IMG/VR virus record: IMGVR_UViG_3300043470_001428
Span: 1 to 45,086 of that record
DNA from: a virus
Reading direction: 5' to 3' (one strand)
Length of the DNA stretch: 45,086 nt
Shown here: positions 1-45,086 of the stretch, one piece after another
How the letters are laid out: every line of letters begins with the position of its first letter
How positions within the stretch are numbered: the first letter of the stretch is position 1
Notes under the pieces: generated by a model
Database searches by the model: none
Seen by the model: the letters and a program-made list of their open reading frames with translations, nothing else
Told to the model about the DNA's origin: nothing
Program-made: the position numbers and the translations under genes

Positions 1-1
1 T

Positions 2-3000
2 ATTGATTTTGCAAAAAGTCAAGCTGAACAGTTAGAAAAATTAAATGAAGCTGGTTACAGAAACAAGATGATTGCTGAATATATGGCTAAAGATGCTACA
101 TTATCTGATTTAAAAGCTAATGAGATGTATGAAGCTGACCAATTGAATTTTACAATGCTTACAAATTCTTACCAAAAAAGTAAAATGAATTTAGGAGCTA
201 TTGGTAAAGTTGCTATTGGAGTATATGCTAATTATAGTACATTTAATGCTTTACTTCAACAACATCAAGGAGAAGATATTTATATTCAAGATGATTTAGG
301 TAATCCAAAAACTATTCAAATTGGTCATTTTATTAGTGATGGGAAACTTGGTGCTATACAACATATAGAACCAACAGGTTTGTCTGAATCTAAATTAAAA
401 GAATGGAGAGAAAAACACCAAAGAAATATTTCAGAAGCATTTGATGAAAAAATTAATACTGGTACTGATAATGAAAAAGAGCAAGTTCTTGGTAGAGTTG
501 GTGTAGATGAATTTACTATCAATGTAGATGCTAATACAGCATTGAGAGGATTTGGTAAAGATGAAAATGGTAATTCTATTTCTTATTTATTATTATCTCA
601 ACCAATTATTAAAGAATTAAATCAAAGAAGAAAAGAAAGTAAAGGAGTATTAGGAGAATTTATAAATGATAAAAAATTAATCAATGATTTAATTGAATCT
701 TATGGTGCAAATTCAGAATTTGTTTTTGAATTAGGTACTGGAATGGTTAGTGAAGGAACAGATAAAAATCAAGGAGCATTAGGGAAAACTTCTGATACAA
801 GTGCTTTAACAGGTACAAAAATGTTAGAAGGAATAGAAAACAATGGTAAAGATAGAGCAATGCAATTACTTGCTTTAGATGTATATTTAACATTAGAAGA
901 AGAAGCTAAAAAAGTTGCTAAAGTTCAAAAAGTTATTAATACTAATACTCTTGGTAAATCTATGATTGAATCACAATTAAAATATGAAGGTTTGAAAAAA
1001 CTTCCTGATAATGGAGTTATTACAAATGCTCATTTATTAATTGGAGATTATTCTGATACATCTGAAAATCAAAGTGGTGGTTATATGATTGGAAACTATT
1101 ATGTTACACCAAGAACACCACAAGGACAAATTGTAATCAATGGTTTACATTTAGGTAATACTTTATATAGAGATTTCTTTCCATATCAAGATAAGTCAAT
1201 AAATGATGTTGTGAAAGAGATATTGAAAATTCAAGGTAAAGAAGAAAATATTTCTGATAATGCTATAATTGAAAATTTTGAAGAAATTGTTGAAAACATT
1301 AAGAAATTAATTTATTCAAGAAAAGGAAATAATGTATTTAACATTGACCCAAAAGCTAAAAGATATGAATTGTTTATTGATGATGAAAATAATACTTCTT
1401 TATCTACTTACTTAAAAGATTTATCTAAAAATGATGATAAACAATTTAAGAAAGGAATAAAAGAAATGTCTCAAAATGCTTTATTAAAAAGTTTTCAATA
1501 TGAAACAGGATTAGGAGAAGATGAATTATCATTAATCAAATATAATAATACAGCTACTGATAATTTAGATGAAGAGAATTTGTATAATGCTATTCCTGAA
1601 TTGGTTATGGCTAATAAACAATTACCTTTCAGAAATGGACAACCTTATTCTACAGCAGATTTGGCAGAAGATTTAGTAGCTTATTCTTTCTTACAAGGAG
1701 GTATTCAAAAAGCAACTGAATTTGCAAAATTTGTTCCTATTGAAATGCTTGAAAGTATGGGTCAATATCAAGGAGATGTGTTTATGGCAGCAAATCAAAA
1801 ATTGCAAATGTTTAATACTAAACATAACAGTTCTATTAATCTATTTGGTAAAGTGTTAGGTATCAAAGAAGATAGTATGAGTACATTTACTAAACAATAT
1901 TTCCAACATAACCCAAGTAAAGCTCCAAAAGCTAATTTCAAGAATGTTAAAAATAAAAAACAAAATAGTTTTGAGTACAATGTAGAAGATAAAAAATATC
2001 CAGCTTTATTATCTGTAAAAGATAATAAAAGAAATATGCCTGTATCAGTTTCTTTATTTGAACATATAGGTAATGGTTTATATCAAAAAATTGATACATT
2101 GGGTAATATGGGAGTTAGTGAATATGAATTTGGTAATGATAATGTTTCTTCTATCAAGAATTTGAAAAAAAATGTAACACCTAATATTGCAACAGATGAT
2201 AATATAGCTAATGTAAGCAAAAAAACATTTAAAGTTGATGAAAATACTTCTGTAAAAGATTTATTGAATCAGGTGGCAAATACTGAATTATCAGCAGAAT
2301 ATTCTCATATAACAGAAGCTGCTAAATGGTTATTACCTATAATTGGAAATGATAAATTAGTATTAGATTATAATTTAGATGCAGCAGGAAGAACAACAAA
2401 AAATAGTAAAGATGTTACTTTAAATCCTACTCATACATTAAATGTATCAGATGATAAAGCAGCTATGACTTTATTACATGAAGTTATTCATACTGTTACA
2501 GTTAAAGAATTAAGTAATTATTTTGATGAAGCAGGAAATGTAAAAGCTGATGCTCCTAAACATGTTACTAATCTTGTAATAGTATTTAATGAATTTAAAA
2601 AATTGTTACAACCAGAAATAACAGCATTAATAGAGAAAAAAGCTCTTATAGATAATGCTAAAAAAACTGGTCAAACATTACCTTCTAATACTGAATATAC
2701 TGAAAGAGAATTAGGTTTAATCTATGCTGGTACTAACATTAAAGAATTTATTACAGTTGCTTTAACATCTCCAATGTTTCAAGAAGAGATGAATAAAATA
2801 CAATATAAAGCTACTGATAAATCTTTATGGGCAAAATTATCTGATGCTATTTTAAATTTATTAAATAGTGTTTATCCAGGATTGATTAATAATAGTGTAG
2901 CTAAAGAATCTATTATGGCTTCAATGCAATTTATTAGAATGGAAAATAATTTTAGAGAAATTGAAAGTGTAGAAAATATACCTAATGATGTATTTATGGA

Positions 3001-3166
3001 AATGGAAAAAACTCAAGCACAAAGTATTCAGTATGCTCCATTATCTGATAAAAATCAAGTTCAGTTTACTATAGGAGATAATGGTTTTGCTGAAAATGAT
3101 ATGATTGAAAATAATTTCCCTATCTTTGACCAAAATAAAAAAGAAGACCCATTTAATTGTAAATAA
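2..3166 (+). CDS. C-terminal part of a giant virion protein with a zincin motif (5' partial)
   Basis: The frame is open to the left window edge, so the true start lies outside; the first ATG inside is at 68. Counting from it, residues 804-808 read HEVIH, a gluzincin HExxH motif, preceded by a hydrophobic turn (MTLL). A downstream segment NIKEFITVALTSPMFQ (Glu at about 893) fits the third zinc ligand of the zincin domain common in very large phage polyvalent proteins. The rest is mixed alpha/beta, Asn/Lys-rich and unrecognised. It ends 6 bases before the next giant gene, so the two are co-transcribed. In crAss-like phages this + strand block carries giant capsid-packaged proteins including the virion RNA polymerase. 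No DxDGD polymerase motif is visible in this part, so polymerase identity is only possible. The protease-like domain could process virion proteins or act after injection. Confidence 0.75.
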   Translation: MDFAKSQAEQLEKLNEAGYRNKMIAEYMAKDATLSDLKANEMYEADQLNFTMLTNSYQKSKMNLGAIGKVAIGVYANYSTFNALLQQHQGEDIYIQDDLGNPKTIQIGHFISDGKLGAIQHIEPTGLSESKLKEWREKHQRNISEAFDEKINTGTDNEKEQVLGRVGVDEFTINVDANTALRGFGKDENGNSISYLLLSQPIIKELNQRRKESKGVLGEFINDKKLINDLIESYGANSEFVFELGTGMVSEGTDKNQGALGKTSDTSALTGTKMLEGIENNGKDRAMQLLALDVYLTLEEEAKKVAKVQKVINTNTLGKSMIESQLKYEGLKKLPDNGVITNAHLLIGDYSDTSENQSGGYMIGNYYVTPRTPQGQIVINGLHLGNTLYRDFFPYQDKSINDVVKEILKIQGKEENISDNAIIENFEEIVENIKKLIYSRKGNNVFNIDPKAKRYELFIDDENNTSLSTYLKDLSKNDDKQFKKGIKEMSQNALLKSFQYETGLGEDELSLIKYNNTATDNLDEENLYNAIPELVMANKQLPFRNGQPYSTADLAEDLVAYSFLQGGIQKATEFAKFVPIEMLESMGQYQGDVFMAANQKLQMFNTKHNSSINLFGKVLGIKEDSMSTFTKQYFQHNPSKAPKANFKNVKNKKQNSFEYNVEDKKYPALLSVKDNKRNMPVSVSLFEHIGNGLYQKIDTLGNMGVSEYEFGNDNVSSIKNLKKNVTPNIATDDNIANVSKKTFKVDENTSVKDLLNQVANTELSAEYSHITEAAKWLLPIIGNDKLVLDYNLDAAGRTTKNSKDVTLNPTHTLNVSDDKAAMTLLHEVIHTVTVKELSNYFDEAGNVKADAPKHVTNLVIVFNEFKKLLQPEITALIEKKALIDNAKKTGQTLPSNTEYTERELGLIYAGTNIKEFITVALTSPMFQEEMNKIQYKATDKSLWAKLSDAILNLLNSVYPGLINNSVAKESIMASMQFIRMENNFREIESVENIPNDVFMEMEKTQAQSIQYAPLSDKNQVQFTIGDNGFAENDMIENNFPIFDQNKKEDPFNCK

Positions 3167-3172
3167 AAGATT

Positions 3173-6100
3173 ATGAGTTGTAATCCATTAAATAATGTAA
3201 AACAAGACCTTGTAGATAAAGGTCTTGTTTCAAAGGAAAAAAGCTATCTGGTAGATGAAAAGAACTACACAGAGGTTGAACAATTAATTAAAGACTATAA
3301 TGAATTAGCTAAAGAAAAATATGGTTTTACAGATGAATTGATGACTTTGAATCATGTGAAAACACCTGATGCAAAAAATGGTCATATAACAAATTTTCAT
3401 ATAAAATACAATGCTGAAAATTTTCAAAAATTTGAAAAAGTTTTAAATGATTATAATGAAGCAAGAACAAAAGCTGAAAAAGATTTAAGAAATGAAGGTA
3501 GAAAAATTCAAAATTTAGATGATGAATTAAATGATTTAGCTCCAACATTTACAGAAGATGATTTTGAAGATATGCCAAGTAACAGTACAAATACTCCTGT
3601 ATCAAAAACTGTTATACAACCTAATTATAATGATGTTCTTGAACACAAAAGAAAATTACTTATTAATGTTGATAAGACTATTACCAGATTATATAATGAT
3701 AAAAGATTACATGATTCAGTTGAAATAACTAAAAAATTAGCTAAATTCAATTTAATCAAAGATTCTTTAGAAAAAGATATTAAAGATTTTAATAGTAACA
3801 TTGATAAAGTTTCATTAATCAGAGATTTCTTTGAGAAAGATATTCAGACCATAAATGAACTATTAGCAAATCCTACATTAGATAATGTATTTTTAGCAAA
3901 AACTATGTTTGATTATTTAGAAAAAACTAAAAAATCGGAAGCAAAAGATACTGATGTTTTTGCATTAAATAGCAAACAAGAGTTTGAAAAAGAAGTACAA
4001 GATATAATTGATTATATAGAAACACATTTAGAGAAAACTAAAAACAATATTGATGAAACAGTAGATAATATATTCTTACAATTATTAGAAAAGAATGAAG
4101 ATAATTTATCTAAATTATATCCTGGTTTAACTTTGGAAGAAATTAAAGAGGAATTATTAAATAAATTACAAGATATAAACAAAGTTGAATCTTATTTCTT
4201 TACTCAAGGTACTAATTTATTATCAGAAAATAATATTATTGACCAATTGATTACATTAGAATATAAGAGAGAAAAACAAACTCAAAATAATAAAATTCAA
4301 CCTATTATTGAAAGTATTAATAATGGTCTTCCTGCTATTGAAGAAGAATTAAAAAGACAAGGTAAATTCTTTACATTTAGAAAAAAAACAGTATTTGATT
4401 ACAACTGGTTATATAGAAAAGATAAAATTGCTGAACCAGAGCTAATTAGTAAGTTTTCAAAAACTTATGAGAATACTATACATAATCTTCAAAAAAAATA
4501 TCAAGAAGATTTGTATCAAGCAAGAAGTCAAAAAGATTGGGCAGAAGTAGAAAGATTATTAAAAAATAAATTCAATGATTTGAATGATAAGGTAGAATTT
4601 CTAAACTTTACTTTATTACATGATATTTTTGATGACCCTATTTATGATAGTTTTAAAAGAGGAACAACTCAAGAAGCTGATAATTATAAACAAGAAATTA
4701 TAGCAAAAATAGGACAAGAAGAATATGAAAAAGCTGTGGAAAATCAAAGAAACTTATTAGATAAGTATCTAAATGAAGCAGGTTTAATTATACAAGCCAA
4801 ATTGGCAGATGAAAATGTAAATGACCAATCTCAATTATCAGCAGTAGCAAAAGAAAGTATAGAAAATTCATTACAAAGAATCAGTCCTCTTGCCTTCCTT
4901 GATTCTTTTTATGCTGGTCAATCTGGTATGGTAGAACTTAATTATGGTACTCAAAAAGATGCAAAACCTTCTTATATAAAATTTAATGGTTATATTCCTA
5001 AAGTACAAAATAATTTAGGAATAGATACAGGATTTTTTGATGAAAATTTTAAAGACATTGAGAACAATCCAATTATGTATGATTTCTGGAAAAGAATGAA
5101 ACAAGGTGTAGAACTAATAAATGAAAATCTTGTAGATTCAGATTTAAAAGTAAAACACAATTCTATATTGAGTTTTAAAGAAGGTATAACTAAACAAGTA
5201 TTAGATAAATCATTTAAAACACAGTTGAAAGAAGCATTTAGTAAATACACTAATTTACTTGGTTTATTTAAAAGTATAATTAGTGCAAAGAATTATAAAC
5301 ATAATGAATCAGAATATGTTCAACTTGCACATCAAATAAAAACAATAGAAAGTGAGGTAAGTAAAGATTTTGCTTTATTAAAAACTGATGTATCTAATAT
5401 TTTAGGTAAAACCTTGATGGATAACACAGTAATACATTGGAACTCCTTATCTTTAGAACAACAAGATAAAATACTTGCTGTTACAGGTATGCAAAATGCT
5501 ACTGAATTTTTAGATAATTTAGATTCTACAAATGGTATATTTGGAGCAGGAGATTTGAAAATATTTTCTAAAATAAAGAATATGGAACAACAATCTTTGA
5601 ATTTACCAGCAGTAATAAAAGGATTGTTAGAGTTATCAGCAGACCATAAAGCAAGAGCAGCATCAAAAAATGAGACAAACATTTATAGAATGAAAAGTGC
5701 TGACATTTTGACAAAAGATAATGGTTGGCATCAAAAAAAAGATGATGTAAGAGAAAATGAACTAAAAAGACAAGATTTCTTCTATGAAAAAGTAATTCTT
5801 AATAAAAATCAAAAAGACCATCCAGGAGGAGTAAATAATATTAGTACAATATTAAGAACCTCATTAAACAAAGAACATTTTAATGCTCCTGTTGTAGGTA
5901 AAATATTTTATAAGAATTTCAATAAAGAAGAAAAAGGTATCTATGATTCAGCTATTGAGAGAATAAAACAGTTAGAAAATGAAATTTCTCAAACTACTTC
6001 TCCTAAAAAAGTTGAACAATTAAATATTGAAAAAGCTGCTTTACACCAAAGAATTGAATTACTTGGTAAAGACTATATGATTAGTGCTTTATTTGATAAT

Positions 6101-7921
6101 ATAGTAAATAAATTAAGAGTAAAAGTAGGTTTAGGATATAATTTACTTGCTGGAGTAAATAACTATAAACAAGGTTTTATTACTACATTAAATAGAGATG
6201 GAGTATTCTGGCAAAGAGGTAATATTTATCCTGTTCAACATTTTGTTGATTTAGGTTCAATAAGACATGTTAATCCTACCTATAAACAAAAATGGGAAAC
6301 AGCTAAATTATTTATAGAGAAATTAGGTATTGTTGAAACAGGAACTAATGAATTACAGAAAGCAGAAGCTGAAATAAAAAATAGAGCTGGTTGGATGCAA
6401 CCTATGTTTATTACAGAAAAAGTAGAATATCGAAATCAAGCTAAAGGTATATTAGCTATGGCTATGGATGTTGAAATAGAACATGCTACTGAAAAAGATG
6501 CTAATGGAAATCCTGCTAAATATCCTTTATTTAATGGTAGTGATTTTATACCTTATGTTAATAACAATGGTGTTTTAGAATTAAAACCTGAATTTGATAC
6601 TCCAACAAATAGAGAACATTTAATTACTATGACTTCAAAAAATATTTCTGATTGGAAGTTAAATGTTAGAGCTATGAATAATAGTATGAATGGAGATTAT
6701 ACTAAAGAAGGTGTTACAAGAATTAAAGGTAGCTTATTTACAAGACCATTAATGACTTTTAAAACTTGGATTCCAGAATACATAGGAGCAAGATGGAAAT
6801 ATCAACAAAAAAATGTTCTTACTGGAGAAATTGAAACAGGTTTTATGTTATCAAGTTTACTTAATAAGAAAACTTCTGTTGCTGCTGGTTTAATGTTAGC
6901 AACTACAGGAGCATTAGGAATGGTAACAGCTTCACCTATTTTGATTGCTGGTTTTGTTGCTTCTTTAGGATTTGGATTTGGTTATACAAAATATATAGCA
7001 CATAAAAATAGAAACACAACATTAGTTAATAATACTGAACCTATTGCTATAGTACAACAAGCAATGTATTGGTTAAAAATGATTAATCCTGTTGCTTTAG
7101 CTGAAATGCCTATAAATACTATATTTGGTAAAGAACTTATAAAACCTGTTGAGTTTAAATCTGAACATAATCTTACTGACCAAGAAAAGAAAGATTTAAG
7201 AGCAATGGGTAGAAATATGCAACATTTAGCTATACTTATGTTAGTTAAGATTGCTATTCAAGCATTTCTTAAAGATAATGAAGATGATGAACCAAAAGGA
7301 GAAGAAGGTACAGAACAAAGAGCTAAATATGAAGCTCAAAAATTAAGAAGAGCAGAAGGAAATCATACTTATAATTTTCTTGAAAATATGATTACTGGTA
7401 CATTTAATGAATCTTCATTTGGTACAGACCCTGCTGCTTTATGGAAAGCTGGTTCAGAAGGTGGTATTGAAGGACAATTAAAAAGTATAATAAAGTTAGG
7501 TGTTGCTTTATGTAGTCCTACAGAAGAAATTCAAAAAGGACCAAGACAAGGACAAAATAAATTAAGAAATGCAGCAGCATCAATGTTTGTACCTGCTTTA
7601 TTTAGAGATTTAGGACATGATACTTATAGATTTGGATTTGAAAATTCTATGCTTACTGAATGGGATAAATCAGAAGGATTAGATGGTATATTTAATTCTG
7701 ACTTTAAAGATGATAAGAAAGAATTGAAAGAAGAAAAACAATTAAAAATACAAGAACTTCTTGAAGAATATGAAACAGAAAATAATGTAGAATATGATGA
7801 ATTACCAGAAGTAGAACAAGATGTAATTGATAAAGAAATTAAAGAAGAACTTGGAGATGAATTTAAAATAGACAGAGATAATTATGATGAAGAGCAAAAT
7901 AAATCTGTAGATGAAGAATAA
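3173..7921 (+). CDS. Giant virion/cargo protein, 1582 residues
   Basis: A complete 1582-residue frame starting at ATG 3173, six bases after the previous stop. The first 600 residues are strongly helical and charged, with probable coiled coils. The centre is mixed. Residues about 1234-1275 are a long Ala/Gly/Val/Leu-rich hydrophobic stretch (TSVAAGLMLATTGALGMV onward) that could make one or two membrane-inserting helices. The C-terminus is very acidic (Glu/Asp/Lys). No catalytic motif was recognised. Size, strand and position match the giant proteins next to the virion RNA polymerase in crAss-like phages, thought to be packaged in the head and ejected with the DNA. The hydrophobic segment would suit a protein that crosses or lines the host envelope during ejection; that is inference. 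Confidence 0.7.
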   Translation: MSCNPLNNVKQDLVDKGLVSKEKSYLVDEKNYTEVEQLIKDYNELAKEKYGFTDELMTLNHVKTPDAKNGHITNFHIKYNAENFQKFEKVLNDYNEARTKAEKDLRNEGRKIQNLDDELNDLAPTFTEDDFEDMPSNSTNTPVSKTVIQPNYNDVLEHKRKLLINVDKTITRLYNDKRLHDSVEITKKLAKFNLIKDSLEKDIKDFNSNIDKVSLIRDFFEKDIQTINELLANPTLDNVFLAKTMFDYLEKTKKSEAKDTDVFALNSKQEFEKEVQDIIDYIETHLEKTKNNIDETVDNIFLQLLEKNEDNLSKLYPGLTLEEIKEELLNKLQDINKVESYFFTQGTNLLSENNIIDQLITLEYKREKQTQNNKIQPIIESINNGLPAIEEELKRQGKFFTFRKKTVFDYNWLYRKDKIAEPELISKFSKTYENTIHNLQKKYQEDLYQARSQKDWAEVERLLKNKFNDLNDKVEFLNFTLLHDIFDDPIYDSFKRGTTQEADNYKQEIIAKIGQEEYEKAVENQRNLLDKYLNEAGLIIQAKLADENVNDQSQLSAVAKESIENSLQRISPLAFLDSFYAGQSGMVELNYGTQKDAKPSYIKFNGYIPKVQNNLGIDTGFFDENFKDIENNPIMYDFWKRMKQGVELINENLVDSDLKVKHNSILSFKEGITKQVLDKSFKTQLKEAFSKYTNLLGLFKSIISAKNYKHNESEYVQLAHQIKTIESEVSKDFALLKTDVSNILGKTLMDNTVIHWNSLSLEQQDKILAVTGMQNATEFLDNLDSTNGIFGAGDLKIFSKIKNMEQQSLNLPAVIKGLLELSADHKARAASKNETNIYRMKSADILTKDNGWHQKKDDVRENELKRQDFFYEKVILNKNQKDHPGGVNNISTILRTSLNKEHFNAPVVGKIFYKNFNKEEKGIYDSAIERIKQLENEISQTTSPKKVEQLNIEKAALHQRIELLGKDYMISALFDNIVNKLRVKVGLGYNLLAGVNNYKQGFITTLNRDGVFWQRGNIYPVQHFVDLGSIRHVNPTYKQKWETAKLFIEKLGIVETGTNELQKAEAEIKNRAGWMQPMFITEKVEYRNQAKGILAMAMDVEIEHATEKDANGNPAKYPLFNGSDFIPYVNNNGVLELKPEFDTPTNREHLITMTSKNISDWKLNVRAMNNSMNGDYTKEGVTRIKGSLFTRPLMTFKTWIPEYIGARWKYQQKNVLTGEIETGFMLSSLLNKKTSVAAGLMLATTGALGMVTASPILIAGFVASLGFGFGYTKYIAHKNRNTTLVNNTEPIAIVQQAMYWLKMINPVALAEMPINTIFGKELIKPVEFKSEHNLTDQEKKDLRAMGRNMQHLAILMLVKIAIQAFLKDNEDDEPKGEEGTEQRAKYEAQKLRRAEGNHTYNFLENMITGTFNESSFGTDPAALWKAGSEGGIEGQLKSIIKLGVALCSPTEEIQKGPRQGQNKLRNAAASMFVPALFRDLGHDTYRFGFENSMLTEWDKSEGLDGIFNSDFKDDKKELKEEKQLKIQELLEEYETENNVEYDELPEVEQDVIDKEIKEELGDEFKIDRDNYDEEQNKSVDEE

Positions 7922-7946
7922 AAAAAAGTAAAAGTGAGGTAATAAA

Positions 7947-7996
7947 AAATGCACACATTTTCCGAAAATATAGTAAAATGGAAAATGTGTGCATTT
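7947..7996. terminator. 17-bp hairpin between convergent blocks
   Basis: Perfect 17-bp inverted repeat: left arm 7947-7963, right arm 7980-7996, 16-base loop. It lies 26 bases after the last + strand giant gene and faces the - strand tRNA array. It is probably a bidirectional terminator separating convergent transcription units. No long T run follows on either strand, so termination strength is uncertain. Confidence 0.65.
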
Positions 7997-8076
7997 ATAT
8001 TGTGTAAAAAACTACTCATTAGGGTGAACATCTTTTAATTATAGGATTCCTACCTATCCTAAATCTTGTAGTTTAG

Positions 8077-8149
8077 TGGGAAGACCAGGAGTTGAACCTG
8101 AATGGCTGGTTCTTCAAACCAGTGCATTGACCACCTATGCTATCTTCCC
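8077..8149 (-). tRNA. tRNA-Phe (GAA)
   Basis: Full cloverleaf on the minus strand: acceptor GGGAAGA pairs with TCTTCCC, D stem GCAT/ATGC with a GG-containing loop, anticodon stem CTGGT/ACCAG with loop TTGAAGA (anticodon GAA), T arm TCAGG-TTCAACT-CCTGG. The CCA end is not encoded. It is the last member of the array. Confidence 0.93.
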
Positions 8150-8153
8150 TTAT

Positions 8154-8244
8154 AAAATAATAAATACCGAATTAATCAAAATTCTTATGTTGTATTGCTT
8201 CCAACCACTCATACAAAACCATTGGGTAGGTTATTTATTATTTT
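8154..8244 (-). other. Structured spacer between tRNAs, closed by a 15-bp helix
   Basis: The gap between tRNA-Phe and tRNA-Glu is closed by an inverted repeat of 15 bp with one bulge (8154-8168 with 8229-8244). A nested 6-bp stem TTGTAT/ATACAA lies inside (8190-8195 with 8211-8216). There is no T-loop consensus and no anticodon arm, so it is not a normal tRNA. It could be a processing hairpin for the flanking tRNAs or a separate small RNA. The outer arms are AT-only apart from a GG/CC pair, so part of the match may be compositional. Confidence 0.3.
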
Positions 8245-8247
8245 TTG

Positions 8248-8319
8248 TACTGCATAGGGGATTTGAACCCCTGACCTCACATAGAAAGTGTGATGTGATA
8301 ACCCCTTCACTAATGCAGC
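8248..8319 (-). tRNA. tRNA-Glu (TTC)
   Basis: Cloverleaf of 72 bases: acceptor GCTGCAT pairs with ATGCAGT (one G-U pair), D stem GTGA/TCAC, anticodon stem TCACA/TGTGA, loop CTTTCTA with anticodon TTC, T arm AGGGG-TTCAAAT-CCCCT. Position 37 is T rather than the usual purine. CCA is not encoded. Confidence 0.88.
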
Positions 8320-8325
8320 AAATTG

Positions 8326-8396
8326 TAAATCTAACTGGATTTGAACCAATACAAACAGCTCCAAAAACTGTTGTGCTACCATTACACCATAGATTT
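8326..8396 (-). tRNA. tRNA-Gln (TTG)
   Basis: Cloverleaf of 71 bases: acceptor AAATCTA with TAGATTT, D stem GTGT/GCAC, anticodon stem ACAGT/GCTGT, loop TTTTGGA with anticodon TTG, T arm ATTGG-TTCAAAT-CCAGT. CCA is not encoded. It sits 6 bases upstream of tRNA-Glu in the transcript. Confidence 0.92.
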
Positions 8397-8400
8397 AATT

Positions 8401-8468
8401 TGATATACTATTTTTCCCATTAATTGTAGCCTATTTAGTTTATCCACAGTTGCTTACTCCGTATATCA
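8401..8468 (-). other. tRNA-sized element closed by 8-bp terminal helix, not a tRNA
   Basis: A 68-base stretch inside the tRNA array is closed by a perfect 8-bp helix, TGATATAC (8401-8408) with GTATATCA (8461-8468). The size and terminal stem imitate a tRNA, but there is no GTTCRA T-loop and no clear cloverleaf. Its 5' part on the minus strand, GGAGTAAGCA, also occurs at the 5' end of the tmRNA-like RNA near 40232. It may be a decayed tRNA or a distinct small RNA. Confidence 0.35.
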
Positions 8469-8486
8469 GGGAACACTATCTGTTTG

Positions 8487-8558
8487 CTGATGATGTAGGA
8501 CTTGAACCTACAACCTTCTGATTAACAGTCAGATGCTCTACCATTGAGCTAATCACCA
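8487..8558 (-). tRNA. tRNA-Asn (GTT)
   Basis: Cloverleaf of 72 bases: acceptor TGGTGAT with ATCATCA (one G-U), D stem GCTC/GAGC with loop AATGGTA, anticodon stem TCTGA/TCAGA, loop CTGTTAA with anticodon GTT, T arm GTAGG-TTCAAGT-CCTAC, discriminator G. CCA is not encoded. Confidence 0.94.
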
Positions 8559-8568
8559 ATTTATTTTG

Positions 8569-8637
8569 TGGGAGTAGAAGGCATCGAACCTACTATTTGA
8601 GCTTTTACAGAGCTGGTTTCTCCAAAGAATTACTCCC
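8569..8637 (-). tRNA. tRNA-Tyr-like (GTA), degenerate arms
   Basis: Acceptor GGGAGTA pairs perfectly with TACTCCC, and the loop CTGTAAA gives anticodon GTA. The anticodon stem has only four good pairs (AGCT/AGCT), the T stem GTAGG/CCTTC carries a mismatch, the D arm is very short (TTC/GAA), and the long variable arm of bacterial tRNA-Tyr is missing. It is either a diverged phage tRNA-Tyr or a decaying gene. It is first in the array, directly after the hairpin at 8644-8673. Confidence 0.55.
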
Positions 8638-8643
8638 AAAACA

Positions 8644-8673
8644 AAAAATCCTCTATGTCAGTAGAGGATTTTT
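8644..8673 (-). terminator. Intrinsic terminator upstream of the tRNA array
   Basis: Perfect 11-bp stem: arm 8644-8654, arm 8663-8673, 8-base loop. On the minus strand it is followed by a T run and then by the first tRNA. It ends the short transcript that starts near 8763; the tRNAs then need readthrough or processing from it, or a promoter not recognised here. Confidence 0.75.
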
Positions 8674-8693
8674 AAACAAGATATAAATATTAA

Positions 8694-8765
8694 TTATACC
8701 AAATCATCCTCCTTGAGATTGCTCTCATGGTTAAAATTGAATTGATATGATTGATTTGTTTTCAT
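8694..8765 (-). CDS. Possible 23-residue leaderless peptide, or a small RNA
   Basis: ATG at 8765 opens a frame of 23 codons to TAA at 8694. It starts only a few bases after a TATATTTG promoter box, so a transcript would be nearly leaderless, and it ends about 20 bases before a strong terminator. The same RNA contains a TGAGA/TCTCA stem with a GCAA tetraloop (8714-8727) followed by AAGGAGG, a Shine-Dalgarno-like run unusual in Bacteroidota. A non-coding regulatory RNA of about 120 bases is an equally good reading. Confidence 0.3.
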   Translation of the reverse strand: MKTNQSYQFNFNHESNLKEDDLV

Positions 8766-8769
8766 GCTG

Positions 8770-8777
8770 CAAATATA
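8770..8777 (-). promoter_or_regulatory. Bacteroidota-type -7 box TATATTTG
   Basis: TATATTTG on the minus strand matches the TAnnTTTG -7 element of Bacteroidota promoters. It lies just upstream of the small unit at 8644-8765 and may also feed the tRNA array by readthrough. A matching TTTG about 19 bases upstream was not seen. Confidence 0.5.
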
Positions 8778-8800
8778 TAAAGTTTTATTTAATAAAAAAA

Positions 8801-8989
8801 TTATTTATCTTTTTTTTGTAAATAATTATAAGTTCTTATATGTGTAATAGATTTTTCTTCTTCACATATACCACAAATTCCTTTATGAAATGTAGTACAA
8901 CCTCCTTCTTCTTTTTGTTTATCAGTTAAATAAGGTACACCACATTCAACACAAACATAATCTGATTTTCTGTTTTCTACTGTATTCAT
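8801..8989 (-). CDS. Small zinc-binding protein, 62 residues
   Basis: The start is taken at ATG 8989, one base after the stop of the preceding gene. A longer frame would begin at TTG and overlap that gene. The protein contains CVECG, a central Cys, FHKG and CGIC, so two CxxC knuckles plus extra Cys/His likely bind one or two zinc ions. No enzyme motif is visible. It is last in the long minus-strand operon and may bind nucleic acid or a protein partner. Confidence 0.7.
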   Translation of the reverse strand: MNTVENRKSDYVCVECGVPYLTDKQKEEGGCTTFHKGICGICEEEKSITHIRTYNYLQKKDK

Positions 8990-8990
8990 T

Positions 8991-9575
8991 TTAAGGAATA
9001 TATAAATTAGTTGGATTATCTTTATGAACTTCAATTTCTGGATAATGAGAAGTAAATTCTCTTAAATCAAATGGTTTAGTTATAAGATGTAAACCTGATT
9101 TAGAAGGAATATACACAATAATCTTTTTATGAGGTGGTTCTGCTTTTTCAATTATTTCCTCCATCCTAAAAATTTCATTATAGTTCATTATTCCATCAAT
9201 ATCAAGAATCCATTTCTTTTCATCATCATTATGACCTAAACCACAAGCTCTATCATAAGATGCTTTAAGAAATTGATATTCTCTATTAGACATTGTATTA
9301 GCTACATTTACCATAGTTTTAAATCCTACTTCTTCATAAGACCTTTTATTTAATCTAATAGAAGCTCTTGCATTAAAAACTTCACATAGTTTTTTAATTT
9401 CATCATAATGATTAATTAAATATTCTTCTGAATTAATATAGTAATTTTTAATTACTCTACTATTACTACCGATTTGAGGGTTCTCTTTCTTTCTCTGTAA
9501 AACTTGAAGATAATAAAAATCATCTGCTGATTCAAATTTTAAGAAAGGTAATATTAATTTTAAATTATCTACCAT
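8991..9575 (-). CDS. Archaeo-eukaryotic primase (AEP)-like protein, 194 residues
   Basis: Motifs fit the AEP primase fold: WILDIDG (Asp125, Asp127) as the metal-binding DxD, SKSGLHLI (His163) as the sxH nucleotide-binding motif, and a late Asp in HKDNPTNLY (Asp187). The N-terminal half is charged and helical. It is short compared with full prim-pol enzymes and has no accessory helicase or zinc domain. A DnaG-type primase is also encoded in this window (27448-28482), so this may be a specialised primer or repair enzyme, or a catalytically changed relative. The stop lies one base before the next start. The fold call is inference from three motifs in the right order. Confidence 0.55.
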   Translation of the reverse strand: MVDNLKLILPFLKFESADDFYYLQVLQRKKENPQIGSNSRVIKNYYINSEEYLINHYDEIKKLCEVFNARASIRLNKRSYEEVGFKTMVNVANTMSNREYQFLKASYDRACGLGHNDDEKKWILDIDGIMNYNEIFRMEEIIEKAEPPHKKIIVYIPSKSGLHLITKPFDLREFTSHYPEIEVHKDNPTNLYIP

Positions 9576-9577
9576 AA

Positions 9578-9898
9578 TTAATTTTCTTTAAATTCTTTAC
9601 ATGCTTTCATTTGTAAAGTAACATCTTTTCCAGTTACAGCACATTTATGCATAATTCTTTTATTTGGTTGAGTTTTTAATAGATATTTACAAGTTTTACA
9701 CCTATGAGTTTGACTATAATCTGTTAGTAAAGATTTTAATAATAAATCTTCATTGACAGTTAATTTGATACCTTTTTCATTTATAGAATTAAAGATATTT
9801 CTTAAATCTATTTCAATTTCTTTATGAGGTAAACTTCTAAAAATAAAGATTGTATTATGGTCTTTCAGAGAATAACACCAAATAACTTCTTCCATCAT
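9578..9898 (-). CDS. Small protein with C-terminal zinc ribbon
   Basis: 106 residues. The C-terminal half carries CKTCKYL, HKCAVTGKDV and a final Cys, a four-cysteine zinc ribbon pattern. The N-terminal half has beta strands (VIWCYSL, TIFIFRSL). The first ATG (9898) overlaps the upstream TGA as ATGA; a second ATG follows at 9895. Function not recognised. Confidence 0.7.
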   Translation of the reverse strand: MMEEVIWCYSLKDHNTIFIFRSLPHKEIEIDLRNIFNSINEKGIKLTVNEDLLLKSLLTDYSQTHRCKTCKYLLKTQPNKRIMHKCAVTGKDVTLQMKACKEFKEN

Positions 9899-10095
9899 TC
9901 TAAAATTATAAAATGTTTTTTAATTTCAATTGGATTTCTAATTCTTGATTCTACATAACTAATAGAATATTCCCAACCTATATTAAACTTATCTCTTAAT
10001 TGCTGCATACCATAATAATCTACCATAGTATTAATTGATTCAATACATTTATAACAAGGTCTTTCTTTATTAGAAACTGTTTCATGTAAACTCAT
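9895..10095 (-). CDS. Hypothetical protein, 66 residues
   Basis: The start is taken at ATG 10095 (MSLHETV), two bases after the upstream gene ends; a longer frame would begin at TTG. It contains a CYKC pair (PCYKCIESI) but no second pair. The end overlaps the next gene as ATGA, which suggests translational coupling. Not recognised. Confidence 0.6.
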   Translation of the reverse strand: MSLHETVSNKERPCYKCIESINTMVDYYGMQQLRDKFNIGWEYSISYVESRIRNPIEIKKHFIILE

Positions 10096-10097
10096 AA

Positions 10098-10859
10098 TTA
10101 AAAAGCAATTAATTTCCAAGTTACACCAATCCCAATAAATATTTGTGGTTGAAAGCTATTTCCAATTCCATAATAGACACCTGGTCCAATTGTTATTCTT
10201 TTAGCTGCTGGTTCTTTTGTACTATAAACTCTCATTTGCTTTACTTCACTATAAGGATTTAATAATACTACATCAGCAAAGGTTTTACCTTTACCTAACC
10301 CAAGAAAACCTGTTTTTTCTTTACCTATAATCAGATTTAACTCTTCTTTATAAGTAAGTTTTATTGAGGTACTATCTTTTGTAGCAATTGTGCTTCCTTT
10401 TATCCAACCTTTTAAATTGAAATTAGAAGCATATACAGGACTTTTTATAGAATCTGATGGTAATATACTATCTATTACTTTTGTTGCAACTGTAGTACCT
10501 ACATTTGTTTCTGTGTTGATAATTGATATGCTACCTTGTCTATGTATTTTAGATTTATTACTTTCTACAAGTTTCTGTAATTTTTGTATAGTTGTGTCTT
10601 TTGTAGCTAAACTAATGAAATCTTTTTCCTTATCTGCTTCAAATACTGATATTTTAGCAGCATTTAAACCATCTTTTGTTTTATAAGTATTTAAACTATC
10701 TTTCAAACTCTGATTTAATGCTACTGATATACCACCTTGTCTTTCCATTTCACATCCTCTAAATAATAATATAGCAATTACTATAATAGATATGATAATG
10801 TAAACTTTTCTCATTATTTTTAAATCTTTTTCAAATTCTATTTGTTCAAGTGTTGTCAT
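10098..10859 (-). CDS. Membrane-anchored periplasmic protein, spanin-like candidate
   Basis: 253 residues. Residues about 18-34 (KVYIIISIIVIAILLF) form one transmembrane helix, followed by a polar helical stretch with likely coiled coil (ATKDTTIQKLQKLVESN). The C-terminus is a series of alternating hydrophobic strands ending GIGVTWKLIAF with a final aromatic, typical of beta-hairpins that reach the outer membrane. An inner-membrane anchor, long periplasmic linker and beta-rich tip fit a unimolecular spanin-like lysis protein. No lysozyme or holin lies beside it, so the lysis role is inference. The architecture resembles Bacteroidota phage proteins of unknown function. Confidence 0.65.
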   Translation of the reverse strand: MTTLEQIEFEKDLKIMRKVYIIISIIVIAILLFRGCEMERQGGISVALNQSLKDSLNTYKTKDGLNAAKISVFEADKEKDFISLATKDTTIQKLQKLVESNKSKIHRQGSISIINTETNVGTTVATKVIDSILPSDSIKSPVYASNFNLKGWIKGSTIATKDSTSIKLTYKEELNLIIGKEKTGFLGLGKGKTFADVVLLNPYSEVKQMRVYSTKEPAAKRITIGPGVYYGIGNSFQPQIFIGIGVTWKLIAF

Positions 10860-10863
10860 ATTT

Positions 10864-11181
10864 TTATTTTTTACAATGTTCCATTAAATAAATTTGAATG
10901 ACATCCCAATTAATACCAATATTGGCATCATGTTTATGAATAATCATTTCTAAAACTTCTTCAAATTTTGTCTCATCAAAATCTAAATCAGGACTAAAAC
11001 CTTTTAAATTTTCAGCTTGATGTTTAAGGTCTTCTACAGACCAAGATATACTTCGAGATTTTGGATAGTAATCATTTTCAACTAATTCTATGACTTTCAT
11101 CATACCATAACCTTTAGCTTTTTCTCTTGAATCTCCAAAATCTAATAATTCTTGAGCTTGTTCTTTTAATTCTGTTAGCAT
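10864..11181 (-). CDS. Conserved phage hypothetical protein, 105 residues
   Basis: Highly helical and acidic. The segment SWSVEDLKHQAENL followed by FEEVLEMIIHKHDANIG and INWDVIQIYL is a pattern I associate with small proteins common in Bacteroidota phages, function unknown. The gene ends 4 bases before the spanin-like gene and is preceded by the hairpin at 11198-11219. Confidence 0.65.
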   Translation of the reverse strand: MLTELKEQAQELLDFGDSREKAKGYGMMKVIELVENDYYPKSRSISWSVEDLKHQAENLKGFSPDLDFDETKFEEVLEMIIHKHDANIGINWDVIQIYLMEHCKK

Positions 11182-11197
11182 AATATGATATTTATAA

Positions 11198-11219
11198 AGA
11201 GGAGTATTTCTACTCCTCT
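11198..11219 (-). terminator. Hairpin after the MazG-like gene
   Basis: 9-bp stem AGAGGAGTA/TACTCCTCT with a TTTC loop, starting 7 bases after the stop of the MazG-like gene on the minus strand and followed by TTTATAAAT. A likely weak intrinsic terminator or processing hairpin. Confidence 0.6.
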
Positions 11220-11225
11220 ATAAGA

Positions 11226-11804
11226 TTATTTTTCTAATTCCACTCTTTCAGCTTCTAAATTTCTATTTAAAGCAGCTTCATTAGTAAATTTTTCAGGGTA
11301 CCTTACTTGTAATTTGTTAATATTATTTGTAAGTAATTGATAAAAATCAAATTGCCAAAAATCAGAAAGAAATTTAGTTACTGTAAGTAAATCAAAAGTG
11401 TTCAACATATCAAGATTACCAAAGAAATCTTTGTAAAATTGAATAGTAAAATTAACTTTAACATCAGTAGTTCTTTCAGGAATTTTAATAAAATCATCAT
11501 AAACACTACATAGATTCAACCATAAAGTCTCATCAACTTCTGTAATATCATCTAATAAAATTAATCCTTCAAGATTAGCTTTATTAGCAATATACCACAT
11601 TTTATCAGCAATTTCTTCTCCTATATTAACTACATCAACAAGTTTTGAATAAGCTAAATTCTTTTTACATACATCAAGTATTTCTCCAACTTCTGTAGTA
11701 ATTCCTAACCACATGTGATTTTGATTCTTGTCATAAGATTCTAAATCTACACAAGTTCTTTTTGCTAATTGCTGATAATCAGCAATTGTTTTAATTTTTT
11801 CCAT
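11226..11804 (-). CDS. MazG-like nucleotide pyrophosphohydrolase
   Basis: 192 residues. Residues 35-41 (ITTEVGE) and 61-67 (IGEEIAD, then KMWY) give the ExxE and ExxD metal-binding pattern of all-alpha NTP pyrophosphatases. The C-terminal NKLQVRYPEKFTNEAA also fits that family. The enzyme would hydrolyse NTPs or dNTPs to monophosphates, either cleaning the nucleotide pool or lowering host alarmone. It is near ThyX, consistent with nucleotide metabolism. About 70 residues between the metal motifs and the C-terminal motif form an extra helical insertion. The start is an ATG 13 bases after the GroES-like gene. Confidence 0.8.
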   Translation of the reverse strand: MEKIKTIADYQQLAKRTCVDLESYDKNQNHMWLGITTEVGEILDVCKKNLAYSKLVDVVNIGEEIADKMWYIANKANLEGLILLDDITEVDETLWLNLCSVYDDFIKIPERTTDVKVNFTIQFYKDFFGNLDMLNTFDLLTVTKFLSDFWQFDFYQLLTNNINKLQVRYPEKFTNEAALNRNLEAERVELEK

Positions 11805-11817
11805 TTTGAATTTTTAG

Positions 11818-12102
11818 TTATTCTACACCAATAATTTCATCATAGAATACAATAGTATGTAAAACAGTTTTCACATCTTTTGTTTCTTCTATAATTTTTG
11901 CTCCATGAAAATCCACATGTTTTGTAAAAATAGGTACATCTCCTATATTTATAACACCTTCTGGACATTCTTCTCCTAACTGTAAAACTTTAAAAGTTAT
12001 ATCAAATGTTTCCTCTGGAGCAGATTTACCAGTTAATATAATTTTAGTTTGTTTTTTAGTCATTGTTTGTTCTACAAGAACTCTTCTACCAATTACCTTC
12101 AT
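11818..12102 (-). CDS. GroES-like co-chaperonin
   Basis: 94 residues, the usual co-chaperonin length. It begins MKVIGRRVLVEQ, like the GroES start, then has IILTGKSAPEE, VLQLGEECPEG, NIGDVPIFTKH and a terminal HTIVFYDEIIGVE that matches the GroES closing strand. The mobile loop region (residues about 16-32) is present but diverged. It may substitute for host GroES on GroEL during capsid folding, as T4 gp31 does. Assignment is by pattern only, without alignment. The preceding gene in the transcript is a GIY-YIG endonuclease. Confidence 0.65.
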   Translation of the reverse strand: MKVIGRRVLVEQTMTKKQTKIILTGKSAPEETFDITFKVLQLGEECPEGVINIGDVPIFTKHVDFHGAKIIEETKDVKTVLHTIVFYDEIIGVE

Positions 12103-12131
12103 AATTTTTGTTTTTAAATTAAGTTTAGTGT

Positions 12132-12806
12132 TTATATTCTTTTAAAAATTTTACCTTTAAATGTTTTAGCTCTTGTTTTAGTAGATAATATATTACAAAG
12201 TAATGAAGAAGTAGTGTTTAACTCTTCAGCACATTCTTTAATTGTTTCCCATTGTTTAATTATTTCTCCTCTATCATTTATTTCTGCAATACTTACACCT
12301 TTTCTTTTTCTATAAGAAAATGGAATAAAATCATCTCCTAAATATCTCCAAACAAAATTATATGCTTTTCTTCTTTCTAATCTGCATACTTTAGTAATTT
12401 TAGAGCTATTAGTAAGACTTAATGTAGTCATAATATCTTGTAAACAATTAAAAACCTGAATAAAATTACCATCTAAATCATATTGAATAATAGGTTTTCT
12501 TTTATTACTTATCAAACCATTTGTTCTTCCTGCTATTTGACAACAATTATATTCAGGTTTTAAGGTATCAATATAATATTGTTCTCTTTCTAATAAATTT
12601 ATTTCTTTACATAATTCTATTATTTCAAATTTTAAACTATTTTTTCCATATTTATTATATACTCTTTGTAGTATAGGGGAATGATGTTTATTATTCTTCA
12701 ACATTGAAAGATGTAAATACTTTCTTGCTTTTATATCTACAGAAGAGCCAATATAAATTTTATTATTTATAGAGTTCGTAATTTTATAAATACCTATAAC
12801 TTTCAT
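12132..12806 (-). CDS. GIY-YIG homing endonuclease with NUMOD-type repeats
   Basis: 224 residues. IGIYKITNSINNKIYIGSS at the N-terminus gives the GIY and YIG strands, followed by an Arg (KARKYLH) and a catalytic Glu region (LEREQYYIDTLKPEYN). The C-terminal half has short DNA-recognition modules of NUMOD1 type (IIQYDLDGNFIQVF and VSIAEINDRGEIIKQW, each followed by a helical segment). It is a free-standing selfish endonuclease lying immediately downstream of the C-terminal ThyX piece. Its own promoter box is just upstream (12827-12834). Confidence 0.9.
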   Translation of the reverse strand: MKVIGIYKITNSINNKIYIGSSVDIKARKYLHLSMLKNNKHHSPILQRVYNKYGKNSLKFEIIELCKEINLLEREQYYIDTLKPEYNCCQIAGRTNGLISNKRKPIIQYDLDGNFIQVFNCLQDIMTTLSLTNSSKITKVCRLERRKAYNFVWRYLGDDFIPFSYRKRKGVSIAEINDRGEIIKQWETIKECAEELNTTSSLLCNILSTKTRAKTFKGKIFKRI

Positions 12807-12826
12807 AAAAACCTTTAAAATTTTTA

Positions 12827-12834
12827 CAAATATA
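12827..12834 (-). promoter_or_regulatory. -7 box TATATTTG before the GIY-YIG gene
   Basis: TATATTTG on the minus strand lies 21 bases before the ATG at 12806. A TTTG occurs 23 bases upstream of it, longer than the ideal 19. Probable independent promoter for the selfish gene. Confidence 0.4.
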
Positions 12835-13431
12835 CTACAAATTTATATTATTATCTACAAAATAACGATAATTTATAAATCCTTTTAGATTATTACACCA
12901 ACCCAAATCTTTTTGTACAATTGCTTTTTCTCTGTTTAATCCTTTTACAGTCTTTACAGCAGTAAAGTATTCTTCATCACTCATAGCTCTTGCACAATGT
13001 TCAAAAGGACTTGAATGAGGTGGGTCTTGAGTTAATAATCTATCATGCAAACCAATTAAGTTTTCATAATTGATTTCTTTTTCTTCTCCTACTACTGTAT
13101 AAGAAGTTCTTGCTGCCATAGCTACTGAAATTTTAATATCATTCAATTGAAAATCTTTTACTAATTTATCAATATCATCAGCATTTGCATTAGAATAACT
13201 TTCAAAACTATCTACAAATGGAACATGCCATTCACCAGCTTTTAATTGTCTTGGAGTAGATTCATTTACTGCATCATAAATACATTCAGCAAGTGCCATC
13301 ATGTGAATTTCAGCTTGACCTTTATTTAGAGATAGCCACTTTTCTTCTGACCAATTTGAAGTATCTATACCTTTAGTAGAAAGAAATTCAGTAACTTCTT
13401 TTCTACTTGAAAATCTTTTTATATTACCCAT
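12835..13431 (-). CDS. thyX: ThyX C-terminal fragment (split gene)
   Basis: 198 residues matching only the second half of the long phage-type flavin-dependent thymidylate synthase: KGQAEIHMMALAE, STPRQLKAGEWHVPF, ISVAMAARTSY, and LLTQDPPHSSPFEHCA. The N-terminal half, with the dUMP/flavin motif, is a separate gene at 14454-14942. The first 35 residues before KGQAEIH may be remnant or junction sequence. The start is ATG 13431, overlapping the previous stop as TAATG. The two pieces could reassemble into an active enzyme; residues from both halves would be needed. The gene ends with TAG. Confidence 0.85.
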   Translation of the reverse strand: MGNIKRFSSRKEVTEFLSTKGIDTSNWSEEKWLSLNKGQAEIHMMALAECIYDAVNESTPRQLKAGEWHVPFVDSFESYSNANADDIDKLVKDFQLNDIKISVAMAARTSYTVVGEEKEINYENLIGLHDRLLTQDPPHSSPFEHCARAMSDEEYFTAVKTVKGLNREKAIVQKDLGWCNNLKGFINYRYFVDNNINL

Positions 13432-13745
13432 TACTTTAATTGTTTTCCTTCTACATTCCTTTTCAATCTATCTTGTGTTCTTTTATTAAGCCACATTAAA
13501 GATTCTTCAAGTTTTGTGATTACAATTGCATTTTCTCTACAAGGAAATTTAGATTGTAAGAAATTCATTCTGTCAATCAATACTTCTAAAACTTCTTCAT
13601 TTGTAGTACCATCAGCAATAGTAACTAATTCAGTAGAACCTTCTTCTTTTGGTTCTTTGTGAATAAATTGTAAAATTTGACCTTGTTGGTCTTTGTTTTC
13701 AAAATTAGACAACTCATATTGGTGTCCTACAACATTATTTTTCAT
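13431..13745 (-). CDS. Acb2/Tad1-type anti-defence nucleotide sponge
   Basis: 104 residues. The C-terminal half (about 46-104) carries GTTNEEVLEVLIDRM, KFPCRENAIVITKLEESLMW and NKRTQDRLKRNVEG. This is the helical hairpin pattern I recognise from the Acb2/Tad1 family, phage proteins that bind cyclic nucleotides or gcADPR and so silence CBASS or Thoeris defence. The N-terminal 40 residues are variable and polar. It sits between the two thyX pieces, after a GIY-YIG gene whose stop overlaps this start by 11 bases. Which signal it binds cannot be read from sequence. Confidence 0.75.
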   Translation of the reverse strand: MKNNVVGHQYELSNFENKDQQGQILQFIHKEPKEEGSTELVTIADGTTNEEVLEVLIDRMNFLQSKFPCRENAIVITKLEESLMWLNKRTQDRLKRNVEGKQLK

Positions 13746-14403
13746 ACACTATTAATTTATATTTATTATACAATTTACATCTTGGGTCTTGTTTTTTCAT
13801 TCTAATAAGAGTTGGATAAGCTATTGGACAAATTTTAGATAACTCTTTTATGGATTTTGCACTCCAAATATTACCTGTTTCTAAATCTTCTAAAGAAGCT
13901 GAGATAGACCTATATGAATTGTCTTTAGCAAGATTTCTTCTATATTCAATTTTTTCAGGTTTGTTAGCAATTTCTTTTTGAATATTAGATAACTTTTGTT
14001 TTAATTCAGGAGTATAATTAATATTAGAATAACCTCTTTTTCTTTTGGCTTTTTCAGAGATTTTTTGTATAGCTTCTTGAGTATGTTTATACCCTAAATT
14101 AGATTCTCCACCTAAAGTTAAGTTAGCTAAACAACCTGTTTTATCACATTTTCTACCATATTTAGCAATTAAATCTATTTCCATCTGTTCTACTTCTTTT
14201 CTATCATCAGCTTCAAAAAGTATTTCAAATTTCCAATTAGTTTTATCAATTATTTTAAGCCAAATATTATTATCTATGTGTTTAGAATAAGCTCTACTAT
14301 AAGTACTACATTTTAAATCTTGTTTAGATTTTGTACCAATACCTATATAAAATATCTCATTCTTATCTTCTCTTATATGTTGATAAACATAATATTTTTT
14401 CAT
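13735..14403 (-). CDS. GIY-YIG endonuclease inserted in the thyX locus
   Basis: 222 residues. YYVYQHIREDKNEIFYIGIG gives the two GIY-YIG strands in the YVY/YIG variant, then Lys/Arg-rich helices, a Glu region (EQMEIDLIAKYGRK), CLANLTLGGE, and a NUMOD3-like stretch (GYKHTQEAIQKISEKAK). The C-terminus is a putative DNA-recognition region. It is preceded by a textbook Bacteroidota promoter (14420-14450). It separates the thyX halves, so its insertion, with the neighbouring gene, probably split thyX. Confidence 0.85.
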   Translation of the reverse strand: MKKYYVYQHIREDKNEIFYIGIGTKSKQDLKCSTYSRAYSKHIDNNIWLKIIDKTNWKFEILFEADDRKEVEQMEIDLIAKYGRKCDKTGCLANLTLGGESNLGYKHTQEAIQKISEKAKRKRGYSNINYTPELKQKLSNIQKEIANKPEKIEYRRNLAKDNSYRSISASLEDLETGNIWSAKSIKELSKICPIAYPTLIRMKKQDPRCKLYNKYKLIVYEK

Positions 14404-14419
14404 CTTTTATAAATTTTTA

Positions 14420-14450
14420 CAAAGATAAAGAAATTATCCCAAAGTACAAA
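14420..14450 (-). promoter_or_regulatory. Complete Bacteroidota promoter inside the split thyX
   Basis: TTTG (14450-14447), then exactly 19 bases, then TATCTTTG (14427-14420) on the minus strand, 16 bases before the ATG at 14403. It matches the -33/-7 consensus of Bacteroidota. It would drive the GIY-YIG gene, the Acb2/Tad1-like gene and the ThyX C-terminal piece separately from the N-terminal piece. Confidence 0.75.
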
Positions 14451-14453
14451 ATT

Positions 14454-14942
14454 TTAATCTTTTAAACTTTCAAGATTATCTAAATCAATCTCATAGACTG
14501 GGTTTCTTAATCTAAAGAAATTATCCCAACCTTCTCTACTACCAGTAATTAACATAGTAGTCCACATAAATGGCTCTATTAATCTATTACAAAGTTGTTT
14601 AGTTACTTTATTAGCATGTAAATCTTTTGCTCCTTCTATAGCTCTATCTCTTGAGATTAACCAACTTTCTCTTAAATCAAGTATTTCATGTTCTCCTTCC
14701 CAATATTCAGTTCCTTGCATTCCTTTATGTTCTTTTTGCCAAGCAATAGGAATAAAAGGATTTTCTTGTACCATTTCTAACAGTTTATCAAATGGAATTG
14801 CTCTACTTGATGAGGTATTTTTACTCAACATTCTGTGAGTATTGACCTCTGCTAAAATATGTCTTGGAAATGTTGCCAATACTGTAATTAATTCATCTCC
14901 TTGTGGACTTTTTGAATGCCCAACTATTTCTGCTCTAATCAT
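14454..14942 (-). CDS. thyX: ThyX N-terminal fragment (split gene)
   Basis: 162 residues matching the first half of flavin-dependent thymidylate synthase: FPRHILAEVNTHRMLSKN, then TSSSRAIPF as the ThyX signature, KVTKQLCNRLIEPFMW, and WDNFFRLRNPVYE near the end. The remainder of the enzyme is encoded at 12835-13431. The frame ends in TAA after LESLKD, with no continuation into the intervening DNA. ATG 14942 overlaps the previous stop as ATGA. ThyX makes dTMP from dUMP using FAD and methylene-tetrahydrofolate. Confidence 0.88.
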   Translation of the reverse strand: MIRAEIVGHSKSPQGDELITVLATFPRHILAEVNTHRMLSKNTSSSRAIPFDKLLEMVQENPFIPIAWQKEHKGMQGTEYWEGEHEILDLRESWLISRDRAIEGAKDLHANKVTKQLCNRLIEPFMWTTMLITGSREGWDNFFRLRNPVYEIDLDNLESLKD

Positions 14943-15136
14943 AGTTCTTGATTTATTGTTGCTTTTAATTCTATACTAAATTCTTTTTCAGAACTTATAG
15001 ATACTGTTTTTTTATCAGTAGCTATTGTAAAATTACATACAACACCTTCTGCATGTAATTCTTTTAAACCTTCTTCTAATGCACCTAATATAATTTTTAT
15101 ACCTTGCACTTTTTCTTTAGTTGTTATATCACTCAT
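14939..15136 (-). CDS. Hypothetical protein, 65 residues
   Basis: The start is ATG 15136 (MSDITTKEKV); a longer frame begins only at GTG and would run through the small zinc gene. It has one amphipathic helix (GIKIILGALEEGLKELHAEG) followed by two or three beta strands (VVCNFTIATD, TVSISSE, SIELKATI), an alpha-beta layout. It overlaps the zinc-protein stop by 8 bases and the ThyX-N start by 4. Not recognised. Confidence 0.6.
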   Translation of the reverse strand: MSDITTKEKVQGIKIILGALEEGLKELHAEGVVCNFTIATDKKTVSISSEKEFSIELKATINQEL

Positions 15137-15251
15137 CTTTAAGTTTTTTATTGATACAATCTTCACATTGTAAAGGTAAATGTAGATTACAATCTTCTAC
15201 ATAAATTATTTTATTACAATTAGAATTTATACATTCTTTTGGTTTACTCAT
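15129..15251 (-). CDS. Tiny zinc-knuckle protein, 40 residues
   Basis: ATG 15251 overlaps the helicase stop (GATGAGTAA), and the frame ends at TGA 15129, overlapping the next start. The protein has CINSNC, a single Cys in the middle and CEDC, so it can bind zinc. The tight overlaps at both ends support a real gene despite its size. It is likely translationally coupled to the helicase. Confidence 0.6.
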   Translation of the reverse strand: MSKPKECINSNCNKIIYVEDCNLHLPLQCEDCINKKLKDE

Positions 15252-16743
15252 CTTCTGATTTTATTATTAAATAATAAAGTTCCTTTTTTGCTCTGGTTCT
15301 TGCTACATATTTTAAATTTTGTTCCTGTTCTAATTGCATTGGTGATTTAGCAAATTTAGATGGAATTAAAAATTCATTTAAAATATATACTACATCAGCT
15401 TCTAATCCTTTAGATTTATGAATAGTACATAATGTAATAACTGATTCATCATCTGTTTCAGCAAATAATTGTTTTAAAGATTGTAATAAAACTTCTATTT
15501 TGTTATCTCCAATAACTAAATGAGTTATTAAAAGAATAAAATTAGAATAATTTTGTTTCAATCTATAAAGTTTGAATCTTTCATCATCATTCTTATTTTC
15601 AATTCTTTCTAATCTTGTTAATTCAGAAGCTATTTTTCTTTTAGTTTCATCAACAGTTTTATAAGAATATGGTTTTAAGAATTTAGTTATAGAAGCTAAA
15701 ATATCATCACCTTTAATAAATACTTTTTTATTCAATGATAATAATTGAAAGTATAAATCAATAAGAGGAGTAGAGTTTCTACAAATAACCATAGAACCTT
15801 CTTGAATTAATGAAACATCTGTAATGTTATCAACAATTCCTGGTTCTTGCTTAAATCCTTCCATTACATTATATACTTTATTTGCTTCATCTACAACTAA
15901 TTGAGGACATCTATAACAAACATCTAATGGTAATTCAATTACATTTGGTTCTTCTTTGATTAAATCAAAAGAATTACCATAAGCACCTGAAAATCCATAA
16001 ATTGATTGTCTTCTATCTCCAATTTTGACCCATTTTTCTATATCACCTTGATTTACCAGCAAATGAATAAATTGATGTTGTGCAAAACTTAAATCTTGAA
16101 CTTCATCAATCATTAAATAATAAGGTTGAACTGCTATCATAATCTTCTCTCTTACAACAAGATATATCATATCATTGAAATCAATTTCAATTTTACTACC
16201 AGTATAAGTTTGCTCTCTTAAAGTAATAAATTCATTCCATAATTGTTCAAGATTTGGATGTTCAAAATAAAATTTGTCCATCTGTTTCATAAAACCAAAA
16301 AGTTCTTTCATATCATTGGTAAGAAAAACTCTTGACAAGTCATTCATTTCCATAATAGTCATACTAATTTTAGCTCTTTCTTCCCAAATAAGTGAACCAA
16401 ATAATCTTTTATTAAACCTTTCTAAATCTTTCATAAGTTGCCAAGATTTGTTATTATTTATAATAACATTTCCTGAACCATAATGATTTCTAATTGAAAG
16501 TAAACCTAAAGAATGGATAGTCATAGCTTTAGCATGTGCATATCCATTCTGTTCAATTTTACCTTGAATTTCTTCTTGAATTGATTTATTAAAAGCTAAA
16601 AATAAAGTTCTATATTCACATCTTTCTAAAATACCCATCAAAGTAGTTGTTTTACCACTTCCTGCTACTGATTGAATAAGTAAGTTATAGTCTGTAGTAG
16701 TCCAAGTATCATATACAGTTTGTTGTTTTATACTTGGTGTCAT
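15244..16743 (-). CDS. SF1A UvrD/PcrA-like DNA helicase
   Basis: 499 residues. Walker A AGSGKTT at 27-33, Walker B LMIDEVQD near 210-217, motif III GDRRQSIYGFSGA, motif V TIHKSKGLEADVVY, motif VI VARTRAKKELYYL near the C-terminus. This is a complete superfamily 1A set, translocating 3' to 5' on ssDNA in known members. No nuclease domain is attached. Likely roles are replication fork restart, recombination or displacement of host proteins. The start overlaps the 53-residue gene as ATGA. Confidence 0.9.
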   Translation of the reverse strand: MTPSIKQQTVYDTWTTTDYNLLIQSVAGSGKTTTLMGILERCEYRTLFLAFNKSIQEEIQGKIEQNGYAHAKAMTIHSLGLLSIRNHYGSGNVIINNNKSWQLMKDLERFNKRLFGSLIWEERAKISMTIMEMNDLSRVFLTNDMKELFGFMKQMDKFYFEHPNLEQLWNEFITLREQTYTGSKIEIDFNDMIYLVVREKIMIAVQPYYLMIDEVQDLSFAQHQFIHLLVNQGDIEKWVKIGDRRQSIYGFSGAYGNSFDLIKEEPNVIELPLDVCYRCPQLVVDEANKVYNVMEGFKQEPGIVDNITDVSLIQEGSMVICRNSTPLIDLYFQLLSLNKKVFIKGDDILASITKFLKPYSYKTVDETKRKIASELTRLERIENKNDDERFKLYRLKQNYSNFILLITHLVIGDNKIEVLLQSLKQLFAETDDESVITLCTIHKSKGLEADVVYILNEFLIPSKFAKSPMQLEQEQNLKYVARTRAKKELYYLIIKSEDE

Positions 16744-16901
16744 TCAGTCAAAATTTTAGAAATTTCCATTGCAGTTTTCTTGTTATGAGCTACTTCTTTC
16801 TCAAGTATAGCAATCATTTCATTGATTTCACCAATTTCATCAGAACCTATTCTGTCAGACCATTGCTTCATAGCTTTTAATCTGTTAATTACTTCTATCA
16901 T
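16740..16901 (-). CDS. Small helical protein, 53 residues
   Basis: ATG 16901 to TGA 16740. It overlaps the upstream gene and the downstream helicase by ATGA at both ends, which is strong support for a real gene. The sequence is helical and charged with a likely coiled coil (EINEMIAILEKEVAHNKK). No family recognised. It may be a helicase partner, by context only. Confidence 0.65.
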   Translation of the reverse strand: MIEVINRLKAMKQWSDRIGSDEIGEINEMIAILEKEVAHNKKTAMEISKILTE

Positions 16902-17254
16902 AATTCCTCAATACCTTTAAGTTCATAAACATCTACCCATTTTTTACCACAATCCTCTTCATTACATTTGACAATTCTACTACAAGAATTTGTATCAAAA
17001 TCTGGATGGTATGCTGTAATATCTCCTGAATAACAATATGGACATTCATCTGGATTTTTCAGATAATGTTCTTTTTGTTCTTGTGTTAATTTAGCCATTA
17101 TTGACAATATTTTAATTTGTTGTTTCCAATATGAAATTAATGTATAAGCATTATCACAATAATCTTTAAATTCTTCTTCATTTAAAGATAGTTCAATTTC
17201 TTCAATAGATTTCTCTATTTGACCAATGATTTGATTAATTTTTTGTTTTTCCAT
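16898..17254 (-). CDS. Helical protein with C-terminal zinc ribbon
   Basis: 118 residues. The first 55 are charged helices; an internal start at 17098 (MAKLTQEQ) is possible. The C-terminal half has CPYC, then C, then KCNEEDCGKKW and VDVYELKGIEEL, a zinc ribbon common in small phage proteins. The start at 17254 overlaps the preceding gene by 20 bases. Probable nucleic-acid or protein binding; function unknown. Confidence 0.65.
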   Translation of the reverse strand: MEKQKINQIIGQIEKSIEEIELSLNEEEFKDYCDNAYTLISYWKQQIKILSIMAKLTQEQKEHYLKNPDECPYCYSGDITAYHPDFDTNSCSRIVKCNEEDCGKKWVDVYELKGIEEL

Positions 17255-18044
17255 TAATTTTAGAATTTACAATTGATAGTAAAGCATGAGGATTACATAT
17301 ACCATAACCTGCACTCATAACATCATTAACAGATAAACAAGGTTTGTTAAGTAAAATAAATTCTTGAGCAGCTTCTTTTGTTGAAAATCTCCAAGTAGCA
17401 TTGTCTAACTTATAATTTTCTATTGCTTCTTGTTCTAAATATTTAAAATCATAAAATACAGCACAATAATTATCTCCTTCATAAATTTCTTCTCCATCTA
17501 CAGTTGTAAATAGATACTCTACCTTTTTGATATTTTCTAATCTATAGTGTATTCTACCACCATTAGGTTCAGATAAATCTTTTAAACCATCAATGAAGAC
17601 TATATCTTTTATGATACTTATTCTGTTTATATGATATTTAGTAAAAGCAGAAGTAATTCTATTAGTTAAACTGAATACTTCTCCATCAGATAATCTTTTA
17701 ACTGAATAAATAGACCAATGTTCCATCTTAACAAGACCTTCTTCTCCTTCCCAAGTTAAAATATTATCACCTTTATATTGACCATTTTCTTGCTTGGTAA
17801 TAATTTCGCCTTTTATTAACTCATTAAAGTTTTGATTACACATAAAAGATAAAATTTCATAATCTTTCTTTTCAATTACTTCTTCCCAATATTCAGGATA
17901 ATTTTCTACATAATTTTGTGAAACAGTCATATTTACATTAGGACTATTTATATCAAAATATACAAAAACACCTCTTCTATCCACAATAGTACCTAATTTA
18001 GGTGAACCTGGATATTCTTTGATTAATTTATACTTTTTTGTCAT
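17235..18044 (-). CDS. Phage hypothetical with N-terminal YPGSPKLG module
   Basis: 269 residues. The N-terminus KLIKEYPGSPKLGTIVD followed by a Trp/Tyr-rich strand is a small module seen repeatedly in Bacteroidota phage proteins. A similar beta-rich unit may repeat around residues 106-135 (WSIYSVKRLSDGEVFSLTNR). The C-terminus has KPCLSVNDVMSAGYG. No catalytic residues are evident. The beta-strand repeats suggest a binding protein. Confidence 0.6.
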   Translation of the reverse strand: MTKKYKLIKEYPGSPKLGTIVDRRGVFVYFDINSPNVNMTVSQNYVENYPEYWEEVIEKKDYEILSFMCNQNFNELIKGEIITKQENGQYKGDNILTWEGEEGLVKMEHWSIYSVKRLSDGEVFSLTNRITSAFTKYHINRISIIKDIVFIDGLKDLSEPNGGRIHYRLENIKKVEYLFTTVDGEEIYEGDNYCAVFYDFKYLEQEAIENYKLDNATWRFSTKEAAQEFILLNKPCLSVNDVMSAGYGICNPHALLSIVNSKINGKTKN

Positions 18045-18331
18045 CTTATTTCAACATTTAAGTGTACCCATTCATCAACAGTTTCAATATCAGTAGATAT
18101 TTTACCTCTATATTTATCAAGAAGAATTTTCTCAATTCTTTTTGCATCTTGATAATCAATATCAGAGTGTTCTTCATCTCCAATATTACCATTTTCTCTT
18201 GTAGAGAAATTAATGAAATCATAATCATCACTACATACAGTTAAATTTGTTTTTTCATCTGATGTAACAATGTTTCTAATATCATGGATTATTTTTTGAG
18301 CTTCTATTGCTTTTTCCTCTTTATGATTCAT
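18041..18331 (-). CDS. Hypothetical protein, 96 residues
   Basis: Start taken at ATG 18331 (MNHKEEK); the longer frame has no ATG at its beginning. The N-terminal helix EEKAIEAQKIIHDIRNIV is followed by an acidic middle and VDEWVHLNVEIR. Overlaps of 11 bases with the upstream gene and 4 with the downstream gene. Not recognised. Confidence 0.6.
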   Translation of the reverse strand: MNHKEEKAIEAQKIIHDIRNIVTSDEKTNLTVCSDDYDFINFSTRENGNIGDEEHSDIDYQDAKRIEKILLDKYRGKISTDIETVDEWVHLNVEIR

Positions 18332-18650
18332 AATCTTCAATTTTGTCTTTAATAGATGCTTCACATAATATAAGATAATTAATTAAATCTCCAATTTTTT
18401 CATCTACTTTTTCAGTAGAAGGGAGAATATTATTATCAATATCATTAAGAATATCAATAAATGATACATAATGTTTTAGAGCAAATCCCCATAATGCTTT
18501 TTCTCTTGAAACATTATTTATTCTTGCTGCTACATTAAAATTATGTAAAGGGTCATTATTTCTAATATACTCTTTACCTTTAATTAATAATGTTTCTTTG
18601 ATTTTTTGTAATCTGTTTTCAATTACTTTGTCAAATTCCTCTTGTGTCAT
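18321..18650 (-). CDS. Conserved phage protein, possible nucleotide-metabolism domain
   Basis: 109 residues, all-helical. LLIKGKEYIRNNDPLHNFNVAA, ALWGFALKHYVSFIDIL and DEKIGDLINYLILCEA form a pattern that is very common in tailed phages. I associate it loosely with the DUF1599/nucleotide-modification-associated group, and the EKxGDxxNY element recalls MazG-type helical NTPases. Catalysis is not established. Confidence 0.55.
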   Translation of the reverse strand: MTQEEFDKVIENRLQKIKETLLIKGKEYIRNNDPLHNFNVAARINNVSREKALWGFALKHYVSFIDILNDIDNNILPSTEKVDEKIGDLINYLILCEASIKDKIEDYES

Positions 18651-18889
18651 AATTCTACAAATTCTATAGATTCTTTATGTAATTCAGTCATTACCATTAA
18701 ATCTTGATTATCAAATTTTTCATTAGATTCATCCATAGATTCTTGTATTAAACCTACTTCATATTGACCAGATTTCCCAGAAATATTATCATCATTTTGC
18801 ATTGCTGGTGTAACTTGTTCTCTTATGAATCTTTTAAATCCTGGAGTAAATTCTGGATTTAATGCTACTTTAAATAGTGATTGCCACAT
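18647..18889 (-). CDS. Hypothetical protein, 80 residues
   Basis: The N-terminus MWQSLFKVALNPEF is followed by a basic helix (GFKRFIREQ) and an acidic second half. Its end overlaps the next gene as ATGA. It starts 19 bases after the terminator at 18908-18941, so it may head a new transcript. Not recognised. Confidence 0.55.
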   Translation of the reverse strand: MWQSLFKVALNPEFTPGFKRFIREQVTPAMQNDDNISGKSGQYEVGLIQESMDESNEKFDNQDLMVMTELHKESIEFVEL

Positions 18890-18907
18890 AATTTATAATT
18901 TTAAAAA

Positions 18908-18941
18908 AATCAAAGTGAAGCATTTCTACTTCACTTTGATT
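18908..18941 (-). terminator. Strong intrinsic terminator after the HU gene
   Basis: Perfect 13-bp stem (18908-18920 with 18929-18941), 8-base loop, followed on the minus strand by a run of seven T. It lies 14 bases after the HU-like gene stop. Its arms share AAAGTGAAG/CTTCACTTT with the terminator at 38320-38352. Confidence 0.9.
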
Positions 18942-18954
18942 ATAATTTATAAAA

Positions 18955-19209
18955 CTATTTAGCTCCTTTGAAACTAAATACTTCTCTTGCAGCAATAGTA
19001 AGAGTTTCTCCTGTTTTAGGATTTCTACCTTGTCTTGCAGCTTTCTTAACATTTGAGAAAGTACCATAACCTTGAATGGTTAATTTACCATCTTCAATAG
19101 CAAGATTTTTACAAGAAGTTAATACAGCTTGAATGTTTTTTTCAGCTTCATCTTTTGTCAAACCTGTAACTTCTTGTACAGCTTTTGTTAGTTTTGCATT
19201 ATTATTCAT
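18955..19209 (-). CDS. HU/IHF-family DNA-bending protein
   Basis: 84 residues. Helical dimerisation part (AVQEVTGLTKDEAEKNIQAV), core GYGTFSNVKKAARQGRNPKT with the RNPKTG tip of the DNA-binding arm, and a closing AAREVFSFKGAK. The layout and length match HU/IHF beta. It would bend and compact phage DNA or assist replication. Its own strong terminator suggests it is expressed at a level different from the downstream genes. Confidence 0.92.
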   Translation of the reverse strand: MNNNAKLTKAVQEVTGLTKDEAEKNIQAVLTSCKNLAIEDGKLTIQGYGTFSNVKKAARQGRNPKTGETLTIAAREVFSFKGAK

Positions 19210-19230
19210 AATAAAGATTAGAGGTTTCCT

Positions 19231-19821
19231 TTACTCCTCAAGGTTCTTATAATTAAAAAATTCTTTTTGTTTTTCAGGAGGGAAGTCATATTCTATTCCT
19301 TCTCCTTTCAAGTCATTATGTGTCAAAAGTGTACCAAATGAATCATTTACTTTTTTGATAAATATGTCTCTCATACTTAAAGATTTAGTTAAAACTTTTT
19401 TAGCTTCCGAATCTTTTGGAAAAAATTGTTCTAATTCATCTTTACAATACATTTTACTGTATTTACCTTCATTGAATTTATCATAAACATCACTATGACT
19501 TTCTGGAAATTTAATAACAACCATGTGTTTTCTACCTCTTTCAATATCATCATAAGCATAATCAGTAACATAATATTCCTGATGTTTAAGATAATTTAGA
19601 AAGTTTTGAAATTTTGCAGGTTGATACAACTTGTCTGATAAAATATAAATCAATCTTTGTTGTTCAAAATCAGTACCATCTAATAGACAGTCATGTATTC
19701 CAAATGCTAAATTAAAGACAGAATTTAATTTTACTACAAATGTTGGACCATGCAGTTTTAAACAAGGTAATAAATATTTATAAGTTTTATTTACATATAT
19801 TTTTCCTAATTCTATTTGCAT
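19231..19821 (-). CDS. crAss-like conserved hypothetical, 196 residues
   Basis: Starts MQIELGKIYVNKTYKYLLPCLK and contains YVTDYAYDD with GRKHMVVIKFPE, a mixed alpha/beta protein without recognisable catalytic motifs. It looks like a conserved early-gene protein found beside the exonuclease in related phages, by memory only. It ends just before the HU gene and starts 4 bases after the nuclease gene. Confidence 0.55.
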   Translation of the reverse strand: MQIELGKIYVNKTYKYLLPCLKLHGPTFVVKLNSVFNLAFGIHDCLLDGTDFEQQRLIYILSDKLYQPAKFQNFLNYLKHQEYYVTDYAYDDIERGRKHMVVIKFPESHSDVYDKFNEGKYSKMYCKDELEQFFPKDSEAKKVLTKSLSMRDIFIKKVNDSFGTLLTHNDLKGEGIEYDFPPEKQKEFFNYKNLEE

Positions 19822-19824
19822 AAT

Positions 19825-21063
19825 TTATACATTTATAATACCATTCCAATCAACAATTAAATGTTCATTTTTTTCATCAGCTTCTATAATATCTTTATCC
19901 ATTTCCCATCCTTTTTCTGTATGGTATATAAATAAATCAATTAATTGGTCAAAACCATCAATTTTAGACAATATAACATATTGTTCTGGAATACTTGTTG
20001 AAAATGAAGTATCAACAACAGTATAAGATGGTCTTCCCTCTTTACCTATTTTCAATAATGTTTCTGACATTTGATAAATAAGTGGTTTTCCAGGATTTAT
20101 AGTAGATTCTACTATGAATTTGAAAGGTTTTAGTACATCAAGATTATTTTGTAAAGCATAATAATCAATTAATGCAGCAGAATACCAAGCACCTTGAATA
20201 TCATATCTATAAGATTTGATACTACTCAAGAAATCAACAGTATTTCCAGACATTGTTTTTAAATCAATACCTTCAACACTAATAATTTTACCTTGTTCAT
20301 CTCTAACTACAACAACTAAATCTAATAGAGCTTTACATTCTACACCTTTATAATTAAAATATATAGGCATTTGATAAATAAATGTTACATTCTCAAATTC
20401 TGATTGTGATTCTCTATCAAAATATTTAGCTGTTCTCCAATGTGTTTTCAAAGAAGAAGTTATATTCAATATTTTATTATGAGTAGTAGAATCAATAATA
20501 GTTTTACCAAAAGATTTTGATAAATCTTGAAAATACTCTGTTCCTGGTTCACAAATAGCTTTTATTTTTGCTTCTGCTCCCCATCTTGATTGATAGTTTA
20601 CTTCTGCACAAGCATCAAGAATATATGCTTCCCAATCATGTAAATAACCAGCAAATTCAGGAAAAGATTTTTGTAATTCAGGAAATTCCAAAGTATCATT
20701 TTCAATACTAATATGGTCTCCATTATCTTTAACTTCAACAGCATCTTTTACAGGATAACTATTTATCAAATTATCATAATCCTCTTTTACTCTATTAAAT
20801 ACTGACAAGATTATTCCAGCAACAGCATCAGAAGGAGCTTTTTCTAATGAAGAAACATAGAATGCTTTTTCAAATTCTCCTTCTTCTCCTGTTAGTATGG
20901 TATCTACAGCTTTACCTAAAATAATATGAGGTTTATCACTAATGTTTTCATCATAAGTAAATAAATCTACTCCTTTTGCAATTTTTTTTAATTTAGATTG
21001 CCCTAAACTTTCTGATACATAATAAGCATCAATTTCATTCTGTGGTGTTATTATTACTCCCAT
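19825..21063 (-). CDS. PD-(D/E)XK exonuclease (RecB/YqaJ-like)
   Basis: 412 residues. Catalytic core: VECKALLDLVVVV (Asp about 246) and VEGIDLKTMSG (Asp-Leu-Lys about 266), then YRYDIQGAWYS, the Gln-containing helix typical of YqaJ/RecE-type PD-(D/E)XK nucleases. The N-terminal YVSESLGQSKLKKIAKG and LGKAVDTILTG also match exonuclease families. It probably resects dsDNA for recombination or degrades host DNA. It overlaps the next gene by 29 bases, pairing it with a resolvase-like nuclease. Confidence 0.78.
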   Translation of the reverse strand: MGVIITPQNEIDAYYVSESLGQSKLKKIAKGVDLFTYDENISDKPHIILGKAVDTILTGEEGEFEKAFYVSSLEKAPSDAVAGIILSVFNRVKEDYDNLINSYPVKDAVEVKDNGDHISIENDTLEFPELQKSFPEFAGYLHDWEAYILDACAEVNYQSRWGAEAKIKAICEPGTEYFQDLSKSFGKTIIDSTTHNKILNITSSLKTHWRTAKYFDRESQSEFENVTFIYQMPIYFNYKGVECKALLDLVVVVRDEQGKIISVEGIDLKTMSGNTVDFLSSIKSYRYDIQGAWYSAALIDYYALQNNLDVLKPFKFIVESTINPGKPLIYQMSETLLKIGKEGRPSYTVVDTSFSTSIPEQYVILSKIDGFDQLIDLFIYHTEKGWEMDKDIIEADEKNEHLIVDWNGIINV

Positions 21064-21568
21064 TTTCGATGTAGTGTTTTAATATTATTTCATTTTTAAA
21101 AACTTCAAATGTCATACTCACAATAGTTTTAAATTCAGAGTTCATATAAAATTTAAAATCTTTCAAAGTATCATACTTTAAAAAAGGACTTTTTGTCTGA
21201 AATATATCGAATTGTTGTAATGACATGTAAACCTTTTCATGTTCAGGAAGTCTTTTATGACCTCTTCCTACTTCTTCGTAGTGAACTAACAATAAAGGTT
21301 TCTTAAAAACTTCATCTTCTTTTGGGAACATTGCTTGAATACAGCTATACATAGCAAACAACTCTTTACCTACATTCATGTTTTTTTGTTTACCAGCTTT
21401 GATTTGCAAATTAAATGGAATATACATTAAATCTATCTTTGCATTATCATGTTTTTTGCTGACAAAACGAGAAGTTTCACAAAAATTAAAACCTAAATCT
21501 CTAAATTTTATGGCATATAATCTTTCTGCATTACTTCCTTTTCTTTTATTTGTCTTTCCTATTCCCAT
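21035..21568 (-). CDS. Holliday-junction-resolvase-like PD-(D/E)XK nuclease
   Basis: 177 residues. KGSNAERLYAIKFRDLGF (Glu15), KIDLMYI (Asp46) and LQIKAGK (Gln55, Lys57) reproduce the archaeal-type resolvase active-site spacing. The C-terminal half is a phage-specific extension. It likely cuts four-way junctions or branched replication products before packaging. A VSR- or RecB-like nuclease of the same fold cannot be excluded. Confidence 0.65.
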   Translation of the reverse strand: MGIGKTNKRKGSNAERLYAIKFRDLGFNFCETSRFVSKKHDNAKIDLMYIPFNLQIKAGKQKNMNVGKELFAMYSCIQAMFPKEDEVFKKPLLLVHYEEVGRGHKRLPEHEKVYMSLQQFDIFQTKSPFLKYDTLKDFKFYMNSEFKTIVSMTFEVFKNEIILKHYIENGSNNNTTE

Positions 21569-21614
21569 TAAGGTTTTTAATTTAATTAAACAATTAAAAA
21601 CTTTATGTTACAAA

Positions 21615-22691
21615 TTAGAAGGGTAAATCTTCAACTTGTGGCTCTTCTGTATCATCAATTAAATTGATTACAGTTCTTCTTCTTGTAGTTGGTTCATCTA
21701 AAGGTTCATTTCCTAAAACACTATTAACAAATGCTTCTGCTGGAGTTACTGGATATTCATTATAAGAATCAGTAAAACTATTCAGAAGAGTAGAAGGATT
21801 AATTAAATTCTCATTTATCAATCTTCTTGATTCTTCTATATTAATAGAATTAAGATAATCAGCACTAATAGGATTAATAGGGTCAATAGCACCTCTTCTT
21901 CTCATTTGAGCTACAATACCTTCCATTTTAGGAATTTCTTCTTCCCATATAACCTCATCAGTTTTAATAGGAACAAATTTTCTTTGTCTATCCTCAATTT
22001 TACTACCTATTCCAGGATTAAAAGTTTTGAATTGTTCATTACTTTTAAACATAATATTACCTACATTATCTCTTAAATGATTTTGTAATTCATCTACAGT
22101 ATTGAATTTCAATTCAAACTCATTAGAATAAGTTAATTTTTCAATTTTAGAAGTTGTGGTAAATACTACTGGAATTTCAGCTTTGTAAGCATCTAAAATA
22201 TATTCTTTTTCTAATTTTTTATAGAAATTTGAATATACAGGATTAGTTAGTAATTCAGTAGAAATTAATAAAGTTAAATGTTTAGCATTTTCTTTAGGAA
22301 TTGAAACATTTGAATACCTTGATTGATAATGTAAACTTAATCTATCAGGTTTAGTAGTCAATACCATAAGAAGTTCATCTTTTTCATTAACTATATAACC
22401 TTTTGCTACATGAATTATTATCTTTTCTTCTCCTACACCTAAATTAAAAGGATATAAACCAACAGATTCATTTATCATTCCAAGAAAATCTCTTAAATTA
22501 AATTTTTTTGGTGAATTTTTATTTAATGCTGGTCTATTATAAATTATAAAGTCTCCTTCATAAATTCTTTGATGTCGAGAACCTTCTCTATGACAATTAA
22601 TTATAGGTATAAAATAAGAAGTAGCTGATGAACCAATTTTAAACTCATTACCAGAGAACTCACTACTATAAGTTTCAGTTAATTGTAACAT
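21615..22691 (-). CDS. Unknown protein of the ubiquitin-like cassette, with SIM-like and SSB-tail-like C-terminus
   Basis: 358 residues, not recognised as a family. The first 230 residues are alpha/beta (EKIIIHVAKGYIV, HLTLLISTELL). The rest is polar and probably disordered. The C-terminus has RRRTVINLIDDTEE (341-347 hydrophobic then acidic, like a SUMO-interaction motif) and ends VEDLPF, like the acidic DLPF tip of Bacteroidota SSB. It is directly downstream of the E1-like gene (2-base gap), so it is likely a substrate, adaptor or regulator of the ubiquitin-like system. The motif readings are inference. Confidence 0.6.
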   Translation of the reverse strand: MLQLTETYSSEFSGNEFKIGSSATSYFIPIINCHREGSRHQRIYEGDFIIYNRPALNKNSPKKFNLRDFLGMINESVGLYPFNLGVGEEKIIIHVAKGYIVNEKDELLMVLTTKPDRLSLHYQSRYSNVSIPKENAKHLTLLISTELLTNPVYSNFYKKLEKEYILDAYKAEIPVVFTTTSKIEKLTYSNEFELKFNTVDELQNHLRDNVGNIMFKSNEQFKTFNPGIGSKIEDRQRKFVPIKTDEVIWEEEIPKMEGIVAQMRRRGAIDPINPISADYLNSINIEESRRLINENLINPSTLLNSFTDSYNEYPVTPAEAFVNSVLGNEPLDEPTTRRRTVINLIDDTEEPQVEDLPF

Positions 22692-22693
22692 AT

Positions 22694-23371
22694 TTAAAAC
22701 TTATTAGTGGTTAAAGCTAAAGGAATAAAGAACTCGTGATAAAAGGGAACATCTCTCACAACTTCTCTTTCATATATGTTTGTCATGTGATTAGTGAAAA
22801 AAGCAGTCATTAAAGTAGCTATCATAGCTGCTGCATGTGAAGTTTGTTTCATTGTGCAAGGTGCATCTTCAACTTCTTCATCAGTAAATAATGTTTTTTC
22901 ATAATCTGCAATTCTGTCTGGAGTTACACAGAAAATTTGCAATTGTTCCATTTCTAATCTACCATCAATTAAAATAGGTGTTACTGCACAATTTTCAATA
23001 CTTCTTTTCCAGTTTTCAAACATATTTTTTCTTGCTAACATATTGTCAAAACCAGAAAACATAAAATAGTGAGTTGGAGAGTTTTCATCTATTCTATTGT
23101 TAAATCCTGACATTGAATCATTAGCAAATTCCTTAATAATTTCAGATAAGGCAGAAACTTTATGTTTCCCTACATCTGAAAGTCTAAATAATTGACCTCC
23201 TGTATTATGTTCTTCAATAATATCAAAGTCATATACAATTGGTTTAAATCCTGCTCTTGCAAGAAATAATGTGAGCCAAGAGGAAATTCCTCCTGCTCCA
23301 CCTACCATTACAGTTTCATTTTCTTTTGGAAACCAAGGGGCATCTTTAAATCTATTATACTGTTGTGTCAT
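22694..23371 (-). CDS. ThiF/E1-like adenylating enzyme
   Basis: 225 residues from ATG 23371 (a longer frame starts only at TTG). VGGAGGISSWL (23-33) is the Rossmann nucleotide loop, VYDFD (47-50) the acidic pair, EHNTGGQLF (54-62) the Asn/Gln motif, DVGKHKV (66-72) the catalytic Lys region, and SGFDNMLARK (106-115) the distal Asp/Arg. Cys172 in DAPCTMKQTSHAA is a candidate thioester cysteine. This is the complete adenylation set of ThiF/MoeB/E1 proteins that activate a ubiquitin-like C-terminus. It overlaps the JAB gene by 17 bases. It is smaller than eukaryotic E1 and lacks a separate Ub-fold domain. Confidence 0.82.
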   Translation of the reverse strand: MTQQYNRFKDAPWFPKENETVMVGGAGGISSWLTLFLARAGFKPIVYDFDIIEEHNTGGQLFRLSDVGKHKVSALSEIIKEFANDSMSGFNNRIDENSPTHYFMFSGFDNMLARKNMFENWKRSIENCAVTPILIDGRLEMEQLQIFCVTPDRIADYEKTLFTDEEVEDAPCTMKQTSHAAAMIATLMTAFFTNHMTNIYEREVVRDVPFYHEFFIPLALTTNKF

Positions 23372-24611
23372 TTTTCTCAAATTCTACAATCATAGCTTTA
23401 ATAGCTTCAATTGTTACATTAATAAATGGAAATTGCATAACTTCGTCTTCTAATAAATCAATTACAGTATATGTATCTTCAATAAATTCTTCATCAGTAG
23501 AATCAGGAAAATGTTTGTCATACAAAAATGTGTAATTTTCAATAACAGAGGAAGCAATTTGATAAGCATGTACTTCTAAATCTTCTAATAAAACTAAAGC
23601 ATCTTCAAGATTTTCATCAGGTTCAATAGGAGTAGTAAATTTCATTAACTCTACCAAGAATGTATCAATTGGACTTAATTCATCAATTTCTGATAAATCA
23701 TCAAAAGTTCTAAAATCAATCATAGAAGCAATATCTTTTATTTTTTTACCTCTTTTTGATAATTTACTTTCATCTATTTTATAATGCTTGATTTTGTTAG
23801 CTAATTTAGCATTTTCTAAATTATTTACTACTGGAATAGCAGTAGGAGTATTAGGAACAAATTTACCATTAATCCATTTACCATTACTAAATGCTGTATT
23901 AACAGCAGGATATGTGTGAGGAGTAAATTGTTTAATAGGTTTAGGTTTCATAATTTCCTTAACTCTATTATCAAATCCCTCTTCCACAATTACTTGTTCA
24001 AATGGAGAAATAATTTCACAATCATAGACAAACATTTTATCTTTTTTCAAAGTAATATTTGGTCTATCAATTATGTATTTAGTTCCATCTTCATCATTTG
24101 CTAAATATGGAATTTCTTTAATTTCTTGTTCTAAACTTGCTACAAAAGCAACTTTAGCCATAAAATCCATATAATTATTAACAATTAATGATAAATAAAA
24201 GTTGTGTGATGGAGAATTATCATTTAATTCAGCCATATCAGTACCAGAGAAAAACACAGCCATAGTATTATGACTATGAATATGACCTACATACCAATCC
24301 ATTCTTTTTTCATCTTCCATTAGATAATCAAGGTATCTATCATCAAGCTCATATTCTGTATAAGCTGATGTTCCTTTATCTAATGGTAAAATATCTTCCA
24401 GTTTTATTTTGAATGTTAGTGGGTCTTTAATACTACCTTCAATAGAGTAGAATAAAGCACCAGACCATTCATCTTTGTTTATATTTTTACAAAGGTACTT
24501 GATTTTGTTCAGAATCTCTTCTGACATAATTACTGGAAGTTTCAATGTAGTTAATTCCGCTACCTCTAACACAGGCTTTGTAAATTTCGGATTCGAGTTG
24601 TTTACAGACAT
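23355..24611 (-). CDS. JAB/JAMM metallo-isopeptidase
   Basis: 418 residues. The N-terminal domain has Glu48 (DEWSGALFY) and, near 107-120, GHIHSHNTMAVFFSGTDM, the HxH-x(n)-SxxD zinc motif of JAMM deubiquitinases. The second half is a phage-specific helical region with an acidic C-terminus. It would process the ubiquitin-like precursor or remove it from targets. It overlaps the E2-like gene by 125 bases if ATG 24611 is used. An internal ATG at 24527 would cut this to 41 bases but would remove a strand (TTLKLPVI) expected in the JAB fold. Confidence 0.85.
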   Translation of the reverse strand: MSVNNSNPKFTKPVLEVAELTTLKLPVIMSEEILNKIKYLCKNINKDEWSGALFYSIEGSIKDPLTFKIKLEDILPLDKGTSAYTEYELDDRYLDYLMEDEKRMDWYVGHIHSHNTMAVFFSGTDMAELNDNSPSHNFYLSLIVNNYMDFMAKVAFVASLEQEIKEIPYLANDEDGTKYIIDRPNITLKKDKMFVYDCEIISPFEQVIVEEGFDNRVKEIMKPKPIKQFTPHTYPAVNTAFSNGKWINGKFVPNTPTAIPVVNNLENAKLANKIKHYKIDESKLSKRGKKIKDIASMIDFRTFDDLSEIDELSPIDTFLVELMKFTTPIEPDENLEDALVLLEDLEVHAYQIASSVIENYTFLYDKHFPDSTDEEFIEDTYTVIDLLEDEVMQFPFINVTIEAIKAMIVEFEKNDTTV

Positions 24612-25743
24612 AATCTAAAAAATTAGGATAAATTCCATATTCGGAAATATCAATTGTTGTTATTTGTTCAATAGGTAATATATTGAAAGATAATTTCTTA
24701 CCTTGAATATATAGGAAAGGCATTTCACCAGAACCTTGTTCTTTTATTCTATTTGTGATTAATTGTGGACCAGAAATCATTTGTCCTATTTCAGGATATG
24801 TGTAAAATTCACCATCACTTCCTTTTTTGCAAACAACTTTTACAATATAATCTTTAAGATTTTCATTAGATAAAAATGCTTCTCTTAAATATTCTGTAAA
24901 AACAGAATCTTTTTTAATTTTATATATATTATCCATATATACAAAATTAAAAGGTAGTTTTTGTGAAACAGATAATTCATAATTTTGAAATTCTCTATAA
25001 ATACCTATAATATCAGATGTTTGAGTAGTAACTCTTATAGCTGCATATTCTACTGTTATTTCTCCTATTCTAAAATGAGGACCTCCTTCTAAACTTTCCC
25101 AAGCAACAAGAGAATCAATAGTATAAAGCATTAATTCAAATTTATCTGAATCAAATTCAGCAGATAATTCAATATCTAATTCTGATAAATCTTCTGAACC
25201 AATACAAAAGTTATTTGTAGTTAAACATTCACTAAAACCAGTAATTTTTGATATACCAGGTAGATGACTATGCATATATCCTCTATTCCATTCATCCTGT
25301 ACTAATGTTAATCTTGTACCTTGTACTCTTTTAGTATAAATACAATTATTATCAACACTAAAAGTAACAGGTAATACAACTACTAAATCTAATAGATTTC
25401 TTGATTGTTCACTACTATTTGTAATTTCTAATTTAGGATAATGAAAAATAAAACTTATTTCATAGTAATTTTTATCACTTATTCTTCTATTATTTAGATG
25501 AATATCCCACTTATCTACAAACTTTCTTTCAAAAACAGTAATTAATTCAAAAAGTTGTTCTGTAAAAATAGCATAGTTTCTTTTATGCAGAATTTCAGGT
25601 CTATCATTTGAACTAATATAGCATATTTTACCTTTATCAATCATCTTTTTTAACCAATTTCTATTTCTGGTTAATCCTGATATTCTTGCTGAACTAATAT
25701 AGTTTTGAAACTTATTAGATGATTTATTAATTTTTAAATCCAT
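24487..25743 (-). CDS. Putative E2-like protein of the ubiquitin-like cassette
   Basis: 418 residues. The middle has alternating strands (EISFIFHYPKLEITN, LDLVVVLPVTFSV, RVQGTRLTLVQDEW), then GYMHSHLPG (His158, His160) and NNFCIGSEDLSELD (Cys180), then LVAWESLEGGPHFRI. Strands followed by a His-Pro-type flap and a Cys-Ile-Gly match the E2/RWD layout, in which the Cys accepts the ubiquitin-like protein. A PRTRC-system B-type protein is the main alternative. The remaining 200 residues are unrecognised. It lies between the ubiquitin-like and JAB genes, which supports a conjugation role. The E2 call is inference. Confidence 0.55.
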   Translation of the reverse strand: MDLKINKSSNKFQNYISSARISGLTRNRNWLKKMIDKGKICYISSNDRPEILHKRNYAIFTEQLFELITVFERKFVDKWDIHLNNRRISDKNYYEISFIFHYPKLEITNSSEQSRNLLDLVVVLPVTFSVDNNCIYTKRVQGTRLTLVQDEWNRGYMHSHLPGISKITGFSECLTTNNFCIGSEDLSELDIELSAEFDSDKFELMLYTIDSLVAWESLEGGPHFRIGEITVEYAAIRVTTQTSDIIGIYREFQNYELSVSQKLPFNFVYMDNIYKIKKDSVFTEYLREAFLSNENLKDYIVKVVCKKGSDGEFYTYPEIGQMISGPQLITNRIKEQGSGEMPFLYIQGKKLSFNILPIEQITTIDISEYGIYPNFLDYVCKQLESEIYKACVRGSGINYIETSSNYVRRDSEQNQVPL

Positions 25744-25758
25744 TTTTTGAAGTAATTA

Positions 25759-25790
25759 AAAAAGCTCTTTACTTATGTAAAGAGCTTTTT
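25759..25790 (-). terminator. Intrinsic terminator between the ubiquitin-like gene and the enzyme genes
   Basis: Perfect 14-bp stem (25759-25772 with 25777-25790) with a TTAT loop, followed on the minus strand by a T run. It lies between the ubiquitin-like gene and the E2-like gene and probably keeps the modifier more abundant than its enzymes. Confidence 0.92.
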
Positions 25791-25808
25791 GTTATAGAAA
25801 TGAAAAGA

Positions 25809-26681
25809 TTATCCAAACATTTTAGCTTCAGCAGCTAATCTGTCATCTTCTTCTTTTTCAAGTCTTTTTTGTTCTTCTTTTTCAGCTTTTTCAGTAGCAA
25901 TTTTTTCTTGCTCTTCTTTTTCAGCTTTTTCTCTTGCAATTCTTCTACCTTCATCTTCAGGAGATTCATTATCTTTTGAAGCAGCAACAGAAGCTACTAC
26001 ATCTGCAACAGTTGTTACAGTAGCAGTATCATCATTTTCAACTTCTTCTTTTAAACCAGGTAAATAATCATCAAGAATTTCATTTGCTCTATCAGAAACA
26101 TCTTCATTTTCTGTATTATCACAAATTTCTTTTAATAAAGTTTCAACTTGTTCAACTCTATCAGCATTTGTAATAGTTCTTACAGGAGTAGAAGGAGTTT
26201 CTGTTACTGTAGTAGTTTCAGTAGCTACAGGAGCAACTTCTTCTTTAACATCTGCTTTTGCAGCACCAGAAGGAGCAACAAAAGTGTTTAATAACTCTCT
26301 CAAGATTTCAGTACCTTTTGTAGTATAGTTTTTTTCTTGATTATAGTGAGCATCTGCTGCTTCTTTAAAAGAAGTAAAATCATCTTTGATAACAGCTTTA
26401 ATATCTTTATAAGATAAACCATCTCCTCTACCACCAGATTTAACTTGTTTAGGTCTCATAAAAACAGTAAAATCACCTGCTGGTAATACTGCTGCATCAT
26501 TAACAAGGTCTGTTTTGTTAATGTTTTCTGTAGCATGTAATTTGTCAAGGTCATAACCTTCACTTTTAATCAGAGATTTTAATTCACCCCAAGTTGAAAC
26601 TTCTGTTTCCAATTTTGCTTTTTTTGCTCCTTTTGTAGCATAAAGTGTAATAACTCTTGCTGTACTTGTTTGTGTACTCAT
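25809..26681 (-). CDS. Ubiquitin-like (beta-grasp) modifier precursor
   Basis: 290 residues. Residues 8-82 fit a beta-grasp: ARVITLYATKGAKKAKLETE (two strands), WGELKSLIKSEGYD (helix), then LPAGDFTVFMRPKQVKSGG (closing strand and Lys-Ser-Gly83-Gly84). The GG is internal, followed by a helical region (90-140), a Thr/Val/Ala-rich linker and a long Glu/Lys/Arg coiled coil to the end. The JAB enzyme could cleave after Gly84 to expose a conjugatable tail, or the domain could act uncleaved. Its own terminator and its position before E2-, JAB- and E1-like genes support the modifier role. The beta-grasp call rests on pattern, not alignment. Confidence 0.68.
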   Translation of the reverse strand: MSTQTSTARVITLYATKGAKKAKLETEVSTWGELKSLIKSEGYDLDKLHATENINKTDLVNDAAVLPAGDFTVFMRPKQVKSGGRGDGLSYKDIKAVIKDDFTSFKEAADAHYNQEKNYTTKGTEILRELLNTFVAPSGAAKADVKEEVAPVATETTTVTETPSTPVRTITNADRVEQVETLLKEICDNTENEDVSDRANEILDDYLPGLKEEVENDDTATVTTVADVVASVAASKDNESPEDEGRRIAREKAEKEEQEKIATEKAEKEEQKRLEKEEDDRLAAEAKMFG

Positions 26682-26701
26682 TTTTTTAATTTTTTAAAAA
26701 T

Positions 26702-27451
26702 TTACCAATTGATTTTGTTTAGAGATTTTTTCTCTAATATTGTATTAACATAACTGAAATGATTACAACCAAAAAAACCAGCATTTGAAGAATATGCTTC
26801 TGCTGCTGGATGTGCTGCTCTTAAAATATAGTTCATATATGGACTATTAGGAACATCTTTTATAGTTTCTTTACTATAATTTTTTACATCAAAGAGTGTT
26901 TTTTTTGGCATATTTGAAATAAACATTTGTGCTTTCTTTCCCCACAATAACCATATACATGGATTAGTGGAAGCAATATACCAAATAACTTTCTTTGTAA
27001 AATCTTCCCAATATTTAAGATGACTTCCAGGTTTTCCTGATTCAACTGTCAAAGCTGTATTTAGTAAAAATACACCTTGTTGTTCCCAATGTTCTAAAGT
27101 TTTCCATTCAGTATTATATTCATTTAAAGTATGAGATAATGTTTGATTTAACAATTTTTCATTTTCTAACTCTTTATAAATATTTTTTAAACTTACAGGA
27201 ACTTTTACATCAGAATTTACAGCAAATGCTAATCCATTTGCATTTCCTTTTGTAGGATATGGGTCTTGACCCAAGATAACAACTTTGATTTCTGAAACAG
27301 GTTTTTGAAACACTCTAAAAATATTCTGTTTTTCTGGGTAATATATAGAAGTAGGTAATACTTCTTGATTTAATCTTAACATTTCTTCTTGATTTAACAA
27401 CCCTGTTAATAAGGGAAGCCAAGAAAAATGAATTTTGTCTGTGGGTTTCAT
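26702..27451 (-). CDS. ung: Uracil-DNA glycosylase, family 1
   Basis: 249 residues. GQDPYPTKGNANGLAF (61-76) is the water-activating motif with Asp63; FLLNTALTVE and LLWGKKAQ are the uracil-binding strand and following motif; AAHPAAEAYSSNAGFFGCNHF is the minor-groove loop region, with HPAAE in place of the common HPSP. Complete length. It removes uracil from DNA. It is a typical crAss-like replication-block gene, next to primase with ATGA overlap. Confidence 0.95.
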   Translation of the reverse strand: MKPTDKIHFSWLPLLTGLLNQEEMLRLNQEVLPTSIYYPEKQNIFRVFQKPVSEIKVVILGQDPYPTKGNANGLAFAVNSDVKVPVSLKNIYKELENEKLLNQTLSHTLNEYNTEWKTLEHWEQQGVFLLNTALTVESGKPGSHLKYWEDFTKKVIWYIASTNPCIWLLWGKKAQMFISNMPKKTLFDVKNYSKETIKDVPNSPYMNYILRAAHPAAEAYSSNAGFFGCNHFSYVNTILEKKSLNKINW

Positions 27452-28482
27452 GTGAATTTGATTAAAAACTCTTCTAAAGATTCTTTTCCTTTTCTGTGTA
27501 ATAAATCAGAAGGGTCTGATATACCAATAACATTTAGTTTTTCTGGTAGCCACAAAGAATTACATTTATTAGGAAAATAAGAATTGATTAAATTACTGAT
27601 TTTTTGAGAACTCTCAATCCCTTGAGTATCATTATCAAACCATACAATAACTTTATTAAATCTTTTAATTATAGGAATTAAAATTGTAGAATCTGGTATC
27701 ATACCTTCATTCTGAAACCATATTGCATATTTACCATTATTTATAAGAACTCTCCAGTCCTTATATGATTTAGTAATAATTAATTGATTTCCAAAAGGAG
27801 GTAATTTATTTAAACCACCAATATCATCTTTTGTACAAGTAGAAACAAATCTACCTTTACCTTCTCTATAAGGAAAATAAAGTTTTTTTCTACCATTATT
27901 AAAATCTGTATATCCATAGCAAATATCATAACATCTACTACTGAAATCTCCTTTTTTTGAATTTGATATATGATATTTGTTAATCGCAAAAACTTTATCT
28001 TCTATCAAATTCTCTTTAGTTATTCCATATCTATTTTCCCAAAATACACCATCTTTTTTTAAAAATGGTCTTGAATCAAAATTAATTATTACTTCTTTTC
28101 TTTGTATGATATGTTGGATTCTTTTTTCTGCAATTACATTCTTATTCTTTATTAGTCTGTTATACACATATTCAAGTGTAAGGTAGAAATTAGAAATTTT
28201 AAAGTATTGCTGTACAGCATCAAAACAATCCATAGGTTTATTAACTCTGCTATTAGCATAATCAATAAATCTTAATTTTCCAGTATGAGATGTAGTTCTT
28301 TCAAACCAACAACCTGGATTTCTATCATTTCTAAAAGGAGAAGTAACATAACTATATTCTTCTGGTTGAAAACCAAAAACTAATTCAAAAATCTCTTCTT
28401 CTGTAACATATTCAAGAATAACATTTTGATTAATAAAACCTCTTCTATCAGTATTGTCAGATGTAAAAACATTCTTATTCAT
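27448..28482 (-). CDS. DnaG-type DNA primase (TOPRIM)
   Basis: 344 residues. The N-terminal region has SYVTSPFRNDRNPGCWF and KLRFIDYAN, as in phage primases (a CHC2-like fold without its full zinc ligand set). LIITKSYKDW and the VIVWFDNDTQG strand give the TOPRIM Glu/Asp region, here with Lys-Ser in the usual Glu position. The C-terminus has DPSDLLHRKG, a DPDE-like end. It makes RNA primers with the DnaB-type helicase at 30556-31767. Confidence 0.85.
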   Translation of the reverse strand: MNKNVFTSDNTDRRGFINQNVILEYVTEEEIFELVFGFQPEEYSYVTSPFRNDRNPGCWFERTTSHTGKLRFIDYANSRVNKPMDCFDAVQQYFKISNFYLTLEYVYNRLIKNKNVIAEKRIQHIIQRKEVIINFDSRPFLKKDGVFWENRYGITKENLIEDKVFAINKYHISNSKKGDFSSRCYDICYGYTDFNNGRKKLYFPYREGKGRFVSTCTKDDIGGLNKLPPFGNQLIITKSYKDWRVLINNGKYAIWFQNEGMIPDSTILIPIIKRFNKVIVWFDNDTQGIESSQKISNLINSYFPNKCNSLWLPEKLNVIGISDPSDLLHRKGKESLEEFLIKFT

Positions 28483-28501
28483 ATAATATTTTTAAAGATG
28501 G

Positions 28502-28509
28502 CAAATATA
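28502..28509 (-). promoter_or_regulatory. -7 box TATATTTG upstream of the primase
   Basis: TATATTTG on the minus strand, 20 bases before the primase ATG, in a 55-base intergenic gap. It fits the TAnnTTTG element. No clear TTTG is seen 19 bases upstream. Likely start of a primase-UDG-Ubl transcript. Confidence 0.45.
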
Positions 28510-28537
28510 ATAAAAGAGGTTTATTGTTTAATGATTT

Positions 28538-29296
28538 CTACCAAGTAGATTTTTGAGCAGCACCATTTCCAGGTTGCATATTAGCTGCTTGAGCTAAAGT
28601 ATTATTTGCTGTCTCTTGACCTTCAATTTGTTGATTAGCTTTAAATCCTTCCATAAAGTTTTTATCTTTATCAATAGGATGTACTTGACCATTTTGATTT
28701 ACATAAGTAAGAGAACCATCTTCTCCTCTTTTTTCTAACCAAACACCAACTTGTGCAGGACAAGTGAAATAACCACCAGTCATATTTTTAGGTACTTGAA
28801 GATAAGTTCTATCCTGACCTTCTGAAATTTGCCATTGATATTCCAAGAATACATCTACAGGTTTTGTAGCAAAATCAGCAGGAACAAGACCTACTAAAGA
28901 TTTAATACCAGCAACAATATCAGCAGGATTGATAGTTGCAACTACAGCATCAATTTGAGTTTGTACTACACCTACTGCTTTTAAACAATGTTTGATAACA
29001 GCAACTTTTTGACCCATAGAATCAAAATACAAATCTTCATATCCAGCCTCACCAGGATTTACTTTAGTATTATTTTTACCAAATAAAGCTCCTGTATCTT
29101 CATACAATCTTCTTCTGTATTCTTTTTCATCTACTTTGAACCAAATATCTACTGCATTTGCTGGACCATTATTTGCTCCACCATCAGTAATAAATTCAAA
29201 CTTTGAGATAAAACCTTGATTTAAACCAAATTTACCTGATGCTTTACTTTTTAATGATTCATCTGTATCATTAACTGCGAAAATGTTTTTAGTCAT
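28538..29296 (-). CDS. Probable ssDNA-binding/replication accessory protein
   Basis: 252 residues. Beta-rich N-terminus (FISKFEFITDGGANNGPA, VDIWFKVDEKEYRRRLYED), a central helical stretch, then KPVDVFLEYQWQISEGQDRTYLQVP and a low-complexity Gln/Asn/Ala tail ending QKSTW. The layout, an OB-like half and a flexible tail, and its place before the primase fit the ssDNA-binding protein of crAss-like phages. Family membership is from memory. The C-terminal tip Thr-Trp also ends the adjacent HTH protein. Confidence 0.5.
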   Translation of the reverse strand: MTKNIFAVNDTDESLKSKASGKFGLNQGFISKFEFITDGGANNGPANAVDIWFKVDEKEYRRRLYEDTGALFGKNNTKVNPGEAGYEDLYFDSMGQKVAVIKHCLKAVGVVQTQIDAVVATINPADIVAGIKSLVGLVPADFATKPVDVFLEYQWQISEGQDRTYLQVPKNMTGGYFTCPAQVGVWLEKRGEDGSLTYVNQNGQVHPIDKDKNFMEGFKANQQIEGQETANNTLAQAANMQPGNGAAQKSTW

Positions 29297-29327
29297 AACT
29301 ATTTTAAAATTTTAAATGATTAATTAA

Positions 29328-29684
29328 TTACCAAGTACCATTAGCACTTGTAGGAGCAGTAACAGCTTCTTCTGCTGTTTCACCTACAATTACATCATCT
29401 TGATTCTCTTCAACTGTATCAATTACTTCTTGTACAGCTTCTTCTTCAAAAGCTACTTCTTGAGTAGTATTTGCTTCACCATCTGTATCATCAATTAAGT
29501 TGATAGCAAATTGTTTTTTTGCTTTACGATTTTTCAATTTTGGATGTTGCCATACAGTTGCTTTCATAGCACTTACAGTTTCTCCGAAATGAGCAGCAAT
29601 TTCTTCTCTGCTTTTACCTTCATCTAATAAAGCTAATACTGCTGATACAGTAATATCTTTTTTAACTTCTTGTTCTACTGACAT
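29328..29684 (-). CDS. HTH DNA-binding protein with SIM-like motif
   Basis: 118 residues from ATG 29684 (a longer TTG-initiated frame would overlap the small membrane gene). Residues 12-47 form a helix-turn-helix (AVLALLDEGKSREEIAAHFG). A basic linker KNRKAKKQ is followed by AINLIDDT (60-67), identical in seven residues to the end of the cassette protein at 21615-22691. The rest is acidic and disordered, ending NGTW. Likely a transcription or replication regulator. Confidence 0.65.
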   Translation of the reverse strand: MSVEQEVKKDITVSAVLALLDEGKSREEIAAHFGETVSAMKATVWQHPKLKNRKAKKQFAINLIDDTDGEANTTQEVAFEEEAVQEVIDTVEENQDDVIVGETAEEAVTAPTSANGTW

Positions 29685-29697
29685 AATATAAACTAAT

Positions 29698-29865
29698 TTA
29701 ATTTTTAAATGTTTTTTCAAGCTCTTTTGCTTCTTGAGCTAATCTTTTGTTTTCTTCCTCTTCATAAGAAGTTTCTTTTGCTGTTTTAGATAAAAACAAC
29801 ATTAAAATGAGACCTATATTTAAGAGAATACTAACTACAAGAAAGAATATTAGTAATTTTTGCAT
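29698..29865 (-). CDS. Small single-pass membrane protein, 55 residues
   Basis: ATG 29865 to TAA 29698. Residues 4-25 (LLIFFLVVSILLNIGLILML) form one transmembrane helix, then a charged Glu/Lys-rich helix. It fills the gap between the ATPase and HTH genes and starts 8 bases after the ATPase stop. Possible roles are membrane anchoring of the replisome or a holin-like effect; neither can be shown. Confidence 0.6.
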   Translation of the reverse strand: MQKLLIFFLVVSILLNIGLILMLFLSKTAKETSYEEEENKRLAQEAKELEKTFKN

Positions 29866-29872
29866 AATATTC

Positions 29873-30553
29873 TTAATTATAATTCATCAATGCTTCTAAT
29901 ATGAATTGATAATCATTACTGATTTTTGGTTCAAATAGATTCTGTGGACTTCTTGCTGTATTAAAACCATTATTTTGAGTTTCTAAAATGTAACTCAAAC
30001 CTTCTGTTGATTTTTCAACCATACTATAAAATACAGATTCAAGTTTACCTTCTAACTGCATTTTAGTAGCCATGTTACCAAGAACTTTTAACCTTTGCAT
30101 TGTTTCATTTCCAGATTTGAAAGTTTCAATATGTCCTGTAATAAAAGCATATCTTTCTTGTTCAAATCCATTGTTAGCTAAACCAGCATCAATATGGTTA
30201 ATGATTTCTTTGTAACTACTCGGAATAACATGAAATCTATCTCTTGGGTTAGCTTTCTTACCATATTCTTTGTTACCACCTTCCCATACAGGATTCTTGT
30301 TATCAGCATTATACCAAATATTAGTATCAGGTAATAAAGTTCTCATACCAGAAGATTTTCCTGTACCAGGTTCACCAAGAATTAAGATTAATTCAAATCC
30401 TCTTCTTTGTAGGTCTCCAATGAAAGTATAGATGTCCATTCCATAATCTTTCCACTTGTCATGCCCAGCTTTTTTTTTATCTCTCATGTATTCTTCATTC
30501 TGAATACCAGTAAGAGTATCAACACAAATTGTTCTTATTTTTGTATCTGACAT
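29873..30553 (-). CDS. RecA/Sak4-like P-loop ATPase with reordered motifs
   Basis: 226 residues. Walker A GEPGTGKS is at 60-67, but the Walker B-like strand TICVDTLTGI (8-17) with HDKWKDYG precedes it. In Sak4-type recombination ATPases the order is Walker A, then VIDT-LTxI, then GHxE. The later parts are in normal order: FITGHIE and NNGFNTARSP. So two core segments appear exchanged. It would bind ATP and act in recombination or as a helicase partner. It is followed by the membrane gene and preceded by DnaB. Confidence 0.7.
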   Translation of the reverse strand: MSDTKIRTICVDTLTGIQNEEYMRDKKKAGHDKWKDYGMDIYTFIGDLQRRGFELILILGEPGTGKSSGMRTLLPDTNIWYNADNKNPVWEGGNKEYGKKANPRDRFHVIPSSYKEIINHIDAGLANNGFEQERYAFITGHIETFKSGNETMQRLKVLGNMATKMQLEGKLESVFYSMVEKSTEGLSYILETQNNGFNTARSPQNLFEPKISNDYQFILEALMNYN

Positions 30554-30555
30554 AT

Positions 30556-31767
30556 TTATTTAATTATTAATTGTTTAAATTTCTTAATTCCTCCTAACAT
30601 ATCTACTCTAAAATGTTTAGGATAGATAGTATGCCTACTTTCTACAAGATGAATACTTCTCATATAAGGATATAGTAAATTGTTTGCTCTGTCCTTAATC
30701 ATTTTTCCAAAATGTTTTGTTAGATTATATCTATCATCATTTGGATTAAAAATTGTAAGCATAACATCACAATCTTCTGCTAAATTACCTGTTTCTTTGA
30801 CATCATCTGAATTTGGATATAACATATCATCCTGCTGTTTAATTCTATTAGTGTCTGTCATAGACCTATTTAGATGTATAATATGAACAAAACTATACTT
30901 AAAAGAAATTTTCATTTCTACAGCATATTCTGAAAATTTATCAACAGTTTGTTTTGCAGTAAATCCTCTTTCAGGAATAAGTTTTCTTAAATGGTCAGTA
31001 ATAATAAAAGTATATTTTTCAGGATTATTTGGTTCATATTTCATAATTCTTTTATGAATTTTACCATCAGCTCCTGTAAACTTACTATATGTAATTTTAC
31101 CATTTAATTCAGCATGTTTTATTAGATAGTTTCTGATACCTGTAGGATTGTCTTTATTTTCAAAAAAACTAATTATACCTTTTTTTATAAGGTCTCCTTT
31201 GACATCATATTCTCCAAATAAAGGAATTATTCTATTTTCATAAACAGTTTTAATTGCTTCAAAAATAGCAGGTTTGACTTTAATCATCTTACCATTATCA
31301 TCAGATAAAATACCTCTTAAATAATTAGAAGATAATTCAATGATATTTTTTCCTTCATACAAAACACCTTCATCCAAACTAATATTCTGAATACCAAAAT
31401 CATAGTTTAAGAAATGAGCAACAAAATCAAACTCTTTACTAATCCTGTCTATTTCATAAGAATAATAGATTATTTCTAAATCTATATGAGAAATATTATG
31501 AATAGATTTTATTTGTTCTTTTGTAAAACCATCACTCAAGAGTTTCAAATATTTGAAATTATTATTAATAACAAATAAACAAGGACCTATAACAAAACCA
31601 GCATCAACAAGTGTTGATTTTCCACCTTTAGCTGCACCAGCAACAACATAAATCATTGCTCTTTGTAAATCATTAATAGCAGCAGAAATGTTTTCTAAAC
31701 CTTCTCCCATAGGAAGACCTTTATTTGCTCCTTCTTGTCCTTTTTTATATGCTTCAATAAGATTCAT
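30556..31767 (-). CDS. DnaB-type replicative helicase
   Basis: 403 residues. Walker A GAAKGGKST (44-52), Walker B YTFIITDHLRKLIPE, then SFVHIIHLNRSM and a Gln-rich motif region, NLAEDCDVMLTIFNP, and KDRANN. This is the RecA-like core of the DnaB/gp4 family without a large N-terminal domain. It contains a long insertion (about 80-250) relative to bacterial DnaB. It would unwind the fork with the primase. Confidence 0.8.
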   Translation of the reverse strand: MNLIEAYKKGQEGANKGLPMGEGLENISAAINDLQRAMIYVVAGAAKGGKSTLVDAGFVIGPCLFVINNNFKYLKLLSDGFTKEQIKSIHNISHIDLEIIYYSYEIDRISKEFDFVAHFLNYDFGIQNISLDEGVLYEGKNIIELSSNYLRGILSDDNGKMIKVKPAIFEAIKTVYENRIIPLFGEYDVKGDLIKKGIISFFENKDNPTGIRNYLIKHAELNGKITYSKFTGADGKIHKRIMKYEPNNPEKYTFIITDHLRKLIPERGFTAKQTVDKFSEYAVEMKISFKYSFVHIIHLNRSMTDTNRIKQQDDMLYPNSDDVKETGNLAEDCDVMLTIFNPNDDRYNLTKHFGKMIKDRANNLLYPYMRSIHLVESRHTIYPKHFRVDMLGGIKKFKQLIIK

Positions 31768-32303
31768 TACATCATTGTATTATTTGAACCACTTCTACCA
31801 TTTTCAGAAACAGTCATCTCTTTGTATCTATTTACCCATTCTAATAAATGTGATACTTTTTCAGCACCTTGACCTTCATAAATAAATTTATGAGAAGTCT
31901 TTAAATACATAGGTTGTGTAACTGTTCTTAAATACATTTTAGTAGCTTCCATTACTTCATCTTGTCTAATTGCTGGATTATTGATAAAGAAGGTTTTCAT
32001 TCTTGCAGCAACATTTCGATAAGTTCCTTTTCTGTCCTTATTAATATTACTAAATTCTTCCATCCAATCTTTAACCCATTCAAAACCAGTAACTTGTTCT
32101 TCAAACAAAGGAACATTCCAATCAAGAGTTTTAGATTTTTCATCTAATACTAATATTCTTGTTCTATTCATTTTTTCTACTAAAGCTAAAGGAGTATAAG
32201 AAGGTTTTACATCATAATAAATAGATAACAAATAAGCTATCCCATCATTTACAGGAATACCAAAGGTTTTCAGTACAACATTTATTTCTGGATTTATTAG
32301 CAT
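31767..32303 (-). CDS. Possible helicase-loader/accessory protein
   Basis: 178 residues. It overlaps the DnaB start by one base (TAATG). Contains NDGIAYLLSIYY, ARMKTFFINNPAIRQDEVMEA and YLKTSHKFIYEGQGAEKVSHLLEW. The position directly before DnaB and the helical make-up suggest a DnaB partner; the FIYEGxG element recurs in crAss-like relatives by memory. Function unproven. Confidence 0.55.
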   Translation of the reverse strand: MLINPEINVVLKTFGIPVNDGIAYLLSIYYDVKPSYTPLALVEKMNRTRILVLDEKSKTLDWNVPLFEEQVTGFEWVKDWMEEFSNINKDRKGTYRNVAARMKTFFINNPAIRQDEVMEATKMYLRTVTQPMYLKTSHKFIYEGQGAEKVSHLLEWVNRYKEMTVSENGRSGSNNTMM

Positions 32304-32500
32304 AATTGTTTTTCTTTTTGGATTAATAATTCTATCTCAACAGTTTCTTCATAAGAAAAAGTCCTATTTTCATCATTAATTACAGTAATCTGTTCTCTGG
32401 TAAACATAGCACCAGGATTATCTGTTTTAGATAAAATAGCATTTCTTTTTAATGTAGTAATCTTATTGAGTTTCCCATCTTTATACAATCTTACATTCAT
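32297..32500 (-). CDS. Hypothetical protein, 67 residues
   Basis: Short mixed protein (MNVRLYKDGKLNKITTLKRN) with an acidic C-terminal helix. Overlaps the previous and next genes (7 and 20 bases). No family recognised. Confidence 0.55.
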   Translation of the reverse strand: MNVRLYKDGKLNKITTLKRNAILSKTDNPGAMFTREQITVINDENRTFSYEETVEIELLIQKEKQLC

Positions 32501-33740
32501 TACTTTTTTGTTTTAAAGATTCATAACTAATATGCTCTATTTTAGATTGGTCAAAATTAGCTAATGCTGTATTAGACCATACCTCATCTTGTGTTTCATC
32601 ACAGACAATTATCCAAATATGAGCTTCATGTCCAGGTCTAAATCTAATCAATCTTCCTATTCTTTGAATCAAATCTTTTTCTTTTGAATTAAGTTGAAGA
32701 ATTAATCCTCCATCTAATCCAATAAAATTATGACCTTCATTGATAGCTTTCACACAAGATAATTTTTTAATTTCATCTTTTTTAAAAGCATTATAAAAAG
32801 TATCTCCTGATTTAGAGTGGAAAGTTTCTTTACAAATTTTCTCTGCTTTTTCTATACTACCACAAAATATCAGAGTTCTGTCCTCTTTATTAATATGATT
32901 ATTTAGAATATATTGAGCAGCAATGAATTTACTTTCAAGATTATAAATAAATCTCATTCTGTTAAAAGTAGAAATTTGTCCAGGTCTTGTAAGACATAAA
33001 GTAGATAAATAGTTATATTTAGCTAACTCTGTCTGAAAGAATGGTTTATCTTTACTACCAGATTGAACATTTTTAATAACATTGTCTAATTTTGTATGAA
33101 CAACAGTAATCTTGTATGGAGCAACAAATCCTAACTTAACAGCATTATCTAATGTTAGACTATAAACAACATGAATACCCAATCTTTGAAAAATAAGTAA
33201 TTTTTCTTCATCATTTGGTACAGTAGCTGTTAAAGCTATAACATTTTCAATATGATTGTTACTAAACAATTCAGATGCTAATTCAGTCATATTATGACAC
33301 TCATCAAGAACACAAGTATTAAAATCAAAATCTTCAATTTTAGAACCAGAAGCATAACAAAGTTTTTCAGTTTTATCATATAGAGATAATCCTTTCCATT
33401 TACTAAATTCTTCTTTCCAATTTTCATCTCTTAATTTCTCTGTTGGTACAACTAAAACATTGTCATATTTAGAACCTTGAGGATTGTAATGCTTTAACAA
33501 ATCAATAGCAACTTTACTTTTTCCACTACCAGTAGCCATAGCCACAAGACCTCTCCCTCCTGCATTTATAACTGCTTGAGTAGCTTCTTTTTGTACAATA
33601 GCTCTGACTTTATTAACAAAGATTGTTACATCTTCTTCTGTTGTTAATGCTTCTCTTAATGCTAAAACATCATCTACACAATCTAAAATAGAATTGTGTT
33701 TTTTAAGTAGCAAATTTAACTTTTTTAAAACTTCTTTCAT
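32481..33740 (-). CDS. SF2 DNA helicase (UvsW/RAD25-like)
   Basis: 419 residues. Motif I ATGSGKS (70-76), motif Ia VVPTEKL, motif II DECH near 146, motif III TATVP, then TLIFCGSIEKA, and motif VI QRIGRLIRFRPG. This complete SF2 set resembles phage UvsW and restriction-type helicases, which handle branched DNA. The N-terminal 60 residues are helical and unrecognised. It overlaps the small gene upstream by four bases. Confidence 0.88.
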   Translation of the reverse strand: MKEVLKKLNLLLKKHNSILDCVDDVLALREALTTEEDVTIFVNKVRAIVQKEATQAVINAGGRGLVAMATGSGKSKVAIDLLKHYNPQGSKYDNVLVVPTEKLRDENWKEEFSKWKGLSLYDKTEKLCYASGSKIEDFDFNTCVLDECHNMTELASELFSNNHIENVIALTATVPNDEEKLLIFQRLGIHVVYSLTLDNAVKLGFVAPYKITVVHTKLDNVIKNVQSGSKDKPFFQTELAKYNYLSTLCLTRPGQISTFNRMRFIYNLESKFIAAQYILNNHINKEDRTLIFCGSIEKAEKICKETFHSKSGDTFYNAFKKDEIKKLSCVKAINEGHNFIGLDGGLILQLNSKEKDLIQRIGRLIRFRPGHEAHIWIIVCDETQDEVWSNTALANFDQSKIEHISYESLKQKSNECKIV

Positions 33741-33952
33741 GTTAAAAACTTTTTTTTATACCTAAAAGGTAAGATTATAATTTCTGCTTTAAGATTATCA
33801 GGTAAATTCATATTTTGAAATATTGAATGTGTTTTATCAGAAATGATTTGTAAAGGATATACTTCTATATCATACAATTCACTAATTATCATACTCAATG
33901 ATTTAGCATCAAATACAACAATTGAACCAAGTAATTCAAAATTAAATCCCAT
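33737..33952 (-). CDS. Hypothetical protein between polymerase and helicase
   Basis: 71 residues from ATG 33952 (MGFNFELLGSIVVFDAKS); the longer frame begins at TTG. Overlaps the polymerase end by 11 bases and the SF2 start by 4. Beta-strand and helix content, no motif recognised. Confidence 0.6.
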   Translation of the reverse strand: MGFNFELLGSIVVFDAKSLSMIISELYDIEVYPLQIISDKTHSIFQNMNLPDNLKAEIIILPFRYKKKFLT

Positions 33953-36053
33953 TATTTTTCTCAATAACATTAATGATTTTATAAACTTCTGCTATGTAAT
34001 AAGGATAATAAATAATTTTCTTTATTTCTTCATCTGTAATCATTTGATTGATAACAGTACAAAGAAAACCAGCTTCATAATTATTATGTCTTACTTTTTT
34101 CACCAGTTGTTTAAAATCTTCAAAACTCCCCTCATAACCTTGTTCAACAGTAGCAAAAGAATAAGCATCTCTCAATTTCTTACTATCTTTAGGTTCTATA
34201 GGGGGCATTTGTTTTATTAGTGATATACCTTGACCTACATTATGATATTTTTTAGTTTCTTTAGTATATACTACTTCCCCTGTTATTAAATATCTTGTAA
34301 TTCTCTGAATCTCGTTATCAGATATTGAATTACCATCTTCATCATATACTACACTCAAAAGTCTATCAGTTTTATTAACTTTAGTTCTTTTAAAAAAGTC
34401 ATATAAATCTGTATGATTGTAAATAAAAGTTTGAACATCTATTCCATGAACAAAATAGGCTTCAAGAGCTTTTGGAATCACTAACATAGAAAAGTTCTTA
34501 TGTAATTCAAGTTCATATTCATAAGTACCTTTCCTTTTGACACCACCATAGTCATAAATTGCAAGATAATTATTTACATTACTTATTACCATTTTAGAAT
34601 AAAATGCTTCTTCTAAAATTAAACCTGTTAAAGATTCCCATCTCTTACAGATTAATCTGAACAATTCTAAATCTTTTTTCTTAATCTTCATAGTCAAACC
34701 ATCAGTATTAATCTGTAACATTTCATAGAAAGATAATTCTATTGTCAATGTTTCAGCTAACATACATAAAAGTAATTGACCATTTACACAAGTTTGTACT
34801 ACATATTGCTTATCACATAAAGGACTAAATTCACTACCTCCCTTACCATAAGAACCATTCCCTGCTAATTTCATTGATGTGTTTTCAGGAGTTTTCTTTG
34901 GATATAGTTTTCGTTCTTCTTTAATTTCTTTATGTACTTCGGCATAAACACCTTTAAGATGTTCAGGTTCAAAATTGAATTTTTCAGACATACTTGGATA
35001 ATATCCAGCTACATCTATATCAACAATCAATTCATCTTCTGCTGGTGTATAACAACCTGCATCAATTGAACCATGAATACCTCCAACTCCAAAATCATAT
35101 TGAAAACCTTTATATACAATATTCAAATTTTTCTGCTTCCCAACAGTTTTATGAACAAAATAATAGGGTTCTAATGATTTCAAATCATCAAAAGGAATTT
35201 TACTAAATACTCCATTTAATTCTTTGATAGTTTTACTTTTAAACCAATTAAGAATTTTTTGAAATGGTTCTTCTCTGAACACAATAAAAGGGAGAATAGT
35301 ATCTCCAATATTTATTGTTTCTCGAATAGTATTTCTTGGTAGTTTTCTGATTCCTCCTGATTGAGTTTCAAACTCTGTATAAACAAGATGTTCCCCTGCT
35401 TTCTGGATAATCTTACTAATAAAAATATGTTCTCCTATTTTAACATCATTGAAGTTTGTAAAATCAATGTTATATTTAGGTGAAAGTACCTCTCTTAATT
35501 CAATTCCAGGTAGAGTTTTGAAAAAGGTTAATTCTGTAGCATCAACATCATTATCACAATACTCAATAACTTTGTAAATTTCTTCTCTTGTTAAATATGT
35601 TCCTACAGGATATGGTAACTCTTGTATATTATTCAATCTCAAGTTAAATTGTAAAAGTTTTAAAGAAGTCATTTTTGCCTTATTATCAAAATGATTAATT
35701 TTGAATAAGTCAATTTGCTTTCTTAATGGAGTAGTTGCTTTACTGAATCCACTACCTTGTGTTTTAATTTTTTTATCACCAAACTTAAATATAGAAAGAC
35801 AAGCATCTTGTGCTGACATATTCATACATTTAGTAATAAGATGATGTAAAACAGGATAATCATAGAATAAATTATTAAATCCAATCATATTTTCTACATC
35901 ATTCAATAACCATTTTGCTAAATCACCTCTTTCATCTGCTAAACAACTGATTTGAAATTTCTTTCTTTCCTTTGTAAAAGGATTTTTAGCAGATAGTAGA
36001 AATAAATTAGGATATGATTCTTCATCATATATCCATGTAGATTGTTGATTCAT
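33942..36053 (-). CDS. Family B DNA polymerase
   Basis: 703 residues. The 3'-5' exonuclease part: WIYDEESYPN (Exo I, Asp10/Glu12), MIGFNNLFYDYP (Exo II near 57-66), YCDNDVDATEL (Exo III). Polymerase motifs: VDIDVAGYYPSM (motif A), KLAGNGSYG (motif B), LQINTDGLTMKI (motif C, with NTDG in place of the common DTDS). It is compact compared with T4 or cellular PolB and has no terminal-protein motif that I can see. It matches the crAss-like PolB. It lies downstream of helicase genes in one operon. Confidence 0.93.
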   Translation of the reverse strand: MNQQSTWIYDEESYPNLFLLSAKNPFTKERKKFQISCLADERGDLAKWLLNDVENMIGFNNLFYDYPVLHHLITKCMNMSAQDACLSIFKFGDKKIKTQGSGFSKATTPLRKQIDLFKINHFDNKAKMTSLKLLQFNLRLNNIQELPYPVGTYLTREEIYKVIEYCDNDVDATELTFFKTLPGIELREVLSPKYNIDFTNFNDVKIGEHIFISKIIQKAGEHLVYTEFETQSGGIRKLPRNTIRETINIGDTILPFIVFREEPFQKILNWFKSKTIKELNGVFSKIPFDDLKSLEPYYFVHKTVGKQKNLNIVYKGFQYDFGVGGIHGSIDAGCYTPAEDELIVDIDVAGYYPSMSEKFNFEPEHLKGVYAEVHKEIKEERKLYPKKTPENTSMKLAGNGSYGKGGSEFSPLCDKQYVVQTCVNGQLLLCMLAETLTIELSFYEMLQINTDGLTMKIKKKDLELFRLICKRWESLTGLILEEAFYSKMVISNVNNYLAIYDYGGVKRKGTYEYELELHKNFSMLVIPKALEAYFVHGIDVQTFIYNHTDLYDFFKRTKVNKTDRLLSVVYDEDGNSISDNEIQRITRYLITGEVVYTKETKKYHNVGQGISLIKQMPPIEPKDSKKLRDAYSFATVEQGYEGSFEDFKQLVKKVRHNNYEAGFLCTVINQMITDEEIKKIIYYPYYIAEVYKIINVIEKNNGI

Positions 36054-36055
36054 AA

Positions 36056-36289
36056 TTATTTATAATTTTTACCAGTACCTTTATATGATTTGTCTTGTTT
36101 AGAAGGTTTATGAATTTTAAAAAATCTTCTTCTATTAGACAACATTAGATTTTGTTGAGGTAATGGTTGTTTGTGTTTAGGATGTATTTTTTCTTTTTCA
36201 AATCTATAAAACTCTGGAGTATATATAGTATGATATTGAGGTATCAATCCAAGATAACCAATAAGATAGGTGAATTGTTTTACAGCCAT
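36056..36289 (-). CDS. Basic hypothetical protein, 77 residues
   Basis: Very basic C-terminal half (SNRRRFFKIHKPSKQDK), suggesting nucleic-acid binding. The N-terminus is hydrophobic and aromatic (FTYLIGYLGLIPQYHTIY). Two bases upstream of the polymerase start. Not recognised. Confidence 0.55.
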   Translation of the reverse strand: MAVKQFTYLIGYLGLIPQYHTIYTPEFYRFEKEKIHPKHKQPLPQQNLMLSNRRRFFKIHKPSKQDKSYKGTGKNYK

Positions 36290-36293
36290 AATT

Positions 36294-36692
36294 TTAATAT
36301 TCTATAATTCCTGAATCTCTAATTTTCTCATATAAATCCTTTTTTTGAGCAGGAAATAAAGCTGTATCATTTATAAACTCTTGTAGGTAGGTTTTTCTAT
36401 CTGAAATGGTTGTTAAATTAGTAGTTTTTAGACTTCTATCAACTCTATTTATTATTTCCATTACATAAGTAGCTCCCTTTTTCATGTGTTCAGCATCTTC
36501 TGATTTTACAGCAAATACTTTATTTACATAATTTTCTAAATGAGGAATAGAACCTTTTACACTTTGTTTTGCTTTCAATGCTAAAAGTTTATTCTCTTCC
36601 ATAATTTGAAATCTTTCAATTAACATAGTTGCTAACACAAGACTTTCAATCATTATATCACTTAATTCTTCGGAACTCAATTTATTACTCAT
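36294..36692 (-). CDS. Helical hypothetical protein, 132 residues
   Basis: Start at ATG 36692 (MSNKLSSEEL); a longer frame would run far into the OB-fold gene. Almost wholly helical, with KSEDAEHMKKGATYVMEIIN and a C-terminal KKDLYEKIRDSG. Overlaps the OB-fold gene by 8 bases. May be a replication accessory, by context only. Confidence 0.55.
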   Translation of the reverse strand: MSNKLSSEELSDIMIESLVLATMLIERFQIMEENKLLALKAKQSVKGSIPHLENYVNKVFAVKSEDAEHMKKGATYVMEIINRVDRSLKTTNLTTISDRKTYLQEFINDTALFPAQKKDLYEKIRDSGIIEY

Positions 36693-36963
36693 TAGGAATA
36701 ATTTTAGAAGCAATAATATTATTATATACTTTTTCTCCTTTGATTGAACCAGCAAAGTAATATTGAACAGAAACCTTTTCTCCTATTTTCCATTGAGTAT
36801 CTAAATCAATTCGTGATTCAAAAAATACTATTTGTTTTTCATTAGTTTCTACACCAATTGTCCTTTTGTTAAATGGATTACCATCTCTTCTCTCTATCTG
36901 AATTGCATTTGTTACTGCAATTATCTTACCTTCTAAACTATAAGTTTTTCGATTACTACTCAT
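36685..36963 (-). CDS. OB-fold, DUF3127-like ssDNA-binding protein
   Basis: 92 residues. The pattern YSLEGKIIAVTNAIQ, GNPFNKRTIGVETNEKQIVFFES, VSVQYYFAGS and VYNNIIASKI matches the small OB-fold DUF3127 type common in Bacteroidota and their phages. It has no acidic SSB tail. It probably binds ssDNA near the fork. Confidence 0.7.
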   Translation of the reverse strand: MSSNRKTYSLEGKIIAVTNAIQIERRDGNPFNKRTIGVETNEKQIVFFESRIDLDTQWKIGEKVSVQYYFAGSIKGEKVYNNIIASKIIPNE

Positions 36964-36965
36964 TT

Positions 36966-38270
36966 TTAAACATTGTATAAAATTAATAAATCACTTGCTC
37001 TTGTGATACCTGTATAAAATAATCTTGTTTTCTCTTTTTGACTTGGATTGCGATTAATATTTCCAACATTAAGAATTGCTTGTTTATATGTACTTCCTTG
37101 TGATTTATGTACTGTAATAGCATGATTATATTTTACTTTGGCAAATCTGTCTTCAAAAGCATTTTTGTATGTCCATTTTATTTTCTTATTAAGACAACTA
37201 TATTTTAACAGAGTTAATACAGCATTTAATTGTTTTTCTGCATCTTCGTGTATAATAAAAACACCTTTCCATTGTAATTTTCCATCACCCCATTCATCAA
37301 CCTGTTTACCATTAACAATATAAGTTTTTAATACAACTACATTAATTTTCATAGGATTTTCTTCCATCATTACATTGAAAGAAATATCAGCAATATCAAG
37401 TGTATTGACTTTGATTTCTTGATTTGTAAAATATGTTTGATAAGGTTCATCAAAGATAAGACTTTCTCCTAATTCAATCTTTGCAGGATTAGTATAAATT
37501 TTTTCTCTTACTAATGTATTAATTTTATCTACTTCTTTGTTTTCCCAAGCTAAATATTTTAACTCATCAGAACCATTTATAGTAGCTAATTCATTAATAA
37601 TTCTATCCTCATCTGTAGTATAAACAAAACCTTTATTATCAACTGTTCTTCCTTGTAAATCCCACATAGCACTCATATTTCTACTCAATGTTATAATAGG
37701 ATTACCTTCTCCTTGTCTGATAATTTCAGTTAATTCTACTTCTGGATAACCTTGTAAAAATACAGGACTTTCTTCTTCTTTTACTGGATTTATTTGTTTA
37801 TCATCTCCAATAAAAATAACAGTTGTTTTGTTTATTGTAGCATGTTCTTCAATCCAACCTAACATTTCCTCTCCTATCATAGATGATTCATCTATAATTA
37901 GTAATGCTACACCAACTAAAGGCATATATTTAGGATTATTAGAAATTAAAGGTTTAAAACTTTTTATACCTGTATTTTTATCAGTAACCATACCAATTTT
38001 CAATGCAGAATGAATAGTAATTAAACTTAAATTTTTAGCATCTTCTTTTTCTGTAATTTTCCCAGCTAATACTGAAACAGCTTTGTTTGTTGGAGCAGAA
38101 CAATAAATAGATTTGTATTTAGGAATAGCTTTAGATAAAACTTTTAATAATTCATCTACCATAAATGTCTTTCCTACTCCAGCAGAACCTTTAATCAATA
38201 ACCTTTTAGAAGTTTCAAGTATTTCTAAAGATTCATTTAAAATGTCTGTTTGGTGGCTTGTTAATCCCAT
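36966..38270 (-). CDS. SF1B Dda/RecD-like helicase
   Basis: 434 residues. Walker A GSAGVGKT (28-35), Walker B LLIIDESSMI, motif III GDDKQINPV, ITVHKSQGSTY (motif V) and YTGITRASDLL (motif VI). An SH3-like insertion precedes the last motifs, as in Dda. 5'-3' helicase, likely for replication start or protein displacement. It is first in its operon, downstream of the terminator at 38320-38352. Confidence 0.9.
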   Translation of the reverse strand: MGLTSHQTDILNESLEILETSKRLLIKGSAGVGKTFMVDELLKVLSKAIPKYKSIYCSAPTNKAVSVLAGKITEKEDAKNLSLITIHSALKIGMVTDKNTGIKSFKPLISNNPKYMPLVGVALLIIDESSMIGEEMLGWIEEHATINKTTVIFIGDDKQINPVKEEESPVFLQGYPEVELTEIIRQGEGNPIITLSRNMSAMWDLQGRTVDNKGFVYTTDEDRIINELATINGSDELKYLAWENKEVDKINTLVREKIYTNPAKIELGESLIFDEPYQTYFTNQEIKVNTLDIADISFNVMMEENPMKINVVVLKTYIVNGKQVDEWGDGKLQWKGVFIIHEDAEKQLNAVLTLLKYSCLNKKIKWTYKNAFEDRFAKVKYNHAITVHKSQGSTYKQAILNVGNINRNPSQKEKTRLFYTGITRASDLLILYNV

Positions 38271-38319
38271 TTGAATAATTTTTCATATTAATAATTTATT
38301 TTTTAACATTAGTAAAAAA

Positions 38320-38352
38320 ACAGAAAGTGAAGAAAAAATCTTCACTTTCTGT
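38320..38352 (-). terminator. Strong intrinsic terminator
   Basis: Perfect 13-bp stem (38320-38332 with 38340-38352), 7-base loop, followed on the minus strand by seven T. It ends the transcript of the gene at 38372-39022. Shares its 9-base arm core with the terminator at 18908-18941. Confidence 0.9.
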
Positions 38353-38371
38353 AAATAATTGATAAATTAGT

Positions 38372-39022
38372 TTAAAGAACTTTTTGACCAGCTTCTTCTA
38401 ATTCATTTTTAATTTCTGCTGTTAGATATACATCTAATGGTTCAGCAGTTCTTGTGTCCATATCTCCAATAGAGCTTACTTTGAAGCAAACTTGACGATA
38501 TTGACATTTTCCATTTTCATCCAATACCAAACTTCCTGCATCAGGATGATTGTCTGGGTATCTAACAACTTGTCTGTTACCAATAACATCCATAGTAGTC
38601 AATCCAGCAGTAATAGCATATTTTTGACTATCATTTAAGATTGGTTTGTTAGACAAAACTCTGTAAAGAGTAGCATTAGGAAAACTTTTCAATATTTCTG
38701 TTACAGATTCAATAGTAGAATCTACAGGAACATCAATCCAAGCAACTCTTGTTTCAACATTTTCATAAGGTTCATTTTCTTTAAAACCAAAATCTTTGAT
38801 ATCAAAAATGTTGTCTTGCATGTCATTGCTTACAGACTTACTTGGGTAAAAACTCAAGGTTTTTACAGTCTGTTTAATTTCAGCAGATAATGTGCCTTCT
38901 TTTTGCCAAGCACTTTTATATACTCTTGTAACTTCTAAACCTGCTTTTGAGATTTCTTTTCTGATTCTTTCTTGTGCTTCTGCAACTGTAGAATCAACTG
39001 GTGTTTGAACTGTTGTGTTCAT
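38372..39022 (-). CDS. crAss-like conserved hypothetical, 216 residues
   Basis: N-terminal helix (VAEAQERIRKEISKAG), then alternating strands with YPSKSVSND, NATLYRVLSNKPILN, QVVRYPDNHPDAGSL and QYRQVCFKVSSI, ending in an acidic helix. Soluble, no catalytic motif. It is isolated as a single-gene unit between two terminators (39074-39101 and 38320-38352), so it may be strongly expressed. No function recognised. Confidence 0.65.
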   Translation of the reverse strand: MNTTVQTPVDSTVAEAQERIRKEISKAGLEVTRVYKSAWQKEGTLSAEIKQTVKTLSFYPSKSVSNDMQDNIFDIKDFGFKENEPYENVETRVAWIDVPVDSTIESVTEILKSFPNATLYRVLSNKPILNDSQKYAITAGLTTMDVIGNRQVVRYPDNHPDAGSLVLDENGKCQYRQVCFKVSSIGDMDTRTAEPLDVYLTAEIKNELEEAGQKVL

Positions 39023-39073
39023 AATGTAAAAAATTAAATGTTAAAAAATAAATGAATAAAATTAATGATAAAA

Positions 39074-39101
39074 AAAATGAGAAATCCCCAAAACTCATTT
39101 T
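39074..39101 (-). terminator. Terminator of the non-coding RNA locus
   Basis: 8-bp stem AAAATGAG/CTCATTTT with a 12-base loop, followed on the minus strand by a T run. It marks the 3' limit of the non-coding locus 39102-40282. Confidence 0.7.
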
Positions 39102-39448
39102 ACCGAATAATAGAAATAATAGTTTACAACAAATTTAAAACTTAATTTTAAAATGCTCTACTATCAGTCTATCAAAGAACTTATGGATTTTTTAATACCA
39201 ACAAGAATATTTAACATAATATGTTTTGTGCTATGCATCTACATATTTAATAGGTTAGCTTTAACCTCGAACTTTATTTTAATTTACTGTTCTAATTTTG
39301 TGTAAAACTAAATGATTCTCAAACGGAGAATAAATATTGACTGAACTTACTGGCATATTGTCTTCATCATATATCTTGGTACAAGAAATTCAGATTACTA
39401 ACTCACACAGGCTTGGCAGGATTGATTTATTCATTTGTTATATTATAA
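39102..39448 (-). other. Non-coding stretch, no clear element
   Basis: About 350 bases with no credible protein frame and only a short GGTTA/TAACC hairpin (near 39253-39266). It lies within the non-coding RNA locus, between the structured elements and the terminator. No tRNA or known RNA family recognised. Confidence 0.4.
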
Positions 39449-39544
39449 AAAAGTTTAGATAGAAATTATTTGTAGCCACATTATACTACCAACTATGTAT
39501 GTAGGGTTGCTCCCACTATGTCTAATTTCGCACTCTAAACTTTT
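39449..39544 (-). ncRNA. Structured RNA closed by 11-bp helix, with D-loop-like segment
   Basis: An 11-bp terminal helix (39449-39459 with 39534-39544) encloses 74 bases. On the minus strand a GTGGG...CCCTAC hairpin and ATAC-ATAGTTGGTA-GTAT, a D-arm-like unit, are visible. There is no T-loop consensus and no anticodon arm. It shares GGCTACAA followed by nTAAT with the element at 8401-8468. Identity unknown. Confidence 0.35.
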
Positions 39545-39553
39545 AAGTTTTAA

Positions 39554-39663
39554 AAAGAATGTAATTACAAAGAGATTTGAACTCTTATTCCTATTTTTCA
39601 AGGTCTTAACCAATGATTATGAGAACTTCCCTCATAATTCTAAAATGATATAATTACATCTTT
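39554..39663 (-). ncRNA. tRNA-like RNA with T arm but disrupted core
   Basis: A 13-bp terminal helix with one bulge (39554-39567 with 39651-39663) encloses a perfect T arm, AAGAG-TTCAAAT-CTCTT (39570-39586), and a D-loop-like ATTGGTTAA. The anticodon region is about five bases too short, and an 8-bp hairpin ATTATGAG/CTCATAAT (39616-39638) is present instead. It could be a decayed tRNA or a tRNA mimic. Confidence 0.45.
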
Positions 39664-39687
39664 AAACTGCTGATATACAGCTTGTTG

Positions 39688-40232
39688 TGGAGTGGCTGGG
39701 AATCGAACCCAGGTCTTACTTATTTCGATATTATAATTTTATACAGCTTTAGTAGCAGAACTTTACTTAAACCCTCATCTGGACTACCATTCAGGGTTAC
39801 ATCTCTTTCAATTCTTCATGTTAGAACAGGGTCAAACTGATTTCTCAATATGACGAATCCACCAGAGCATTTATTTATAAGGGTAACACACAAAACCCTA
39901 CTGATGTTTAGGCAGCAACTGCAACATCTTCTCTAATTAAAGAGAAAACCATATTCATATTTGCTTCAACTTGTGCGTTATCTTCTAAAGACACTACACT
40001 ATTATTTGTGTTTCCAATTACTTGATTTCACCTTAGTTTTAAACAGTTATCTCTCTGTGCTGAATTATAATACTTAACACAAGCAATCAATACCAGACCA
40101 CCCCTTTTTTTAAAAAATGCTTGTCTTTCCAAGCTGTCAAGTTATCTTAACTATTGATTTTCCCCTATTTTGGAAATTTATTTTTCCGCCATAAACCATT
40201 AGGGTTTGGTGTGTGTCCTATCTGCTTACTCC
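39688..40232 (-). ncRNA. tmRNA-like RNA with tag reading frame (candidate)
   Basis: The 3' end is a tRNA-like half: GAC, then T arm CTGGG-TTCGATT-CCCAG (39696-39712), then CCACTCC and A. Its ACTCCACA pairs perfectly with TGTGGAGT at the 5' end (40235-40228), and no local 5' partner exists. Inside, a 39-codon open frame (40027-39908) ends REDVAVAA then TAA, like the AA-rich tags of tmRNA. A 15-bp helix with one mismatch (40200-40214 with 39886-39900) encloses the tag. Against it: the UGGAUUCGAC motif is not at the 5' end, only five acceptor pairs form in register, and the tag is long. The locus is bounded by terminators at 40283-40328 and 39074-39101. Confidence 0.45.
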
Positions 40233-40282
40233 ACACATTCACATACACAGATGAATATATTATGAAAATTATTAATGTAATA

Positions 40283-40328
40283 AAAAATACTTATATAATA
40301 GAACCAAACTTATTATATAAGTATTTTT
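40283..40328 (-). terminator. 18-bp intrinsic terminator
   Basis: Perfect 18-bp stem (40283-40300 with 40311-40328), 10-base loop, followed on the minus strand by a T run. It separates the non-coding stretch 40329-40940 from the tmRNA-like locus. Confidence 0.88.
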
Positions 40329-40939
40329 GTTAGTAAGAAATATGCATCTTTCTTTACCCTGTAATATTTCAATGTTAATCCTGACACATTTCTCTGATTT
40401 CCTTGAATAATTACTAACTGGAGATTGCTGAACTGATGATTCTGTATTTAATGTCTATTAATATCATCTGAAATGAAGACATGGTATTTTAAAATCTTTT
40501 GACCTGCCTTGTGTACAGGTAGTTTCTCTATAAGATTCTCACTAATTCTGAATGAAGAAAGCAAAAGATTTATAAGATAAATTAGTAATATAATAAAAGC
40601 TGTAACATATTTAATAAACTGATACACTATTCCTAAAATAGAGGTTCTCAATTAACTCCTTACCGAAATTCAAGGTATTTATTATCATTTACAATTTAAA
40701 CATGAAGGACATCTGCTATATTTCATACAGTTGTAAGTTTTTCCTGTGGTAATTTTCCTCATGTACTTTTATTGCCCCACAGACCTGGACATTTTTCATT
40801 ACTAATTTAAAGGATAAATTTCAAGTTTTTATTATACATTAATTAAGCTGTCCTGCCAATTTAGAAGATTGGTGCTATGTCAATGACCTGGAATATTATT
40901 GAGAGTTTCCAGAACTTTTTTCTCTCTACTTGAAATTTA
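40329..40939 (-). ncRNA. Possible large structured RNA, about 0.6 kb
   Basis: No credible protein gene. A perfect 12-bp inverted repeat closes 40815-40939 (40815-40826 with 40928-40939). Inside, CTGGAA/TTCCAG and CCAAT-CTTCTAA-ATTGG stems are visible, the latter shaped like an anticodon arm with TCT. Further down are CTGTGG/CCACAG (40744-40782) and ACCTG/CAGGT hairpins. The unit ends at the terminator 40283-40328. Size and setting, beside tRNA-like genes in a phage, recall large ornate RNAs such as GOLLD or ROOL; I could not confirm either. Confidence 0.35.
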
Positions 40940-40951
40940 ATTTTTAGAAAA

Positions 40952-40997
40952 ATGAATGAATCAAAACTTTAATTAAAGGATTACATGATTCATTCAT
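40952..40997 (-). terminator. 12-bp hairpin after the coiled-coil gene
   Basis: Perfect 12-bp stem (40952-40963 with 40986-40997) with a 22-base loop holding the palindrome CTTTAATTAAAG, followed on the minus strand by TTTTTCT. Probable terminator of the gene at 41035-41244. Confidence 0.6.
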
Positions 40998-41034
40998 CTT
41001 CTGTTAATAAACCCAACTCTATCAACAATGTTTC

Positions 41035-41244
41035 TTACATAGATTCTAATTTAGCTAAATCATTAGTTAAAATATCTATTTGTTTTTTTCTGTCAGCTAT
41101 AAGTATATTTCTCATTTCTATTAGAATATTTGATTGTTCATCAACATCAAATTCTTGTTGCATAAGAAATATAACTTTTTCTGCTTGACTATATGTTTTT
41201 TGTGCTTTGGTTGGAGCAAAGAAGTTTTTAATTTTTTCAATCAT
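41035..41244 (-). CDS. Coiled-coil hypothetical protein, 69 residues
   Basis: MIEKIKNFFAPTKAQKTY, then heptad-like EKVIFLMQQEFDVDEQ and KKQIDILTNDLAKLESM. Amphipathic N-terminal helix and a C-terminal coiled coil. Placed between two hairpins, so a single-gene unit. Not recognised. Confidence 0.6.
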   Translation of the reverse strand: MIEKIKNFFAPTKAQKTYSQAEKVIFLMQQEFDVDEQSNILIEMRNILIADRKKQIDILTNDLAKLESM

Positions 41245-41273
41245 AAGATTAATTTTTAAAAAGTTATGAAAAT

Positions 41274-41297
41274 AAAGTCCAAAATTAATTGGACTTT
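41274..41297 (-). terminator. Hairpin between two small genes
   Basis: 9-bp stem AAAGTCCAA/TTGGACTTT with a 6-base loop, followed on the minus strand by ATTTTC and a later T run. Likely terminator of the 56-residue gene. Confidence 0.7.
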
Positions 41298-41312
41298 AAA
41301 TCATTTGATGTT

Positions 41313-41483
41313 TTAGTAGTGGAGACTTGCTCTTACACCAATTACATTTTGAGAGATTATTCTATTAGTTAAACCATTTTGAATGTATTTAACTTCTACT
41401 TCTAATCTTTTTCCCATAATGTTTCTTATCTTATTAGAAGAAGCTACTAATCTTCCTACTAATATTCTGTTTCTCTTTGTCAT
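41313..41483 (-). CDS. Small basic protein, 56 residues
   Basis: ATG 41483 to TAA 41313. Strongly basic with 9 Arg/Lys in the first 25 residues (MTKRNRILVGRLVASSNK) and a beta-strand second half (RLEVEVKYIQNG). A possible nucleic-acid binder. The leader contains a TACAATA/TATTGTA hairpin (41534-41565). A terminator follows it. Confidence 0.55.
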   Translation of the reverse strand: MTKRNRILVGRLVASSNKIRNIMGKRLEVEVKYIQNGLTNRIISQNVIGVRASLHY

Positions 41484-41608
41484 TGTTAATAATTTTATGT
41501 TGGGTTAATATTCACACTCTAATGTCCTTGAACTACAATACTCTTAAAAGAGAAACTTTATTGTAATGCTACAAATAAGTGAGGGTTTTGAAATAGGGTT
41601 ATATAATA

Positions 41609-41641
41609 AAAAAACATAAAGTAATATACCTTATGTTTTTT
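41609..41641 (-). terminator. Intrinsic terminator after the lipoprotein gene
   Basis: Perfect 11-bp stem (41609-41619 with 41631-41641), 11-base loop, followed on the minus strand by seven T, starting 7 bases after the gene stop at 41648. Confidence 0.85.
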
Positions 41642-41647
41642 ATATTT

Positions 41648-42214
41648 TTAATTTATTTTGTCCATTAAGACTTTTAAACTTGCTTGGTCCTTAACAGATA
41701 TAATAGTTAATCTATTAACAGGATTTCTAAATGATAATGGAACAGTAGATACAACATATTTCATATTATGTTCTATATAAATATCTTCTGGTGTAAAACC
41801 AAATACTGCATCACCATTTGTACCATAACTACCATCTTCAGCAGGACTTGGTAAGACTGAATATGACCCAGCTTCATAAGAAGAATTTTTTATAATTTGT
41901 TCAGTATTAGTTAATTGTGAATTAACAGAACTAATTTTATTAACTTGGTAATATCCAATTGGGTCTTGAACTCCTTCAATAAAAATATACATATAAAACA
42001 TTACTGTTCTATCATTCTGAAGTTTGAATCTCTTAATAAGATTATCTCTTTCTAATGACCATGTAATTCTTGGAGCTGGTTGAACTTGATTCAATTGTTG
42101 TTGATTTACTTCAGTTTGAGCTTGTTCATGTAAAGCTGATTTATTATTTCTTCCTTGTTGTTCACAAGAAAATAATAAAAATGTTAATGCTAATATTAAA
42201 AATATCTTTTTCAT
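41648..42214 (-). CDS. Phage lipoprotein, 188 residues
   Basis: Signal peptide MKKIFLILALTFLLFSC with a lipobox ending LFSC (Cys17), then a Gln-rich linker and a beta-rich domain (TVMFYMYIFIEG, EDIYIEHNMKYVVSTVP). It should be exported and lipidated at the envelope. Lipoproteins in such phages often act in superinfection exclusion or lysis; the role here is unknown. Last gene of a three-gene envelope cluster. Confidence 0.75.
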   Translation of the reverse strand: MKKIFLILALTFLLFSCEQQGRNNKSALHEQAQTEVNQQQLNQVQPAPRITWSLERDNLIKRFKLQNDRTVMFYMYIFIEGVQDPIGYYQVNKISSVNSQLTNTEQIIKNSSYEAGSYSVLPSPAEDGSYGTNGDAVFGFTPEDIYIEHNMKYVVSTVPLSFRNPVNRLTIISVKDQASLKVLMDKIN

Positions 42215-42219
42215 AATTT

Positions 42220-42606
42220 TTATTTGTTATAGTTAGAAAATTGATTTACATCTAATTGATATGGTAGTTCATTGGATTTCCATAAACTTCTTCCCCACAT
42301 TTTAGATTTACCATTATAAACCTCTACCCAATGATTTAATTGAGTTTTTATAGTATTAACTCTTTGAGTTTTACTAAATTGTTCAAACATTTTATCAGTT
42401 TCAGGTAAACTTTGCATATTACCTAAATCAGTATTCAATTTTGAACAAGTATTGAATATCTCTTGATATTCTTCATAAACAATGGTTGCATCATCTATGT
42501 GTGTAGCTTTTACACCTTGATTACAGCTTCTTACTGATAATCCAATTAAAAAGGATAATGATAATATAACTACCAATACTCCAAAAACTTTTAAGACTTC
42601 TTTCAT
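42220..42606 (-). CDS. Membrane-anchored periplasmic protein, 128 residues
   Basis: One N-terminal transmembrane helix (VFGVLVVILSLSFLIGLSV), then ATIVYEEYQEIFNTCSKLN, DKMFEQFSKTQRVNTIKTQL and WVEVYNGKSKMWGRSLW. This soluble pattern is a recurring small protein in large phages of several groups, function unknown. It lies between two lipoprotein genes, so envelope action is likely. Confidence 0.68.
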   Translation of the reverse strand: MKEVLKVFGVLVVILSLSFLIGLSVRSCNQGVKATHIDDATIVYEEYQEIFNTCSKLNTDLGNMQSLPETDKMFEQFSKTQRVNTIKTQLNHWVEVYNGKSKMWGRSLWKSNELPYQLDVNQFSNYNK

Positions 42607-42633
42607 AATTATTTATTTAATTTTAATATTTTT

Positions 42634-43140
42634 TTAAAATTGCCACTCACTTTTTGTTATAGTATAAGTGTTTGTTTGAGTATTATATAACAATGTACCA
42701 TCATAAATAGTATCAATACAAATAAACAATTGGAAAGTTTGAGTATGTGTTTTATTTAAAACTACTTCTCCAGTTTGAACATTTATTATTTTAATTGTTA
42801 CATATTGAACAGCTATACCTTTACCTGAATTTGCATTAGCATTATTGAATGCTGGTAATTTAAGTTTAACTCCAATAACATTACCACTTAATACTTTTTC
42901 ATAATCAATTTGAGAAGGATTACTTCCTGTATTAGTAAATGTTTCTATATTGTTGTCAGATATAAATTGAGTATCAACAATATAAGGACTTGTAATTGTA
43001 TTACAGTTATTGGTTGTAATACTTGCTGAAACAATTACTTTGAATTGATTTTCAGAAGAGGTTCTTGCAACTTCATCTGTTGAACAAGAGAATATTACTA
43101 AACTTACTAAAGTTAGTAATAAAAATTTAAGATTTTTCAT
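42634..43140 (-). CDS. Phage lipoprotein, 168 residues
   Basis: Signal peptide with a VIFSC lipobox (Cys19) followed by STDE, acidic residues just after the Cys that resemble a Bacteroidota surface-export signal. The body is beta-rich (FKVIVSASITTN, IAVQYVTIKIINVQTGEVV). Probably surface or outer-membrane associated; could block receptors or related phages. Confidence 0.72.
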   Translation of the reverse strand: MKNLKFLLLTLVSLVIFSCSTDEVARTSSENQFKVIVSASITTNNCNTITSPYIVDTQFISDNNIETFTNTGSNPSQIDYEKVLSGNVIGVKLKLPAFNNANANSGKGIAVQYVTIKIINVQTGEVVLNKTHTQTFQLFICIDTIYDGTLLYNTQTNTYTITKSEWQF

Positions 43141-43151
43141 CTGTGTTATTT

Positions 43152-43400
43152 TTAAGGTTTATAATTTTGATTTTTAAATAATTTTATTCTGATAGAATAA
43201 GGATTATTTATTAATGAAGATTCATGCTCTAACAAAAGTTCATTAATATTTTTTGGTTCTTTATTATGTTCATCAAGCTCTTCCATCATGGTTTCCCAAG
43301 TTTCATGTTTTTTAAGAGTTCTTAATAATTCAGAATTTTTACCATGTATGACATCTATAATGTCATCATCACTATATATTACTACAGTTTCAAAGTTCAT
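43152..43400 (-). CDS. Acidic hypothetical protein, 82 residues
   Basis: Starts MNFETVVIYSDDDIIDVIHG; central acidic helix (WETMMEELDEHNKEP). No motif recognised. Eleven bases downstream begins the lipoprotein gene. Confidence 0.55.
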   Translation of the reverse strand: MNFETVVIYSDDDIIDVIHGKNSELLRTLKKHETWETMMEELDEHNKEPKNINELLLEHESSLINNPYSIRIKLFKNQNYKP

Positions 43401-43418
43401 AATGTTTGTAAGGATTTG

Positions 43419-43832
43419 TTAATTACCAGCATCTAAAGAAGGTAATGGAATTATAACTAATTTAAGTGCTTCTTGAAGTCCAATTTCTAATACTTCTTCA
43501 TATTTTCCTTGAATAGGAGAATTATGTGAAGCTATATTGTTCAACCATATATTTTCATCAACAATAAAACACCAGACATTAATATTATGAACTTCTCTTA
43601 ACCACTTTTGCAATTGGCTTTGGGTAGGTGCTGATACATATTGTCTATATTTATCTTGAAAACAAGAATGATTCCAATTAGATATTCCACCAAATCTTCT
43701 TTCTCCCTGATTTAATATTGTACCCATTTCAGGATGTTCCCAATTAATAAATTGGTATTTATCTTGAGTTGATATATCAAATCCTTTATCTTTAGCTAAT
43801 TTAGCTGTTAGATATGATACTAATTCTTCCAT
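43419..43832 (-). CDS. Conserved Bacteroidota-phage hypothetical, 137 residues
   Basis: Begins EELVSYLTAKLAKDKGFD and contains PTQSQLQKWLREVHNI and KYEEVLEIGLQEALKLV. This arrangement is frequent in small proteins of phages and prophages of Bacteroidota. No known activity. Confidence 0.65.
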   Translation of the reverse strand: MEELVSYLTAKLAKDKGFDISTQDKYQFINWEHPEMGTILNQGERRFGGISNWNHSCFQDKYRQYVSAPTQSQLQKWLREVHNINVWCFIVDENIWLNNIASHNSPIQGKYEEVLEIGLQEALKLVIIPLPSLDAGN

Positions 43833-43904
43833 TTTAAAAAGTTGTTAATAAGTATTTTTATATTGATATGAAAATACTTGATTGTTAATTTTATTTCTTA
43901 TAAC

Positions 43905-43990
43905 TTTGCTCACGAAGTTCTTCTTCGCTGCCATGCAGACAAGAAACAAAACTTCATCACTCTGTGAAAGACCTATAACTATGAAGTTTC
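43905..43990 (-). other. Compact structured leader between genes
   Basis: An 86-base segment, less AT-rich than its surroundings, contains CGAAG-TTCTT-CTTCG (43913-43927), CTGC-CAT-GCAG (43928-43938) and AAACTTCAT/ATGAAGTTT (43949-43957 with 43981-43989) holding a nested TCAC/GTGA. It lies in the gap between the T5orf172 gene and the next gene. It may be a terminator group, a regulatory RNA or an RNase site. Confidence 0.4.
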
Positions 43991-43991
43991 T

Positions 43992-44591
43992 TTAAATATT
44001 TGGTTCTTTGTTCTTCAAAAAGTAAATTTCTTCAATTTCTTTTACATCAAATTCTGTTAGATTAAACCATTCTCCTCTTATTCTTTTATGTTTATATTTT
44101 TTATGTAAATAATTTTCTATATCTACATCACAAGTATAAATTAAAGTAATATTTGGTTGTTCAGCTTTTAAAGTTTTTTCTCTATTTAGAGGATTTATAC
44201 TTCTTCCTATTTTATAATAACCTGTTTGGTTATCTAAAATCAAATATGTTTTTTTACTATCAAAAGATTTTTCAAATTCTTTATGATGTGGTAATGGTTT
44301 TAATAATTTCTTATTTCTTACAGCTTTGAATTTAAAACTAATAAATGTGGCTAATGTAAAAGCAACAGTTTTACCTGTTTTAGTATAAATATCATTTGGT
44401 GTTTTATCAATTAGTTCTTCAAGTTCTTTTATTACACTATTGATTTCATTAATATGAAAAAAATGAATGCAAATTCTCTCTCCAACAGAATTAATACATA
44501 ATACTTTATGATAATCTAAACTTTTTAAATATCTTCTTTCATCAAGAGAAAGTAATTTTCTTCTTCTTAATTCTGCTAATGTTATAGTCAT
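43992..44591 (-). CDS. T5orf172/GIY-YIG-type nuclease
   Basis: 199 residues from ATG 44591; a longer frame starts only at TTG and enters the next gene. The C-terminal half has TYLILDNQTGYYKIGRSINP, an Arg (LNREKTLKAEQP), DIENYLHKKYKHKRIRGEWF and a closing helix, the T5orf172/MUG113 branch of GIY-YIG nucleases. The N-terminal half is a charged helical region, perhaps DNA-binding. Possibly a selfish gene or a DNA processing enzyme. Confidence 0.78.
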   Translation of the reverse strand: MTITLAELRRRKLLSLDERRYLKSLDYHKVLCINSVGERICIHFFHINEINSVIKELEELIDKTPNDIYTKTGKTVAFTLATFISFKFKAVRNKKLLKPLPHHKEFEKSFDSKKTYLILDNQTGYYKIGRSINPLNREKTLKAEQPNITLIYTCDVDIENYLHKKYKHKRIRGEWFNLTEFDVKEIEEIYFLKNKEPNI

Positions 44592-44608
44592 ATTTATTTG
44601 TTTTAAAT

Positions 44609-44959
44609 TTAAGAACTCAATCTTTCTACTAACCAATTTCCTAAATTTTCTTGAATTTCAGAAGCTCTATTAGTATTAAATTGATAATTTGAAGTTAAAT
44701 TACTCCATCCTCTAATCATAATGAATCTTTCTCCATGATTTCTTGTAATAATAGAAGTTGATGGATAATAATTTATAGGATTATAATCAGGTATTTCTTC
44801 TGTATCTTTATTTATAGCATTTAATCTATATAATATCTTACCTTGTTCTTCTCTTGACACATTAATAAATTCAAAAGCAATATTTCCTTTCATATCATAT
44901 ACTTTTGAATCATAATCAAGTGTATGGAATGGTCTAACATAAAAATCTGGTTCTTTCAT
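44609..44959 (-). CDS. Hypothetical protein, 116 residues
   Basis: Begins MKEPDFYVRPFHTLDYDSKVYDMKGNIAFEFI, strand-rich, with GERFIMIRGWSNLT and a C-terminal helix (ASEIQENLGNWLVERL). I associate the N-terminal PFHTxDYDSxVYDxxGN layout with small phage proteins of unknown role. First gene of its transcript in this window. Confidence 0.65.
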   Translation of the reverse strand: MKEPDFYVRPFHTLDYDSKVYDMKGNIAFEFINVSREEQGKILYRLNAINKDTEEIPDYNPINYYPSTSIITRNHGERFIMIRGWSNLTSNYQFNTNRASEIQENLGNWLVERLSS

Positions 44960-44986
44960 AATTAAATGATTAAATTAAAAATTCAA

Positions 44987-45052
44987 TAGTAGTTTGAAGA
45001 GTAATTCTAATAGGAATTGTACATTCTATTTATTACTCTTCATTTTCTACTA
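44987..45052 (-). terminator. Branched hairpin at the right edge
   Basis: TAGTAG (44987-44992) pairs with CTACTA (45047-45052), GAAGAGTAA (44996-45004) with TTACTCTTC (45033-45041), and an inner AATTC/GAATT stem follows. A T-rich stretch lies beyond it on the minus strand. Likely a terminator for a gene outside the window, or a 5' leader structure of 44609-44959. The last 34 bases of the window hold nothing recognised. Confidence 0.5.
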
Positions 45053-45086
45053 TCATTACAAGAGTTAATTAAGCCACTCTATAAAG

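Follow-up and report, generated by a model that had tools for sequence, protein, structure and literature searches.

A probable reversible ubiquitin-like conjugation pathway in the replication gene block of Flavobacterium phages and crAss001-type relatives

Ubiquitin-like systems of bacteria have so far been known mostly as host defenses or plasmid modules. A cluster of genes in the IMG/VR virus record IMGVR_UViG_3300043470_001428 (positions 1 to 45,086; this whole stretch of 45,086 nucleotides is termed the window here) raises the question of whether a bacterial virus might run such a pathway for itself. Between positions 26681 and 21615, the window holds five consecutive open reading frames (ORFs), all on the minus strand, which we name, in that order, U, B, J, E, and X. 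On balance, we think it probable that with these genes the phage encodes its own reversible pathway of ubiquitin-like conjugation, one belonging to the core of the replication gene block; the gene set of this phage, crAss001, and about a hundred relatives suggests that the virus may tag proteins during infection. If this is true, bacterial viruses, among them crAss001, which can be cultured, and phages infecting a fish pathogen, tag proteins by a pathway of their own, a function is given to "ThiF," "metalloprotease," and hypothetical genes of abundant gut phages, and the history of ubiquitin gains a ubiquitin-like protein (Ubl)/E2 pair that sequence searches had missed. The system is directly testable in existing phage-host pairs.

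Genomic setting and conservation of the gene set

The first-pass annotation of this DNA had described a run of five minus-strand genes lying inside a replication operon, and both points were borne out. Identical gene calls were obtained in Flavobacterium phage FpV4, and the set is bordered by UDG/primase genes on one side and nuclease genes on the other, with helicases and a DNA polymerase also encoded in the surrounding block. The window, at ~90% nucleotide identity across this region, is closely related to FpV4 and Fpv1-20, phages of Flavobacterium psychrophilum, and all 29 nucleotide match records are Flavobacterium phages. The label "crAss-like," also given to this phage previously, is acceptable in a loose sense only, because the F. 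psychrophilum phages, Fpv3 among them, belong to none of the five named crAss-like groups (PMC7886860). The frames of B and J overlap by 125 nt (window 24487-24611), and B and J likewise share sequence in 81 of 85 loci (median overlap, 101 nt), figures that may be overstated as the ORFs were taken from the first possible start. Elsewhere, at 8076-8558, the window carries four phage tRNA genes, for Phe, Glu(UUC), Gln(UUG), and Asn.

Using E or J as bait, we retrieved 111 phage loci, in which members of U-B-J-E are absent only at contig ends, apart from one contig fragment with E only. The order U-B-J-E is found in 85/85 loci with all four genes; in four further loci, U is missing where the contig stops, and a single short contig has E alone. 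An independent scan seeded with J added 26 loci missed with E, with U and B present in 26/26 and E wherever the contig continues. Moreover, profiles made without Steigviridae sequences find all five proteins, including X, at the matching place in crAss001-type phages. Among named phage records, the J family is confined to Steigviridae, Fipvunavirus, and a few unclassified relatives, and a scan of bacterial genomes with E recovered one 3.7-kb contig in a Spirochaetia metagenome-assembled genome, which is probably phage. The expectation that these genes would be kept as a set in relatives is therefore upheld: U-B-J-E belongs to the core of the replication block, where divergent phages retain it as a unit, and is not an accessory island.

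This conservation bears on a counter-defense role, in which the set would interfere with CBASS or Bil-type ubiquitin-like defenses of the host, e.g., through J stripping host-made conjugates or U and B competing with them. Bacterial E1-E2/JAB systems do work in antiphage defense (PMC10097602), and J and E weakly match the defense JAB and E1-E2 models, but a lone protease would be enough for such a purpose, and very divergent phages maintain the whole set within their replication blocks, unlike the patchy anti-defense islands. Because the set is a conserved core module rather than an accessory island, we do not favor the counter-strategy cassette put forward earlier and regard it as rather unlikely.

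The predicted modifier and its candidate processing protease

U (290 aa; 25809..26681, minus strand) gave no credible match in Pfam, NCBIfam, PADLOC, or PDB sequence searches. An AlphaFold2 model built from a 58-member alignment, however, shows a beta-beta-alpha-beta-beta arrangement at residues 9-77 (pLDDT >90 through most of it), and its best PDB matches in Foldseek are nearly all ubiquitin, UBX, SUMO, or ISG15 (E of about 3e-3 to 1e-2; probability mostly 1.0). Thus, the beta-grasp fold proposed for residues 8-82 holds at the level of predicted structure, and we delimit a Ubl domain at residues 9-77. Directly after the last strand, the family alignment displays a near-invariant Lys-Ser-Gly (K in 69/71, S in 67/71, and G in 70/71 sequences), which corresponds to K81-S82-G83 in U (26433..26441, minus strand) and which, from its conservation and the short U proteins described next, we predict to be the site of cleavage and conjugation. 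The sequence downstream (tail, residues 84-290) is hypervariable; purifying selection on the Ubl domain is strong, and it is stronger up to Gly83 (dN/dS of 0.14) than in the tail (0.35). In divergent phages, the whole of U comprises 77-91 residues, with the stop 1-6 residues past the Gly of the motif; examples of such C termini, each running to the stop codon, are ...TKSGE, ...KVKSGK, ...EVKSGI, ...MAAGH, ...KVKSGNKN, ...KVKSGNEKKH, and ...KTKSGLINQ. Neither the KSG motif nor the hypervariable tail had figured in the earlier sequence-only reading.

The near-invariant KSG after the last strand, the hypervariable tail that follows it, and the short forms stopping just past the Gly make U look like the precursor of a modifier, with J the most likely protease to cut it after Gly83. 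That no short U among those listed terminates exactly on the Gly likewise fits a precursor that needs proteolytic maturation. At two loci (L090 and L091), a separate small ORF follows the short U and may be a split-off tail (a weak match; E of 0.015).

The candidate for this processing step, J (418 aa; 23355..24611, minus strand), is a JAMM/JAB metalloprotease, predicted to serve both as the U-processing protease and as an isopeptidase. Prok-JAB was recovered at E <= 0.01 in 23 of 46 family members, and profile comparison linked J to PRTRC A (1e-8). The JAMM motif is complete, as had been claimed from the sequence: H112-S-H114-x7-S122-x2-D125 (24237..24278, minus strand) and the upstream E48 (codon at 24468-24470) are each kept in 76/76 informative homologues. 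J is under strong purifying selection.

The activating enzyme

E (228 aa; 22694..23380, minus strand) matches Pfam ThiF (4.3e-12), which identifies it as a compact ThiF/E1-type activating enzyme, and its profile aligns over nearly the full length with that of PRTRC ThiF (3e-16), with the Cys of both families in register. Across 77 homologues, G28, G30, D53, N59, Q63, K74, and D112 are invariant, while G31 is found in 74/77 and C175, the predicted catalytic Cys (codon at 22856..22858, minus strand), in 75/75. E thereby combines a GxGGxG-type Rossmann site and the acidic and Lys nucleotide residues with a predicted catalytic Cys. The earlier description of its E1 motifs as complete stands for the nucleotide-site residues and C175 and needs correction at one position, because Gly62 (G in 75/77 homologues) takes the place of the N-x-x-R-Q Arg when E is aligned with PRTRC ThiF, a departure that weighs against the conjugation reading. 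The dN/dS of 0.037 points to strong purifying selection.

A ThiF-type enzyme could also belong to sulfur metabolism. U would then be a ThiS/MoaD/Urm1-like sulfur carrier that E converts to a thiocarboxylate for tRNA thiolation or some other sulfur product, with J merely trimming U and B doing something else. E scores well on ThiF models, and the tRNA-Glu(UUC) and tRNA-Gln(UUG) encoded in the window belong to classes that are thiolated by sulfur-carrier systems elsewhere. JAB proteases, too, are present in some sulfur operons (PMC1779556). However, the predicted mature end of U is Ser-Gly and not Gly-Gly (a feature that counts against the conjugation reading as well), B, with its E2-like features, is always linked, and no rhodanese or thiouridylase was recognized in the subset of genes of the block that was scanned. 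We therefore consider a sulfur carrier quite improbable.

The probable E2

If U is instead conjugated to proteins, B (418 aa; 24487..25743, minus strand) is the candidate for the E2-like conjugating enzyme. Pfam, NCBIfam, PADLOC, and PDB sequence searches gave it no meaningful match, to an E2 family or otherwise, and its matches in the viral structure library were only to phage relatives without an assigned function. Its predicted structure (mean pLDDT, 87.7; pTM, 0.80) runs through a helix (54-74), four strands (79-88, 91-108, 114-129, and 141-148), the stretch Y-M-H-S-H160, the motif C180-x-G182, and two helices (185-195 and 199-214), which is the order of elements in an E2 domain with its active-site Cys. 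The top PDB matches of the model are weak ones to the UEV domains of TSG101 (E of 0.07; probability, 0.44-0.75); UEV domains are E2 variants. In the homologues, H160 (codon at 25264-25266, minus strand; 77/77), the predicted active-site residue C180 (25204..25206, minus strand; 76/76), and G182 are invariant. Profile comparison with PRTRC B was not significant, and a profile restricted to the B core scored PRTRC B no higher than shuffled sequences; the best 17 columns coincide with the Cys motifs of both families (FCIGS/VCLGS), which is only suggestive. The first-pass assignment of B as an E2 thus draws on the E2-like order of elements, the invariant His and Cys, and the gene order, and is weakened by the missing E2 family match and the weak PDB match. 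We conclude that B is probably an E2, an identity that is less secure than that of the modifier, resting as it does on a predicted fold, the His/Cys motif, and gene order.

In the 229-kb Xanthomonas phage PhiXhv-15 (locus L017, 5256-8630), a related E1 gene lies directly downstream of a gene for an 892-aa protein, unrecognized by Pfam, that contains IHPHM...SLCLGS, a segment resembling an E2 active site.

The fifth gene and the proposed pathway

X (358 aa; 21615..22691, minus strand) lies downstream of E in most relatives and is a conserved partner for which no Pfam family was found. A profile of it built without crAss sequences matches crAss001-type phages at 9e-8 to 9e-4. It is fast evolving (dN/dS of 0.39) and genetically linked to the set. 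Near its C terminus (window 21648-21668), X has the motif I-x-L-[IV]-D-D-T-[ED], which forms the C-terminal end of X in many relatives and recurs at 29484-29504 in a small gene (29328-29720). The motif resembles a SUMO-interacting motif and, speculatively, might bind U.

From these assignments, we propose the following pathway. U would be synthesized as a precursor, which J would cleave after Gly83 to leave a single-Gly C terminus (...KSG). E would adenylate Gly83 with ATP and then take U onto Cys175 as a thioester, from which U would be handed to Cys180 of B. As the presumed E2, B would transfer U to lysines or other groups on targets, and J would also remove U from them. X could serve as an adaptor or in binding the targets. 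Neither an E3 nor a target was recognized, which weighs against the scheme; the gene context leads us to guess at proteins of phage replication, or host proteins encountered there, as the targets. The fuller proposal, namely, that this is a complete viral pathway whose modifier and E2 are unrelatable by sequence to known ones, that it tags replication or host proteins during infection, and that a clade of gut and water phages, crAss001 among them, depends on it for growth, is one that we hold tentatively, at somewhat less than even confidence.

The same genes might instead serve a single dedicated modification, with E and B attaching U to one partner only, for example X or a protein of replication, so that a complex is assembled. 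That no E3 was recognized would suit this arrangement, as would the linkage and rapid evolution of X and the fact that the PDB entries matching E best include MccB, an E1-like enzyme that modifies a peptide. Yet no target motif is known, and the unfailing retention of J, a putative isopeptidase, points to tagging that can be reversed; we think a dedicated modification unlikely.

Relationship to known systems

The closest known kind of system is the PRTRC, or "6d," operon. The order Ubl-E2-JAB-E1 described for operon type "6d" by Iyer et al. (2006) (PMC1779556) is that of the phage set, E and J are distant homologs of PRTRC ThiF and PRTRC A, and PRTRC C has a Lys-Gly terminus, in some cases briefly extended, which may be compared with the end of phage U. 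In contrast, profile comparisons of U with PRTRC C and of B with PRTRC B were not significant, U is long-tailed in most phages, and the conserved His of B precedes its Cys, whereas that of the 6d E2 follows it (PMC1779556). PRTRC F, which sits between C and B in the plasmid operons, has no counterpart in the phage set, and neither ParB nor PRTRC E adjoins it. In NCBIfam, the curated cutoffs were missed for PRTRC_ThiF (29.5 versus 144.75 bits) and PRTRC_A (13.1 versus 101.8), and the models for PRTRC B and C gave no match. We therefore rejected PRTRC membership, since U and B are unmatched, the cutoffs are missed, and F, ParB, and PRTRC E are absent from the set; by analogy, the phage set may work like a PRTRC operon without being a member. 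Separately, a record named "Bacteriophage sp." (MT839883; locus L103, 52-3275) has PRTRC-like C and B and a partial ThiF together with a transposase-like gene, and has the appearance of a mobile element from a bacterium, not of a phage.

Comparisons with other systems are more limited. CBASS Cap2/Cap3 likewise brings E1, E2-like, and JAB functions together, and E matches Cap2 weakly (3e-5), but the phage has its E1 and E2-like functions in separate genes, not in an E2-E1 fusion as in CBASS, and a modifier of its own; no CD-NTase was recognized next to the set among the genes scanned. Among PDB sequences, UBA5, from the UFM1/UBA5 pathway, ranks first as a match to E (1e-10), but MccB scores equally well, and there is no sign of special kinship. 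In UFM1, processing exposes a single C-terminal Gly; this is done by cysteine proteases, in place of which the phage set has a JAMM protease. Finally, the lambda-type tail Ubl (TAPI) with its JAB protease provides a precedent for a phage Ubl with a predicted cut after Gly, but it belongs to tail assembly genes, and its described neighborhoods are without E1 or E2 (PMC1779556). In the open-license literature, we found, as a soft negative, no description of the present system or of ubiquitin or ThiF in crAss phages.

Mobile elements in the set

The set has been invaded by mobile elements on three occasions. In Fpv20 (L184, 3012-4007), the JAMM gene is interrupted exactly at its HSH motif by a 1-kb insert that carries an endonuclease gene; in cr106_1 (L019, 2005-2520), an HNH endonuclease gene lies just downstream of the KSG codons of U; and at a third locus (L116, 8060-8340), a group I intron (Rfam, 2e-21) is situated between J and that portion of E which was detected, and so probably lies within the E gene.

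Follow-up and report, generated by a model that had tools for sequence, protein, structure and literature searches.

The 45,086-nucleotide stretch of viral DNA analysed here (the window; IMG/VR record IMGVR_UViG_3300043470_001428) carries on its minus strand a gene that, on the basis of sequence comparison, is a tmRNA gene (ssrA) with a tag of unusual make-up. The predicted 35-residue tag combines a conserved inner core with a C-terminus resembling the ssrA degradation signal. In the sequences compared, this core is common to at least 138 related virus sequences and occurs in no bacterial tmRNA examined. The two-part phage tag appears to be undescribed; phage tmRNAs as such are already known. 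The features of the gene are listed in table 1.

Table 1. Coordinates of the tmRNA gene and its parts in the window.
Feature	Position	Strand	Basis
tmRNA gene (ssrA), 420 nt	39685..40104	-	RF00023 match and covariation in 33 relatives
5' acceptor strand GGGGTGG, holding G3 of G3-U70	40098..40104	-	RF00023; G-U in 33/33
D-loop-like segment (TCTGGTATTGAT)	40086..40097	-	RF00023 alignment; GG and TTG invariant in the 33-sequence alignment (A1)
P2 helix, 5' strand, ending CAGC	40059..40085	-	covarying pairs, A1 columns 21-48
Phage-specific RNA element CAGAGAGATAACTG..CTAAGGTGAA, at the pseudoknot 1 site	40027..40057	-	conserved
Resume codon GGA, after TAATT	40013..40015	-	alignment to RF00023 and 33 relatives
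Tag frame GNTNNSVVSLEDNAQVEANMNMVFSLIREDVAVAA, 35 codons and TAA	39908..40015	-	pN/pS of the core; resume-codon alignment
Tag core QVEANMNMVFSLI (Q-x-x-A-N-M-x-x-V-x-x-L/I-L/I)	39935..39973	-	conservation
Hairpin within the tag frame (TTTTCTCT-TTAATT-AGAGAAGA), aligned to RF00023 P5	39927..39948	-	
VAVAA C-terminus, ssrA-degron-like	39911..39925	-	80/85 distinct tags end AA
P2 helix, 3' strand, starting GCTG	39713..39747	-	covariation
T arm CTGGG-TTCGATT-CCCAG	39696..39712	-	five of five pairs with compensatory changes
3' acceptor CCACTCC (39689-39695), discriminator A, then CAA	39685..39695	-	

The gene matches the Rfam tmRNA model RF00023 over its full length (model positions 1-374) with 65.9 bits (E = 1.3e-23; curated cut-off 47 bits). 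The original prediction, a phage tmRNA whose tag is unusually long, is thus borne out by a match above the cut-off, by covariation of the helices and by conservation of the tag frame as protein. The two halves stand in the standard order in the RF00023 alignment, and not in the permuted order of two-piece tmRNAs, which had been put forward as a form to look for. ARAGORN, also suggested as a check, does not call the gene in the window phage, and the named isolate Flavobacterium phages have no annotated feature at this position.

Several tmRNA hallmarks had been thought to be missing, and a related but new kind of RNA had been considered on that account. The RNA does contain the G3-U70 pair, a TTCGA T-loop, the CTGG/TTGA segment, P2 and a TAAxxG resume context; an encoded CCA is absent, the 3' end reading CAA. 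An encoded CCA is not a defining feature of tmRNAs, since CCA can be added after transcription. With an acceptor carrying G3-U70, a T arm, a long P2 and a tag frame selected as protein, the RNA fits RF00023 and needs no new class; the novelty is the tag.

A consensus structure, restricted to nested pairs, was predicted from an alignment (A1) of 33 distinct phage tmRNAs. Double, compensatory changes occur in 27 of its 48 predicted pairs, in the acceptor, P2 and T helices alike. For example, the P2 column pair 40-612 is UA in 19 sequences and AU in 14, and the T-stem pair 640-654 occurs as GC, UA, AU or CG. The acceptor GGGGTGG/CCACTCC has 7 bp, and its third pair is the G-U that serves as the alanine identity pair of tmRNA (G3-U70), kept in all 33 phage tmRNAs. 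In this nested-structure analysis, the conserved phage-specific element, which showed no clear fold, stands in the place of the pseudoknot 1 region.

The tRNA-like 3' half, recognized from the start, consists of the T arm and the 3' acceptor strand of table 1, but its proposed 5' partner had to be replaced. An 8-bp pairing of TGTGGAGT at 40228-40235 with 39686-39693 is present in the window and had been suggested, but the closest relative lacks this 8-mer pairing, and the segment lies outside the conserved DNA, conservation with Flavobacterium phages starting at about 40115. The RF00023 alignment places the 5' acceptor strand at GGGGTGG instead, and the RNA is therefore 420 nt long, not 545. 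The 15-bp helix with one mismatch, noted as closing the tag region, is P2 and covaries strongly. Lack of covariation in the terminal and 15-bp helices would have spoken against the RNA; with the terminal helix corrected, both show compensatory changes.

TAA and two further bases precede the resume codon, both in the Rfam alignment and in every relative. The 39-codon frame reported earlier does run from stop to stop (40027 down to 39908), ends in DVAVAA and a stop, and lacks an ATG near its start; the tag itself comprises 35 of these codons, from GGA onwards. Its peptide contains the segment EDNAQVEANMNM... and the C-terminal segment ...EDVAVAA.

Relatives were collected with two patterns. The first, a degenerate DNA pattern for NAQ[IV]EANM, was run over IMG/VR and returned 74 loci, mostly long-tag tmRNAs. 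The second was the RNA element upstream of the tag, which is independent of the tag sequence. Together, 138 tmRNA copies were collected from Bacteroidota phages and IMG/VR contigs, with 85 distinct tags of 24-45 amino acids (median 35). This collection was filtered for 'NM', and the unbiased figure for the core comes from the intact tmRNAs added by the RNA-element search alone: 55 of these 57 contain Q-x-x-A-N-M. The two exceptions (L200 and L234) have the RNA element and share one tag variant without this core. The divergent tag of L200 reads GNIDNDAQEVVDINYTFSTPMMVVHKGERKSVSPSQDLSWGTRQVAIAA; L234 is cut by the contig end. Conversely, of 70 loci picked out by the tag motif alone, 61 contain the exact RNA element, and the rest differ from it by a base or two.

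The tags share one layout: the core, a spacer that varies widely in length and sequence, and an ssrA-like end. Residues Q, A, N and M are invariant across 60 aligned tags. Eighty of the 85 distinct tags end in AA and the other five end differently; by sequence, the C-terminus fits the small or hydrophobic residues ending in AA by which Clp proteases recognize ssrA tags.

The pattern of substitution in the core was compared between reading frames and codon positions. Calculated pairwise and without phylogenetic correction, pN/pS comes to 0.39 for the tag frame and to 0.94 and 1.48 for the same DNA in the two shifted frames. Across the 70 distinct cores compared, all four GCN codons occur at the invariant alanine, both asparagine codons at the invariant asparagine, and three of the four GTN codons at the near-invariant valine. 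Entropy over the core amounts to 7.8, 4.1 and 12.5 bits at the three codon positions. The conserved object is therefore the peptide and, by these measures, the core is under protein-level selection. From the 60 aligned tags, AlphaFold predicts a single helix spanning residues 10-34 (pLDDT 86-87 over residues 11-30), which is weak evidence for a peptide so short. An amphipathic helix is not established, as the hydrophobic moment of the core was not significantly high against shuffled sequences. The idea that the tag was captured from a phage protein was considered and discarded: no ORF of at least 60 amino acids in the fetched loci carries the core, and a comparison of the core with the PDB gave no match.

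The window phage, a 45-kb fragment, is close to the Flavobacterium psychrophilum phages of the genus Fipvunavirus. Its DNA polymerase is 97% identical to that of FpV4, and the DNA around the tmRNA is 86% identical to Flavobacterium phages. Among isolates, the carriers are Fipvunavirus (29 records), the Cellulophaga phages phi38:1, phi40:1 and Calle (Pervagoviridae), and Cellulophaga phage phi14:2 (Crassvirales), the last with an RF00023 score of 46.0 bits, one bit below the cut-off. Across isolate phages, the RNA element occurs above chance in Flavobacterium and Cellulophaga phages only. The carriers in IMG/VR are diverse: 14 of 41 records have no recognizable copy of the window DNA polymerase, and in most of the other records tested it is 27-40% identical to that of the window.

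The tmRNAs of Bacteroidota hosts share with the phage RNA the G3-U70 acceptor, T arm, P2, resume context and a tag ending in AA. They differ in lacking the QxxANM core, in having a pseudoknot 1 region where the phage RNA has its conserved element, and in tag length. Of 70 Bacteroidota tmRNA tags read by ARAGORN, 67 have 9-10 residues and end in AA (for example, GENNYALAA, ADDYSYAMAA and DNNYSYRLAA), against 24-45 residues in the phages; the tag of the window phage is three to four times longer than those of its likely hosts. The three longer readings look like wrong frames, and one of them contains the usual DNFGYRMAA. None of the 70 tags carries the phage core, and the RNA element was found in none of 395 sampled Bacteroidota genomes. 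A search of 84,980 species genomes with the tag motif gave 12 matches, as far as could be judged ordinary or chance protein frames; in one with a tag-like frame (L092), both the acceptor arrangement and the RNA element are missing.

The phage copies look mosaic. Near-identical 5' halves are joined to very different tags in 35 pairs, and the reverse is seen in 14 pairs, among loci L183-L241 and L011-L080. The 5' halves and tag modules thus look as if shuffled between phages, which fits recombination and perhaps a diversifying interaction. In phi14:2 (L008) and the Callevirus phages (L009 and L010), ARAGORN places the start of the tag at a codon inside it, giving GSSVQKLAMVA and AQIEANMEAVNAILNLEVAVGV; tag lengths published or called automatically for these phages are therefore probably underestimates.

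These data are consistent with a complete, one-piece tmRNA that would depend on its host. Host alanyl-tRNA synthetase would charge the RNA through G3-U70, and host SmpB, together with host EF-Tu, would serve it on ribosomes that have stalled on broken messages in infected cells. Translation would resume at GGA, adding the 35-residue tag, and ribosomes would be recycled for the phage. The 23 carrier phage records examined, complete isolates among them, yielded no SmpB gene, and host SmpB therefore presumably serves.

The explanation that we favour, with about even confidence, is that this host-dependent Flavobacterium-phage tmRNA adds a degradation tag with an extra docking element. The outer VAVAA module is expected to be read by ClpXP-type proteases. 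The inner core, QxxANMxxVxxLL, predicted to be helical, would dock a host or phage factor that would steer or speed the degradation of tagged chains; it is conservation alone that suggests to us this docking role. The Escherichia coli ssrA tag, with its SspB adaptor site and ClpX-binding LAA, follows the same two-part logic of inner adaptor site and outer protease site. The phage core is, however, unrelated to it in sequence, and SspB (PF04386), the classical tag adaptor, was not found in 61 sampled Bacteroidota genomes, which rules out a known-type SspB site as the role of the core. More broadly, and more tentatively, widespread Bacteroidota phages may reprogram trans-translation: the QxxANM module would bind a non-standard receptor, and stalled proteins would be rerouted to a fate chosen by the phage.

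Other explanations differ mainly in the part given to the core. The tag could be a marker or effector and not, or not only, a degron, its core inhibiting or recruiting a host protease, chaperone or defence factor, or directing tagged chains to a phage structure. Conservation of the core independently of the C-terminal module points this way, as does the recombination of modules and 5' halves among phages, which a diversifying interaction would lead one to expect. Nearly all tags nevertheless keep a degradation-type end like that of host tags, and we regard such a role as rather unlikely. It is unlikely, too, that the long tag of a functional tmRNA is a mere spacer before an ordinary ssrA degron, with the core preserved for some generic need, for example unstructured protease engagement. 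The C-terminus is indeed ssrA-like, the spacer varies widely in length and sequence, and long tags exist elsewhere (22 residues in Wildcat-type mycobacteriophages, as read by ARAGORN), but a generic spacer would not fix four residues, Q, A, N and M, in the 60 aligned tags of divergent phages.

Two further readings concern the RNA. Conservation might act on folding of the mRNA-like domain or on binding of SmpB or the ribosome, the peptide being irrelevant: in the window, part of a hairpin falls within the second half of the core, and the neighbouring RNA element is nearly invariant. Free third codon positions beside fixed amino acids, the low pN/pS confined to the tag frame and the position of Q..ANM outside the hairpin make this very improbable. 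That the locus is a non-functional remnant or a chance assembly, as the missing ARAGORN call and the lack of an encoded CCA could imply, is already contradicted by the full Rfam match and the compensatory changes across many independent phages, and we give it practically no credence. A degradation tag with a docking element thus remains our preferred reading.

Phage tmRNAs are known from mycobacteriophages and Bacillus phage G (passages of PMC4131195). A survey found them in 402 of 18,146 phage genomes (2.3%), with marine phages such as Melnitz among the carriers (passages of PMC9004378), and for Cellulophaga phage Calle (PMC8776804) and Maribacter phage Panino (PMC11590407) the passages covered give the presence of the gene only. 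In the passages covered from these four sources, a conserved long tag is not discussed. In the paper on the 2025 tmRNA database, the commonest tag has 10 amino acids and very short tags receive comment; long phage tags are not mentioned in the passages covered (PMC11915505). The database drew on RefSeq viruses and may therefore list some of these RNAs. No description of a QxxANM tag was found in open-access full text, supplements aside. Other phage-encoded tmRNAs resemble the present one in being carried by the phage and presumably using host SmpB. As read by ARAGORN, the tags of three of them are different and have no such core (phage G, 13 amino acids; Wildcat-type, 22; Reyvirus, 12). The long ssrA tag of Mesoplasma florum, about 27 amino acids, is likewise atypical and is read by a dedicated protease, mf-Lon; it differs from the phage tag in sequence and host group.

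These observations bear on why phages carry tmRNAs. It is exactly where the fate of tagged proteins is decided that phage and host genes differ, and the differing part is conserved across divergent phages. Among them are isolates whose hosts can be cultured (phages of Flavobacterium psychrophilum and Cellulophaga), and the question is therefore directly testable, the core peptide offering a handle for a receptor search. Common annotation misses such genes: ARAGORN fails on the window and the Flavobacterium phages and shortens the tags of Cellulophaga phages.

Other features of the window were noted in passing. Directly downstream of the tmRNA lies a tRNA-like element (39558-39659, minus strand) with a 12-bp closing stem, a T arm AAGAG-TTCAAAT-CTCTT and a 9-bp hairpin. 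Its Rfam tRNA score is 17.4, below the cut-off of 29, and its fold z-score is -1.9; it may be a tRNA that is degenerate or unusual. Four tRNA genes (Phe, Glu, Gln and Asn) are clustered at 8076-8558 on the minus strand. On the same strand, at 21615-26681, a ThiF/E1-like protein (Pfam ThiF, 4e-12; weak PRTRC_ThiF) is encoded beside a weak Prok-JAB match and unassigned proteins, and the region may hold a PRTRC-like ubiquitin-like conjugation set in a phage. In the region 11818-14942 (minus strand), GIY-YIG/NUMOD ORFs (12132-12806 and 13735-14403) and short unassigned ORFs come after a weak Thy1/ThyX match (14454-14942); mobile introns may here have split a thymidylate synthase gene.
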